Under the pieces are notes generated by a model that saw only the letters and a list, made by a program, of their open reading frames with translations, did no database searches and was not told where the DNA came from. The translations under genes were made by a program, and so were the position numbers. A DNA stretch of 64,000 bases, taken from the NCBI GenBank assembly GCA_033807695.1, contig CM066304.1, positions 3,472,001 to 3,536,000 on the forward strand. The letters are read 5' to 3'. Every line of letters starts with the position of its first letter. Positions within the stretch are counted from its first letter, which is position 1. Of this stretch, positions 1 through 64,000 are shown piece by piece. This DNA comes from Daedaleopsis sinensis. Its lineage: Eukaryota; Basidiomycota; Agaricomycetes; Polyporales; Polyporaceae.

Positions 1-1768
1 AGCGTAGACACGCCTTGGCGAGGTCGCCTCGTGTACGTACTTGCGAACTTCCGGGGAGATGCTGACGAGTTCTGCCGGGGACACCATGACCCGCTGCTCC
101 TTCCCGAAGGCGCGCTCGAAGACGCGATGGCCGGCGGTTGGGTCGACAAGCACCGGGGTCGGTCTCGGAGGGTGCGTTACCGTCTCCGTCCCCGCGCGCG
201 GCGCAGGTTGAAGGGGTGCTGGGGCGGTCACTGATGGGTTCGACTCCGTCTTCTTCGTGACGGGCGGCGCGAGGTCGCCTGCATTCGTCGCGTCTCGTGC
301 TCTGGCGTAAGGGTGCTCCTGCGCGCGAAGCTCGGGGCCTACTAGCGGGCCTGCTGGCGACCCCGCTCTATCTCCCGCCGGCGCCAGGTGAGGAGGCAGG
401 TCGCGGCCCCCGCGTGCTTCACGGGGTAGGTCCACCGTGGCGTCCTGAAGGGCATGGGCCTGGTTCCGGCTCTCGTCGATGCGGACCGTCTTCTTCCGCG
501 CGGGCAGTTCCACCCCGTCGAATTGTAGCTTTCCCTGGCTGCGCGTCGCGACGCAGTGCTCCAACATGGACACCTGGTGGCGGAGGCTATCGATCCGATC
601 CTGGATATCCGTGACGTTCGTTGCGCCTTCTAGCATGTTGGACTCCACCGTGACCATCATCTGTGCGGCGGCGGCCTGGACCTTCTGCCCTGGGTTGTGC
701 TCGTGCCAGTTGTGCACGTGGTCGCGCATGGTGAGCCCTGGCCAGGTACGGGGTACTTCGTTGCCGTTCGGAAGGACCATGTAGCCGCGCTCGTTGCGGA
801 TGACGAGTCCGTTCGCCGCGTCCTCTGCGAAGGCCGGGCAGCGTCGCGAGTGACAGTTCTCTTCGTTACAATAGAAGCAGGGAGGACGCATGTAGCCGTA
901 CTGGTTTTGTGGCATACGCGGAGGCATGGGCGGAGGTAGGTTTGCGGCCGCGGGCTGAGCTGCTGCCGGCGCGAGTGGAGGAGGTACGGCCTGCGGCGGG
1001 CGCGCTGCCAGGAGATTCATCCAACCGCGCGTGAGGTCGCGGAGATCGCGGAGGTCGCGCTCGTAGTTCTGGATCTGCGATTGGAGTGTCTCGATCGTCG
1101 GCTCGGGCTTTACCGGTTGTCCTCGGCGCTTGGTGCCTGTCGCTGGTGCGGGGGCGGGGTACGTCGGTGGCACGCGGGCTTCGAGCGCGCGGGGGATCCC
1201 TTCGAGACTGTACGTGATTGCTTCGTGGACGTCCGCGAGCGGGTACGAATCGTCCCTATGCTTGTTCGGATGCTTCAGGTTGAGGTAGTTGTCGACCTTG
1301 TCGCGTACGAATACGGGAGCAACGCGAAGGAGGTCATCGACCCCTTCCGGTCCGGAGACCTCGGCCGTGGGCTGCTTCGTGGAGAGGTACTTGTAGCGCG
1401 GGAAGAATTGCCGGTAGAAGGCGAGGTATTCGGGGAGGGAGCGGATTCCGGAGGCGAGGGTCGAGTCTATCAGGGAACGGTACTCACGTCGAGTGTAGAC
1501 ATGGTCTTTGTCGGAGCCGACGTAGAACCCTAAGACTTCCTCCTTGAGGTCCTCCCACGTCTTGCTCGCGTTGTCGAAGGTGTCCAATAGTGCCCATGCC
1601 TTAGCAATGTCCGGGGGGACGTAGAGGGTAACCGCACCCTTCTTCTGATCAGCGAGGTCAGTCACGGAGTTCTGCGCGTAGAGTCGATCGAGATCTTTGA
1701 AGAAGAGCTCCACGTCGTCGCGGGTGGTATCAGCCTCTTTCCATACGGGCGCCTGCCGGCTGTTGCGC
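1..1768 (-). pseudogene. Gag of an older Ty3-like element, central/C-terminal segment, open to window edge
   Basis: The minus strand is open without stops from 1764 down to position 1, in the frame that continues from the Gag N-terminal segment at 14461-14988 once the inserted element and one 4-bp target duplication are removed. It reads as a retrotransposon capsid domain, then a proline/alanine-rich stretch, then a zinc knuckle near 835-880 with spacing C-x2-C-x4-C-x4-C. After that comes a linker resembling the linker of the Gag encoded at 2642-5524 (shared pattern DPTA..RVF.R.FG and VSPAEL.SISP..RK.VHEAT near 1-120). The protease and pol regions would lie beyond the left edge. The only visible break is the nested element. 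Confidence 0.8.
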
Positions 1769-2675
1769 TGATGAGCCTCAGGACCAGCTAGGCCCCGGAA
1801 ACACCACGCAGCCCATCACTATTCGCGCCCGTCAGTCAATTCACGCAGTATGAAGACGAGCGGCTTCACAAGGAAGGCGAGCGACTACCGAAGGAGCGAG
1901 TACGGAGACATGCCATTCCAAGGGTCGAAGGAGCCGATGCCGAGCTGCCGGCGGCTGACCGAGGTCGCCAGAGCTCTAGCCAGGACAGAGGGGGCGATCG
2001 ATCGAGGGTCTGGTCTAGGCGACCGCCACGGAGTCCAGCAATTGGTACGAAGGTCGTCGGAAGAGGCACGGAAGACAAGGGAGTGAGGGGGACGGCCTTC
2101 CGAGGCCTATGAAGACGAGCGGATGGACTTCAGACGCGATCACGTGGTGACGCGCCACAAGACTAAGCGCTCTCGTGACTGCGGATGCAAGTCGAGCGGC
2201 GACGTGATAGGCTCGGTGCAAACACCTACCTAACCACCGGAGTGCGCCGTAGGGGTTCAGGAGAGGAGGATCGCGACGTGAGCGTGGGAGGAGCAGGGTT
2301 TCCTATGATTGGACGATTGGTAGGATAGTTGTAGTTTATTTGGCGACGATTTGTACAGTATATAAGCCAGCGGGATTGCAGCCCAGCAAAGCAGCGCAGT
2401 AGCTCCAGAGATCGAGTCCGAGTCCAAGAATCATCTAGTCGACACTCAATTGAAGACCGTCCGTCTTCAAATCTCCTCTTGCAGACTAGCCTCACCCACG
2501 GAAGTTGCTTGACTTCCATCTGAAGTTGCTTAACTTCCTTGTCTATCGTCGACGGGCTACGTGAAGAAGAGCGACTACACCGGGAACCTGTCCTCCACCT
2601 CGCACCCTACTAGGTAGCTGATCTCGTGCTCGTTTGGGTGTGTGTTTCGCCCAGCGACCCAGAGTTACCCCATCA
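1769..2675 (+). repeat. 5' LTR of the young element
   Basis: This 907-bp LTR is bounded by the inverted ends TGATG and CATCA and matches 13554-14460. A TATA box (TATATAA, 2359-2365) lies about 310 bp before the 3' end and is the likely promoter of the genomic RNA. Confidence 0.95.
2359..2365 (+). promoter_or_regulatory. TATA box in the LTR
   Basis: The sequence TATATAA precedes the putative R region of the LTR. The same site recurs in the 3' LTR at 14144-14150. It is assigned from motif and position only. Confidence 0.6.
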
Positions 2676-5524
2676 TTCTGGAGCCCACCGCGAGGGGTAC
2701 AAGAACAGTCTCCACCGGTTCCGGCTCAAGAATCCCACGTTTGCGGCCGACGCGGAGCGAACATATCCGTCGCCTCCATCGACAAACCGAACAGGCTTTA
2801 GAGGAAATCGAAGCAGAAGACCCCGAGAGAGCAGAGCAGATCACTACCGTTATCGAGAACAACTTCGCGGTTTTCGCAGACTCTCCGCTTACCGAACTAG
2901 AGGACGCTTCCGAAGACGAGCAGGAGGACATTGAAGTTCCGGACCATCCGTTCCTGACTTCAGAATCAATTAGTAACCCAAGACCTACGCTATCACATAC
3001 CGCAGGGGCCTTCAACCTACCTAGGAACCCCCTTCCTTCCCTGCTAGCCTACGCCGCTCAAATATTACCTACGGCTCTACCACCCGTAGTACCACCTACA
3101 ATCCATTCAATGGCTAGCGCAGATCTATCGAAATTACCGTTGCGTACGGAAAGGAGTGCACCCCAATTCGATGAGGAATCCAAGGACACTGTCGAGCGGT
3201 ACTTTGACGACCTTGCCCGACTCCTGAAGAAGCATAGCATCACTGATGAACAAGCTTGCAAGGCGGCGGCGGTCGACTACATACCAGCGGGAGTCGCCAA
3301 GCGATGGAAGTCCCTGCCGACGTTCTCGGACACCCAGAAGACGTATAAAGAATTCAAGACGGAGGTTCTGTCCTTCTACCTCGGGACGGATGCCCAGTAC
3401 ACCTGGACACTACGAGAATACAATGAAGTCATCGGGGAAGCTGTACGTACGGGGATATCCAGCCTCGAAACCTACATGAAGTTCTACAGCAAATTCTATC
3501 CCATCTACCGGTACTTGCATGCGAAGACCGAACCAGAGCTAACGGAGCGCGACGCGTCGACAGCCTTGCTACGGCTAGTTCCTATGCAGTACACAATGGC
3601 GGTATCCGCGCGGTTAGCACACCAGGTGCCTGCAAAACACAAAGAAGAAGCTTACACGGTCGCGCAAGTTCATGAAGCAATTTCCTATTGTCTGGCGGAC
3701 GGAGGCCCGTTCGGCGGGATCGGAAGTTGGTCAACTGCGACGTCCGGTAACCTCGCTCGAGTCAATCCTCCGGCTCCAGCCATGGCCTCCACGGTTACGG
3801 TGAAAACCGAGCCGGATCTATCGGCCTTCAAGCGGGAGATGATCTCCATGATGAGTTCGACCATGCGCGACTTCGTGAGCCAGCAGAGGATGCAAGCCAT
3901 GCAACCGCCGCAACAAGGGGAACAATACCCTCCACCACCACAACCTCCCCAGGGAAGGTACCAGCAGCAGCAAGGGGGCCTATACGGACGTAATCCACCC
4001 GCTAACGACGAATGCATCTACTGTGGCCTACCGGGATGTCAGTTGAAGACGTGCCCGAAAGTCGCAGAGGACATGACGGCGGGACTCATCCGGAAGGACG
4101 TCTACGACAAAATCATCCTACCAGGAGGCAGTGTGATCCCTCGTAGTCTGCCGGGGAACTGTATGCGCGATAGAGTCAATGCTTGGCACGAAAAGAACCC
4201 AAACCAACGAGCGCGAGGAACCATGAGCAACATCTATCAGTTCGAGATGCAGGAAGACGAGCGTACCTTGGAAGAGGAGTTAGAAGTCCTCATGCACAAG
4301 GCAAACATGGTTAAAGAGCGCATGAACACTCGCTCGGGACGGCAGGTTTTTGATGGAGTCGAGCTAGAGACGCGGCCTCAACGTATTACGCGCAACTCGG
4401 AGAAAGGGAGGGACGACACGCGGGCAGGGACGCCCGTGCGTGATCAGCCGCCTCACCAGCCGACGAGAGAGAAGGGGAAGGAGAAGGAGAAGCACGTTAC
4501 CTGGGACACGAGGGCAAAAGAGCCTGAAGAGACCTTCCATCCTTATGCGCCGACTGTGGTACCCAGAGGCCAGGAACTGCCGAAGAAGGACGAACCACCG
4601 GTCAGAAGGACCGCAGCGATCATCGACCCGACCGCGGAAGAAAGAGTCTTCAACCGAAGCTTCGGAGACAGCCAGAGTATCACAGTGTCACCAGCCGAGC
4701 TACTCAGTATTTCTCCAGGACTCAGGAAGCGAGTGCATGAGGCCACAGCTCTCAGGCGAACGCAAGTCAGAGACGAGCAACTGCAGGAAGTGACCAACCG
4801 GGAAGGCGAGCGGCCTCGGAACAAGGTACTAGTGACCGAAGTCGCTGAAGACGAAGACTTCCCGGAAGATAACCTCCAGACAGCAGGAAGTTCATCCTCA
4901 GGGACCGGAAGACCGACGCTTGGATCCTTTGCATTCGTAGACCTGGACTATGAAGGCAGCGAGGACGAGGACGATGAGCCAAAGTCGCACAATGCCCCGT
5001 ATGTAGCTCCGGGACAAGGCTATCCTGCGAGCAGTCGGCGGAAGTCAACCATCGTAGCCTCGGAATCGGAGAAGCTGAGGTCGCTGTTCACCTGGGTAGC
5101 TCGAACGGACACGCCGACAGAGTGTACACTCGACGATGGGTCCCAAATAGTCGGTATAAACGACCAAATTGCTTATGCGTTGAAGATCCCCTACGATCCT
5201 ACCAAGCGAAGGAGGATGATCAGCGCAAATGGGACGGTCGACATGACACTCGGTCTAGCAAAGAACGTGCCTGTGGAATTAGGTGGCGGGATCGTGGTCT
5301 ACCTCCAGATGCATGTTGTGAAGGCAGCGCCTTACCAGATCCTCCTAGGAAGGCCGTTCATGACGGTGATGCGTGCAAGGTCGAGCAACTCTATGGATGG
5401 CCAATTGTCAATTACCGTCACTTGCCCTAACTCGAACCGCGAATTGACGCTACCGACCTACGCGCATGGAGACTCTCCGAGTTATGGACTCAGAGTCGAG
5501 GGTTTTCGGGCTTCGAGGATCTGA
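2642..5524 (+). CDS. gag: Gag-protease polyprotein
   Basis: This is the structural polyprotein of the young element. In order it has an acidic N-terminal region, a capsid-like domain (about 3130-3720), a proline/glutamine-rich linker, a zinc knuckle of C-x2-C-x4-C-x4-C type near 4014-4060, a long charged linker, and a retropepsin-like domain (about 5050-5430) with an LDDGSQI active-site loop and ILLGRPF flap/C-terminal signature. The frame opens inside the LTR, and its first in-frame ATG is at 3110. However, the roughly 150 codons before that ATG look coding and share an SPLT-L-acidic segment with the N-terminus of the older Gag. The true start is therefore unresolved (non-AUG start, lost ATG or spliced leader). 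It ends in a TGA that overlaps the pol ATG. Confidence 0.88.
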   Translation: MFRPATQSYPIILEPTARGTRTVSTGSGSRIPRLRPTRSEHIRRLHRQTEQALEEIEAEDPERAEQITTVIENNFAVFADSPLTELEDASEDEQEDIEVPDHPFLTSESISNPRPTLSHTAGAFNLPRNPLPSLLAYAAQILPTALPPVVPPTIHSMASADLSKLPLRTERSAPQFDEESKDTVERYFDDLARLLKKHSITDEQACKAAAVDYIPAGVAKRWKSLPTFSDTQKTYKEFKTEVLSFYLGTDAQYTWTLREYNEVIGEAVRTGISSLETYMKFYSKFYPIYRYLHAKTEPELTERDASTALLRLVPMQYTMAVSARLAHQVPAKHKEEAYTVAQVHEAISYCLADGGPFGGIGSWSTATSGNLARVNPPAPAMASTVTVKTEPDLSAFKREMISMMSSTMRDFVSQQRMQAMQPPQQGEQYPPPPQPPQGRYQQQQGGLYGRNPPANDECIYCGLPGCQLKTCPKVAEDMTAGLIRKDVYDKIILPGGSVIPRSLPGNCMRDRVNAWHEKNPNQRARGTMSNIYQFEMQEDERTLEEELEVLMHKANMVKERMNTRSGRQVFDGVELETRPQRITRNSEKGRDDTRAGTPVRDQPPHQPTREKGKEKEKHVTWDTRAKEPEETFHPYAPTVVPRGQELPKKDEPPVRRTAAIIDPTAEERVFNRSFGDSQSITVSPAELLSISPGLRKRVHEATALRRTQVRDEQLQEVTNREGERPRNKVLVTEVAEDEDFPEDNLQTAGSSSSGTGRPTLGSFAFVDLDYEGSEDEDDEPKSHNAPYVAPGQGYPASSRRKSTIVASESEKLRSLFTWVARTDTPTECTLDDGSQIVGINDQIAYALKIPYDPTKRRRMISANGTVDMTLGLAKNVPVELGGGIVVYLQMHVVKAAPYQILLGRPFMTVMRARSSNSMDGQLSITVTCPNSNRELTLPTYAHGDSPSYGLRVEGFRASRI
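2679..2697 (+). other. Primer-binding site
   Basis: TGGAGCCCACCGCGAGGGG begins 3 bp after the LTR. It would pair with a tRNA 3' end reading ...CTCGCGGTGGGCTCCA, which places the invariant C61 correctly and gives a U discriminator base. The identical 19-mer lies next to the LTR of the older element (15025-15043, minus strand), so both elements use the same primer tRNA. The tRNA identity is not determined. Confidence 0.75.
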
Positions 5525-5526
5525 TG
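5522..5526 (+). promoter_or_regulatory. TGATG overlapping stop/start between gag and pol
   Basis: The TGA ending gag (5522-5524) and the ATG opening pol (5524-5526) share one base. Coupled termination-reinitiation at UGAUG or UAAUG is known in some fungal and other RNA viruses. Its use here is inferred from the arrangement. Confidence 0.55.
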
Positions 5527-8500
5527 AACAGTCAGGGAGAGGTCGCTCTCGTCCTCGACTATGACGCAAGAACGGGTCAAGTTTTCACGACGGCGTACAA
5601 GGACTTAGAAAACCTAGAAAATTCCACAATTCAGTCAGCATATCTATCGGCCTGTGATGACTCCGAGACAAAGCAGAAAATCAAAACCATGTTCTCGAAA
5701 GTATCGATCCAGGAATCGGAAGGGGATAGAATGCGGAGCCGACAACCACATCGCGAAGTCGACGGAGCCCTCTTCCGAGGACGAGCACTCCCAGTATACG
5801 CTACGAAAACCAGAGGCAGAAGAGCAGTCAGAATCCGGTCTAGGTCCAGCGAAGCAGCAAGAGCGAGCGAGAAAACCGAGCCGAGCGAGCAAGAACAAGA
5901 GGCGGAAGGCGAGCAACTTCCAGAAGACGACGAGCGGCAAGCAGCCACCGAGGACCCCGAGAGCGTACGCAGTTACGTGAAATCGAAGAAGAAGTACAAG
6001 CCAGTGGATAAGAAAGTACGACCAGTGATTGGGGAGCTTCCCAAGCAGTACAGAATTGTACGGGAGATAATCGGCGACCCTCTCGAAGGGATGAAGCCGC
6101 TTGACCTCAATCCAAAGCCTTTTGAACCAACTGGGCGGTACACAGCTGAACGACGCGAGAAGCTCCACAAAGTCAATGCTCACCTATCGGAAGAAGAGCT
6201 AGCTTTGCTAGACGACATGATGTGCAAACAGGAGCAGGGATTCGCTTGGGAAGACAGCGAGCGTGGCCACTTCAGGACGGACATGTTCCCACCAGTGAAG
6301 TTTGCGGTTGTGCCTCACACTCCGTGGATTGAAACGAATTTCCCCATTCCACCCGGAACCTACCGACAAATCTGTGAGATCATGAAGAAGAAAATAGAAT
6401 CAGGCGTATACGAACCGTCAAATGTGTCTTACCGATCCAGATGGTTCTGTGTGCTGAAGAAGGACGGGAGTCTGAGGATCGTCCATAGTCTGGAGCCGCT
6501 CAACAGAGTCTCTATTCAACACAGCGGTGTACCGCCGATACCCGACCACATGGCGGAACGCTTCGCAGGGCGTGCGTGCGGGACAACCTTGGATCTATAC
6601 GTTGGATACGACGAGAGGATCCTGGACGAAGAGTCGCGCGACCTCACGACCTTCCAAACGCCTTTCGGAGCCATGCAACTGACGACGCTACCAATGGGAT
6701 GGACAAATTCAGTACCCATCTTCCATGACGACGTGACCTACATATTGCAGCCTGAAATTCCGGATACGACGATTCCCTACATCGACGACGTACCTGTCAT
6801 TGGACCGGAGTCTTCCTACGAACGGGAAGATGGTTCTTTCGAGTGTATGAAGGAGAATCCAGGCATCAGGAGGTACATCTGGGAGCACATGCAAGACGTC
6901 AACAGGATTGTACAGCGGATGAAACATGCGGGAGGTACCTTCTCGGGCAAGAAGTTCGTCTGCGCGGCGCGCGACTTCGTAGCGGTGGGACATCGATGCA
7001 CACCGGAAGGCCGTCTTCCAGAGAGAGGTTGCGTGGATGCGGTACTCAAATGGGGACCGTGTAAAAATGTTTCCGAAGTACGGTCGTTCCTGGGAACGGT
7101 AGGCGTTGGGAGGATCTTCATCAAGAACTTCGGGAAGAAGGCCGCGCCATTAGTCAAGCTCACGCGGAAGGACGTACCGTTCGAATGGGGAGAGGAACAG
7201 GACAAGGCCATGGAGGATCTAAAGACAGCATTAGTAGAATCCCCGGCCTTGAAGTCGATCAACTACGAGTCGAAGGCCCCGGTAATTCTAGCGGTGGACA
7301 CCTCTTATATCGCGGTCGGCTACCAGCTGTGTCAAGAGGATCCGGAAGACCCGCGGAAACGATACTACAACCGCTTTGGATCCATTACCTTGAATGAAAG
7401 GGAAGCCAGATTCTCACAACCGAAGCTCGAGCTATATGGTCTGTACCGAGCATTGAAGGCGCTCCGCTTTTGGCTGGTCGGTGTACGAAACCTAATAGTA
7501 GAGATGGATGCGACATCTACGAAATCCATGATCCAGAATCCGGATGTCGCGCCGAATGCAGTCATGAATAGGTGGATCATTAGCATCAATATGTTCCACT
7601 TCGAAATGCGGCACGTACCTGGAATCTCCCATGGACCGGACGGTCTCAGCCGACGACCTGCGCAGCCTGAAGACGAACCAGAAGAAGCAGACAACGGAGA
7701 ATTCGATGACTGGGTGGACAACATGTACGGCTTTACACACCTCATAAATCCACCTCCACACCTGGGAGACGCTCCTCTACAACACGAGGTTACGCGGAAA
7801 ACGAGCAACTTCGAGACGGAAGCGATGGGCTTCAGTGCGCTCATGCAGCAGACAAGCGGGACGGCGGGCAAGCTACCGGACATGCCAGAAATTGACTACG
7901 CAATCGTACCGCGCACGGAGGTTGCCCAGGAGTTTGACCACAGAATAGCGAACGTCTACGAATTTCTGTGCACCAAGAGAAGACCGAAGCTGGTTCAGAA
8001 GGAGCTCGATGTGTTCGTCAAATACGCAGGACAATTCTTCGTGAAGGATGGCCGACTATGGAAGATAGCGAAGAACGGGAACCACAGGAGAGTACTACCT
8101 CCAGAACTACGAGCGAAGGCATTCGTGAGCATGCACGACTTCATAGGACACAGAGGCGTACAGGCGACAATCTCCTTCGTGGCCGAACGGTTCTGGTGGC
8201 CAGAAATGAAGGCGGATGTGGCCTGGTATGTGAGAAGCTGCCACCAATGTCAAATTCGACAAACTACGCGGATCTACATACCACCTTCAGTTTCCTATCC
8301 TGCGGCGCCGTTTGTACGAGTTCACGTCGACTCTATGGACATGCCTGGCTCGTACAAGCACTTCTTCCATGCGAGGTGTGCAACCACAAGTTATGCTGAA
8401 GGACGGGCAAGTACAGTCCAAACAGCGAAGGCGGTCGGCGACTGGATCTACCAAGACCTGCTGTGCAGATGGGGAGCACTGTCCGAGATCGTTTCAGACA

Positions 8501-9294
8501 ACGGAAGTCCATGGGTTGCAGCGTTGGAGTACCTGGCAAAGCAATACCACGTCAAGCACATACGGATCTCAGGATACAACTCACGAGCGAACGGGATCGT
8601 CGAGCGGCCTCATTTCCACGTCCGGGATGCGCTCTTCAAAGCATGCGAAGGTGATACGACGCAATGGGTGGCGCGGGTATATTCAGTACTCTGGGCGGAC
8701 CGAATCACAGTACGCAGGAGACTAGGGTGCTCACCCTACTACGCGGTAACTGGGACGGATCCAATCCTGCCCATGGACATCACAGAAGCCACGTACCTGC
8801 TGCCTATACCGACGAAGCTCGTGTCCACAACGGAGTTGATCACCAACAGGGCGATGGCCTTGCAGAAAAGACTGGAGGACATAGCGCGGTTGCGGTCAAC
8901 CGTCTACCGAACACGCGTGCAAGCTGCGGAGCTATTCGAGAAGGAACACAGCGCAACCATCCGAGACTTCAACTTCCAGCGAGGGAGGCTGGTTCTGATG
9001 CGGAACACGGCAATTGAGAAGTCGCTCAACAGGAAGATGAGACCACGGTACCTAGGCCCTCTAGTAGTGATATCGCGCAACAGAGGCGGCGCGTACATCA
9101 TTGCAGAACTCGATGGGACCGTCTTCGATCGACCCATAGCGGCCTTCAGAATCATCCCCTACCTAGCGCGTGAGGACCCAATCAAATTCAATATTGAGGA
9201 ACTGGACGCACCACAGAGCCGACTGCAAGAATTAGAAAACACAACGGAAAACTACGAAGAGGAAGGATTAGCAGACGACGACGAACACAACTGA
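5524..9294 (+). CDS. pol: Pol polyprotein: reverse transcriptase, RNase H, integrase
   Basis: This 1256-residue frame starts at an ATG overlapping the gag stop (TGATG at 5522-5526), in a different frame from gag. An acidic N-terminal spacer precedes the reverse transcriptase (VLKKDGSLR motif, LDLYVGYD, and the catalytic YIDD near 6779-6790). RNase H follows (AVDTS, then an E-containing KLELYGLYRAL helix). The integrase comes next, with an HHCC zinc finger (H-x3-H, C-x2-C near 8130-8255) and catalytic D, D and E in VDSMD, VSDNGSPW and NGIVERP. The C-terminus has a GPL/GGAY (GPY/F-like) module and no chromodomain. Protease is absent here because it sits at the end of Gag. The frame is intact, so the element may be competent. 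Confidence 0.95.
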   Translation: MNSQGEVALVLDYDARTGQVFTTAYKDLENLENSTIQSAYLSACDDSETKQKIKTMFSKVSIQESEGDRMRSRQPHREVDGALFRGRALPVYATKTRGRRAVRIRSRSSEAARASEKTEPSEQEQEAEGEQLPEDDERQAATEDPESVRSYVKSKKKYKPVDKKVRPVIGELPKQYRIVREIIGDPLEGMKPLDLNPKPFEPTGRYTAERREKLHKVNAHLSEEELALLDDMMCKQEQGFAWEDSERGHFRTDMFPPVKFAVVPHTPWIETNFPIPPGTYRQICEIMKKKIESGVYEPSNVSYRSRWFCVLKKDGSLRIVHSLEPLNRVSIQHSGVPPIPDHMAERFAGRACGTTLDLYVGYDERILDEESRDLTTFQTPFGAMQLTTLPMGWTNSVPIFHDDVTYILQPEIPDTTIPYIDDVPVIGPESSYEREDGSFECMKENPGIRRYIWEHMQDVNRIVQRMKHAGGTFSGKKFVCAARDFVAVGHRCTPEGRLPERGCVDAVLKWGPCKNVSEVRSFLGTVGVGRIFIKNFGKKAAPLVKLTRKDVPFEWGEEQDKAMEDLKTALVESPALKSINYESKAPVILAVDTSYIAVGYQLCQEDPEDPRKRYYNRFGSITLNEREARFSQPKLELYGLYRALKALRFWLVGVRNLIVEMDATSTKSMIQNPDVAPNAVMNRWIISINMFHFEMRHVPGISHGPDGLSRRPAQPEDEPEEADNGEFDDWVDNMYGFTHLINPPPHLGDAPLQHEVTRKTSNFETEAMGFSALMQQTSGTAGKLPDMPEIDYAIVPRTEVAQEFDHRIANVYEFLCTKRRPKLVQKELDVFVKYAGQFFVKDGRLWKIAKNGNHRRVLPPELRAKAFVSMHDFIGHRGVQATISFVAERFWWPEMKADVAWYVRSCHQCQIRQTTRIYIPPSVSYPAAPFVRVHVDSMDMPGSYKHFFHARCATTSYAEGRASTVQTAKAVGDWIYQDLLCRWGALSEIVSDNGSPWVAALEYLAKQYHVKHIRISGYNSRANGIVERPHFHVRDALFKACEGDTTQWVARVYSVLWADRITVRRRLGCSPYYAVTGTDPILPMDITEATYLLPIPTKLVSTTELITNRAMALQKRLEDIARLRSTVYRTRVQAAELFEKEHSATIRDFNFQRGRLVLMRNTAIEKSLNRKMRPRYLGPLVVISRNRGGAYIIAELDGTVFDRPIAAFRIIPYLAREDPIKFNIEELDAPQSRLQELENTTENYEEEGLADDDEHN

Positions 9295-9325
9295 CACTCA
9301 CGTTGACGAGGACGTCAAATGGAAA

Positions 9326-9339
9326 AAGTGGGGGGGAGG
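9326..9339 (+). other. Upstream copy of the polypurine tract
   Basis: AAGTGGGGGGGAGG lies about 30 bp after the pol stop. It is identical to the tract touching the 3' LTR at 13540-13553. Together the two bracket the antisense cassette. Confidence 0.6.
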
Positions 9340-9744
9340 AAGTCGCCTGACTACGGAAGTCAATTCCTCTACCGGCCGAAGAGCGCTTCAAGAGGCGCTT
9401 CGCGCGTCGGTCATCTCGGAGATCACACAAGAAGAAGAGCAGAAGGCGATGCGATACATTCAGGATACTAGATACAGTACAGATTAAGAAGGACAACAGA
9501 AGCTGAGCGCGATGGGATACGGGAAAGAAAACCAGAAGGAGACATTACAAAGCCCAGAGCGACAGGAGGGAGACGGAGAGACTAGTCCGCGGGAGACAGA
9601 GACGAGCAGCGGGGATATATGCGAAAAACAGAAAACGAGACAGCGCGAGCCGCGCGATGACAGGACGAGACGACGACCAAGAAGGAGACGACAAGAAAAG
9701 CTAATAACGAGAAGTCCGTGGACGCGCGCGCATCGAAGAAGTCC

Positions 9745-12008
9745 CTACTCGGCATTGCGAAGAAGCTCGAGGAGATCCTCACGATATCCATTGGACGCCA
9801 CCAAGTCCTTGAAGGACCGCACGTCGTCGCACCCTTCGATCTTCACGCCAAAATCGAGCTGGGTCTGTCGAGTCTCGCGGCGGGAAAGCTGCCAAATGGA
9901 CACCAAGTCCTCGACGATGCGCGCGCGTGCGAGACTGACCTGCGAGCGAAGATGGTTGACCTTCGCGACGACCTCCGGCGAGAAGCTGACCGGCTCCGGC
10001 GACTTGCGCTTGGAAGACGAGGACTTGATCGAGATCTTGAGGGGCGTCGCCGGTTGGGAAGCTGACTTGGAGGGACTCGGCTTCTCCTTCTTGACGCTGC
10101 CAGAAGCGCGAGATGAACGAGGAGGCGGCGTAGAGTCGTCGGGTTCGGCCTTGCTGTTGCCATAGTCTTCGAGCAGGCGGCCCTTCTCGTCGAGCGAAGG
10201 ATAACGTGTAGGACCCTCCGGGTACGGGTAGACGGGGGTGTCCTTCCGGATGGTCTTCGGACGAAGACGCTCCTGGAGCGCGGCCTTGTCGACGGAGAGG
10301 AATTTGTGCGAGTTCCTCTCGAACTGGCGGACGAAGTCGACGGCAAGAAGACGGTCGGCGGGCGGCAGCTGCGAGGGTTCCCGGAAGGAAAACCCAACGA
10401 CGTTGTACATCGCGCCGATGCGGGCGTGCACTAGAAAGAAGACAAGAAGTCAGCAAGAAGACCGAGGAAACAAGGGGAAAGGAACTGACCTTTGACCGTT
10501 CCCTGGACACTCAGGTGGTCGTACGCGCACGAGAAGCTCTTCCCCTTCTTCTTGCAGAAGTTGCAGCGGAACGCGGAAGGGTCCGGACGTCTGCAGGTGA
10601 CCCCGGCGCGACGGCACTCGTCGCAGTCGCCCTCGATCTGCACGGCGCTGGACAACTCCACGGAACCTTGGCGAGTGGAAGGAGGCTTCTTGTCGCGCTT
10701 CTTGACCCTAGGCGACAACTCGACGACGGGAGGCGGACGTTTGCGGGGCGAGGTGCGGGACTTCTTCTTAGGAGGCTCCTCCTCCTCGAGTTGGTCGACT
10801 TCCTCTTCGCCTTCATCGTCGACCTCGCCCTCGGCATCGCGGTCGGGATCGTCCTCGGGAGGGGAAACAGCCTTACGCTTTCCCTTGTCGACGGGCTTCT
10901 TGGGCGGCTCGCTCTCATCGGTACTGAAGAAGAGGGGTGTCTTCTTCCTCTTCAGCGGCAGCTGAGACAGCGGAGGCGGAGGAGGATGGTCAGGCGAGAG
11001 GGGGGAGCGTGTGCGGAAACGACGAGGAGAGTCGCGCTGGGCAGCGTCGGCCAGAGGCTCGTCGTCAGAAGCTTCCTCCTCGGGAACGTACTCGGCACCA
11101 GTGACCATCGCAGCCAGGAAGGCGTCGCCAGGAAGTGCATCGGGGTCAGACGAATGCGCGGTCGACGAGGAAGTGGGGCGTGTGACGAGCATCCTCGTGA
11201 GACGCTTCTTGTCGAGGACCGGGACGTAACGCATGCCGGACAGCAAAGGCAAGAACTGGTCGACGCGAGTGTCGATGGTTTCACGAGAGGCGCGCATGTC
11301 GGGCGGGTAATCGGCGACCTCCATCCAGCGCGGCTGGATGATCTCGTGGTACCAGTTCACTGCAAGGAAGAGCGGTATTAGTCAAGCGAGAGTGAGGGCG
11401 AAGAACGTAAGTACTTACGCTCGAAGAAGCCCAGCCGAAGGCGGTGAGCCTGGAAGGCGATGTCGATATCCAGCGGGGACTCCGTGACGGTGCTCGAAAC
11501 CGCGAACAGCCGCAACCGGCGAGAAGTCAGCGCGTACGAGCGAAAGAATTCCGAGACCAGGGAGGGCGGCGCGTAAAACTCGAATGTCGGTAGCGCGGCG
11601 AGGAGGAGGGGATCCAGATACCAATTCCACTCCGGGACGAGACGGTGCTGCGAAAAAGGAATGTGTCAGCAAGGCAGGACTTGGAAGGCCGGGACGGCGT
11701 ACCAGAGCCATGACGATACGCGCAAACATGGCCTGGAACGTGCCATATGAGAACGTAGCGAGCTGGTCGTCGGTGTACTCTTCCAAGATCGCCCGGAAGT
11801 CGCTGATCGTCAGCGGAGCGGCGTCCTGATCGCGAAGCTCGTCAGGCGTAGTAGGAACGGGCTCCTCACAGCCAAGTCGATCGGATTCACGCGTGAATTG
11901 CAACGGGAGCCACTTGAACAGCTCCTTGGGGATCGGTCGCCGAGGAGCATCGGAAGACGAGCGAGTGGCGGCGACGTTGGAAGACGAGCGACGGTTGGAA
12001 GCGGACAT
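9745..12008 (-). CDS. Antisense cargo gene 3: 696-aa protein with Zn2Cys6-like cluster
   Basis: The gene model has four exons at 12008-11703, 11647-11419, 11359-10490 and 10430-9745. All junctions are GT-AG and the joined frame closes exactly at 697 codons. The N-terminal half is helical with no family I recognise. An acidic/basic low-complexity middle follows (KKKS and PPKK tracts, possible nuclear localisation). Near 10527-10625 there is a cysteine cluster C-x2-C-x6-C-x9-C-x2-C-x8-C, which fits the fungal Zn(II)2Cys6 spacing, starting CDECRRAGVTC. The last exon is charged and probably helical. The gene lies antisense to gag-pol, so its introns are not recognised in the sense genomic RNA. 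DNA binding is inferred from the cluster alone. Confidence 0.8.
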
Positions 12009-12181
12009 GGTGGGCGATGTATGAGCAGACGAGAGGAGAACGCACGAAGGCGGACAACCAGAAGGCCAAAACGTTTATTAAGGGCGACAGTCAGAAGAAC
12101 GTGAAGGGAACCGTGAAGTACAACGTCCAAATGCGGTAATCTAAGCGCTCTCCGCGCGACGGCGATCGAGGGCGGCCCCAA

Positions 12182-12836
12182 TCAGTCGCACATCAAAGGA
12201 ATAGAACCGAAGACTTCATCCTCGTCTGACAGAGAGGACGGCGACCTTTCCAGCTTCTTGATGGCCGCGCGGAGGGCGGACTGCTCAATACGGACCCCGC
12301 GCAGTTCAGCGGCGACCAATTCCAGACGCGCGAGTACTTCCGAAAAATGAACGCGGTACCGGTCGTCGCGTGCCAGGTCGCGCATGACCTCCAGGAGTTG
12401 AAGTTCGTGTTGCAGAGTGGCGTGCACTGAGTCCAGGAAGTGGAGGCGGTACGGAAGGCGGTGCGTCTGGACCAGGTCGACAAGGAACGCCTCAAGGCCG
12501 TTAGAGAAGAAACACTGGTCGATGGCGATGGACACGCGGGCAAGTAGGTCGGAAATGTCGACGAGAAGGCCGTCATGAAGCATGCTCCAACCATACTGGG
12601 AAGGTGTCAATCAAGCGCGAGAAGCATCAGGCCGAGAAGCTCACCAAAAGTTGTCCTAAACGGGAAAGCGCGTGTTCATACACAACGCGGGGACAGCCGT
12701 GGTCGACGGATACCGTCTCGAAGAACTCGATTTGCTCAACAATGTGCGCACGAAGCGGGGAGAGGAGTTCAAGGGCCAACTCGCGGTGCGAGCTGACTTG
12801 GAGGGCGAGCGTACGCGGGAGGACGGTCGACGACAT
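12182..12836 (-). CDS. Antisense cargo gene 2: 201-aa helical protein
   Basis: Two exons (12836-12645 and 12595-12182) are joined by a GT-AG intron, and together they close at 202 codons. The predicted product is leucine-rich and mostly helical, with no signal peptide or membrane segment and an acidic serine-rich tail. I do not recognise a family. A TATA box (TATAAAG on the minus strand, 12878-12884) lies about 45 bp upstream. It sits between the other two antisense genes, about 60 bp after the stop of cargo gene 1, all in the same orientation. Confidence 0.72.
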
Positions 12837-12898
12837 GAAGAATGGAAGTTGATGAACTTCGAAGGCAGTTACAGCGGCTTTATACGACACGCGGCTAC

Positions 12899-13469
12899 TC
12901 AAAAGTGGATGTCCTCTCGGAGGCTGGCAAACTCCTGATCTATCTCCTCCATTTCCTTTTCGACCTTCCGGATCCGGGCATCAACCAGAATAGACTCCGT
13001 GATCAAGGATCCTCCGGCGCGGTTGAGGACGCGGCGCGCGCAGAGTTGCTTCCGGAGCCGCTGCTGACAGGCAATGCGACGGGCATCGAGGTCGGCCCGA
13101 CGAGCGCACCGACGGGACCGGGCGACAAGCTCTTGGAAAAGGAAGAGCTGACGGTCAGCCAAGGCAGGCCAGCCCTCGGTGATCGTATTCTCGGTCCGTT
13201 TCACGAAGTCCGCGGCAACCTCGCCATCGTCTCCCAAGGTGATCAAAGTGTCCTGCCATGAAGACAGTCAGCCACGAAGACGAGGGCCTACACGCGGAAG
13301 GAGAACGACGTACCACCAGTTCAGCGATATGGTCGTAGGAATCGTAGATGATTCCAACGTCCTCTTCAGTACGAGCGGCAGCAAGGGCCTCGAACTCAGA
13401 GATCGCGACTTCAAGCTGACGGACAGTCTCCGTGAGGATGGGAACGTTGAGGAAGATGAAGGCAGACAT
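12899..13469 (-). CDS. Antisense cargo gene 1: 169-aa coiled-coil-like protein
   Basis: Exons 13469-13314 and 13252-12899 are joined across a GT-AG intron and close at 170 codons. The product is rich in E, L, A and R with heptad-like spacing, especially in the C-terminal third. It has no recognisable domain. A TATA box (TATATAAA on the minus strand, about 13504-13512) lies roughly 40 bp upstream, close to the polypurine tract and 3' LTR. Its function is unknown. Its integrity in a young element suggests it is maintained. Confidence 0.72.
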
Positions 13470-13539
13470 TGCGAAGGATGAAAACCGAGGATGGAACGAG
13501 GGAGTTTATATACGCGCAAACCGAGGACGGTTCGAATGC

Positions 13540-13553
13540 AAGTGGGGGGGAGG
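13540..13553 (+). other. Polypurine tract of the young element
   Basis: AAGTGGGGGGGAGG directly abuts the 3' LTR start, the expected position for the plus-strand primer in LTR elements. Confidence 0.85.
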
Positions 13554-14460
13554 TGATGAGCCTCAGGACCAGCTAGGCCCCGGAAACACCACGCAGCCCA
13601 TCACTATTCGCGCCCGTCAGTCAATTCACGCAGTATGAAGACGAGCGGCTTCACAAGGAAGGCGAGCGACTACCGAAGGAGCGAGTACGGAGACATGCCA
13701 TTCCAAGGGTCGAAGGAGCCGATGCCGAGCTGCCGGCGGCTGACCGAGGTCGCCAGAGCTCTAGCCAGGACAGAGGGGGCGATCGATCGAGGGTCTGGTC
13801 TAGGCGACCGCCACGGAGTCCAGCAATTGGTACGAAGGTCGTCGGAAGAGGCACGGAAGACAAGGGAGTGAGGGGGACGGCCTTCCGAGGCCTATGAAGA
13901 CGAGCGGATGGACTTCAGACGCGATCACGTGGTGACGCGCCACAAGACTAAGCGCTCTCGTGACTGCGGATGCAAGTCGAGCGGCGACGTGATAGGCTCG
14001 GTGCAAACACCTACCTAACCACCGGAGTGCGCCGTAGGGGTTCAGGAGAGGAGGATCGCGACGTGAGCGTGGGAGGAGCAGGGTTTCCTATGATTGGACG
14101 ATTGGTAGGATAGTTGTAGTTTATTTGGCGACGATTTGTACAGTATATAAGCCAGCGGGATTGCAGCCCAGCAAAGCAGCGCAGTAGCTCCAGAGATCGA
14201 GTCCGAGTCCAAGAATCATCTAGTCGACACTCAATTGAAGACCGTCCGTCTTCAAATCTCCTCTTGCAGACTAGCCTCACCCACGGAAGTTGCTTGACTT
14301 CCATCTGAAGTTGCTTAACTTCCTTGTCTATCGTCGACGGGCTACGTGAAGAAGAGCGACTACACCGGGAACCTGTCCTCCACCTCGCACCCTACTAGGT
14401 AGCTGATCTCGTGCTCGTTTGGGTGTGTGTTTCGCCCAGCGACCCAGAGTTACCCCATCA
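13554..14460 (+). repeat. 3' LTR of the young element
   Basis: This is a 907-bp copy of 1769-2675 with the same TGATG/CATCA ends. It is followed by the target duplication GCGC at 14461-14464. Confidence 0.95.
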
Positions 14461-14988
14461 GCGCGCAGGGAGTGCGTCGAGCGGGGAGGCCATGGTGGGT
14501 ACAGTCGCTGCGGGAGGAAGCAGGGGAATCGGGGCGGTCGATTGGGAGGGTTGCTGTGCGGGCGGCGGCGAAGGTGCAGTTGTACGGCGGGATGCGCTGG
14601 ACGTAGGGGGAACTCGAGGGGCCGGGGGTGCTACGCTAGGGAAGGGAGCTCGTGGAGTCGGTTCTCTACCAGCTCGTCGTACGGCGGAGGCGGTGGGAGC
14701 GTCAAATCCGGGGGCGACCGCAGTTGCAGCAGCTCTTCGCGAGTTCTGTGTAGTCCGCGGAGCCGGGACGCGCGGTGGGACGGAGGTGGATGTGCGGCGA
14801 GCGCGAGAGGTGGCAGGAGGGACTGGCGCGGGGTGGTCCTCTGTCTCGGGAAGCTCGTCGAGGTCGGTCAGGGGAGAGGCACTGCGCTGGGAAACGGGCC
14901 GGGGTTCTTCCGCGGGCGGCGGTCGAGGAGGGCGGGAGCCGGACGTGGTGCTTCGGGGGAGTGCGGGGTCAGGGACCGGTCGTAGCAT
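14461..14988 (-). pseudogene. Gag of the older element, N-terminal segment
   Basis: An ATG at 14988 opens a proline/alanine-rich frame that runs to the LTR of the young element, where a stop created by the LTR end terminates it. Removing the young element and one GCGC copy restores an open frame into 1764-1. It includes an SPLTDLDELPETED segment like the acidic N-terminal region of the young Gag. The start lies about 37 bp downstream of the older element's primer-binding site, as expected for gag. Confidence 0.75.
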
Positions 14989-15024
14989 AGGTTGCAGCTT
15001 GACCTCAGAGGTAGCAGAGAATAT

Positions 15025-15043
15025 CCCCTCGCGGTGGGCTCCA
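15025..15043 (-). other. Primer-binding site of the older element
   Basis: On the minus strand this reads TGGAGCCCACCGCGAGGGG, identical to the young element's site, two bases inside the LTR end. Confidence 0.75.
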
Positions 15044-15045
15044 AG

Positions 15046-16142
15046 TGTTGGGAGGGCACCGGCGATCTACTAGGAAAACCCAGCAGATACAACACCGGGC
15101 AGACTCTCCGAAGGGTGCGAGGTGGACCTCTGGGCAGCAGCTGTTGTAAGACTGATACATCATAACCTGGATACTCCTCTACAATGTATTGCAATATAAG
15201 TAGGCTGTACACCTGATGTATCACGATGTCCCGGGGGTATAGAGGACAGGCCGGGGATGGCTGTAGGGCTCCGCTCGGCACCTCGGCACCCTGCCTAATG
15301 GGGGCGGCTTCGGTCGTTTGAGCGGCTACACGCCCAAAAGAGGCAGAATGACGCCCGGGCGACCCAAAAGGGACGGTGCGGACGTTTTCCACACGTGGCG
15401 GTGCGCCTGGGAGGGCGGACGGCGTCTGTGCGTCCCGATTGGGGCCACGCTCGGCATCTAGCGGTCTGGACCGGGCCGCGGGAGTCTCCGCGTCCCGATT
15501 GGGCCCGCAGTTGCTGGCTGGCGTCTAATGCACGGGAACGGGTGCAGGGCATCTGTAGTGCCAAAAGCGGCACTGCTACTCGCCTTCCAGCGCTCCTGCT
15601 TAATATAGCAGTTAATCTGAAGCCCCGGGACGTTTTCCAGTCCATGCGGGCTCCTGTGTGCTGTAGTATCTACATGCGCGGTGCGGTAGGGCGGTCAGGA
15701 CACCGTGAGAGGGAGAACGGCGTCTATCCGACCCGATTGGGCCCACAGTGCTGGCTGGCGTCTAATGCACGGGAACGGGTGCAGGGCGTCTGTAGTGCCA
15801 AAAGCGGCACTGCTACTCGCCTTCCAGCGCTCCTGCTTAATATAGCAGTTAATCTGAAGCCCCGGGACGTTTTCCAGTCCATGCGGGCTCCTGTGTGCTG
15901 TAGTATCTACATGCGCGGTGCGGTAGGGCGGTCAGGACACCGTGAGAGGGAGAACGGCGTCTATCCGACCCGATTGGGCCCACAGTGCTGGCCGGCGTCT
16001 AACGCACGGGAACGGGTGCAGGGTGTCTGTAGTGCCAAAAGCGGCACTGCTACTCGCCTTCCAGCGCTCCTGCCCAATATGGCAGTGACTCAGACACTCC
16101 GGGTTGCCTCTGCTACCTGTGCATGTGTGTAGTCGTGCAACA
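15046..16142 (-). repeat. 5' LTR of the older element, carrying tandem repeats
   Basis: The left boundary is fixed by the adjacent primer-binding site, where the LTR terminus reads TGTTG on the plus strand. The right boundary is proposed at CAACA (16138-16142), which makes a 5-bp inverted end pair and a 1097-bp LTR. The partner LTR lies off the window, so the outer boundary and TSD cannot be checked. Much of its length is a 237-bp tandem repeat. Confidence 0.6.
15514..16085. repeat. 237-bp tandem repeat, about 2.4 copies
   Basis: Units start at 15514, 15751 and 15988 (spacing 237 bp both times) and differ at only a few positions. A more diverged partial unit may precede them (about 15370-15513). 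Because 237 is a multiple of three, a plus-strand reading frame stays open through the array, but it shows no gene-like features. Confidence 0.9.
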
Positions 16143-16305
16143 TATGTATAATAGGCATGTATACACTAATCAGTTATGTCTATAAGTCACTAGCACGCTC
16201 CGGTGTCTGGAGCACTTCGCGCCCTATATGTTGATAAGCGCTGGTTCCACGAAGTGTGAATCCACCATTGCGCGAACACGCTCATTACATCTCGGCAATT
16301 GTACA
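16143..16305. other. Short spacer between the older LTR and the KDZ gene
   Basis: This stretch is AT-richer than its surroundings. I looked for a transposon terminal inverted repeat matching the region after 22302 and found none. Confidence 0.4.
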
Positions 16306-19300
16306 TTATATATCAACATCATCATTATCTACAAGGTCTGCAAGCTCATCAAACACCTCGTCAGGCTCCTGGAGCGAATATAGTAATGGAGCCACATCAA
16401 CGACCTCGGCCCATTCCTCTTCAGCCTTCCAGCCGGCACCCTTGGCTGCGCGTACGTCGTCGAAGCAGATGGCGCGGAAAGTGTGGCGCATGCGCCGACG
16501 AATGGATGCCTGCTTGAGCGCATATGACACTAGGCCCTCCTTGAGCGACGGGTCTTCCGGGAAAAGGTCAGTGCGTGAGCGGTCCATCCACACCAGCTCG
16601 TCGTAATAGTGAGTAGCCATGACGCGTCGCATCTCCTCCAGAAGAATGTTTACCTCCTCCTTCCAACGATGCGTCCTGGCACGAGCCTTTAACCACTCCA
16701 CCTTCAGCGACGCGACCATCTCCTCTGTGCCCGCGAGGTCCGACGCTCTCCAGATCCAGGACATCATGCGACGGCCTTCGGCCGGCCCCGCCTTGTCTCC
16801 GCGCGTCCGCTGGCGATGCGCGACTGCGCTGGGCGCATCCTCTCGAAGTCCGCGGACGTCGTCGTCTTGCAGAACGCGGAGCTCGTTCTCCCATACCCCC
16901 TTGCCGGAGAGCGCGAGCTTCACGCGTCGGGCGCGACGATATCTCACCACCGCGCGCCCTTTACGCGTGTCCTCAAGCGAGATCTCCTCGCGTGTTCGTG
17001 TATTGGGTTCCTGGTGACGCACATGAGTGCGCTTATAGATAAGCAGGTGATCGATGGTGTGAAGTTTGTTGCGGGTATCTTGAAGGGCGTCGCGGCACTG
17101 CGCCTCGCGTAGGCGCGCCTCTACCTCCTGGACGCGCGGGGTGCACACCGCGTCGCGGTGCATGGCGCCGATCTCCGAGGGAAGACCAAGTCGAATGTCC
17201 TCCACCTGCTCGATGTCCGTCCGGCAATCTGGGTCTTCTGCGAGTATGCTAACAGCTCGGGGCATGTATATGCCCTGTATCTCGCGGAACTTCTGGACGC
17301 GTCGACGTAGAGCGATACGGCGTTCAATGAGGCTGGCTTGCCTGCTTGATGTGGCAGTCTTGACATCCTCCTTCAGTTTCAGCCTGGCAACCGATGGTCA
17401 GAGACAATTCGGAAGAATGCAAGACGCATACGCACTTTGTCTCTTCAAGCTCCAAACCCATGCTTATGAACCCTACGACGCTGACATCGTGCAGGGCCAT
17501 AAAACCTGGAACGGCACTGGCCCGTTGCTCTTCGTTTGAGAGTTCCAGCAAGGCTTCGGCTTGAGTGAGGCCTATCATAGTTCGTTAGCAAGATAATCGA
17601 CATCCACGCGAATTCCGAGAGACGTACCTTGAGATACAACGACGAAAGGGTCGTCCTGACCGAACGGATCGGCCTCCCACCTACGGATCTCCGTTTCCCA
17701 ATCTGCGGTATCGTATCCTTGCGCGCGCAGCGAGCTAGTGAACTCGTCGAACGCCTCGCGTTGCTCTTGGTGCATACTGCGCGCCTCGCGTAGGCGCTTT
17801 CGGAGTGACCATGCTATACGTACAGCGGTTAGAGTCGGTTCGTTTGAATCTGCAGGACGCGTGTACGTACGCATGTTGACGATCTTGCGCCAATTCGAAA
17901 ACCCGAACTGTGCGTTCAGGTAGCCTTGACGCGAGCCTGGACCCATGCCCTTTGTACTAGCAGCTGCGGGCTGTATCCACCACCATCCACGCTCAATCTC
18001 CTCGCCGTCCGTGCGACCAGCTCCCACTCTGTAGTTCAGGGAGTACGGAGAGTGGCCCTCGGGCTTGTGACTCGCGAAATGGAGCTTTGGGATGGCGTAG
18101 GAGATAGATCCCACCGGGATGTCGATGCGCACATGGCGGGGGAACTTACGGATCCGCTCTAGCAGGTCTTTGGACCATTGGCATGCTATGTCGTAACTGA
18201 CCAGCTTTCGCAGCACGAGATATTGGCGAATTGCACAAGCGAAGATATAATCCATATTGATATATCTAACGCGCGATACGATACATGAGCGTCACGTCCC
18301 CAAGGAGGCATCACAGGTAGACCACTCACTTTTCACCCCTTTGAATGTCCCCTACGCCGAGAGCTAGCCAAAAGCCGTGACGGGCACAAACGACGGCACC
18401 GACCCCGGTCGCTGCATAGCCCCGGGAGAACTTCGTGTTGGCGTGGTCCACAGCGGAGAGGCCAGTACACGTCGACATCTACAAGAAAGTTGTCAGTATT
18501 GGCCATGACACACTGCTGCCATGCGACGAGTGATAAGACTCACCTCCTTTTGCTCACCGTACGCCTGGAGGACTTCATGATACCCTGTATCCTCCACGAA
18601 GTACGCCCAACCGCTTCCAAGGACCGGGTCCTTTCGCTCGTCGGACACAGCGCGCCGTTTGAGACGGAAGCACGCATCGACGGCTACCGTCATCATGTAG
18701 ATGTACCTTATGTGATTACATGCAGCGGTCAGCTCTGTCTTCTGGTCACTACGCGTACGAGAATGACGACATACTTTAGGTCCTCGGACACCGTGTCCCA
18801 ATTGTCGGGGATGTTGATGTCGGGATGCGGACAGGCCGGGCAACGCACCGCGAGTTCACCGGGTTGTGTACCCAGCACGCCGGTAGGGCTGTGTCCTCTC
18901 CCCGCTCGCTTCAGATCCTTGAGGTGCCGCCATTGCGCGACGATCCTCATGAATGCCTTGTATCGATCTTGTATCTTCTGAGTCCCGGTATTGTCGGTCA
19001 TGTGCTCGAGAGCCTCGTAGTAGTCGTAGAGGGTGATCTTGCCTTGAAGGCTTTGGATGTGATAGTGCTCGAGTAATGCGAATGTGAAGGTGGTGTTAGG
19101 GTCGCAGTCGGTTGCGGGGTAAAGATTGAACCGTAGGAGCTGTTCGACCTCGCTCCCGGCTCTCCCAGCATTGTCGCACCCGCAGAACTTGAGTGACACC
19201 GGATGCCGACCATCAATATGGACGACGGTGAAGTCGGATTGGCAAGGAATTGGATTGGAGCATGGGCTCCGGTCGTGGTTGTGTCCGAGTTGAATGCTGA

Positions 19301-20075
19301 GGCCGAGCGCCTTGAGCGTGACATCCTCGAACATCAAGCCGGTCCATTTCTGCCAATGAAGGATTATGAGCGACCAGGGCAGTACGCATCGATGCTATAA
19401 ACGTACCTTCAGGCGATGGAAAGGATTATCTTGATGCTTGCGCACGGCGCATTCCTCGCAGCACATTGCCCCGGGTGCGCATGTCTTGCAGCGGATGGTG
19501 GCCTTGCCTGCCTGGTCGGGGTCCGGGCAATCTAAACAGCGATCACGAGTAGTGCGGCCACACCCATCGGCCCGCAGCATTTCTTGAAGATATGCGTCGC
19601 GTTTTGGGATAAAGGCCTTCATCGGTTCGTCCTTGTTAGGCGTGAGACGGCGTTAGTTAACCACAGACATAATGAGTAATGTAGAAGTGCTCACCGAGCT
19701 CGCGTAACGTTTGGCCCTCGCGCTCGTGTCTCCTCCTACGCTTGGCTCAGCGTCTGCTCCCAACCCGTTGTCCTGGTCCGCGACGAAAAAGGATCCCTCC
19801 CAATCATCCGGCACCCCTCCGGCTGGAGCTGAGGATGAGCTGGGCCCCGTGTCCGGAACGTCGGTTGCATGGGGGGTGGCGTTGTCTGGCAAGGGTATGG
19901 TGTCGCGGTGGATGCGCCGACGGTCTCCGGAAAGATTATCGATGGCGAAGTTCGAGGTTGAGGGGGCGGGAACAGAGGTAGGAAGGACTTCAAGGCTAGT
20001 CAGGTCGTCAAAGCTGGCAGCGAGGCTGGTATCGATCCGAGATTTTCGAGCTCGTTTGGCAGGGCGAGAACTCAT
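16306..20075 (-). CDS. KDZ (Kyakuja-Dileera-Zisupton) family transposase with CxC2 cysteine cluster
   Basis: This multi-exon gene includes exons near 20075-19695, 19631-19407, 19349-18775, 18706-18544, 18478-18330 and 18265-17871, with further exons down to 16306. The frames I checked join cleanly. After a low-complexity N-terminus comes the CxC2-type cysteine cluster (CLDCPDPDQ, CKTC, CCEEC, H-x5-H), followed by conserved KDZ segments (VHIDGRHPVSLKFCGC, LLEHYHIQSLQGK, WRHLKDLKRAGRGH, CPACPHP). The RNase H-like core has SAVDHA, GVGAVVCARHG, NMDYIF, SYDIACQW and GEEIERGWW, which carry the candidate acidic catalytic residues. The C-terminus is a long charged helical region. It looks intact. TIRs and target duplications were not found. 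Confidence 0.88.
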
Positions 20076-20270
20076 ATCGTGGACTAGGATGGTAGTATTT
20101 ACTAGCAGAAACTTCAATTTTACCTTCGTGCAGCGTCCTCTCTGGCCAAACTCACGCTGTCACGTCACACATCACGGTGACATCACGCATATAAGCTTTT
20201 GGGCGGCAAAATCCATCCTTCTCCCACACCATCGTCGCCATCGATAACTCTGCTTCTCTCAAGCTCGACA
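20076..20270. promoter_or_regulatory. Divergent promoter between the KDZ transposase and the dioxygenase
   Basis: A 195-bp spacer separates the two start codons. A plus-strand TATA-like site (CATATAAG near 20188) points toward the dioxygenase gene. Short CACATCACGGTGACATCACG repeats precede it and could be shared regulatory sites. Confidence 0.5.
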
Positions 20271-22302
20271 ATGGCTCCCATGAAGAGGAGCACGGTGCGG
20301 AAGGGTAAGCACTTCCTCAGCTATGTGTCCTGCAGCACGGCAGATCAGCCTTCGCGTGTCTTCGACCTTGGAGCCCAGGGCTGTGGTACGCGCTGCGGGA
20401 CGCCTAATGGCCTCATCATCCATGACTAACCCGCGTTTGTCCAAGGCCCGCTTATCGTCCCTTCTCTATCTCCCCTGCGATGCCCCGCGTCAGCTTCACT
20501 CGGCCGCACGGTAAGTCGTTAATATCATCAACACTTTGACTGATCTCACCCTTGCCCGCAGACACGTTCCGGGCGGGAGTTCTCCCCTTGGATGGTGGAA
20601 ATCGGAGCGCCGTACTATGCGCACCCGGACTTCGATTTGGAGGCCCGACTCAAGGAGGTCCGCGACGCACAGGAAGCCGCGCGCGCACTTGCCGAGTCTG
20701 GTGATGCCGGCGGCACAAGTGATCCCGACGAGCCGTCGCTACTTCCCGAGCACACGCCCGTCCCCGAGACCACCGAGGACCTAGACGCTCTCTACGCTGA
20801 CGCTCTTCGCGAGTGCGCCGCCCCAAATGCGGATGGAGTCTATGTCGCCGCCTCCGACACAGTCAACCCCGTCGATGTGCATTCCACCGACGATGCGCCC
20901 GCCAGATCGGCTGAGGTCCCAAAAGCCGTCGAACACATGCGCAAACACCGCAAGGCTCGCCGCCGCGCTAAGCGCGAGAAACAGGCAGCGGAGAATCCTG
21001 GCTCGAGCGGGTTCAAGAACGCCGCACTGAGGCACCTTCAAAACGCCTCCGCTTTGCAGACGGACGCCAGCGTCTCCGGGAAGCTGGCGTCCGACATCAC
21101 CACTGCCCCGCCCGTCGCCGCTCCCATCCAAACCGACGCCTCGCTCGCCATGACCGACGTCCCGGTCACCGCAAATGCTTTCACCGCCAAGGTTTACGAG
21201 CAGAACGACGAAGACCGCCGCAACATTCCTGTCGAAACGCTACGCTGTCAGGAAGGATGGCAGTACATTGAATGGGCTGGACGGTGCGTCACCCTACCCC
21301 CCGTCGTGTTATGCTCGCTCCCCCAGCTCATCGCACGTGCGCCCGCAGTACGTGCCATGCGTTGCTAGACAAGAACAGATTCACGATCGGGGAACTCGCC
21401 GGCCAACCGAAGTGGGGCAACATCAACGACCCCGTCATCAAGATCTTCGAGACCACGCGATCCGCGTACTCATTCAGCAAAGGTCAACGCGAATCTCGTC
21501 GGGGCAAGTTTCCATCCATTGCTAGCGGAATTTCCTTTGGAGGAGGCCAGAAGGTGAGCCTCGTTCTCGTCTTCGTCCATGGAGTAAAGTCACAGCGGCT
21601 CCATCGTAGCGCGTCGGCAACTTGGCGCACTCCCCGCACAACCAGGCCGTATGGAATGCCTTGAAGAAGCTCGAACCCATCCAGAGAGTAGCCAATTTCG
21701 CGAATTGTGAGTGTAATCATTATACACCGTCTCGCCTGCATATTTGACTCACCTCGAGAACGACAGACTCTTTCAGATCGTTCTTCCCAGATGTACATAG
21801 ATTCTACGGTACTACACTCGACTTGCTGTGCGCGAGAGACTCTACGCTACAGCGCAACTTCAAAGGCAATGTCTTCGCCGCCATGAGCTTAAACCTCGGC
21901 CTGCAGGCTATCTCTTACGTGCATACTGATCACCTCAACCTCGCGCATGGCTTGTGTGCAATTACTGCCGTCGGCGACTACGACCCCGTTGCAGGCGGTC
22001 ATCTTGTGCTTTGGGACCTCCGTATGATTATAGAGTTTCCCCCCGGCAGTACGATCATCATACCCTCCGCCATACTACTCCATTCGAATACTGCGTTGGG
22101 GTCCGCTACTGAGCGACGATATGCGCTAGTCCAGTACTCAGCTGGAGGTCTGTTTCGTTGGGTCGAGTGCGACTTCCAGACTCAGAAGAGCTTCTTCGCG
22201 GCCGGGCGGGAGTTCGTGCAGACAGGGCAGCAGAGATGGGCACGAGGGATAGCGATGTTCAGCAAATGGGCAGACCTCCAGAACCAGTTTCAAAAAGGGT
22301 AG
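20271..22302 (+). CDS. TET/JBP-like 2-oxoglutarate/Fe(II)-dependent dioxygenase
   Basis: The gene starts at ATG 20271 in a short basic exon and continues through GT-AG introns to a TAG at 22300. The N-terminal half is low-complexity and charged. The C-terminal half is a double-stranded beta-helix domain with a predicted facial triad: His and Asp in HTD (21922-21930) and a distal His in LLHSN (22081-22083). The 2-oxoglutarate-binding Arg is in ERRYA (22114-22119). Motifs GGHLVLWDL, IEFPPGSTIIIPSA and YSAGGLFRWV match the expanded Agaricomycete TET/JBP-type family. Known members oxidise 5-methylpyrimidines in DNA, and published work (Iyer and colleagues, 2014) links fungal TET/JBP genes with KDZ transposons. 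The reaction here is inferred. Confidence 0.78.
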
Positions 22303-22482
22303 AATAGCATTAGCTGGACGTTGGCCTGAGTTCGTACTACATGCATATTGTGCTTGAAATATACTTTGATCTCTGATATCATATTCACCTGTTCTATTGG
22401 CTGGAGAACTAACATAGTCGACGTGTACACTAATAGGATTCTATGTAGCTACTTACTTTGAAACACTAAATCTATGCGCGCA

Positions 22483-22550
22483 GTCTTAAGACGCGAACGC
22501 GCGGCTGCGAGCCAGCCCAGCCACTTCAGACCTGCGACTCGTCTTAAGAC
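22483..22550. repeat. Pair of GTCTTAAGAC palindromes
   Basis: The perfect 10-bp palindrome GTCTTAAGAC occurs at 22483-22492 and 22541-22550, upstream of the gene starting at 22650. The spacing and position suggest protein-binding sites, but this is not established. Confidence 0.45.
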
Positions 22551-22649
22551 ACTGGGCTTGTCCTATCCAGTGTCTAACATCATCGGCCTTCCACGCTGCT
22601 TCTTTCTACTACTCCCCGTGCTTCCTCCCTTTGAACTCGTCTCGCCTCT

Positions 22650-23485
22650 ATGCACACCTCTGCGTCCGACGCATCTACCACACCCTCAGTACTCTATCCC
22701 GATCAGCCCGCAGATATGAAGAAGCTCCAGCGACAGGCTCGCAACAAACGATACTACGAAAAGATTCGAAAGCAACTGTGCGTGTCCGGCTGATTGTTCC
22801 ACACCACAGCATTACTTATTCAATATCTACGCGGACGACTAGGCTACAGCAATCGTCGACAGAGGGCGAGATGTCCTCAGAACAATCCGATCCCAAACAG
22901 GATCCGCATGCCTCAAATCCACCGTCGTCTCCACCCGGGGATTGTGCTAGAATCTCTCCGCCGACTAGTACTGGGGAGCAGAGTTCGTTCCCATCATATC
23001 ATCGGGCCAGTGGGACAGCGCGATCCGGGAGGTGAGCTACATTCCCTTCAACGTGGTGCGACTATTCTGTTAATACCCAGCGCGATGAAAACAGCGCGGA
23101 CGTCTATCGCACCCCTGTGAAACTCCTTCCTAGCCCCAACGCCGGTGACTGGAACCTGGTTGTGGCTCTCAACCACGCCCTAGCGTCTTGGGGTTACACA
23201 GAATATCTCAGCACGTTCTCGGACGACCTCGATCGTGAGTTCACTGAAGTTCTCGCGCTGAGCTTCGACCGTCGAGTGTGGGCCAAGGAGAAGGAGCAGT
23301 GGATCATCGCCGGGGACGCGATACTCGAGCAGATATCAGATATGCTTTTCGGGAAGTTCACAGAGACGATGTCTGTGGGGGAGGGCAGACTCTGGTGGAA
23401 GACGCTGACGACAGTTGCATACAAAGTCATGTATATGATCGCCGCATTCGAGGCGCGTTGCGACATGTACCTCCATGGTGCATAG
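22650..23485 (+). CDS. Uncharacterised protein, about three or more exons
   Basis: ATG 22650 opens an exon ending in a basic segment (MKKLQRQARNKRYYEKIRKQ), followed by a GT-AG intron. Later exons include one starting after an AG near 22971 (YWGAEFVPII), then the last exon, reading from about 23083 through GDWNLVVALNHALASWGY to a TAG at 23483. I do not recognise the family. The basic N-terminus and position downstream of the KDZ/dioxygenase pair suggest a transposon-associated gene. The central exons are uncertain. Confidence 0.5.
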
Positions 23486-24734
23486 TTAAAATGTTATGAC
23501 TCGGTTATCACTTGGAAACCTCCCTGCCATGCACCTGTGACGTTTGAATCTACTTGATAGTATACAGTGCGACGCTCACTCCACGCATGTCCTCCCGGAA
23601 TAAGCGTTGCAGCTCGAGAGAAAGTGGGCCGGATTTGAAAGCGGACAGTACAGAAAACGCGGATAAGTCAGCCTCAGTTCAGCTGGTCATGTCCGAGATA
23701 TGACAGACGTACCCACTTGGACGATGTCCAGCGCTATCACATGCCCACAGCATTGTATCAAGGGCTCCAGACCTCGTACAGGCGTGTTTTCTGGGCCCTG
23801 TTTCTGTGTCTGATATATGAGCGCATGATCCAATGATAAGACGTCTCATGGCCCCTGTACCGACTCGGATGCGTTCGTCATTGGCCGACGGCGCATGCTG
23901 GTCCCCATCGTTCACTGGTATCTGCAGCGTACGAAGAGACTGGACTGTCCTGACGTGTAACGACAAGAGTACGGCGACTCGGAGGTCCGTACTGGGCTGA
24001 CTGGGGGCACGGCATCGAAGGGAACTTGTCTGGGCTGGGTGGAAAGGTTAGCACCTCAGAAATTCTCTGATCGTGATCGTGAGGGACGCACCGTCGCGTC
24101 GGATCTTATGAAGTGAGGCAGTCCCGCCTACCGCGGTGGGGCGCCCGTCCCGTCGCCGTCTGCATTGACCCGTATGGCAGTAAGAGCAAGTACTGTCGCA
24201 CATAGTACGCTTTCTTACTCGCAGGCTGTCCATTAATGTGAATAGTCAGGTTTCACAAGTGCTCGCGACGCACTCTACATCATATGAATATGAGACTATG
24301 GGCCCGCAAGACATCAGAACGTACCGCATATTACTTGTACCGACGCTCGGCCTGCCAGTGGCTTGTCACGAGCGCCGATTCAGACTAGAGTGGCATGTAC
24401 AAAAAAGGGGGTCAGTGTGGCTTCTTTACTTGCTGCAGAGCAGTTGTACTTGCACTTTGTCGCAGTGATGCTACGCGCAGAAGCGTCGCAAGCCTTACTG
24501 AGCATTTGAAGTGGAAGATTTAGAGGGAGGGAGGAAGAGATCGACGCTAGTGGTGGGCTTGCGTACGGCGCGGTCGGGTATATTCTTTCTCGGCTACGTG
24601 ACGCGTGAGTTACGCTAGTCACACCGTACCCCGTCACGCTTGAGGCCAATAATTATCCCTACTCCCCATCGCGCCCCCCTCCAAAACACCCCACGCATTG
24701 TGATTATCTCTCCTTCTCGTACACTACACCGACC
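23486..24734. other. Intergenic, no gene recognised
   Basis: Only short open frames without intron-supported extensions were seen, and no RNA gene or repeat was recognised. The last 100 bp are pyrimidine-rich and probably form the leader of the next gene. Confidence 0.4.
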
Positions 24735-26574
24735 ATGGATTCCGCCCTCAACCACCTCCAGTTTTTCCAAGTGGAGGCTGAGCCGAGCACACCTCCGCCC
24801 CAGCCCACGAACGCCGAGCGCCGAAGGAAGCAGAAGCAGCCCAAGGGCGGCAAACCTGGCAATCCTGGGCACTTTCATGGCGCCCGCGACGTGTTCCTCG
24901 CCGAGTACCTCCCCGCCTTCATCGAGCTCAAGGGCGCCCACCGCACCACTCAAAAGGCGTTCTGGAAAGCCCTCTATGCCCGCTACTGGGATCACTTCCC
25001 CTGGTACTTCGAGCTAGACGAAGACCCAAGCACGACGATCCGGGAACCCCCTTTGGAGACAGAGGCCGTGTTGGTGCAGAAGGGCGACGTCATCGATCTA
25101 ACTCAAGAGGTGCGTGATACTGCGTGCTTTCCTTGTAGAGTGCTGCTAACTCTTACCTAGCGTATTCGAGGCCATCTCCGGTATCTTCGGCAGCACCATC
25201 TCAAGCACCACCGCAACCCGTTCAGCGTCTTCTTCAAGGGGCTGTCAAAACGTTCCCAAGAGACTGTCCTCCCTCGTAAGCTCGCCGACTGGCAATTCTA
25301 CATGGGCAAGGTGTCCGATCGCATCGAACCCATTTTCGAAGACCGTTGGGCGACTGCAGGCCTCCCCGACGGCCACAAGCTCGCTTTCCGGGGACAAATC
25401 GCGAGGGAGCTGTTGGCCCAGGAGACTCCCGACTACCGGGCCGCTCTTCACGCCGAGCTGGAGGAGCTCCATGCCTTGGACGTCGCCGAGGTCAACGCGG
25501 AGGCAGAAGCGGCAATGACCACGCCGCCAGCAGCCGAGCAGGCTCAGTATGTCTTCCCCATGCTCGTGACAGATTTGAGATGCTAATCACCATGTTTAGG
25601 GCTCGCGAGCTTCTCGCCGGGATCGTTCAACCGCTCCTGGAGATGATCCGCCAAAAGACTGGATACTATGTCACCTTGTTTGCGGGCATCGCGAACTCGG
25701 ACGCGACGAACCCGCGCGAATTCGACATCAAAATGTTAGTGTACTCGTACTATACTCTGCAGCCTATCTAACGCACTTCTAGTATCACCGCAGGCAAAAC
25801 CGACGGTGTTCTCCCACTCCCTTGGCATCTGTGCGAAAAGGAGCGATTCCGGAGCGACGCAATGGGGTCGTTTACGCGCTTCCTCATGCAGACCACCGGT
25901 GAGCGGCTTCCTTACTATTCGTCAAGCTTAATAACTTACCATTACATGGAACTACAGAGTACAAGCACCGTCACGGGGCTCAAACGTCGGCCAATACGCC
26001 CATCGCCGGTCCGAGCCGCGCCGCGACGCGGTCCTCTTCGTCTACACCGCAAGTCGCAGTGCCGACAATGAACACCGCGCCTCCCCCGACGACTACTGCC
26101 CCTGCGACGACGAGCCACACACTGCGGACGAGCACCAGCACGGAGACGTCGACCAGCACGGCGGCGACATCGACCCTGAGCACGGCGGCGGCGTCGACCA
26201 GCACAGCGACGACGGTACCCAACAGCATCCCCCCCACGACAAGCAGCGCACCCGCCAGTGGTAGCATCGCCGCGCGCGGTAAGAGAGGTCCGCTAGCGAG
26301 CAAGGCAAAGACCGCGAGGAAGGCGGTGACCGACGCGCCTGCTGCTCGCACGCTACGCCCTCGCAAGCCCCCAACTGCCAAAGGCAAAGAGGTCGCGCGA
26401 CCGCGCGTGGGATCTGACACAGAATCTTCCGACTCCGAGTCGTCGTACAAGGGGTCCTCCGAGTCGAGCGACTCGGAAGACTCCTCGGACGATGGAGACA
26501 ACGCCACACCGAGCACGGCGGAGGACAAGGTCGACAAGACCCCCGCCATCGAAGCTCACGCAGCTCGTGGTGTG
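24735..26574 (+). CDS. Uncharacterised multi-exon protein, C-terminus fused to an amidase remnant
   Basis: ATG 24735 starts a basic N-terminal region followed by ARDVFLAEYLPAF and YWDHFPWYFELDEDP, a pattern seen in many Agaricomycete hypothetical proteins. Introns with GT-AG ends are visible near 25110-25160, 25546-25600, 25735-25782 and 25899-25959. The last exon is a long threonine/serine-rich tract, then basic and acidic-serine (DSESSYKGSSESSDSEDSSDD) tracts typical of nuclear proteins. No stop follows these tracts: the frame passes into amidase-like sequence at about 26575. The original C-terminus has therefore probably been lost. Function is unknown. Confidence 0.6.
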
Positions 26575-27500
26575 GCGCTGCGTGCGCTGACCATCTCCGT
26601 CGTCCGTCGCGCGCAGGAACCGGGCGTGTCCTCGCTGCTCATGGGCCCCTGGCTGTACGGTGCGTACTACGTGGGGCGTCGACGGCGTCCGTCTGTCAGC
26701 CGTAGGCGAGAGATTAACGTTTTGACATGTGACGCGGGCCCCTCCGTGTTCTTCTTCACTTCTGGCAGGCTGGGTGCGCAACTCCGTCGCGTGGGTGCTA
26801 GGGAGGGTCCTCAGGGATCCGAAGCTCGCGGGGACGCTGCGCGCCGCGTCGTGCAGGTCCGTGCACCAGTTCCACAAGCTCGTGCAGCAGCGGGACGAGT
26901 ATAGCCGCATGTTCTACCGGGAGGTGAGCTGTCCGGTGTCCGCCCGACCGCCCCAATGCCCACGACGCGCTTTCCCCCCCTCTCTCCCTAGGTCTGGGAC
27001 AAGCACCGGCTGGACGGCATCATCGCGCCGGTGCTCGCGCTGCCCGCCCTCCCCCACGAGTGAGCCCCGCCTCCCCTTCTACCGCTTCTCCGAGACGCTC
27101 ACCCGCCCGTACAGCTCGTGCCAGTACCTGTGCTCGCTCGCGTGCGCGACGCTCCTATACAACGTCGTCGACAGCCCCGTCGGCGTCGTCCCGGACACGC
27201 ACGTGCGGACCACGGACGTGCCGACGACGGAGTGGACGGACGCGGGCGCTGGCGCGGGGCGCTGGCGCGGGGCACGGCTCGCCGCTCGTCGAGCGCATGC
27301 TCTACGGCAGTCCGGACGCGCGCGGGATCGGCCGCGGCGGGTTCTACGACGCGAACAAGATGGCCGGGCTCCCCGTTGGGGTGCAGCTCGTCAGGCGGCG
27401 CTGGGAGGAGGAAAGGGTCGTGGAGATGATGAAGGTGCTCGACAGCGCGCTCGGGCCGCGGCCGTTTGGCCCGCTCAGCTGGAGCGAGCAGCGGAAGTGA
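26575..27500 (+). pseudogene. 3' fragment of a FAAH-like amidase, frameshifted
   Basis: Exons separated by GT-AG introns encode the C-terminal amidase region and match the 3' part of the amidase ending at 41966: WVRNSVAWVLGRVL, WDKHRLDGIIAPVLALPALPHE, LYNVVDSPVGVVP, MLYGS, MAGLPVGVQLV, RRWEEERVVEMMK. The N-terminal half with the catalytic Lys-Ser-Ser triad is absent. A 13-bp tandem duplication (unit CGCTGGCGCGGGG, around 27246-27271) shifts the frame just after the DAGAGAG segment. The exons after it continue in another frame to a TGA at 27498. The fragment is in frame with the upstream gene. Confidence 0.75.
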
Positions 27501-27797
27501 GCTGGCCGCTGCCGCTGCTGCGCCCGTCTCGGCCCCCGTCTGTGTTCTCGCGCGCTTTGATTGGTTACTGGGTATCCTTCTCCGCCTCCTCGATCCTGGT
27601 GCGTCTCTCCGGCTCCGAGTCTGCTCGCCGTCGCCGCCCCTTTGAGTTGAGACTGACGCGCCCCGTCTGTACAGGTTTAGCTATCCCGCTCACATCGCCT
27701 ACGCCCCACGATTTTACCTTACGCGTGTATAATCCCGCCTCCGGGTCCAGCCTACACACCCGCTATACGACCTCGACTGGCCCGGACTGCTGCCCCC

Positions 27798-27833
27798 TCC
27801 CCGTCCCCGTCCCCGTCCCCGTCCCCGTCCCCG
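27798..27833. repeat. TCCCCG hexanucleotide microsatellite
   Basis: Six copies of TCCCCG lie in tandem downstream of the amidase fragment. Confidence 0.85.
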
Positions 27834-29043
27834 CATCCACCCACTACTTACTACTGCTGCTGCTCCTGCTATTTGCTACTCCAGCGACGCCTTCGAATCT
27901 CCGGTCTGGACTTGAGCTCCCCTACGTACAGATGTAGTGTTTCGACAACAAACGACGAACATACACTGCAGATTCGCAGCATCCGCTCGGGCCCGTCTCG
28001 TCCGGATCGTGCACGCGGTGTGGGCGCGTGTGTACACGGGTCCGCCCGCGAATCGACTCGGACGATCGGGCGTACGTCGAGTAGACGTAGACAACAAGTC
28101 GCACTTCGAATTCGCGAGTCAGACAGGCTGGACATACAGTGCTCTGCTCGTCGGAAGCGTCGACGTCTGCCACTCCGTCTCGGCGGCCGCAGTCGATCGA
28201 GCTCGAGCTCGAGTTCTATATCCCCCGGGTCGGAGTCGCGAGCTTCGTGGACGTGTGCATACCAAGTAGATCTGCTGCTGCACTGTGCAGAGACATTGCT
28301 CGGGCGCCCGAGCTTCGAGAACGGCCGGAAAGCCTGCAGCGTTAGCTGTCAGTGTCCTTGCGAAGCCCCCGCCCCCTACGCCAGCGGGGCCCTCACTGGC
28401 AAGCATGGTAGAGAGCTGACGAGGACGGAGAGGAGCAGGGTGCGCGAGGACGGCGGCGCGTGTCGGAGGTGGCGTGGAGCCTTCGACTCCGACTCAATGC
28501 GGGGTAGCACATCCTAAGGCTCTTGTGTACTAGGTGAAGCCGCCCGGGGCGTTGAGTAGCTTTAGGATCTCGATCTGTCGATCTGACAAGCTGCTCCCAA
28601 GGAAGCTTAAGGAACAGTGGGCCATGCGCTTGAACCTTGTTTGACGGCTCGTCGGGTTTGCGGGAGGCAGCACATACTTCATGCTCAAACTTCAAGGAGG
28701 GTGTTGCTGGAGGGTGGGTCACCTCGCCATCGGGGCGGGAGACTCTGGCCCGGGTGCCACCAAATTTCGTGGCTGCCCTGGTATCGCGAGCGGAAGAGAG
28801 ATAGAGAGTCCATGATACACCGTGAATACTCTCCGGAGTGCGTAGACGGCCATACGAGAGGATTTCTCTGCTGTCTGGTGTATGCATTGACTCTCTATCG
28901 CTGCGCGTTTGGGACAAATTGATACATGACACTCAGAGTAGTACGGGGTAGGGTATTGATACAGACGTTTACGACTGAGATCGGAGAGGCCAACGACGGA
29001 GTTTCGATGCCAGTGCGTGAATTGAAGGGCAAGATGTGATGTC
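27834..29043. other. Intergenic, no gene recognised
   Basis: Several overlapping open frames occur on both strands, but none has recognisable domains or intron support. They appear to reflect GC content. Confidence 0.4.
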
Positions 29044-29633
29044 TCATGATGATGGGGCTGTAAATGAGCAATGAGGACACTGAGTGGCATAGAATCCAGC
29101 AAGGAGACTCGGCATACCGCGCGAGAACTGGAGGTGGTACTTGTCTTTGTCTTGGGCGGGGGGGTTACTGAGACCGTGGTCGTACACGACATTGCAGTTA
29201 CTGGGATAGATTCTCCCGCCGACGCGGCCGCCGCTGTGACAGTCGTTCAGGAGGGTCTGGAGGTACCCGCCGCAGTGGACGCCGGCGGAGAGCTGAGAGT
29301 TAGCCCTGCCGCAAACGTCGACCTTGCATGTGTGGACGGTGACGAGGGTCCTGCAGTGGGAGCCGTACTTGTTGTTTTGGAAGCAGTTGGAGTTGATCTT
29401 TTTGAGAGCCTCTTGGCAGTCGGCCATGTTCGGGCTCCCGAGGCTCGTCTCGCATATTGGACCAACGTTGTCGTTTTTGTCGCAGTCTGCGAGGGTGGGA
29501 GGTGAGTTAGTGTCATCTGTGGGGAGGAGGCCCGTGTGGGATGTCGAGAAGACTCACTGCGTTCGACCAGCGAGGCACCTTGGGCGACTAGGGCCATAGC
29601 AATCACAATGACGGCCGAAAGCTTGGGCATCAT
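29044..29633 (-). CDS. Small secreted cysteine-rich protein, copy 1
   Basis: Exon 1 encodes a signal peptide-like N-terminus (MMPKLSAVIVIAMALVAQGA). A GT-AG intron (about 29490-29557) leads to exon 2. The mature protein has about ten cysteines and motifs ICETSLGSPNM-DC, CKVDVCG, CGGYLQTLLN-C and VGGRIYP. It is closely related to the protein at 32829-33336. The layout recalls fungal effector-like secreted proteins of the Ecp2 or KP4 kind, but I cannot assign a family. A Y3-like glycan-binding fold is another possibility. Relative to copy 2 it has an extended C-terminus with two extra cysteines. Confidence 0.75.
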
Positions 29634-29805
29634 GATGGGCAGCGAGAGGTTGGGAGAGGTCGAGGGATATTGAGGTGGGGAGAAGTTGACAAATGGCGGT
29701 TGCTCATCGACGACTCGTCTTTTATGATCTCAGGCAGCGACGATGCGTGTGAGTTATCCAGTGTAACATTGATCAACACCGGGAAGGTTTTCAGAGATTA
29801 TGGCA

Positions 29806-29887
29806 GACCATCATGTCCCGAAACGCGAACGTTATGACGTACAGCCGACCATCATGTCCCGAAACGCGAACGTTATGACGTACAGCC
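29806..29887. repeat. 41-bp perfect tandem duplication upstream of secreted protein copy 1
   Basis: The 41-bp unit occurs at 29806-29846 and 29847-29887 without visible differences. It lies about 170-250 bp upstream of the start codon at 29633. A single diverged relative lies upstream of copy 2 (about 33525-33575). Confidence 0.85.
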
Positions 29888-30594
29888 GGTCGCGTTTGAA
29901 GCGAGCCGGGAGAGCTCGGGAGAGTGGGCTGGAATAAGTCCGCATTGTAACTCTAACGTAATTACAGTACGCGCGAACTCTAAGATCTATGTACCGTAAA
30001 GAACTGCTAGACGTATCGAATACCAGCGCAGAACTACATGATGCTCATCACCGGGTGTAGAGTCTGAGGCACAACATTGAGCGCGTGGGTTATCCGTGTC
30101 GTCAGCCTGGCTCCGATATGTACGGTCTAAGTACTAGTAGTAGACTGAAACGGTGTACTATGCTGCCAGTGGGGCAGTCTTAGAGCTCAGTGGAAGCTGA
30201 CCGCGGTAACCAGCGTTCTGGATAGTAGACCGTTATCACTTTATGGATTGTGAGGCTCACTGACATGGATGCTTGAATGACAACTCGTCTCAGCCTCAAT
30301 TGGCGTGCCAGGCGCTCGAAGTTCTGACGGGGATCATCCGTGTTTGCGGGAAATAGCACTTGAGGGAGATTGGGGCCAGGGATTACATACCTTCAAATCT
30401 TCACCTTCGGCGCGAGAGACTTGGTACGATCCTTCGCTGTTGCATTCAGTGATGAAGAGTGATAGAAGGAATACAGTTTCACAGCCCTATTGTATGGCTA
30501 TCGCGAGAGAGTTTATGTCACATCACAGTGTATGAAAGCCATACGTGCCCATCATGCCTGCAAACTGTCGATTCAAAACACGTCTGCACACAGT
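29888..30594. other. Intergenic, no gene recognised
   Basis: No open frame with gene-like features and no RNA gene were recognised. The stretch separates the promoter of secreted protein copy 1 from the 3' end of the reductase. Confidence 0.4.
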
Positions 30595-31950
30595 TCAGGC
30601 GGTCTCCTGTGGACGGACAATCAACTTGACCCCGCTGACTTGGCCGCTTCCAATGCGGTCGCACCCCGCTGGAACCGCCGCAAGGCCCCCAGGGAGGACC
30701 TCGATCCTGTTCGGCTAGTCCGCGCAAGCGCACCGTCAGCTGATGTCTCGCGCACGGAGCGTAAGTCTAGTCAAGGATGCTCACCACGATGACCCCCGTG
30801 CGCAGCCATTCCGTCAGCCTCTTGTACACCTCCACGCCGAGAGCCTGGTTTCCGGGCAGCCCGAGGCCCGCAAACGGCTTCGCGATCTTCTTCGGGGCGA
30901 GCCCGGCCTCCTTGTCGCGCGCGATCTTCGCGTCGAGGGCCGTCGTGCGCGGGTCGGTGACGACGAGCGCGCCCCCAGGGGCGAGTGCGTCGTACGCAAT
31001 GTGGTGCGCGGACCCGTCAAACGCTATGGCGTTGTACGCATACACGATCGGCTGCCCGCCCGTGAGCTCTGGGAGCGCGGCGAGGATCGTCTCGGACGGG
31101 AGCGAGCGGTCGACGACGTGCGTCGCGCCGATGGACTTGAGGAACTCCGTGTGCTTCAGGGAGGACGTCGCGATGATGGGCGAGAAGCCCTGCAACTTCG
31201 CTACCTGGATGGCTGTAGCGCGGACTGGGTCAGAGACAGCCTAAAGTGACAGAGAGATGGAGCGCGGCGCTCAGCGGCTGAGGGACTTACCGTACTGTCC
31301 GACAGAGGACGAGCCTCCGATCACGAGTGCTGCCTGGCCGACGTATTTCGTGAGCCCGTCTTCCTCCCAGGGTGCGGCGAGGTCGACGGAGTTCGCCATG
31401 GGGTGGTGGCTCCAGATCCCGGTGAGGACCGTGCTCAGTCCGAACGGAACGGACGCCGCCTGGTCGAAAGAGAGGTTGTCCGGAATCTGCACGCCGGCCG
31501 CAGTGTCAGTGTCCAGCCCGAGGCGTATGGCGTCGACGAACCCCTATCTTCGCGACATTAACCGCGGGCACGACGTTGTAGTGCTTGAAGGTGGCCTGGC
31601 GGGGGGCAAACCCTCCCGGGAAGAGACTAGTTGAGCACTGTTAGCACATGTAGACAACCGCAGTACGGTGACCGCGACGCTCACACTCTGTCACCTTTCG
31701 CGACGTTCGTCACTTCAGCTCCGACCTCCTCGACGACGCCAGCGCCGTCCATGCCGCCGATGAAGGGGTACTCCGTAATAAATGGAGGCGCCAACTTCTG
31801 GACAGCCCAGTCGGCGGGGTTGAGGGCGGCGGACATGATCTTGATGAGCACTTCCTGCGGGCCCGGGGTGGAAACAGGCCAATCTGTGACGAGCTTCCAG
31901 GGCTGCTTCGGCTCCGGGACCAAGAGTGCGCTCTGTGTGGACGGGGCCAT
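30595..31950 (-). CDS. MDR-type (zinc-independent ADH-like) enoyl/quinone reductase
   Basis: Start ATG 31950 opens MAPSTQSALLVPEP, then the GroES-like domain (GPQEVLIKIMSAALNPADW, PFIGGMDGAGVVEEVG). Later exons include the Rossmann part (PDNLSFDQAASVPFGL, ALVIGGSSSVGQYG in place of a canonical GxGxxG) and GATHVVDRS. The final short exon, after an intron near 30710-30776, restores the usual ending PNRIEVLPGGLAAVP to a TGA at 30595. Total length fits the family (about 350 aa). Catalytic zinc ligands are not seen, which fits trans-acting enoyl reductase/quinone reductase relatives. It would be NADPH-dependent; the substrate is unknown. A TATA box is likely near 32041-32047. Confidence 0.85.
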
Positions 31951-32828
31951 TGCGATGTGTATTGGTGGTGCAGATGTGTGGCTTGTAGAGGGACAGTTGT
32001 GGCAGGATGTGTGAGGCCATCGTCGCTGCAACCGCGCTGGGCTTTATATGCAACTACTGGAGTGCGAGCTGCGGCGACGAGTGGGTTGCATAAGTGGGTT
32101 GGCAAGTTCACCGTCGAACGTAGTTGTACGTCTCTGTCGCATTTGGAAGTGGGCCAGTGCTCCGAGTCGGAGCCTCGGACTGCAAAGTGGCTGCAGCAGC
32201 AAAGGTGTGGGCGCTCCGAGGACGCGTATTAATAGTACTGACGCCCGCTAGCCGGAGCTGGAAGTGGGTCTCACCAGCTGAGCTCGGCATCGGGCTGCAG
32301 GTCAAGCCTATGACTTACTAAGTACTCAGCTTACTCCTCCTCAAAACCCTAACGTTCCAACGTTTGAGTGCTATCTGAAGCAGGTCGACGACTCGGCACA
32401 CAAGCACACGATAGTGACGCGACCGACACGACCGAGTCCAAACGGCCGACGTACTTCATGTACGAGTTGAGACGCCGTGGTTCTGAGGGCGCGCCGGCGG
32501 GTATAGCCTGGTAGAGCATGCGTTTGCTGCTTACCGTGGGGCTAGACCCTAACGGACAATAAACGAGGATTCAAAGAAAGAAAAACGGCCGACTTGAAGG
32601 CCCTTCCGCGTCGTGCTGAATTGCCGCGGCAGTGCCAGTGGCAGCTACTAGCCAACACTACTTTGATGTTCAAACGTTCATAGTACGTGTACCATACGAG
32701 CATGACTACATAGGAGGATCACACAAGTAATATATAATCCACGAGGTCTCTTGAGGCTGTGGATCATTCCGCGATGAGGAAAAGTGGCGATGAATACATC
32801 AAGGAAACTCGGCATACCGACTTAGCAC
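31951..32828. other. Intergenic: reductase promoter and 3' flank of secreted protein copy 2
   Basis: A TATA-like site on the minus strand (ATATAAAG near 32041-32048) precedes the reductase. No additional gene was recognised. Confidence 0.4.
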
Positions 32829-33336
32829 CTATTTGCGCGAGAACTGCAGGTGGTAACGATAATATTCATCGGTTTGGTCAGGGATTATATCTCTGTGGTA
32901 GGCGACGTCGGCTAGCCGGGGATAGATTCTCCCGCCGACGAGGCCGCCGCTGTGACAGCTGTTCAGGACGCTCTGGAGGTACCCACCGCAGTTGATGTTT
33001 TTCTGGAGGTGCGCGCCGTACATGCCGCACACGTCGATCTTGCAATTGCGGACCTTGACGACGGTCGTGCAAAAGGAGCCCACACTGTTTTTCTGGTGAC
33101 AGTTGGTGTGGATCTGGTGGAGAGCCTGGGCGCAATCGTCCATGTTCGGGCTCCCGAGGCTCGTCTCGCATATTATACGCTCGGAGTCTGCGATAGCGGC
33201 AGGTGAGTCAGTATCACTCCTTGAAGGAGGCCCGTGTGAGATGTCGAGAAGACTCACCACGTTCGGATAGTGTAGAGCCTTGGACCAGGGCCATGGCAAT
33301 CGCTAGGACAGAGACAACAGCCGAAAGCTTGAGCAT
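32829..33336 (-). CDS. Small secreted cysteine-rich protein, copy 2
   Basis: Exon 1 (ATG 33336) encodes MLKLSAVVSVLAIAMALVQG, a signal peptide. An intron (about 33195-33257) leads to exon 2, which carries ICETSLGSPNM-DC, CKIDVCG, CGGYLQSVLN-C and VGGRIYP and ends YHLQFSRK. The residues and intron position match the protein at 29044-29633, and the upstream sequences are also similar, so the pair arose by duplication including the promoter. Secretion is well supported, function is not. Confidence 0.78.
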
Positions 33337-36247
33337 GATGGTGATGGGTAGGGGGAGGTCGGGAGGTCGGGAGGGGAAGTTGAGGGATATTTAGATTGGG
33401 AGTTGAAGAATGTCGAATGGCCATCGACTCGGAGTCTTATAAGATCACGGACTCAGCAGTGTGTCTGGAGTGACGATGTGTGTGATGTAGTGTATCGGCA
33501 CAGGGAAGTTTTCAGATATTATGATAGAGCGTTATGCCCCGGATCACAAACATTACGGGCCACGGCGTACAGCCAGCGGGGTTCGGAGCGAGGAATCCTG
33601 TGCCTGGTCGGTTCGGAGACTGCTGGAACATGCATTGGCAACACCGAAGAACGACTTGATTAACCGTTGAATATCAGTGAATACATACACAAGGCAGGCC
33701 CATGAATATTCGGGGTTGGTGAACTCTTCCCTATGGTCGAACAGTGGATTATCAGGGACCAGAATGGCTGCCCACTATGAGCAGAGGAAAGCGACAAACC
33801 CAATAAGTATGATGTCGTTCCGGCTCGTTCGGAGCCGGGGAATACCAAGGCAACACATGGCTCACATAGTGGTATGTATGTACTTAGTCGGGATGTCAGC
33901 AACACAGACTTGAAGTGACTTGATCGCGAGATCCCGCACTCTACTACTGTAGTTTCAGGTAAGTAACGTTTCACTGGCATTGGGCAATGCAGCAGTTGAT
34001 CTAGATCTCGGGCACGCAACTCATCTGACTTTGGATACTTAGTGACAGTGTTGATTTGTCTGGGTTGACGGAGTTTCAGTTCAGGGAGCCTGCGAGACAG
34101 CGGTATAAGTAGTTTGTATGGCAAGGCACGAGGGTTACTTTGGGGGTCAGCGGCACCATGGTAGCGGGATTCTGACGCGTGCGAGCTAAGTAGAGTGAAG
34201 CGGGAGGAGGCAGGAGGATCAGATCTGATGCAGGTGGAGGATGGGCAGAGTCTAGTCTGAAACACCCTCGGTAATATCACCTTGTCTGTAAGTCAGAAGA
34301 GCCTGCTGCCTGAGAAACATCATACGAATGTCTGCTGGTAGTGGTTTGAACGATGTCCGACTCACTAGGAGGCTGAGGGAACAGAACAGAGCGGTAGACA
34401 CCGGACAGCGTCCAGACCCCGACCACGTGCTCAACTATAGCCGAGCTCAAGTTCGGAATCTCCCTCTCTTTGGTTAACATTCATATCCTCAGTCTTAAGG
34501 AGGCGCATCTGTTTTCCAGCTCCTGCTCCGTAAAAACTTGAACGAGATCTTGCACATCCGCCGTCCAAGGACTCGCGGCCGCTAGAGTTAGAATGTGTAG
34601 TACTGCGGACCGACAGCGCATACAGTTCGTACTCACGCTCGCCGAACTTCCTCCTCCTCCTCCTCCGTATTCTGAAGCCCAATTCTGTACTTATCCATAC
34701 GGGGCACGTCACTGCCCCAGTGCCCCTTGATGACACATGATCACGACAACTCACCTCCAGGCTCAGCGCTCAGTACTCAGTACTCAGTACTAGTCAGCCG
34801 CGGTACGCAGTGGTACGTGCACAGGCGGAAGATTCACATCACCCATCTAGACCTATCAATCATATTGTAGATCAACTTATAATGCTTTGAACGGCGCTGA
34901 AGGACAACTGAAGGAGCGCTCGTCCCAAAGTTCCACAGTCCTCGAGCTGGTGCGAGCCTCATTTCTCCCACGAGACAGAAGAGCGAACGTCGAAATCGAA
35001 CGCCGCAAGCCACTCTGGCTCCGCTCTGCCAGGATGAACATTGTCATCACTGCCCGCGCTACTAGTACGTGATTCTCTCTTCCGACGACTTTCGTGTCCA
35101 GGAATACCGCCGCACAGTCTAGCTAACACATTTGATTTACAGGATCCGTGTCGGGTAGCACTTGAGCAAGCAGGTGCTGCCTTCCATCTGACACTTAACA
35201 ACCACTCCCATTTCTCACACAAACCTCCCGCTCCTGTCGGAGTTCGCACCGGTCGGGATCAGTACCCCACTTACAAAGTCCTCGGAAGTTTGGACTGGAA
35301 CATACAGTAACCCATTTGCACCGTCGTGCGCTTCGAGGCCACGGCGCTGCGTCCTGAAATATCAGACACACGTGCTCGGGGGCCCCAGTCTCCTGCACCA
35401 CGCGGACGCTGCGCGGCGGCGGGTGCACACGCCAGGCGGCGCGCGGACATTGAAGGTCGCCGTGGTCGGAGTGCTGGCAACAGATTGCGTTGCCGTGTCG
35501 TCGACACGGCCAACATCGCATCTCGCGGTGCACGCCAGCCTTCTGCTCCGTTCCTCCCAAGTCCGTGTTCCGCCTCCCGCGGTCCGATGCATCTCACCGG
35601 CTAGCTCCGCCCGCGAACATTCAAACATTGGCGTCCGAGTGATGAGTCCGTGTGCATATGTCTTCCTCGACCCTTCCTCGCCTCGCCCTCGTGAGCCAGA
35701 CTCTTCGGACTTGTGGCAGTGACGGCGACGAAGCACGCGTGTAGTCCATCTTGCCCCGATCCCCGATCCACCTCCGCCTGCAGAAGGAAGGCTGCGAGAG
35801 GCTTGCGGTACTACTTATCCTTTTACTGGCAGCGCAATGCCTGCCGCCGGGACCCTGCACGCATGTCGCGCGCGATTGCGGGCTGGCGATAGCTGTCCCG
35901 GGAGCTTGCGGGCTCGAGAACTCCGACTGCCAGAACTCTCTGCCAGTGCCATCCAGGCGACGACGACATACGGCCGACCTTCTGGCGCATGGCAACTGCT
36001 CGAATGTGTCCGCCCGGGTGTGTATAACTATCCAAATGACCGACGACTTCTGTGGCGTCCCGTCACCTCCGGGTACTTACTTACTCTTCACAAAGCCAAC
36101 CCGAAGGTCTAGTCAGTTCCCCTTGGCTTCGTGTTCTCTCGACGACTCAAACCAGCCCCGTTTCCATCAGAGCGACCTCCTCTTTGATCCTCGACTGCCC
36201 ACAGTTCCCGGTCGGAGCCCATTGAAAGAAACAGGACTGCAGGTGGT
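33337..36247. other. Long intergenic stretch, no gene recognised
   Basis: Open frames of 60-210 codons are scattered on both strands but lack domains, plausible start context and intron-linked extension. The first few hundred bp are the promoter of secreted protein copy 2. A long plus-strand frame at 35751-36767 overlaps amidase exons in a partly different reading and is not considered real. Confidence 0.4.
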
Positions 36248-37546
36248 ATGGGCCCGGTACAGCTCCCGAACGCGATCTCGACGGCCACTGGCAGGTGTAG
36301 GTACCGCGACGCCGCACGGCGCAAACACATTGCGCGGGCGGACGCCATACGAGACGGGCACACTGCAACCACCGTGCGGCCGCTGTCTTCTGCAGAGCGG
36401 GAAACCTATCTGCGCGCAACAGGTCGGTCGAGTACTCGCATGTCGTCGTGTACCCTCCGGCGATGGCTCACCCATGGACATACCTTGCAACACGGCAGCT
36501 CCAGAGATCATGCAGCGCATCTCGCAAGGCAAGTGGACGGCGTCGGACATGCTCGAGGCGTACATCGCTCGCGCGATACTGGCGCAAGAGCTGACAAACT
36601 GCCTCACGGAAGGTCTGTCTGCTCATCCACTATTGGTGCTTCGCGAAGTTACTGACCTTTCAATGAACCAGTGCTCTTCGCCGAAGCCCGTGCGGAGGCC
36701 CAGGCGCTGGACGAGGAGTTCGCGTCCACGGGCAGCATCCGCGGGCCCCTCCACGGTGTGCCTGTGAGCTTCAAGGACCAGTGTGAGTCCGGTACACTAC
36801 ATGCTATAGCAGGCTAGTACTTACCCGTCTGCAGACGACATCAAGGGTGTTGACTCCACCGTGGGCTTCTCGGCTCGCGCGGGCGACCCTTCGCCCGAGG
36901 ATTCGCTGGTGAGTGCCACCGCTCGGTGCGCACGTATTTACTGATGCTGCCCGCTCCGGGTTGGTCGGACCCAGGTTGTCGCGCTCGTCCGGGCTGCCGG
37001 GGGCGTGCCCATCGCGAAGGCGAACCTCACGCAGGCGATGTTCTTCTTCAAGTGCGCGAACCCGGTCTGGGGGCGCACGCTGAACCCGTACAGCTGCGCG
37101 CACTCGAGCGGCGGGTCGAGCGGCGGCGAGGGCGCACTGCTCGCCATGGACGGTGCCACGCTCGGCTGGGGTTCCGACGTCGGAGGCTCGCTGAGGTTCG
37201 TGACGTCTCCCGCTCTGCTACCGGAGATGCGCTCGCTCACGCCGTCGCGCCGCTTCTGCTTCCCTTTGTGCGCCCCTACGCGCATGCGCATGCTAGGATA
37301 CTGGCGGCGGCGTGTGGAATCTACTTGCTCAAGCCTGGCGTGGGCCGCATCGGCGTAGCAGGCATGCAAGGTACGCATTCTGCGCGTTCCTTCCCCACAC
37401 TTCCGAGCCCCGCCTGTTGGGATCGCGTTGGGCTCTTCCCGCGTCCTGCACATGCGCACGGGCTTCCTCCGCTCCGTTCGTGGACGCTCGCCGGCGTCTC
37501 CGTGCGCGCAGACCCCCTTCGCGGCTTCGAGGGGATCCGATCCGTC
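36248..37546 (+). pseudogene. FAAH-like amidase, 5' part, interrupted by a chromovirus LTR
   Basis: This is an amidase-signature hydrolase that would cleave an amide bond with a Ser-cisSer-Lys triad. ATG 36248 begins YRDAARRKHIARADAIRDG, followed by exons APEIMQR..., VLFAEARAEAQALDEEF, LHGVPVSFKDQ (catalytic Lys near 36773), VALVRAAGGVPIAKANLTQ, NPYSCAHSSGGSSGGEGAL (Ser near 37116-37121) and WGSDVGGSLR (Ser near 37188). Later exons give AAACGIYLLKPGVGRIGV and PLRGFEGIRSV. GT-AG introns separate these. The exon is cut after GIRSV by the LTR at 37547. Without the insertion it would continue AGPMGR in frame at 37808 or 40331. Confidence 0.85.
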
Positions 37547-37802
37547 TGTAAGCCCCACTATAGATCGTATGTGATACTCTCTCACGCTTAGCTTACACAG
37601 CCACCTCTCTCTGTCACACATTCCTATTTCGGATACTATATCGTTCCACGGTTCACCCTGCGTTCTATCTCTACCTCCTACTTAGAGCAACAACGCAGGT
37701 ATGTATTCACATGTTCTACTCTACCTCCTACTTAGAGCAACAACGCAGACGCTTTGTGCCTGTTCTCTCCTCCAGTGTGAGCCGCCTGTCGACAGGCTTA
37801 CA
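37547..37802 (+). repeat. Chromovirus LTR, first copy, with target duplication on both sides (solo-LTR structure)
   Basis: The 256-bp LTR has 8-bp inverted ends TGTAAGCC/GGCTTACA. It is flanked on both sides by CCGTC (37542-37546 and 37803-37807) and then by uninterrupted amidase sequence, which is the signature of a solo LTR. It differs from the second copy at three positions. Confidence 0.9.
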
Positions 37803-38103
37803 CCGTCGCAGGGCCCATGGGAAGGTGAGTGCACTTGTATTCGCGTGCCTGTTCTGTTCCGCGGTGTGCCTGCCAACGATGTTCGCATCGGCAGGGCGTC
37901 ATGAATGCACGCGGGAGTGCCAACGTCCCGCCGAGAGCCCGGAGAGTGTTGTGCAGACGACTGACCCGACTCTGTATGCGCACTCGGACAGGTCCGTCAA
38001 AGACCTCGAACTTGCGGCTCGTGTCGTGTTCGGGAAGACGCACGGCTCTCACACGAACCCTGGGTGCGATCCCGCCCCGCTGCCGTACCGAGAAGTCGCC
38101 CTG
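37803..38103 (+). repeat. Duplicated amidase segment, first copy, ending at an abrupt junction
   Basis: These 301 bp match 40326-40626 except for one C/T difference. They contain the end of the interrupted exon, an intron of about 170 bp, and the exon beginning RSVKDLELAARVVFGK. After 38103 the amidase stops mid-exon and chromovirus RNase H sequence begins. Confidence 0.9.
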
Positions 38104-39962
38104 TTCCATTCACCGTCTACACCGATCACAGGACTTTGGAGAACTTCGCCACTCAGAAGCACCTCTCGCAACGACAAGCTCGATGGCAAGAGTTCATGGG
38201 GCAATATGATTTCAACATTGTGTACCTCAAGGGTGACAATAACTCCGTCGCCGACTCCTTGTCTCGCTTGCATCCTCTGGATGAGATCATCGACCCCTCC
38301 TCCATCGCTGCAGTGCGCGATTTCCGCTCGGCTTCCTCCGCCTTGCATGCTCGCACTATGTTGAATCCGATCGCGACCATCATCGCGCCCGTGACCGCCT
38401 TGCGTATCGGTACCGACCCCGCTTGGCTCGAGCGCATTCGTTCTGGGTACCGCACGGATCGCTGGTGCGTCAAACTCTTGAAGGGTCTTGCTGGAGACTC
38501 TGAATCTGCCGCACTCGCTCTGTTCGACATCGGTGATCTCAACGGTCGCTCCCATGCTGGTGTCCGCTGCAACGACAAGCTGCTGTACGTCGGTACTCGA
38601 CTAGTCGTTCCCCGCATCGACAACCTGCGAGAAGTCATTTTCGCTCTCGCCCATGACACGCTCGGTCACAGCGGTTTCGACAAGTCTTACTCCGCTATCA
38701 GGGAGGACTATTACTGGCCTCACATGCGCAAGGAGCTTCAGACTATGTACATTCCGGGTTGCGATCCTTGTCAACGTAACAAGGCTAGTACCCGGAAACG
38801 TCCTGGGCCCTTGCACCCTCTGCCTGTGCCGGACGGTCGCTGCCTCTCTGTGGCTATCGACTTCGTCGGTCCCCTGCCTCTCGACGGTGGTTTCGACAGT
38901 CTCGTCACCATGACTTGTCGAATGAACTCCGGTATCCGTATAGTCCCCTGTCGGACCGACATATCGGCAGAAGATTTCGCTGCCATCTTCTTCCAACATT
39001 GGTATTGCGAGAACGGCCTTCCGGACGTTATCATCTCCGACTGCGACCCTCTCTTCGTATCCACATTCTGGCGCGCACTCCATCGTCTGTCTGGCGTCAA
39101 GCTCAACCTCTCTTCGTCGTTTCACCCTCAGTCTGACGGTGCGAGCGAGCGCTCGAACAAGACTGTCGTCCAGATGCTCCGCTTCCATGTCTCGCGGAAG
39201 CAAACCGGCTGGGTATCAGCTCTACCTGCTATCCGGTTCCAATTCATGAACACCGTCAACGCCTCCACCGGCTACACCCCCTTCCAACTATGTCACGGTC
39301 GCTCTCCCCGGGTCATGCCCCCGATCTCCTCCGACGCTCTCGACGGTACTCGTGTCGTATTCCCCTCCGGAGCTGACGCTGCTCGCGATGTCATCGCGCG
39401 GCTCGAAGTCGACACCATGGAGGCGGCTGACAACCTCCTCCTTGCGAAGATCGATCAGACTGACGCTGCCAACCACAACCGCGCTCCTGACCCGTGCTAT
39501 TCCATCGGCGACCAAGTGTTGCTTTCCACTTTCCACCGCCGTCGTGAGTACATGCAACGCGGTGACACTCGTGTCGCCAAGTTCATGGTACGCTTCGACG
39601 GACCTTTCCGCATCATCCAGGCCTGGCCTGATTCCTCCGCATATACTCTCGAGCTTCTAGACTCGATGAATATCTTCCCCACCTTCCACGTCTCTCTCCT
39701 GAAGCCATTCGTTCCTAACGACGGTATTCTGTTCCCCGGGCGCGAGGACGCTTGCCCCGGACCCATCGTCGGCCCGGACGGCGAATCCGAATGGTTCATC
39801 GAACACATCTTGGATCGTCGTCCCATCGGTCGCGGGTTTCGCTATCTTGTTCGTTGGCTCGGATACAGTCAAGCCCATGACTCTTGGTTACCTGGTCGCG
39901 AGCTCAAGGATTGCGAGGCTCTTGACGTATACAACCGGGACAACGGCATCGAGAACTCCTGA
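38104..39962 (+). pseudogene. 5'-truncated chromovirus pol: RNase H end, integrase, chromodomain
   Basis: The frame begins abruptly in RNase H (PFTVYTDHRTLENF, ADSLSRL). The integrase has an HHCC finger (H..H, C-x2-C in GCDPCQ) and catalytic residues in AIDFVGPLP, ISDCDPLF and GASERSNKTV. The GPF-type module is KFMVRFDGPFRIIQAWP. The C-terminal chromodomain is EHILDRRP..YLVRWLGYS..DSWLP. Gag, protease, reverse transcriptase and primer-binding site are missing. It ends at TGA 39960. A polypurine-like stretch (GGATGGGGGAGAG) abuts the LTR at 40070. It belongs to a lineage different from the elements at 1-16 kb, which show no chromodomain. Confidence 0.92.
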
Positions 39963-40069
39963 TTTTTTTTCTCTCCCACTTTACCCCTTTTCTTTATCAC
40001 CCTCCACCCAATGGGCTTCCTTCGTTTCCACTGCTTCCTACGTGCTGAATTTTTTTGGATGGGGGAGAG

Positions 40070-40325
40070 TGTAAGCCCCACTATAGATCGTATGTGATAC
40101 TCTCTCGCGCTTAGCTTACACAGCCACCTCTCTCCGTCACACATTCCTATTTCGGATACTATATCGTTCCACGGTTCACCCTGCGTTCTATCTCTACCTC
40201 CTACTTAGAGCAACAACGCAGGTATGTATTCACATGTTCTACTCTACCTCCTACTTAGAGCAACAACGCAGACGCTTTGTGCCTGTTCTCTCCTCCAGTG
40301 TGAGCCGCCTGTCGACAGGCTTATA
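40070..40325 (+). repeat. Chromovirus LTR, second copy
   Basis: This 256-bp copy is collinear with 37547-37802. Its last inverted-end base set is mutated (GGCTTATA). It is followed by the same CCGTC target duplication and amidase sequence. Confidence 0.92.
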
Positions 40326-41966
40326 CCGTCGCAGGGCCCATGGGAAGGTGAGTGCACTTGTATTCGCGTGCCTGTTCTGTTCCGCGGTGTGCCTGCCAAC
40401 GATGTTCGCATCGGCAGGGCGTCATGAATGCATGCGGGAGTGCCAACGTCCCGCCGAGAGCCCGGAGAGTGTTGTGCAGACGACTGACCCGACTCTGTAT
40501 GCGCACTCGGACAGGTCCGTCAAAGACCTCGAACTTGCGGCTCGTGTCGTGTTCGGGAAGACGCACGGCTCTCACACGAACCCTGGGTGCGATCCCGCCC
40601 CGCTGCCGTACCGAGAAGTCGCCCTGCCGGAGAAGCTACGGTTTGGTTACTACCTCTCCGGTGCGTCGCGTGCTTTGTCGAAACTCTGGCGACCGGGCTC
40701 GCGTGCTGACCGGTCGCGCTGCGGCAGACGGGTTCATCAAGGCGTCGCCAGCGGACCAGCGCGCTGTGCGCGAGACCGTCGCCGCGCTCCGTAACACTGG
40801 GCACGAGTGTGTCCCGTTCCAGGTCCCCCAAGGTGTGTTCCCCGCGCCTGAGTCACGCCCTGACGTCTCTGCATGCTCATGAAGTGAATTGCCAGTCACG
40901 GATGCGATGGAGTGCTACATGCATCTCATCGCGGCCGACAGGTTCAAGACTCTAACGTCAGATCTGGGAGATGACCCGGTGGTGAGTGCTTCTGGATGTG
41001 CAGGCGGCCGAGTGGGCGGGCGGACGGTGCACTAAACCTGCTTGCGCTGCGGTCATGGCACCCTGCCACGCCGCTACTAGGAAGCCGGCCTTTCTGCCAT
41101 CCTCCTAGGATCAGCACTTCCAAGTACGATTTCGGGGTGTAGCTGACACACAACCTACGACATTATTGACTTCATGTGTTATTCTTGGCACAGACTGGCT
41201 GCGTTCTGTGCTTGTGTGGACCGTGCACCGGGTGTTTGGGGACGACGCGCTCGCCCGCCTCATCCTTGCCAGCCGGCCATGTGCTGGCATGCAGGAGTAT
41301 GCCGAGTGGATTAAGCGGCGCGACGACTACCGCCGTCTGTTCACCCAGCAGGTGAGCACCTAGCATAGCTAGAACGCTCACGCAACCTCCCTCACCCCAC
41401 ACCATGTTGTCATTGTACCTCCAGGTATGGAACAGACACAACTTTGACGGGCTCATTACGCCCGTGCTCGCGCTCCCCGCAATGCCGCACGAGTGAGCTC
41501 ACTCCCCCCCCATTCATTCTAGCGGCAGCCCCATTGACACCTCCTTCCCCTCTCTCATCTCTGGCACCCCCGCAGCTTGTGCAGGTTCCTCGCCCCGCTT
41601 GCAGGGAGCACCGCGCTCTACAACGTGCTCGGCCTCCCCGTAGGCGTCGTCCCCGTCACCCACGTCCGCGCACACGACGACGCAGCCTCCGCCGCATGGA
41701 CCAACGCGCGCATCGGCGCCGGGCACGGCTCCCCACTCCTCGAGCGGCTGCTGTACGGGTGGCCGCTCCCCGTGCTTCTCTCTGGCGGACACGGCGGATG
41801 GGCCGGCTACTACGACGCGGGCGCGATGGCGGGTGTCCCGGTCAGCGTGCAGGTCGTCGGGCGGCAGTGGGAGGAGGAGCGCGTGGTCGAGATGATGAAG
41901 GCAGTCGACCACGCGCTCGGCCCGCGCGACTTTGGCCCGTTCTGCTGGTGTGCGCAGGGGGCGTGA
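40326..41966 (+). pseudogene. FAAH-like amidase, 3' part
   Basis: After the LTR the exon resumes as AGPMGR. The following exons, joined by GT-AG introns, encode RSVKDLELAARVVFGK...PEKLRFGYYLS, DGFIKASPADQRAVRETVAALR, MECYMHLIAADRF, TDWLRSVLVWTVHRVFG, WNRHNFDGLITPVLALPAMPHE and CRFLAPLAGSTALYNVLGLPVGVVP. The last residues are QVVGRQWEEERVVEMMK to a TGA at 41964. No disabling change is seen apart from the insertion. The catalytic half lies at 36248-37546. A related but decayed 3' fragment lies at 26575-27500. Confidence 0.85.
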
Positions 41967-42787
41967 GCGGGTGGGTGGGCGTTGATTTGGGCTGCTGGTT
42001 TAGGTGACTGGCTAGGATTTTCTCTGTGAGACATGTGGCAGGTGCTTCCGATGTGGCTGGTATTGGTACGATGCTCATTTTAATACAGCGCGGCGTTAAT
42101 CAGACAGATCAAGTATGGGTGTCGCACAGTTCTCGTAAGCGCGGCGTTGCTGCGAACAAGCAATGCTACTCTGTAGTCTGGACCCGTGGTGGTGCCATGT
42201 TGCTGTGGCCCCCGACGTACATGGTATATCATCAGTCAGTTTGACAAGTGTTGAGTACACCACCTTCCCAATCTGGATATGTAGACGCCTGACGGTACAC
42301 TGTTCTTGTCCAAAATCCCAGCTTGAAGCTCGTCTCCGCCGTCACGCGAGTAGTAATTTCCTTCACAGATTCGCGTCACTTGTGCTGCAAATGCTACCCA
42401 GGTCATTATCCGATTGAACTCCTTCAAAAGGCAATATTGAAACTACGCTCAGACTCCCAGTGTGTACTAGACTTGTTCAGACTAGGCTTCCCGAGAATGC
42501 GGCGTCCTATTGATTCAAGACATCCTTTGCCATTGCATTTCGAACGCCAGCATGCGCGGCGTAGTGGTGATGATGAATTGTTGCACATTGAATAGCAGCT
42601 CGCGCTCGTAACCCATAGATAGCATTCGGTCGGACCGAACAGTCGATGCATGAATGCTGTAAGTAGGTACCCTATCCTCGCTAAGACGGAGGTGCGGACT
42701 TCTCCATTGCTACCTGGGACTCAACTACTCGCATCCGTTGCAAGTAATCCTGATCCAGTAGCCACAGGTGTCCCATCGTTCGGCTCC
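41967..42787. other. Intergenic between two convergent genes
   Basis: This stretch holds the 3' flanks of the amidase (plus) and the membrane protein gene (minus). No other feature was recognised. Confidence 0.4.
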
Positions 42788-44492
42788 TCAAGCTTGAAGC
42801 TGCCCAGCCGCCGCACGCCGGCGTTCAGCATACTGCGGAGGAAGCTCGATCACTTCCTCCGGCGGCGGCGGCGGCAGCAGCTCGTCCTCGAGGTCCGTGT
42901 GCAGAATAACACGCGGAGGAGCAAGCACGCGCACGCCCGCTTGCGCTGCCTTCTGTTGCGCGGCGCTCGACTGCGTGTCCGAGCGCGCAAACGCGGCGGG
43001 CTCGTATCCACTGCCGTAGGCGGACGTGCCCCCGTACGCAGACGAGGCCGCGTGTATGGACACGGCGTCGGGCCGGACCGTCGGGGAGAACTGCGAGGAC
43101 GTGGCGGAGCTCGGGGACTGTGCGAACTCGAACGCCGTCGGGCTGGTCTGCGGGGACCACGCGCCCTGTCCGATGAGCGGGTTCAGAGCCGGATCTCGTG
43201 GGGTGATGGCCGAGTAGTCTGGACGCATCGACGAAGACGCAGAGAGGCCTGCGCCGCTCTCGACCTTGTCGCCGTCTGCGAGGTCCAGTTCGTCTTTGCG
43301 GGGACGACGAGGGAAGGTCCCACCCGAGCGGCGTTTGCGCAGGCAAAACCAAAGAGGCGCAACGACGGTCACAAGCGCGACGATGGGCCCGACGACGACA
43401 CCTGCGAGCGCCCCGCGCTTCAGCCCTTTCGACGATGCGCCGGCGGATTGCGGATCGGTCGTGACAGTGGGCAGTGCGGCAACCGCGGAAGTCATAGACG
43501 GCGCGTTGCTGGACGAGGCTGGCGATTGCGCATCTAGACAAGATGCATCGTTGGACTCTTGCACGACCATGAATTCAGTCGTTCCCCCCTGCCGGCCGAG
43601 CGCATCTTCCAAGTAAAAGCCTAGTGTCGTTCCTGTAGCCACGTCTACAAGCCAGTTATAGCTCGTATCCGTCGCGCCGGGGCGAAGTATGAAGACAGAT
43701 CCGCCTGGAACGAAGCCCTACGTATTCTCTTCAGGTCACAAATGGGAAGAATGTGCATGTTGGAGCATACCGTGATGGTCACAGGAAGCTGCGCGCCGGC
43801 GTATGCATACCCACTGAACTGGAAACTCCTGTGCAGTGGGCAGCGTCAGGTTATAATATGTGGGTGGATTATGAAGGATGACTCAAGGTTGAACGCACCC
43901 ACACTGGATGAGCCGATCGTTGGCCTCAAATTCAAATTCCCCTCCTGGCATTATGCGTTAGCGAGAGATGCAAAGGACATTATATGCACTAATTGTTAGA
44001 ACTCACCTGGTTCAGTCGCATTGCACTGGGTTGTACCCGCCTGCGCCCCTACGGTAATTACGGGAGAGACCCCTCCCGTAGCGAAGCCACCTGCGTCGGA
44101 CATGATGGCCACGATCTTCCTATCTTTTTCGTGTTTCATAGCAGTCTTGAATGTCCCCTGGTTGCTCTCGGCAGGGATACTGACGGTGTTGGGACTTCCG
44201 AAAGACTTTGTCGAGTCTCAGCTACCAAGTTGTGCAATCAAAACAGCAGGGTACTCACAGAAACAATAGTGAGCGAGTAGGGGGGAACGCCGCCTAGCGA
44301 AAATCACGCTGAGTGATCGGAGGGGCAGAGGAGTGGATGGTGAGGCTCACCAGTCCATGAAACTTCGAAGTCATCGCATTGCGTAGCCGCACTGTAGGAG
44401 AACGTGAAGTTGTCGGAATAGACAGGTACCGACCACAGAAGCAAAGCAGAAAACAAGCTGAGCGAGTACATCGGTGTACTAGACAAGCTCAA
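42788..44492 (-). CDS. Single-pass type I membrane protein with long cytosolic tail
   Basis: Exon 1 (ATG at or just after 44492) encodes a signal peptide and the start of an extracellular domain (QCDDFEVSWTGE). Internal exons encode ESNQGTFKTAM, IVAIMSDAGGFATGGVSP, SFQFSGYAYAGAQLPVTIT and GFVPGGSVFILRPGA, the usual repeats of this Agaricomycete family. The long last exon ends the ectodomain (DASCLDA), then a Ser/Thr/Pro stalk. One transmembrane helix follows (ALAGVVVGPIVALVTVVAPLW), then a basic stop-transfer stretch and a roughly 190-residue tail with Pro-rich PPPPPEEVIELPPQY at the C-terminus. Such proteins are abundant in wood-decay fungi; their role is unknown. The second and third exon limits are approximate. 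Confidence 0.78.
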
Positions 44493-45747
44493 AGGGGAGG
44501 CCCGCCGGGGGAGGGGGGGGGCTGACCGCTGCTGGGAGAGAAACCGGGGGACGCAGCACGAGACATAACAGGTCGGAGATCTTAGGACCTGAGAGGGGTT
44601 GGATCGCGCCGAATCAGCGCTCTCTGCTATTTTAGAGCCCTTGTTAGGTGGCCTCGTTCCGCTCGTCGATCGCGCCCATTGGCAGCATGGCGGTAAGAAG
44701 GCAGTGGCACGCCCAAACCGTCTCCTGCTCTTAGGCAGAAATGAAAGTGAGTGTGACGCGGGGGTATTTCAAGATAGCTTGCACTTCCTGAGCCGCACAT
44801 ACGCGTGCAAACCTGAACGGTGTCGAGGCACGCCGACATCCATTCGGTCTAGGTTATCCTGTATGCTCGTGGGATGGGTCATTATCCAATCCTGCTCGCA
44901 CGACAAAAGTTTAGTAATAGCCTGTGCGTCCAATGCGCAAGTTGCGCTCATGTGGTCTCGGCTCTGATTCGCGGCGTCGGCGCGCACAGACTTCTGACCT
45001 CGCCTTCGCTATCCGTTCACGTTCACGGGCCCCTCTGCGCGGTAGGCCATGCACTGGCACTGGCATGTTGCGATGTCAGCAAGATGTCAGCGGATTTTCG
45101 GAGTCCGTTGGACTTGGAATAATAAATCACCCTCCGATGGCAACTTCGGCGAGATGGGGACACGAGCATACGCATAATGTGAAGAAGACTCGAAGAAAAT
45201 TGCGTAGGAGCAAAGGACTCGAAGGTGGTTAGAAGGACAGTGGCGGGTTCGAGCTTGTTGCTCAGATCGTGTTCGCCGAACGTCACAACTTTGATGGGTT
45301 ATGGCGGGCCGGTTGGATGCCGGCCGCAGCGCTCCTCCGGCGCTCGCGGCTCGCCTCCTCCGCCTCCTCTGCCTCTGACTCGTCTACACCCCCTGGATCC
45401 AGGCTGATAAACTTCATGCATGACTTCTCAACCGCGTTTGCTCAAAGCACAGCTGTCAATATATCAGCTAAGCTGGGGCTAAACGTTGAACGTTGAACGG
45501 TCGCGAGGATCGCACACCTATTCGCTATAGTATTCAAGATGCGCAGGAGACTCCGGCCACGATGAGGTAGCTCTCCGGCATACTATACGGTCGTAGCTGT
45601 TCAACTTCTCAAATTAAACAGCCAACTTGCATCGCTGTTCGACGGATGCTCACTCCCAGGTCCTCAAATGAAAATGATGTAGCCTAACGAGCTGTAACCC
45701 TACCCAGGCCTCGAACAAACTACCACAAATACATCCACATCTCCACC
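44493..45747. other. Intergenic, no gene recognised
   Basis: A G-rich run (about 44500-44520) lies just upstream of the membrane protein gene. An open frame at 44599-44967 has no domain or intron support and was not accepted. Confidence 0.4.
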
Positions 45748-46300
45748 ATGAGCGAGAAAACCAATGGTACGCCGCTTTTGTGTGTTACTGCGCAGCACAT
45801 GATGCATCGATAGACACTGACCACCTATCTTAGATCATAGCGTCCTACTAGGACCGACCTCCAGGCTGAGTCCCGACGAATGATCGTCGGCGTCCTCGTC
45901 TTCCCCGGCTTCGAACCGTTCGATGCCATCGGGCCCGTCGAGGCGCTTCATATGCTCTTTTAGCTTCAGAAGCTCGACCTGTACGTGACCGCCCTGCACC
46001 CTCGACCGCGCGCATGGCTCCGACTTCCGGATCCGCATCATGTTCGCGGACCCCCTGCGGACCTCGAGGTGCTCCTCGTCCCGGGCGGGGTCGGCGCGTC
46101 CGAGCTCGGGGACATCAGCTGATCGTCGCGATCGCGTTTCCTGCGGGAGACGTACCCAACGCTCAAGTACCTCACCATCGTGTGCAACGCCGTGGCGGGC
46201 CTGGGCATCCTACCGGGGAGGAAGGCGACGACGAACAAGATCCCGTGGAAACGTATCACGGCACGGCGGCGTGACCGCTCTATAGCATCGATGTGACGCT
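45748..46300 (+). pseudogene. Decayed DJ-1/PfpI family gene
   Basis: ATG 45748 and a first intron (about 45766-45834) are recognisable. The next exon contains MIVGVLVFPGFEPFDAIGPVEAL and then a stop (TAG near 45961). Homology continues in shifted frames (DLEVLLVPGGVGASELGD, then a stop at TGA near 46121). Further on come FLRETYPTLKYLTIVCNAVAG and GILPGRKATTNK, which match the nucleophile-elbow region of the family, although the usual Cys-Thr after the strand is Cys-Asn here. Multiple stops and frame changes show that it is no longer functional. Confidence 0.78.
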
Positions 46301-46769
46301 GGCGTGGATCGGCCAGTGTACGGACTTCCGACTCGAAGAGTCTACACGACCGGAACTGGGCACGTGTGCATATATGTACGACGAGACCAGCGTTGCTCCG
46401 CCCAACGTTCCTTCGTGATCGGGTGCCAATGAACTTGTGATCTAAGTCATATCCTCTCGTATGCTATGGACCACCGGACAGTTAAGCGTTCTTGTCAAGG
46501 ACAGCAACTCTACATAGATGTGATGGGGAAAGTTAGCACTTACAAACTACAGGAGAGCCATCGTCAGGACCACAAGATGATCCGCAACCTAGAGCGACAG
46601 GAGCGGAGAAATCATCGCGATCGGGTGGTATTGAGCCAATAGTACATATATACAAGAGCGATAGCTAGCGGAATACAAGGCATTTTGGGCGAGGCTCCCA
46701 GTACGTTCTTCCTCTACTGTTATCCACAATAATCAGTCGATGTGACAGGAGAAGTTTGAACCGACTCAC
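46301..46769. other. Intergenic, 3' flank of the cellobiohydrolase gene
   Basis: No gene or repeat was recognised here. Confidence 0.35.
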
Positions 46770-48271
46770 TTAGTGGGCGTACGTGGAGCCGATGGGGCCG
46801 AACTTGATGTTCGAGAAGACGACAGTCGCACCGGGGCTCTGCGACTCGACTTCCTTGGGGTCGCCGGACGACGTAGAGCATGGGCCACGAGAGATGCCCG
46901 GCTGCGACGCGTCCGCGTCGGTCGGGTAGTCGCTGTCGAGCCAGAGCATGTTCGCGGAGTGGTCGTCCCAGATGGACATGACGAGCACCATGCCCTTCTG
47001 GAACGCGTCGCCCATGACCTTGAGCCCGCCGAGCTTCTCGAACGAGTTGTTGTCCCCGAACGCCGTCTTCTGGTCGTTGCAGAACTCGTCCGTGATCGAG
47101 TCGTACGCGTCGAGGCCGGCGACCGCCGTCTTCGAGTTCGCGATCACCTTCCCGTTCTGCACGTACACCCGGCGGATCTCCGAGAGCGCGCCCGTCGTCG
47201 AGTTGTCCGACGTCACGAACTGCGTCACGACCGTGAACTTGGACGAGGTGTCCACGGTGAGGCCGGGCCCGAGGAACGTCTGGTCGCCCATGCGCCACGA
47301 GTTGAAGTCGCAGCCGTCCTTGTCGCAGATGCCGTCGTACCGCTCGTCGCCGTCGCCGCAGTCCGTGCCCTCGCAGCGGACCTGGCCCGCGACGGAGCAG
47401 ACGTGGGGCGTGTAGGCCGCGCCGTTCGAGTTGGCCTCCCAGATGTCCATCTCGTTGCAGCACGCGCCGTACTGGCCCGCGCCCGCGTTCGGGTCGTTCG
47501 AAGAGCCCTCCCAGCCCAAGACGTTGGCCTAGAACATGACGTGCATGAGCGTCGAGCACGACGGAGAGCACATCTACTAGTAGGAGAGTGTACTAACCTC
47601 GCCGTTAATGAACTTGATGTCGTGCGGGCACTGGGTATCGCAGTAGCCGGTTCCGTACTTGGAGCCGGCCTTGTTGGTCGGGAAGCGGCTGGAGCCTCCG
47701 TCCTTGTCCATCTCGACGAAGTAGAGCGCGCCGTTGAGACCGCAGGGGAGCTTCGACATGTCGACGTCGAACGTGAACTCCTGGTTCTTGAGGTTGAAGG
47801 TCTGGTACGTCGTGTCGTCCGAGTCCAAGAGGTACACACGGGAGCCGATGTTGGTCGAGTACTGGCCGTTGGTCACGAACTTGAGCGAAAGGGCGTTGCC
47901 GCTGGTCGTGATGCCGTAGGTACCTAACGGGTGCACGTCGTCAGCATGCAAACAATCCTGTAAGCGTGTGAATACCAACCAGAGTAGTCCGCGCCGTCAA
48001 GAGCGCAGTTGGAGGCGCAGGTAGTGGGGTCCGGGCAAAGCGAGGCGTCCCAGGTGTTCCCGGTGTAGCAGTTTGTGCTACCGGAGGTAGAGTGGAGCCA
48101 ACGCCAGTTAGAGTCGAGCACGACGGAGCGCTGGAGGGTCTGGCAGCTGCCGCCCGCCGCACATTGCTGGACGCTCAGCTTCGGGTGAGACTCAGCCGTG
48201 AGAGTGCCGACTTGCTGACCGTAGGCGATCGCGAGGAAGGAGAGGGAGAGGAGAGCGACGGCGGGGAACAT
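46770..48271 (-). CDS. GH7 cellobiohydrolase (CBH I type), catalytic domain only
   Basis: This is a secreted reducing-end exo-cellulase. ATG 48271 starts a signal peptide ([18 protein letters not shown]), then [19 protein letters not shown], typical of mature GH7. Introns lie near 47923-47975 and 47529-47596. The catalytic motif EMDIWE (nucleophile and acid/base Glu) is at 47436-47453. Substrate-binding segments [24 protein letters not shown] (shown in part) and [20 protein letters not shown] are present. The protein ends [11 protein letters not shown], with no linker and no CBM1. A TATA box (minus strand, 48354-48360) lies about 85 bp upstream. The open frame appears undamaged. Single-domain GH7 enzymes are common in white-rot fungi. 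Confidence 0.95.
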
Positions 48272-48353
48272 GTTGGTCAGACTGGTGTCGAGTGGCCGGT
48301 ATCGAGAGAGCGACTGCTGGGTCGATGAAGTTGGCAGGGATACTGATCTCTCT

Positions 48354-48360
48354 CTTTATA
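48354..48360 (-). promoter_or_regulatory. TATA box of the GH7 gene
   Basis: TATAAAG on the minus strand lies 83-89 bp upstream of the start codon. Confidence 0.6.
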
Positions 48361-49223
48361 CGCTCGCGAGCGGAAAATATCCGGCGGGTGCATAGTGGCT
48401 TCCTGGGCTTTCAAGTGGGCGTATCACGATTCTACCGGGCCACTTTGCTTGAGAAGAGGGCGACATCGAGAGGATTTGGCGTGGTTGGGGACGGCTGAGC
48501 AGGGTACAGAAACCGAGGTGAATCCGAGAGTGGACAGTGACGCAGTCCGCGGAACGGCCAGTGGCCTTGGGTGACCATCTCTTTGCGTCGCCGTTGGTAT
48601 ATAGACCGAAGAGAGGCCGCTTGTTGCTGGGCACATGAGAACAAGACGCTGCAGTTGGGCAGGCGCGGTAAGCGGATACGTTCGCCTAAGTCCCAAGAAG
48701 GAAGGGGAAGAATCGAAGGTGATGTGCTGTGGAGCACAACCCGTCGGGATGCGGCCGACGACCGGCACTATATTTATCTCCTGTGGCAGGGCCAATCAGG
48801 GCGAAATACTGGGTAAATGACAGCATGGTTCGTACGAAGACGCACCCTATGAGTCTGAACCCCAGATCGGACTTGCTACCCCGCATGAACGTCGCCAAGG
48901 AGATCTGAGCTCAGCGCTATCCCGTAGTGTAATCAGTATAATACGTCACCGTCGGCGAATTTCCGGCTACCTGATATCATCTGCGACGGTGCAGGGTTGT
49001 CGGGCCAATTAGCTCCACCAGCAACTGCGAACTTCCAATCCACTACAGACTAAAGAACTGTTGAATTCCCCATGTGGTCACCGCAGGAAGGGTGCGCGTA
49101 CCATTTACAGTTCGAACAACCTCGGCGGTCACTGGTATGTGCACACTGCACACCCTCCAAACAACTTGAAGTACATACATACCAGCGACACTATACCACA
49201 TCTGTAAATCACAAAGAAAAGGC
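48361..49223. other. Intergenic: GH7 upstream region and 3' flank of the P450 gene
   Basis: Several open frames occur, but none has a recognisable domain. This stretch should contain the cellulase regulatory sites; I did not identify a convincing known motif. Confidence 0.35.
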
Positions 49224-51367
49224 CTAAGCCTGCCTCGAATGCAGCACGACCCGCAGCGGCGGCATTTGGACCGTGAACCAGTCCTGCAAGCCGTCCTCGT
49301 AGGCGCGCGGGTCCCACCCGTCCGCGAACCGCAGCTCGAAGCGCTGCACGACGTGCGCCACGACCATGCGCATCTCCTGCAGCGCGAGGTTCTTGCCCAC
49401 GCAGTTGTTCGGCCCGAACGAGAACGGCACGAACGCCGCCGCGTCGTGCACGAAGCCCTGCGGCCGCGCGCACTTTCGTCGGCGGCGAGGAGCCAGCGGT
49501 CGGGCCAGAACGCCTCCGTCGCGGGCGCGAAGTGCTTCGCGTCGCGGTGGAGCGAGTGGAAGTGCACATAGGTGGTGGTGCCCTCGGGGAGGTAGCTGCG
49601 CGCGGAGGATCAGCCGAAGATATACGGGACTGACTCCGACCGAGGACTCGGCAGTCGGATGTATGTAAGTACTCACTGTGATCCGGCGACCCGCCCGCCA
49701 GAGCCCGCGGGCACCTGGCGCTGGCTGCCGTCGGGGACGATGGGCACGAGGCGGAGGGTCTCGTTGCTGGAGCACGGGGGAGCGTCCGTTAGTGCCTGGT
49801 AAGATGGCGAAGTGGGCTGCTGCTCACATCACCGCGTTTAGGTAGGGCATGTTCGGGTGGTGCTTTGTCTCGAGTGCGTTTTCTCCGGGAGGGAAGAAGC
49901 GGTCGACTTCCGCTTGGAGCCGCTTGTACACCTCGGGTTCTTTGAGCACGAAGTAGAACAGGTTGGAGAGCGCGATGGAGATGGTATCGGAGCCAGCGAT
50001 CATAGCTAGAGTGCCGTTGCTGATGGTCTCCTCAAAGGCGGGAGACTTGGCTTCCGCGCCGTCTTCGTTGTTCTGTGCGGGACGAATGCCGGTACACGTT
50101 AGCGTACATCGGCACGAGCGTTCCAGAGCATACCAGATAGTAGAAGAGATCACGACGCAGGGAGCCGCCCTTGATGCGCTCCGCCGCGAGACTGGCCCCG
50201 TAGTCGAACATGCGTCGTACCCCTTTGGTCGCATTTGGTATCCGGCGAACGTAGTACGCTACCCAAGGGATCTATGCAAACACGTGTAACGTGCTGTAGC
50301 AATTGGATGAGCATATACGCTCGCGGCGTGACTAACGTTTGTCTTTCTTCTATCATCTTCCACTTGCTGCCCCTGTCTCCATCTCGGAGCATTTCAGAGC
50401 CGCCACCGAATCTAGAAAGCGATGTCAGCTCCGGGTTATCTCCTCTGCCAGGGCAGCAGCGACGTACGCCATGTCGCTCATAAAATCATATCTGTGAACG
50501 GGTACGTGAGCTCGCAGACACTCGCACATCTCCATGTGAAACTTACGAGAACCAGCCAAACCACTGGCCCAAGTCCACTTCAGACTTCTGCTGGGCCAGA
50601 CCGTCGGCTAGCTGGCTGACACGGTCGGCGATGATGTCTTCGTAGCTCTTGAGCGCAGCCGAGTTCAAGCCACGGTTCCAGGGCTTGCGTCTGCGGGCGT
50701 GCTCCTGGGCGTTGAGTTCTGCGATCATGTTTCGCTTGTCGGTAAACGAGATGGCTGGGACCAATTCCCATCCTGCGACTCATGAGGTCAGGAATTCGCC
50801 TTGCGTGGAACACAGGTGAAAAAACATACGGGGGCCCTTTGGCAGCATGCCAACGGCCTGGAGCGCATCCGAATCACGCAAGGAGATCTCGTTGGGGCCG
50901 GTCCTGACGGCGTCGCCGTAGCGATCGTGGAGGGCTTGATGTACTTGTGCTGTATGCCTTTCCTGCTCGCGAGCAGAGTCAACGACAACTTGGAGATCTT
51001 GAGGTGCGCGGGGCCAGGGTAGCGAGCGAGGGGGTGGAAGGGGGAGAGACGATAGCGAACGAGGGACGAGACGAGAGTGGTGAGATAAAGAGTAAAAGAG
51101 GCGAGAACGGCGCGGACGAGTGGGACCTTGTCATAGAGTAGGATCGAAGAGACGAGGGGAGGGATAAGGAGTAAGGAGAAGTGGATTCGAAGCCTTCGAG
51201 GCTCGTAGCGCTTAATGATCTGGTGTGCAAGCTGAGAGATAGTATCGAACATTGTCAGTGCAAGCTCGAAAAGCTAAGCTATCCATGACCGAAATACACA
51301 CCAGGCCAGCACCGAATAGGCCGGAGAAGATTTGGTTCACAGAGAGAGCATCAAGTCGCTCCGACAT
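49224..51367 (-). pseudogene. Cytochrome P450 with two apparent one-base deletions
   Basis: This is a membrane-anchored monooxygenase of the fungal class II type. Exon 1 (ATG 51367) and exon 2 encode hydrophobic N-terminal segments, then a proline hinge (YPGPAHLKISKL). Later exons contain YGDAVRTGPNEISLRD, RRKPWNRGLNS, YDFMSDMA, IPWVAYYVRRIPN and the I-helix AGSDTIS. They also contain the K-helix ETLR, PDRW and the haem loop FSFGPNNCVGKNLA (Cys ligand near 49400). Two places need one extra base to stay in frame. The first is between QHKYIK and ALHDRYGD near 50940, where AAGCCC stands for an expected AAGGCCC. The second is between WLLAADE and CARPQGF near 49480, in GACGAAAGTG. Either the gene is a young pseudogene or these are sequencing errors at short homopolymers. 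Confidence 0.8.
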
Positions 51368-51467
51368 GTCGTATGGCGGATGACGGAAGCTGCAATGACG
51401 GTCGGTGAAGTTGAAGAAGCTAAAGGAGAGAAGTCGTCGAGTAGTACCAACGGAGGAGGACATCGGT

Positions 51468-51740
51468 ATATAAGGATGTGACAGCGGCTAGTTAGCGGCC
51501 GCGATCTACCAGAAAGAAACGGTCCCTCGGTGAGGGGGATGCGACGGGAGCGGGAGGGAGAGACTGTCTGACTAAATAATGTGTATGTTTCCTCGGAGGA
51601 CCTCAGTACCATCTGGATGTATCAGCCGCTGGTTAGCGTCCGCGAACCTATCAAAGGGAAGCAGCCGCACGATGAGGACATTTGTCAACTGGCGGGGTAA
51701 TGCGATGGGAACGGGAGATAAACACTCTCTGATTACATGT
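51468..51740. repeat. Diverged tandem duplication upstream of the P450 gene
   Basis: About 130 bp starting at GGAGGACATCGG (near 51456) are echoed from about 51594 with many substitutions. Shared elements include a GGTTAGCG-like motif, ATGCGA-GGGA-CGGGAG and an ACATGTGTGTG-like end. This is an old promoter-region duplication. Confidence 0.55.
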
Positions 51741-52170
51741 GTGTGCTCAGTGTGCAGACCTGGAAGATGTTCGATGAGCTCCACGGAATTTGGGAATGCT
51801 TTGCACGCGATCAAGAGACTCACACGTTCACAGCGCTCACATCGGCGAGCGTATGTTAGCAATGTGCCTGCAACCTTGAAGACGGTGTTCCATGACCATC
51901 TGAAGATGAGACAACGATTGTTCGCACAAGATGACAAGCTGGAATTAGCCGACGGACCATCACACAACAGACAGACCTGGGCAGTGATATGTATATATGC
52001 GTTATATATGCGTGGTATATGTACCATCAGGATGCCAATGCCCAGCAGCGGGCAGTATGAACAACAATGCACGGCCTAGTCGACTTGTTTGCCTGCAAGA
52101 CGGTCTGCTTTTCGCTGTTCCATCTACGAGCGAAAGTGAACGGTCAGCATTCCCCCGGCGCACACCCTAT

Positions 52171-52666
52171 TCAAACGCTGATGCTCACCCAAGCTTTCTT
52201 GCAGTCCCGATATGCCTGGAAGTAGTCTAAGCACTTATCCCGGTCGTAATCGTGGTGGTTCATGCAGTCCATGGACGCCTTGGACGCCTCTGCACACGGG
52301 CTTTCGGCCACAAACGTGTACGTCGGCGTGGACGTGAGTGAAGACGCAGCAGAAGCAGGAGAAGAAACAGAGGCAGAGGAATCGGAGGGAGACGGAGGGA
52401 GGTGAGGCGGGTGAGCGACGACCTGCATGCGTAGCGTCAGCGGCCCACGTACTCGACGAACTTGGAGACCGCCTTGTTCTGTACAACCGCCGCGAGCCAA
52501 CGTTCAGTGCCGTGCGCCCCGAACGCGGACCTCTCTCGAGCCGGGACAGAGGGACACGTACTTTGAAGTGTTTCTGGTACGGCTCCGGGGCCGCGTTCGT
52601 CTGCGGGGTGGGCAATGGCGGCGCCGTGGCCTTGTCGATGCCGCCGTCTGTCGTCCGCGATGCCAT
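52171..52666 (-). CDS. COX23: COX23-like twin CX9C mitochondrial protein
   Basis: ATG 52666 opens MASRTTDGGIDKATAPP...PYQKHFK. An intron, possibly with a short middle exon containing AVSKFVEY, leads to the last exon. This exon carries two CX9C motifs: C-AEASKASMD-C and C-LDYFQAYRD-C, with DYDRDKC and YRDCKKAW as in COX23/CHCHD7. Such intermembrane-space proteins fold through Mia40 and support cytochrome oxidase assembly. The central splice pattern is uncertain. It is head-to-head with FIS1, 237 bp apart, so they may share a promoter. Confidence 0.78.
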
Positions 52667-52903
52667 GTCGACGGTGTGGAAGAGTCCAGTACTAGCCAGT
52701 AGTGTCAGATTCAAGCACGGACAGAGTCGGAGGCGGCGGGTACGGAACAAGCTGAGCGCCTGCTCACAGCGACGTCAGCCGTGGGCGTCTGGGGTGGCTG
52801 CGTCTTCGCCGCGGCCGCTCCGAATTCGTGTTCTCAGCTGCTGCCTCTTGCCTTTCGACACTTACCATCTCCACCCGACGACTTCGCCTCTATTTTGAAC
52901 GAC

Positions 52904-53669
52904 ATGCCGACAGAACTACCGTACGCAGCGGATGCTGAAGAAGCGCTGACCTACGATGAGCTCGAGGTACGTCCGGGGCTGAGCACGCCTCCTGCGCGCG
53001 CGCGCACCCCTCACACCCCATCCAGGTTCTCCGGCTTCAGTACCAGAAGGAGCTCTCGCAATCGCACGTCACTGTGCAGACCAAGTTCAACTATGCGTGG
53101 GGCCTCGTCAAGAGCCCACTCAGAGAACACCAGACCGAGGGCGTTCGGCTGCTGCAGGGTGCGTCCATGTCCTGTAGTGGTTATAAGCATATGTGGTGCG
53201 TATACATGCTCACCCTCCGCGAACGGGCCGCAGATATATACCGCGCGGAGCCTGGTAGACGGAGAGAGTGCCTGTATTACCTCGCGCTAGGACACTACAA
53301 GAAGGGCAACTACGAGGAGGCTCGGCGGTTCAACGGTGCGCAATCCACGTCCTGTTCCTGTCCTCCAGTCCCTCATCATCTCCTCGTTTACCTCGCCTGT
53401 CACCACCCGCATGCCGCTTCCAATCCTATGCAGCCCTTCTGCTAGACAAGGAGCCCACAAATATGCAGGCGCAGAGCCTCGCAGGGCTCATCGACCAGCG
53501 AGTAACACGAGGTACGTCCCGTTCCCACTGCCATCTCCCCGGGCTCCCTCCAACCGCGTCTCACCCACCCGATGCAGACGGGTACATCGGCATGGCGATT
53601 GTCGGGGGCGTCGCGGCCGTGAGCACGCTGCTCCTCGCAGGCATCATACGGCGAGCATCCCGCAAATGA
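52904..53669 (+). CDS. FIS1: Mitochondrial fission 1 protein (tail-anchored)
   Basis: ATG 52904 starts [20 protein letters not shown]. Short introns separate exons encoding [20 protein letters not shown] and [21 protein letters not shown], then [22 protein letters not shown] and [20 protein letters not shown], the TPR-like helical bundle of FIS1. The final exon has [21 protein letters not shown] followed by IIRRASRK, a C-terminal transmembrane anchor with a basic tail that targets the mitochondrial outer membrane. It recruits the dynamin-related fission machinery. The gene appears intact at about 155 aa. The first intron contains a (CG)n run near 52991-53008. Confidence 0.95.
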
Positions 53670-54049
53670 GTGCGCGCCGCGTCCGTCTGACCTCTGCCTT
53701 CTCGCCCTCCTCGTCTCTTCCTGCGAATCACGCCGCCACGACCCCGCCCGGTCGATCACGAACTTCCACGCTCCTCCGTGGGCTCTACGCCCGCACGCCG
53801 ACGACATGCACATATTTACGCCGGGCCTATCTATACATCTACGTATACATCCATACGCTTTCTGTCGCTTTCATTGACCCATCATCGTGTTATCCCCGCT
53901 CCTGCCCGACAATGTGACGATCCTGTGGTATGGACGTCGATCGGACCTATCGCCTGCTTCTCGCGCATGCTCGCCCTCCGCCGACGCGCGTGCGTCAAAA
54001 GCAACGGACACTGATTCCTTCCGAGCCACTAATCTACCGCGCTGTTCCG
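53670..54049. other. FIS1 3' flank
   Basis: No gene was recognised. It is followed by a MITE-like element. Confidence 0.4.
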
Positions 54050-54323
54050 TATACTGTACTAATCAAAGCAAAGCGGCGCCGGGTGTGACCTGTGACCGGT
54101 CGGAGTCGTCAAAGCGGCGCGGCGGGACCCCCGAAACGGTGTGACCGAGGGCTTGGGGCGCCGGAGGCGCCCGAAATTTTGCCATATATAGCGCTCTAAA
54201 CGCCCGGAATTGCTGGTCACAAGCGGCGCCAGCCGCTGTGACCAGTGACCGGTGCCACATTGCGTCGCGGATTGGGTCGGTGTGACCTGTGACGCGCCGC
54301 TTTGCTTTGATTAGTACAGTATA
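54050..54323. mobile_element. MITE with perfect 30-bp terminal inverted repeats
   Basis: Positions 54050-54079 and 54294-54323 are exact reverse complements (30 bp, outer end TATACTGTACTAATC). The 274-bp element has no coding capacity. Its interior holds further imperfect inverted GTGTGACCTGTGAC-like sequences, so it could fold into one long hairpin. The flanks read TATA on both sides, consistent with a TA or TATA target duplication, although the palindromic context makes the exact edge ambiguous. The transposase family that mobilises it is unknown. Confidence 0.85.
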
Positions 54324-54588
54324 TACATTGCACGTATGTTGGCTAATGATATCGAGCTCACCTGAACCGTGCGCACGTATACACATATGCACATATCAGT
54401 GGTTGCAACCACCGCATATCGAAGAACCATATGAATTCAAGTCTTTCCTCAATGACATTGACAATTGCAAGCACATCATGATTCCGCTCGGCCATATCTT
54501 GACAGCGCTCAGCTGACGTAATCCTCTGAGTTCCTATGTATCTTTCCTCGACCATGCCCATTGCCCGTAGGCTGCTGCACGAACCGAC

Positions 54589-56107
54589 ATGTCCGTGATC
54601 CTCGTCACCGGCTCCTACGACCATGAAATTCGCTTCTGGGAGGCCTGGAGTGGCATCTGCTCGAGGACCATACCGAGGGCTACTGAATCTGGTGTGAGGT
54701 CATTCTCCGTTTGTGCACATACCTCTCGTTTACCCCTCTACCTCCGCAGCAAGTAAACCGTTTAGCTATATCGCCGGAGTCAGTCGTCTGGTTCTTCTCA
54801 TTGCCCGTTGCTCGCTGCTCAACCCAGCACCCTCCAGCAAACGGCTCCTGGCTGCTGCCATCCACAAGAAAGCATACATATATGATATCGGCGCGGCTCC
54901 AGCTGCGGGACCGGTATGTCCTCCTGCTCGAGCTATGTGCACGTCATGCGCCTACCATGGAGTACCCCACCTTCGCAGATTGCGATCTTCGAGGGCCACA
55001 GCGGGAACATCACCGCAGTCTGCTTCAATAGCGAGGGCAAGTGGCTGGCCACCGGGAGCGAGGACGGGACTATCAGAACTTGGGACCTTCGGTACGCCCT
55101 TCTCCCACTTCCCGATCTCGCCGAGTAGCTTCTGAGGGTGCTTTCGGACTAAGAAGTGGCAACCCCCTCCACCCAAATTATGACAACGAGGTTCCTGGTA
55201 TGACGACCCATTAGCGCGGCCGCTGTACCACTAACACACTGTGGCATCCAGTCAACGACGTAGTGATTCATCCGAACCAGGGCGAGCTCATCAGCTGTGA
55301 CCAGGCCGGACGTATCAAACAGTGGGATTTGTCAGATAACACCTGCACCCACGAGCTGGTGTGTCCATCTCAGTACCACTCGCTCGTGCCTCATGACGTT
55401 CATCGCCCATATTCCAGACCCCCGGTGGAGATACGCCGATGCGTTCGATCAGCATTGCTGCAGATGGCTCATGTCTCGTAGCAGGCAACATAAAGGTTCA
55501 GCATGGTGCCAATCGTCATCCAGACCGACTCCTCTGACCCACCATCGTGCAGGGGAAGTGCTACGTATGGAAGATCAACGACGAGAGATCCGACCTCCCA
55601 CGATTCCAGCCAGTGACGATGTTCCAAGCCCACACCAAGTATCTCACCCGGCTGCTATTGAGCCCCGATGTAAAGTCGGTGCTCTCCGTGCATCACGCTC
55701 GGCATCGTGCTCATGCCCATATCCCTACTAGATATCTTACCACCTGTTCCGCGGACACTACCGCCAAGGTTTGGTCGGTGTCGCCAGACTACGAGTTCAA
55801 GCACGAGAAGACGCTGCAAGGCCACCAGCGCTGGGTCTGGGACTGCACGTTCAGCGCCGACTCGGCGTACCTGGTCACAGGTACGGATGCTGTAGTGCGG
55901 ATCGCGCTCTGCGCCTGACGCTTGCTCGTATCAGCGTCGTCGGACCACACTGCGCGTCTGTGGGACATGTCGACCGGGGAGACCGTACGACAGTACAATG
56001 GACACCTGAAAGGTTCGGACGAGCTGCATATCGCTCAGCTCGGTGCGTCGCTGATGCAATTCTCAACAGCGGCGGTGTGCTGTGCGTTGCATGACGGGGC
56101 AGGCTAG
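54589..56107 (+). CDS. LST8: LST8-like WD40 subunit of TOR complexes
   Basis: ATG 54589 starts [20 protein letters not shown]. Introns separate WD40 blades containing [53 protein letters not shown] and [20 protein letters not shown]. Further blades contain [58 protein letters not shown] and [15 protein letters not shown]. The last blade is [25 protein letters not shown], followed by [12 protein letters not shown] after a final intron. Seven blades with no extra domain is the LST8 layout. It is the constitutive TORC1/TORC2 subunit that stabilises the TOR kinase domain. The gene appears intact. Confidence 0.95.
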
Positions 56108-56471
56108 TATGCCACTCCCGCTTCCGCGATCAGTGAGCGGAACGTACACTGCCAGTATACTGCACAGCGGCCGCGGTGGGCGGCAGGCTTCGGTGTACGA
56201 GATGTGCGTCACGACTGTGTCCCGCTGGAACTTCGCTTTCTAACTCGCGTTCTTCTAGACGGCTACCGCAGAGAAAGATGCCAGCACGAGTGTGTTCCCG
56301 AAGGGGGTCAGAGCGCGATCACTTTGAAGTGCACCTTGAAGGGGACAAGATACCATCAGCCTTCCGACTTTTAGACTCAGGACCCACTTTCAGCGAGGCT
56401 TGAGAGATAGGAGTTGCCGTTACATTAAAGAAATAGAAAAACTACAGTGGCTCAAATCCAGGCTCTAGTGA
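56108..56471. other. Intergenic between convergent LST8 and SDR genes
   Basis: Only 3' flanking sequence was recognised. Confidence 0.35.
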
Positions 56472-57653
56472 CTACCAAGTGAACGACTGCCCTACGATCT
56501 GTTCGCTCAACTTCCATAGTCTCTCTGCGTTCTCCTTGTCGACCGCATACGGCTTCAACTGGTCCTCGGGTGCGCGCTGGCAGTCGTCCAAGTACGCGCC
56601 GTTGTGATCTGAAAGTCATCGCCATCAGCACTTCGTTTCCTGTGAACCAATGCATGAACGTATACGAACCGCGGAGCTTGGGGTCGAATGCAGCAACAAC
56701 ATGGGTTGCAGCACCTTGAGGCAGAGTCTTGTAATGGAACTGCGCTTGCTGGTCCTCCTTGATGTTGCCTAGCTCGATGTCGAGTTCTCCTACGAACGGT
56801 TTGTTGGCCCTTTAGCGTCACCTCGGACTCGCGTCCATGGGAGCGAAAGACTTACGAAGGTGCTTGAAATCGGCGGCGAAATCAAGGGACCGGGACAGGT
56901 TCGTGTGAATCACCCCGGGGTGGAGGGAGACTGCTGTGACACCCTTGGAACCAAGCTTCTCGGCCAGCGAGACAGCAAAGAGCATGTTGGCCGTCTTCGA
57001 CTGCCCATAGGCGCGCCATTTGTCGTAGGTCTTGCCCTCCTGCAACACCGGGAGTCAGCCGTCAGTGTCACAGCAGCGAGCGAAACAACACGCACAGAGA
57101 ACTGGAGGTCGTCCCATCTGATCGGGCTCAGCCGGTGTCCGTTGCTGCTCACGCTCACGACGCGCGCCCCGAACGAGGACTGGAGGAGCTTCTCGGCGAC
57201 GAGCGCGGTGAAGAGGAAGTGGCCGACGTGGTTCGTGCCGAACTGGAACTCGAGCCCGTCCGCGGTCGTCTGGTACGGCGTCGCCATCACCCCCGCGTTG
57301 TTCACGAGCACGTCGAGCGGCTCCGGCCACGCGAGCACCTCCGCGGCCGCCTTGCGCACGGACGCCTGCGAGCTCAGGTCGAGCTCGAGCGCGCGCGCGG
57401 CGACCCCGGGGTGGGCGGCCTCGATCGCCTTCGCGGCCTCGGCGAGCGTGGCGGCGTGGCGGCCCGCGAGGACGACGAGCTTGGGCTTGTGCGGGAGCGT
57501 CGCCTCGACGAAGTGTGCACCGAGCCCCTTGGGGGTGACTCCGGTGACGAGGATGACCTTGCCGGCGATGTGCGGAGCGAGGCTGGCGGCAACCTCTTCG
57601 GCGGAGGTTGAGATACCGAACCCAGGGTTTGAGGTGATAGAAGAGCTTGCCAT
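56472..57653 (-). CDS. Short-chain dehydrogenase/reductase (retinol dehydrogenase/WWOX-like)
   Basis: ATG 57653 starts MASSSITSNPGFGISTSAEEV. The Rossmann NAD(P) motif is TGVTPKGLG, followed by LDLSSQASVRKAA, the NNAGVM segment, and SVSSNGHRLSP, which carries the catalytic Ser region. After an intron (about 57044-57097) comes the YGQSK catalytic Tyr/Lys motif, then HPGVIHTNLSR. Two further short exons end QIVGQSFTW and a TAG at 56472. At about 330 aa it fits the classical/extended SDR class that contains WWOX-like and retinol dehydrogenase-like fungal enzymes. The substrate is unknown. A TATA-like site lies near 57711-57718 on the minus strand. Confidence 0.9.
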
Positions 57654-58610
57654 GGTCGAGTAGCTGAGGATGACTTAGTGGAGAGCCCGAGGGCCCGAAG
57701 TCGCAAGCTGCTTTTATATCATTGCGATCTTAGCGAATCGCCGTGAGCCACCATGACGCGAGTTTCGGAGAACGCACGGCAGGGCCGCGCGTCCTCGAGG
57801 AGTATGTTCGCGGATGCATAAGTCAGCAGAGGTATCGCAAGCTGAGATGGGCAGAATAGCTATAGGAGAGTACCGACTAGTACCGATCGGACTCGCTGGA
57901 CTCGCTGGAACTACTTGGCTTATTAAGCAGGGCGAGGAGCCTGAGTCGGAGGAGCAGTGGGTTGGAACTTGTCAGCAGGCTGCTGCTGCAGTAGGAGTGG
58001 CTCCTGCACCAGAAGTGCATTATATGCCTTTCACAAGCCGTTTCATCACTGCTCGTAGCAAAGTTGCTGCAGACGAGTCGGAGACGACATCACGGCCGCC
58101 TGGATCGTTTTAAAAAGTAGAAGCTGGCGTCACGGCCGCCACTCAGGGGCCTACTACTAGTAGTAGACTATTGGCCTCAAACACCGTCGCTCTATAGACC
58201 CATCAGTATTAGACGGAATTATGGTGTTGCTCTCGTACTTTTACGCACCGTCCAGAGGTCCGTGCTTGGTCCGCGCGGCCTATGTAACCACATAACCACA
58301 CTGCATGCGCAGTAAGCTAACTTCTTCTTAGCAAGACACGTCCACGAGTTGCATCGATGCCGAGCAGAGCAAGTAGAGGTGTTGAGTGTGCAAATATTGT
58401 CATTCCGGACAGAAGTAAGTAGCCCAAGACGACGTGACCCAAGACGACGTGAGATCCTGACGTCCAGCACCACTGCCAGTGGTGGACCGTCACGGTGGTG
58501 AATATGGCTTTCCCACTGGCAGACCTAGAACATCTGAAGGGTAACTACCAGTGATACATCCGACTACCCTGTATAAATGAATAACACAGACCATGTATTG
58601 ACACGACACA

Positions 58611-58671
58611 CACGCAACCTCCGAGCACACGCAACCTCCGAGCACACGCAACCTCCGAGCACACGCAACCG
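58611..58671. repeat. 17-bp tandem repeat, about 3.5 copies
   Basis: The unit CGCAACCTCCGAGCACA recurs without visible change in an otherwise unremarkable intergenic stretch. Confidence 0.85.
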
Positions 58672-59078
58672 CCGTGGTGAGTGACATGGGAGACTGCACC
58701 GCGGACCCGGGGCATAAGATCATGTATGCAACGATACAAACTATAGCTACTTAGCAGTGTAGGAGACGAGACAGCTAGAGATACGTTCCTGGTTACGTTG
58801 GATACAGCCAAGCCGGACACGGCGCTCCCTTTCCGTGTGCGTGTACAGAGCGCCGGCGAGCATGAGTAGAATGTGGCTAACAGCGCACCCATCTAAGCAG
58901 GGAAGAACAAAACAGGGAGCCTGATGATGTGTGAGACGGGAATGGTCTGTGTGGGGAGTGGGGAGGTATCGCAGAGACGGGAGGATGAGGGTATGCAAGA
59001 GGGGAGTGAAGGATCAGATGGGCGCGCTGGGTGCAAACTAGGGGAGTAGAGGGCCGGCGTAGTGGTGGAGATAAGTAC

Positions 59079-59104
59079 GGGGAGGGGAGGGGAGGGGAGG
59101 GGAG
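59079..59104. repeat. GGGGA tandem repeat
   Basis: Five consecutive GGGGA units on the plus strand could form a G-quadruplex. They lie about 340 bp beyond the stop codon of the M50B-like gene. Confidence 0.7.
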
Positions 59105-59439
59105 ATCTTCGTCGAAGGCGTGGAGCATCGGGTTCAGGAGGGTGAAGTGAGGGGGGTGGGTGTAGAGAGAGGGCAGGAGGGAGGTTTTGGGGGCCCGTCA
59201 CGCCCGGCGCGGTGGATGCTACAGTGAGTACGTGGAGAAGGAAGACCCGCGGCGCGGGCCAATAACCTACAGCAAAAGGCAGAGAGAGGAAAACCGCTAA
59301 CGAGCAACTAGACAGACATTCCAGAGCACAGATACAATGCGTATGCAACAAATATGGGGGTGATGTGGTGTGTGAGATGATCGTAAATATCAATATGCGG
59401 GGGGCGGGGTCCGTTCGTGTGTCCGGGTACGGGTGCGTT

Positions 59440-60637
59440 TCATGTCGGGAGGAACTGCGCGGCCTCGGCGTACATCTCGTCCTTGGTCCGCTTGAAGGCG
59501 ACGATGCCGAGGATGACGAAACCGGTGAGCACGGCGATCTCGAAGATGATCCACATCATCGCCCAGACGTGTGCCGCTATTCGGGGGAACATGATCGACC
59601 ACTGCGTCGCGTCCGAGTCGTTCGCTTTGCGGAAGTACTTGTCGTCGGCAATGTCCCCTGCATTGATCGTCAGCGGAGCGCTCTCGGAGTGTCCAGGAGA
59701 TTACAACGCACATACGACATACAAAGCGCTAGAATTATCGGATGGTCAGCGCAGGTTTGACATACATGGGAAACGTCGCCAACTCACTTCATGACGCCAA
59801 TAAATAGACAGTACCAGCGCAGCGCTTGACTGCATGGAGGCTTCTCAGCATACTCCCGAGCACAGGTACAGACTTACTTACGCGTGGTCTATGAACCAGA
59901 ACCCGATGAGGAGGCCTTCGTATATCCCGATTAGGAGGATGGTACTTTCGCACAGTTACACGAAGCGCCCGCGACGTTGTAATTTGTGTTGGGAGGTTGA
60001 CAAGCGCACAGATAGTTGGGAGGGGATGTCGGTGAAATCACCCGTGGAGGAAGGGAGGGAAGAGAGAACGTACAGTTTGTTCCGCACGACCGCTAACGGT
60101 GCCACCAGCCCAATACCAATCACGAAACTCATGATCTTGGACACGAGCGTGTCGAAGCCAGCCATGATGAAAAGACCCCCGAAGATTGTTGAGCCGATGT
60201 AGCCTGCTGCAAGGATCGATGGCGGATGCCCTCCGGAGACGATGGTTGCTCCCCCCATGTCGGGGTCGATGCACACCTTCATGACGGACCCGCCGGTGAG
60301 GATGGCCTGGGGACATGTTCGGGACTGCTGCGGTTCTCACAGCCAGCAAACGGGACGCACCATGGTGATGTGACACAGCTCATGCCATCCAATCGTGAAC
60401 AGCTTGAGCGGATTGAGGATGACTCTGAAGCCGGGGATGACCCAGAAGGCGAAGATGACCACGGCATAGACGACAATCTGGGAGTGGAGTGAGAGAAGAC
60501 CTGACGCACATAGCGTGGCACGTACAACATAGAGCACGGGGACCTACATAGATAAGTAGCAAGGATGATCAGGGTACGAATGACGAAGAGAAAAGGAACA
60601 AACGGACCTGGTCGTGTGTGGGCGTGATGGGACTCAT
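59440..60637 (-). CDS. M50B-like membrane metallopeptidase
   Basis: ATG 60637 begins MSPITPTHDQ. After an intron the next exon reads IVVYAVVIFAFWVIPGF, a membrane helix, then LKLFTIGWHELCHI with the zinc-binding HExxH motif (HELCH). Later exons give ILTGGSVMKVCIDPDMGGATIVSGG (shown in part), PSILAAGYIGSTIFGGLFIM, MSFVIGIGLVAPLAVVRN and a conserved DIADDKYFRKANDSDATQW. The C-terminal helix is IIFEIAVLTGFVILGIVAF, and the protein ends FLPT at TGA 59440. This is the architecture of the fungal peptidase M50B-like family of polytopic proteins. The proteolytic target is unknown. An alternative acceptor near 60538 would add about 20 residues at the N-terminus. Confidence 0.85.
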
Positions 60638-61065
60638 GTGGGGGGCCGGAGGGGCGACGGGGGGACGGGGGACGTAGGGAGGGAGAGACATGGGTGTGTT
60701 CGAGCGGGCACAGTATTAATACTGGGCTGGTCGTGCCCCAGCTGAGCATGCAAGAAGAGAAGGGGAGCGGACAAGGGACGGCGTGGAGCAGAGCCTGCAG
60801 CCGTGCTCTCCCTGCGCCCATTCTCACATCGCCGGTCCGTCACTGCCACTCCCGCTGCCTCGAGGCGCGTCTGACCAGGCGCCCGTAGCTAAGACGCGTC
60901 AGTCACGTGTCCACGCGACCTTTGTTTACTTCACGTCGGAGTTCCAATCCCCAGGCGCGCTATATAAGCCACAGCAAGCTTCGCGTCCGTCAGTCCCAAG
61001 TCCCTCTTCCTCTCCACCACTATCCTCAACCCCCAGCCCTCACCACTCTCCTCTAATAATCAGAA
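60638..61065. promoter_or_regulatory. Divergent promoter region between the M50B-like and H2A genes
   Basis: A TATA box (TATATAA, 60961-60967) lies about 100 bp upstream of the H2A start, followed by a pyrimidine-rich leader (about 60990-61050), typical of highly expressed fungal genes. Confidence 0.65.
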
Positions 61066-61718
<653 letters not shown>

Positions 61719-62391
61719 GGGTTTCGCTGCTCTTTTCCGTGTCGTTTGTCTCGTATTTTGTCGGGATTTGTACATTGTATCACTTTGTCTATGTGTCTCC
61801 TAATGACTAGTGCCTCATGTCGTGTATTATGATCATGAACTCGTTTGAATGAGTTTCCGCAAGCCCTTGTCATGGAACATTAATATGAGGATGCTTCATA
61901 TTAGGATCGTGCACTTCAACATCCGGAACATTTAACCACTGTAACCTAAGAGGGGGTCCACTGAGGTCCACTGTCCACATTGGATGGGCCCCTGCGTGTC
62001 GCTCCGCACCTCCCCAAGCCTTGCGGCTTCGTTGGAAAGCGTAAGGTTCGTGATCATTATCGCAAACGCATCTTCAGGTATCGATAGTATACGAACATAG
62101 CACATATCCAAGACCTACGCAAGGAACAACTCGTGTCCCAGCACCCGTCATATCACGCACCCAAGGCGTCAGGCAGTCCTCGAAAGTTGAAACTAGCATA
62201 CTTTAGATCATCGAAGCAAACCGCTCACCAAACACACTCGCCGGCCATTCCTCTGTCCTCGTCCTCCTCTCCGTCCTGTCTCCTCACCTCCAGCCTCCCC
62301 TACCACGGCCACCGGCGGTCACGGTTCTAGTTCTGCAACAGCAACAGCGCGCGCTCAGCACACGCCCCGACCGCGACAGCGCGAACGCCGC
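61719..62391. other. Intergenic between convergent genes
   Basis: H2A 3' flank and 3' flank of the RhoGAP gene. No additional gene was recognised. Confidence 0.4.
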
Positions 62392-64000
62392 TCACTGCAG
62401 CACGTCGTCCTCGGCGTCGCTCGCCATCGTCCGCCGCGAGAGCTCCGACACGCGGCTGATGCTGCTCCGCTTGCTCATCGTCGACGTCCGCGAGCCCGCG
62501 CGCTTCAGGTTCGCGCCCCCATTTGCGTTTGCGTTCGCGCCCCCATTCGCGTTCGCGTTGACGTTCGGGAACACGCCCCCGGGCGGCGACCCGGGCGAGC
62601 TCGGCCGGCTCCCGACCAGCGACGTGCGGTACTGGCTCACGCCCGCCCCGGGGGGACGCGGGCCGCGCGCGAGGCGGGGCCCGCGCAGGCCTGGGGTCGC
62701 GCTCGTCGCGCTCGTAGGGGTCGCGGGTTTGCCAGGCGACGGGCTGCGCGAGGTCATGGGCGGGCTCGACATGCGCGCGCGGACGGGCACGGGGACCGCG
62801 GTGGGGGGCGGGGTCGGCGCGGGGGATTCCTCCTCAGAGGGCGGCTCGGCGAAGTGCGCGGGGCGTGGGGGCGGGGTGTCGGGCTCGGGCGGGGGCTCCT
62901 TGAACTGCGGGCGCGGGGGGAGGTCGTCGGTCTCCGGGGGCGGCTCCTTGAAAGTCGGATGCGCGGGAGGGGGAGGGGTCGCCTGGGTGGGGAGCGGGGG
63001 AGGGGGAGGGATGTTCGTTGGGAGAGGCGGCGGCGGCGGGACGCTGCTGTAGTCTAGGACGCTACGCTGGTCGTTGATGATGATGTCCCCGGCCTGCGGC
63101 GGAGGGGGAGGAGGGATGGAGAACTCCTCGGGCTCAGCGGTGAAGGATTGGGGCGCGCCGTGTCCATCCATGCCCTCCGGTTCGTCTGTAAAGCTCTCGG
63201 ACACTTGAGTGAGACCTCCGTTGGCGGGGGCAATGAAGCGGGGGACAGGCGGAGGAGACTTGGCGACCTTGATACCACGCTGAGCGAGCTGCTGGGCGTG
63301 AAGCTCCTTGAGGTCGGCGCCAGCGGAGATGCGTGATCGAGACATCCGCATATCGACGGGGCGAGTGCGCCGGCGAACAGGCACCTTGCGCTCAGACTCG
63401 CGCTTCTTCTTGATGATGGCTGGCGGGAGGATCTCGTCGTACTTGGTAAGTAGATCAATAAAGAGCACTATATGCGCCATATTGAGCTGCATGTTAGGTA
63501 TAAAACAAGGATGAAACGCACAAGCGGGGTGACGGTCTTGGATCGAAAACTCGTTTTCTTGCTTCGGACGCAATATAGCTGAATAGAACTTGTCAGTGGA
63601 TACCACCACGATCGAAGGAACTTTCACATACTCCGACCCATGCTCAGAGCAAGCTTGGTGATGTAGACTTCGTTCGACTCAGTCTCGCTCTCCGAGGTAG
63701 ACGCGATCATACTGAGCACGACGTTAGCGTTGGTTCCATCGCCAATGTGTGTGACTTACTCCTTGAGGTGCTTCACGATAGCGTCCAATACGACTAAGTG
63801 TATCTTCGGCAACTTCTGGAGGGCAGACTGGAGCTCCTGGATATGCTGCTCGTCAGACGGCTTGAGCTCCGCCTGTCCGCCGCCGACTGTGGGATAGAGC
63901 TTGCGCATCTCGTCCCAGCCCTCGTACATGCTGAGCGGCGGGTCGAGTTCCAAAGCCCACAGCTTAAGGCCGCTGGCGAGGACGGGCGCATCGTATTTCT
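62392..64000 (-). CDS. RhoGAP-domain protein with proline-rich tail, N-terminus off the window
   Basis: The right-most exon is open to the window edge and reads ALELDPPLSMYEGWDEMRKL, then LPKIHLVVLDAIVKHLKE, which is the HxxxLxxLxxHL helix of RhoGAP domains. The next exons give YITKLALSMG and ILRPKQENEFSIQDRHP, then LLTKYDEILPPAIIKKKRES. The long last exon (to TGA 62392) is low-complexity: repeated PPPPLPT and FKEPPPE motifs that could bind SH3 or profilin partners, serine/proline blocks and an asparagine/glycine repeat (about 62520-62565). It would stimulate GTP hydrolysis by a Rho-type GTPase. Any F-BAR, SH3 or DEP domain and the catalytic arginine would lie upstream, beyond position 64000. 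Confidence 0.82.

What the first reader, a model, noticed from the sequence alone, without database searches (positions are those of the whole stretch)
9340..13539. Young Ty3-like retrotransposon carries three antisense, intron-containing cargo genes
Between pol and the 3' LTR, three minus-strand genes (169, 201 and 696 aa) can be modelled with GT-AG introns, and each closes exactly in frame. Two have their own TATA box, and a weaker TATA-like sequence precedes the third. In an RNA-copied element sense introns would be lost, but antisense introns survive because the genomic RNA is not spliced on that strand. The LTRs look identical, so the cargo is intact in a recent mobiliser. The cargo might regulate the element or the host. 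I cannot name a described element with this cargo.
Basis: partly seen in the sequence, partly recalled or inferred. Interest (0 to 1): 0.85.

Follow-up and report, generated by a model that had tools for sequence, protein, structure and literature searches.

The report
Retrotransposon with spliced antisense accessory genes
A young fungal retrotransposon carries, on the opposite strand behind its main genes, three small intron-containing genes that related elements also keep intact, which suggests that the element uses a second, separately switched gene set of its own rather than a random passenger.

Summary
Between pol and the 3' LTR of a 12.7-kb Ty3-like element (1769-14460) lie three minus-strand genes of 696 (A), 201 (B) and 169 (C) codons with five GT-AG introns. 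Evolution says they are real: in 22 of 23 copies fetched (30 near-complete ones exist; the 23rd is a broken remnant) all exons keep length and frame, and indels fall only in introns and intergenic DNA. dN/dS is about 0.2-0.3 (A), 0.3-0.5 (B), 0.06-0.1 (C). The module is not recent cargo: at least four more families in the same genome have an A-like antisense gene plus one or two small antisense genes at the same place. A has a six-cysteine motif of Zn2Cys6 type. New here: two copies of the polypurine tract bracket the module; their sequence differs between families but matches within each element. Insertions go into CpG: 23 of 23 scored 4-bp target duplications are NCGN. Antisense accessory genes at this place are known (plant Retand and Grande, fungal Boty), so this is a new variant of a known kind. 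Transcription, splicing and function are untested.

The parts
1765..1768 (.). left copy of 4-bp target site duplication GCGC
1769..2675 (+). 5' LTR (TGATG...CATCA)
   Evidence: identical to 3' LTR over 907 nt
2642..5524 (+). gag with aspartic protease at its end (open frame; true start codon not determined)
5524..9294 (+). pol: RT, RNase H, integrase; its ATG overlaps the gag stop (TGATG)
9326..9339 (+). internal polypurine tract PPT1, AAGTGGGGGGGAGG, beginning 32 nt past the end of pol
   Evidence: core invariant in 23 of 23 copies
9745..10430 (-). gene A exon 4 (with stop)
10431..10489 (-). gene A intron 3 (GTCAGT..TAG)
   Evidence: same position read through in P0001
10490..11359 (-). gene A exon 3, with the six-cysteine motif CDECRRAGVTCRRPDPSAFRCNFCKKKGKSFSC
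11360..11418 (-). gene A intron 2
11419..11647 (-). gene A exon 2
11648..11702 (-). gene A intron 1
11703..12008 (-). gene A exon 1 (ATG at 12008)
12074..12080 (-). weak TATA-like TAATAAA of gene A
12182..12595 (-). gene B exon 2
12596..12644 (-). gene B intron
12645..12836 (-). gene B exon 1 (ATG at 12836)
12878..12884 (-). TATA box of gene B (TATAAAG)
12899..13252 (-). gene C exon 2; 354 nt in families 1, 2 and 3
13253..13313 (-). gene C intron
13314..13469 (-). gene C exon 1 (ATG at 13469)
13505..13512 (-). TATA box of gene C (TATATAAA)
13540..13553 (+). terminal polypurine tract PPT2, same 14 nt as PPT1
13554..14460 (+). 3' LTR
14461..14464 (.). right copy of target site duplication GCGC

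Best explanation
The three antisense genes are an old, element-owned accessory module of a clade of fungal Ty3-like retrotransposons. Shown by sequence: the genes are protein-coding and intron-bearing, are under purifying selection, have intact frames in 22 of 23 fetched family-1 copies, and are related in part to modules of at least four other families at the same place, between two matching polypurine tracts in each of the five families looked at. Inferred: the genes are transcribed from their own TATA promoters by the host, spliced and translated apart from the LTR transcript; their introns survive because the packaged RNA is the other strand. Inferred, less certain: protein A is a nuclear DNA-binding factor (six-cysteine cluster, basic patches, no membrane segment) that regulates LTR transcription or steers the cDNA, with the small proteins B and C (C predicted as a helical bundle) as its partners. 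The internal polypurine tract probably primes a second plus-strand start at the edge of the module during reverse transcription, as lentiviral and Ty1 central tracts do (recalled).
For: Exact models. Exon lengths constant and no premature stop in A, B or C in 22 of 22 near-complete copies fetched. Indels only outside exons. dN/dS, pooled pairs and site counts: A 0.22-0.27, P=8.5e-24; B 0.32-0.50, P=0.013; C 0.06-0.11, P=3.6e-9. Between families 2 and 3: C 0.09 (exon 2) and 0.32 (exon 1), B 0.14-0.19. Families 2-5 with antisense modules: L031, L034/L035, L036, L038. Homology: A f1-f2 E=7e-19; A f4 against the A alignment E=8e-8; A f5-f4 69% identity; C f1 against f2/3 E=7e-11. Sequences matching no copy seen here: P0001 73% to A, reading through introns 2 and 3 at the same places, P0002/P0003 90/85% to B (23, 28), P0004 close to family 3. 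Six cysteines invariant in 4 of 4 and 5 of 5 (77) aligned sequences; 7 of the 8 solved chains listed at E<=10 are Zn2Cys6 proteins (class of each recalled). PPT pair: exact match f1 14, f2 15, f3 18, f4 15, f5 12 nt. 34 of 35 scored pol ends adjoin the module. No homologue was seen apart from element loci, but most listed places were not opened.
Against: No RNA evidence at all. Homology of B between family 1 and families 2/3 is weak (E=0.012) and rests mainly on position, one intron, similar exon 1 length (192 against 186 nt) and a WxxLHDG motif. Families 4 and 5 show only two antisense genes, and their small gene is not clearly B or C (E 0.12 and 0.005). B is the weak case for selection: singletons alone do not depart from neutrality (P=0.29), and single pairs with the window give 0.27 to 1.01 on 7-38 changes. 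The Zn-cluster assignment reaches no library threshold (Pfam E=1.7, 9.3 of 21 bits; no match listed for families 2 and 3), the solved chains match at best at E=0.48 and the top row there is a ribosomal protein, and the fold searches are not significant. A 15-nt repeat with no evident role also exists in family 1 and a 13-nt one in family 2, so repeat length alone is not proof; the constant place is. L037, a degenerate pol relative, shows no module. The protein searches scored only the candidates sharing most words.
Confidence: 0.85

Rival explanations
1. Host genes recently picked up by transduction and carried as passengers.
For: The genes have introns and TATA-like sites like host genes.
Against: In the loci that were opened the homologues lie beside pol or LTR sequence, and none was seen apart from such elements (most listed places were not opened); related modules are in five families; selection is purifying.
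Confidence: 0.05
2. The antisense strand matters as RNA only: antisense transcripts damp the element by duplex formation, and the frames are incidental.
For: Sense and antisense transcripts would overlap fully; such damping is discussed for plant elements in PMC7264820.
Against: Codon-position bias, dN/dS and indel-free exons point to protein coding. An RNA effect on top remains possible.
Confidence: 0.05
3. As in the best explanation, but the second tract is a scar of the event by which the module (perhaps from another mobile element or virus) joined the 3' end, not a working priming site. This overlaps with the best explanation in all but the tract.
For: The two tracts bracket the module precisely; families 4 and 5 differ by 57-86% identity per 200-nt block over most of the region but by 93-96% at the 3' part, so exchange of 3' parts happens.
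Against: A scar should decay, but the PPT1 core is invariant in 23 of 23 copies and follows the family-specific sequence of PPT2. No named similarity of the proteins to virus or transposon families came up in Pfam or the protein searches; PHROGs was not searched.
Confidence: 0.25
4. The proteins serve particle export or cell entry, env-like.
For: Position between pol and 3' LTR, where env lies in retroviruses.
Against: No hydrophobic segment (highest 19-residue Kyte-Doolittle mean of A, B, C is 1.24); antisense orientation; A has basic patches and a cysteine cluster.
Confidence: 0.02

Closest known systems
Plant Retand / Grande / RIRE2 Ty3 elements with antisense ORFs (aORF-3R)
   Same: [quoted passage not shown] Grande GENE23 has its own promoter and a nuclear protein; the Retand TRP28 product is predicted to bind DNA (PMC7264820, parts 1-2 of 3 read; PMC11963269, abstract and passages).
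   Different: No TRP28 (PF04195) match here; here three genes with five introns, while 'intron' has 0 occurrences in the Retand paper.
Boty-like elements of Botrytis with antisense gene brtn (Zhao 2011)
   Same: A fungal Ty3 element with an additional antisense gene (named in PMC7264820, and in passages and the reference list of PMC8365987).
   Different: One gene named; the Zhao paper itself was not seen, so sequence, introns and tract could not be compared.
HTLV antisense genes HBZ / APH-2
   Same: Antisense nuclear proteins of a retrovirus (as described in passages of PMC11963269; antisense promoter in the 3' LTR in PMC7264820).
   Different: No sequence link was tested or expected; one gene per virus, not three.
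Duplicated polypurine tracts: lentiviral central PPT, Ty1 PPT2 (recalled), beet Bongo3 PPTa
   Same: A second internal tract; in Bongo3 it overlaps the gag-pol stop codon (PMC3605345, passages); HIV 3' and central tracts are named in an abstract seen in the listing.
   Different: Here it brackets an antisense gene module and is kept, co-varying, in five families. The Beta paper says Bongo1, Bongo2 and other clades lack duplicated tracts.
ZAM (Drosophila) integrase specificity for CGCGCg
   Same: LTR element with strict CG-containing target choice (PMC2527525, abstract and passages).
   Different: Here the strict part is only the central CG of a 4-bp duplication NCGN.

Membership tests
Ty3/gypsy LTR retrotransposon | gag then PR, RT, RNase H, integrase in this order between LTRs | tested here: met
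   PR at E=1e-5, below its curated cut-off; integrase seen by its H2C2 domain only, no rve core match listed at E<=0.001
Ty3/gypsy LTR retrotransposon | PPT at the 3' LTR and short target duplication | tested here: met
Ty3/gypsy LTR retrotransposon | PBS complementary to a host tRNA | tested here: inconclusive
   one pattern taken from the sequence behind the 5' LTR gave no genome match; other primers not tried
[quoted passage not shown]
   34 of 35 scored pol ends; frames intact in 22 of 23 fetched copies
Antisense accessory-ORF elements (aORF-3R) | own promoter active; nuclear product (as described for Grande) | not testable with these tools
   only TATA-like sites seen
Retand lineage | TRP28 domain in the antisense ORF | tested here: not met
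   no PF04195 match for A, B, C or the family 2/3 proteins scanned, E up to 10
Zn(II)2Cys6 proteins | six cysteines CX2CX6CX5-12CX2CX6-8C (consensus recalled) | tested here: met
   family 1 fits: CX2CX6CX9CX2CX8C. Families 2/3 have CX9C at the last step and family 4 CX10C at the second, so there the spacing departs slightly
Zn(II)2Cys6 proteins | PF00172 match above the curated cut-off | tested here: not met
   9.3 bits against 21, E=1.7; no match listed for families 2/3
Zn(II)2Cys6 proteins | profile or fold match to solved members | tested here: inconclusive
   [not shown]
Central-PPT retroelements | second copy of the PPT inside the element | tested here: met
Central-PPT retroelements | plus-strand initiation at the second copy | not testable with these tools
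   needs cDNA end mapping

The most novel reading that the evidence does not exclude
A clade of fungal Ty3 elements has a two-compartment genome: a sense gag-pol compartment and an antisense, host-spliced regulatory compartment of two or three genes, set off by a duplicated polypurine tract that makes the compartment its own plus-strand segment during reverse transcription. Its zinc-cluster protein controls when the element is transcribed or where it goes.
Probability: 0.35. Interest if true: 0.85.

Novelty: new variant of a known kind. Interest (0 to 1): 0.72.

Why it matters
The review read here (PMC7264820) calls the functions of antisense ORFs in LTR retrotransposons unknown. This family gives a sharp system: three defined, apparently spliced genes, about 30 near-complete copies, sister families for comparison, and a candidate DNA-binding motif. 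It also shows that antisense introns can be kept for long times in an element copied through RNA, and it ties the gene set to a conserved duplicated priming tract, which makes a testable link between gene content and reverse transcription.

Tried and rejected
Chance ORFs: rejected by indel, codon-position and dN/dS tests. Recent host-gene capture and antisense-RNA-only readings: see rivals. Shared regulatory words between the A, B, C upstream regions and the LTR: nothing convincing. CGG dyads for a zinc-cluster protein in the LTR: 10 observed, shuffle mean 10.0. tRNA for the primer binding site: no match with one pattern. Rfam on the window: 0 matches. Foldseek for C: 167 matches at E<=10, none at E<=0.001. 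dN/dS between families 1 and 2 for C exon 2 is 0.87 but saturated (dS 1.06, 29% aa identity), so not used; C exon 2 of L034/L035 gives 0.64 on 5 changes, too few to use. Literature: Muszewska 2011 (PMC3248453) and the Laccaria TE paper (PMC3411680) have 0 occurrences of 'antisense' in the held text (term passages only). The bdelloid paper PMC5408684 was seen in passages: extra ORFs, no 'intron'. The ten paper searches showed no element with this module among the titles and abstract starts listed; subscription papers and most of the listed full texts were not seen.
Full report
What is there. The window holds a 12.7-kb LTR element at 1769-14460 with identical 907-nt LTRs, a gag-protease frame 2642-5524 and a pol frame 5524-9294 with RT, RNase H and integrase zinc-binding matches.

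Are they genes? The module is in 30 near-complete copies and several pieces in the same genome; the search scores only its best candidates. I fetched 22 of the 30 (the window, L009-L028, L030) and one degenerate copy (L029); 8 of the 30 were not fetched for their coding part. In 22 of 22 the exon lengths of all three genes are identical and there is no premature stop; one copy (L016) has lost the donor of A intron 2, and L029 is broken. Among the 22 there are 5 indel patterns in 283 intron nt, 4 in 771 intergenic nt and 0 in 3,207 exon nt (one further intergenic pattern, caused only by L029, dropped). Variable sites concentrate at third codon positions: A 137 of 230, B 22 of 46, C 25 of 33. 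Against a neutral expectation from the non-coding spectrum, nonsynonymous changes are scarce: A P=8.5e-24, C P=3.6e-9, B P=0.013. B is the weak case: singletons alone give P=0.29, and single pairs with the window give dN/dS from 0.27 to 1.01 on few changes. Pooled pairwise dN/dS is 0.22, 0.32 and 0.06 for A, B and C.

Is it peculiar to this family? No. Of 35 scored family-1 pol ends at 91% identity or more, 34 are followed by the module (40 of 56 candidates were scored); the exception is cut off inside pol. Related pol copies led to other families. L031 (family 2, pol end 63% identical) and L034/L035 (family 3, 67% and 65%) each have three antisense genes in the same order, B and C each with one intron as in family 1. 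C exon 2 is 354 nt in all three families and aligns without a gap at about 30% identity (profile E=7e-11). A is related over its cysteine region and what follows (29% identity, E=7e-19). B is weak by sequence (E=0.012). Between families 2 and 3, dN/dS is 0.09 and 0.32 for the two exons of C and 0.14-0.19 for B. L036 (family 4) and L038 (family 5, pol 64%) have an antisense A (E=8e-8 for family 4; family 5 is 69% identical to family 4 there) and one small antisense gene whose kinship to B or C is not settled. Outside this genome, unnamed contigs encode relatives at 73% (A, reading through introns 2 and 3 at the same places), 90% and 85% (B), and a family-3-like A. L032 and L033 are remnants with B/C and A matches. 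L037 is a degenerate pol relative without a visible module.

The bracket. The same 14 nt, AAGTGGGGGGGAGG, begin 32 nt past the end of pol (9326-9339) and stand directly before the 3' LTR (13540-13553); the next best match in the element is 11 of 14. The pair recurs in the other families with another sequence: TCAGTTGGGGGGAGA in families 2 and 3, TCGGTGGGGAGGAGG in family 4, GTGGGGAGGAGG in family 5. The PPT1 core is invariant in 23 of 23 family-1 copies, PPT2 in 22 of 22 that have it. Other repeats of 13-15 nt exist in families 1 and 2, so the argument rests on the constant place, not the length. A scar would decay; a tract that changes together with the terminal one is more easily explained if the same RNase H must cut both. 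The likely role is a second plus-strand start, as for central tracts of lentiviruses and Ty1 (recalled); this is inference.

What the proteins may do. A carries CX2CX6CX9CX2CX8C; six cysteines are invariant in 5 of 5 aligned sequences from four families. Pfam Zn_clus hits this place but far below its cut-off, and no match was listed for families 2 and 3. A profile of the region lists 8 solved chains at E<=10: first a ribosomal protein (E 0.068), then 7 that I recall as Zn2Cys6 proteins (GAL4 in four entries, LAC9, CBF3 subunit B, PPR1; best E 0.48). The AlphaFold model of the family-2 region is of middling confidence (pLDDT 72) and its fold searches are not significant. A has several basic patches, and none of the three proteins has a membrane segment. 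C exon 2 is predicted as three helices (pLDDT 84). I therefore think it most likely that A is a nuclear DNA-binding regulator with B and C as partners, but no step of this is shown.

Activity. Target duplications were sought for 29 copies: 23 had both ends, and all 23 have a 4-bp duplication of the form NCGN; with CpG at 9.3% of positions outside the element in the window this is not chance. The six not scored: two copies joined tail to tail, one without 3' LTR in the fetched stretch, three whose 5' start was not in the fetched stretch. So copies holding the module have inserted at least 23 separate times. The first 43-113 nt of both LTRs are identical in 15 of 15 copies compared.

Known relatives. 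[quoted passage not shown] PMC11963269, abstract and passages; Zhao 2011 seen only as a reference title). The Retand paper proposes a DNA-binding, regulatory role for its antisense product. What I did not find in ten searches (listings only, save the papers named) is a set of spliced antisense genes conserved across families, or a duplicated tract that brackets such a set; Bongo3 of beet has a lone extra tract. Hence: a new variant of a known kind.

Noticed in passing
1765-1768 and 14461-14464; 28 other copies in G000: Insertion-site rule: 23 of 23 scored target duplications are 4 bp with a central CG (GCGC 6, CCGT 6, CCGC 3, ACGT 2, GCGT 2, CCGG 2, ACGC 1, GCGA 1).
   Followed up: yes
5522-5526: gag stop and pol start overlap as TGATG, suggesting coupled termination and reinitiation.
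   Followed up: no
1-1768 and 14461 onward: The element is inserted into another Ty3-like element on the minus strand (gag 39% identical at 1767-1204). A family-3-like antisense A gene lies about 5-7 kb upstream of the window in matching orientation (C5:3465172-3466862) and may belong to that host element.
   Followed up: partly
L036 and L038: Families 4 and 5 are 93-96% identical per 200-nt block in the small antisense gene, PPT2 and LTR start, but mostly 57-86% before it: a swap of the 3' part between families.
   Followed up: partly
L017 and L019 (C9:1158508 and C9:1152445): Two copies whose 3' flanks run into the inverted 5' LTR of another copy, with a 20-nt inverted match between the two joints, instead of normal flanks.
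   Followed up: no
15512-16103: Tandem 237-bp repeat, about 2.5 copies, first two identical.
   Followed up: no
38622-39308: A weak pol-like match (23% identity) elsewhere in the window.
   Followed up: no
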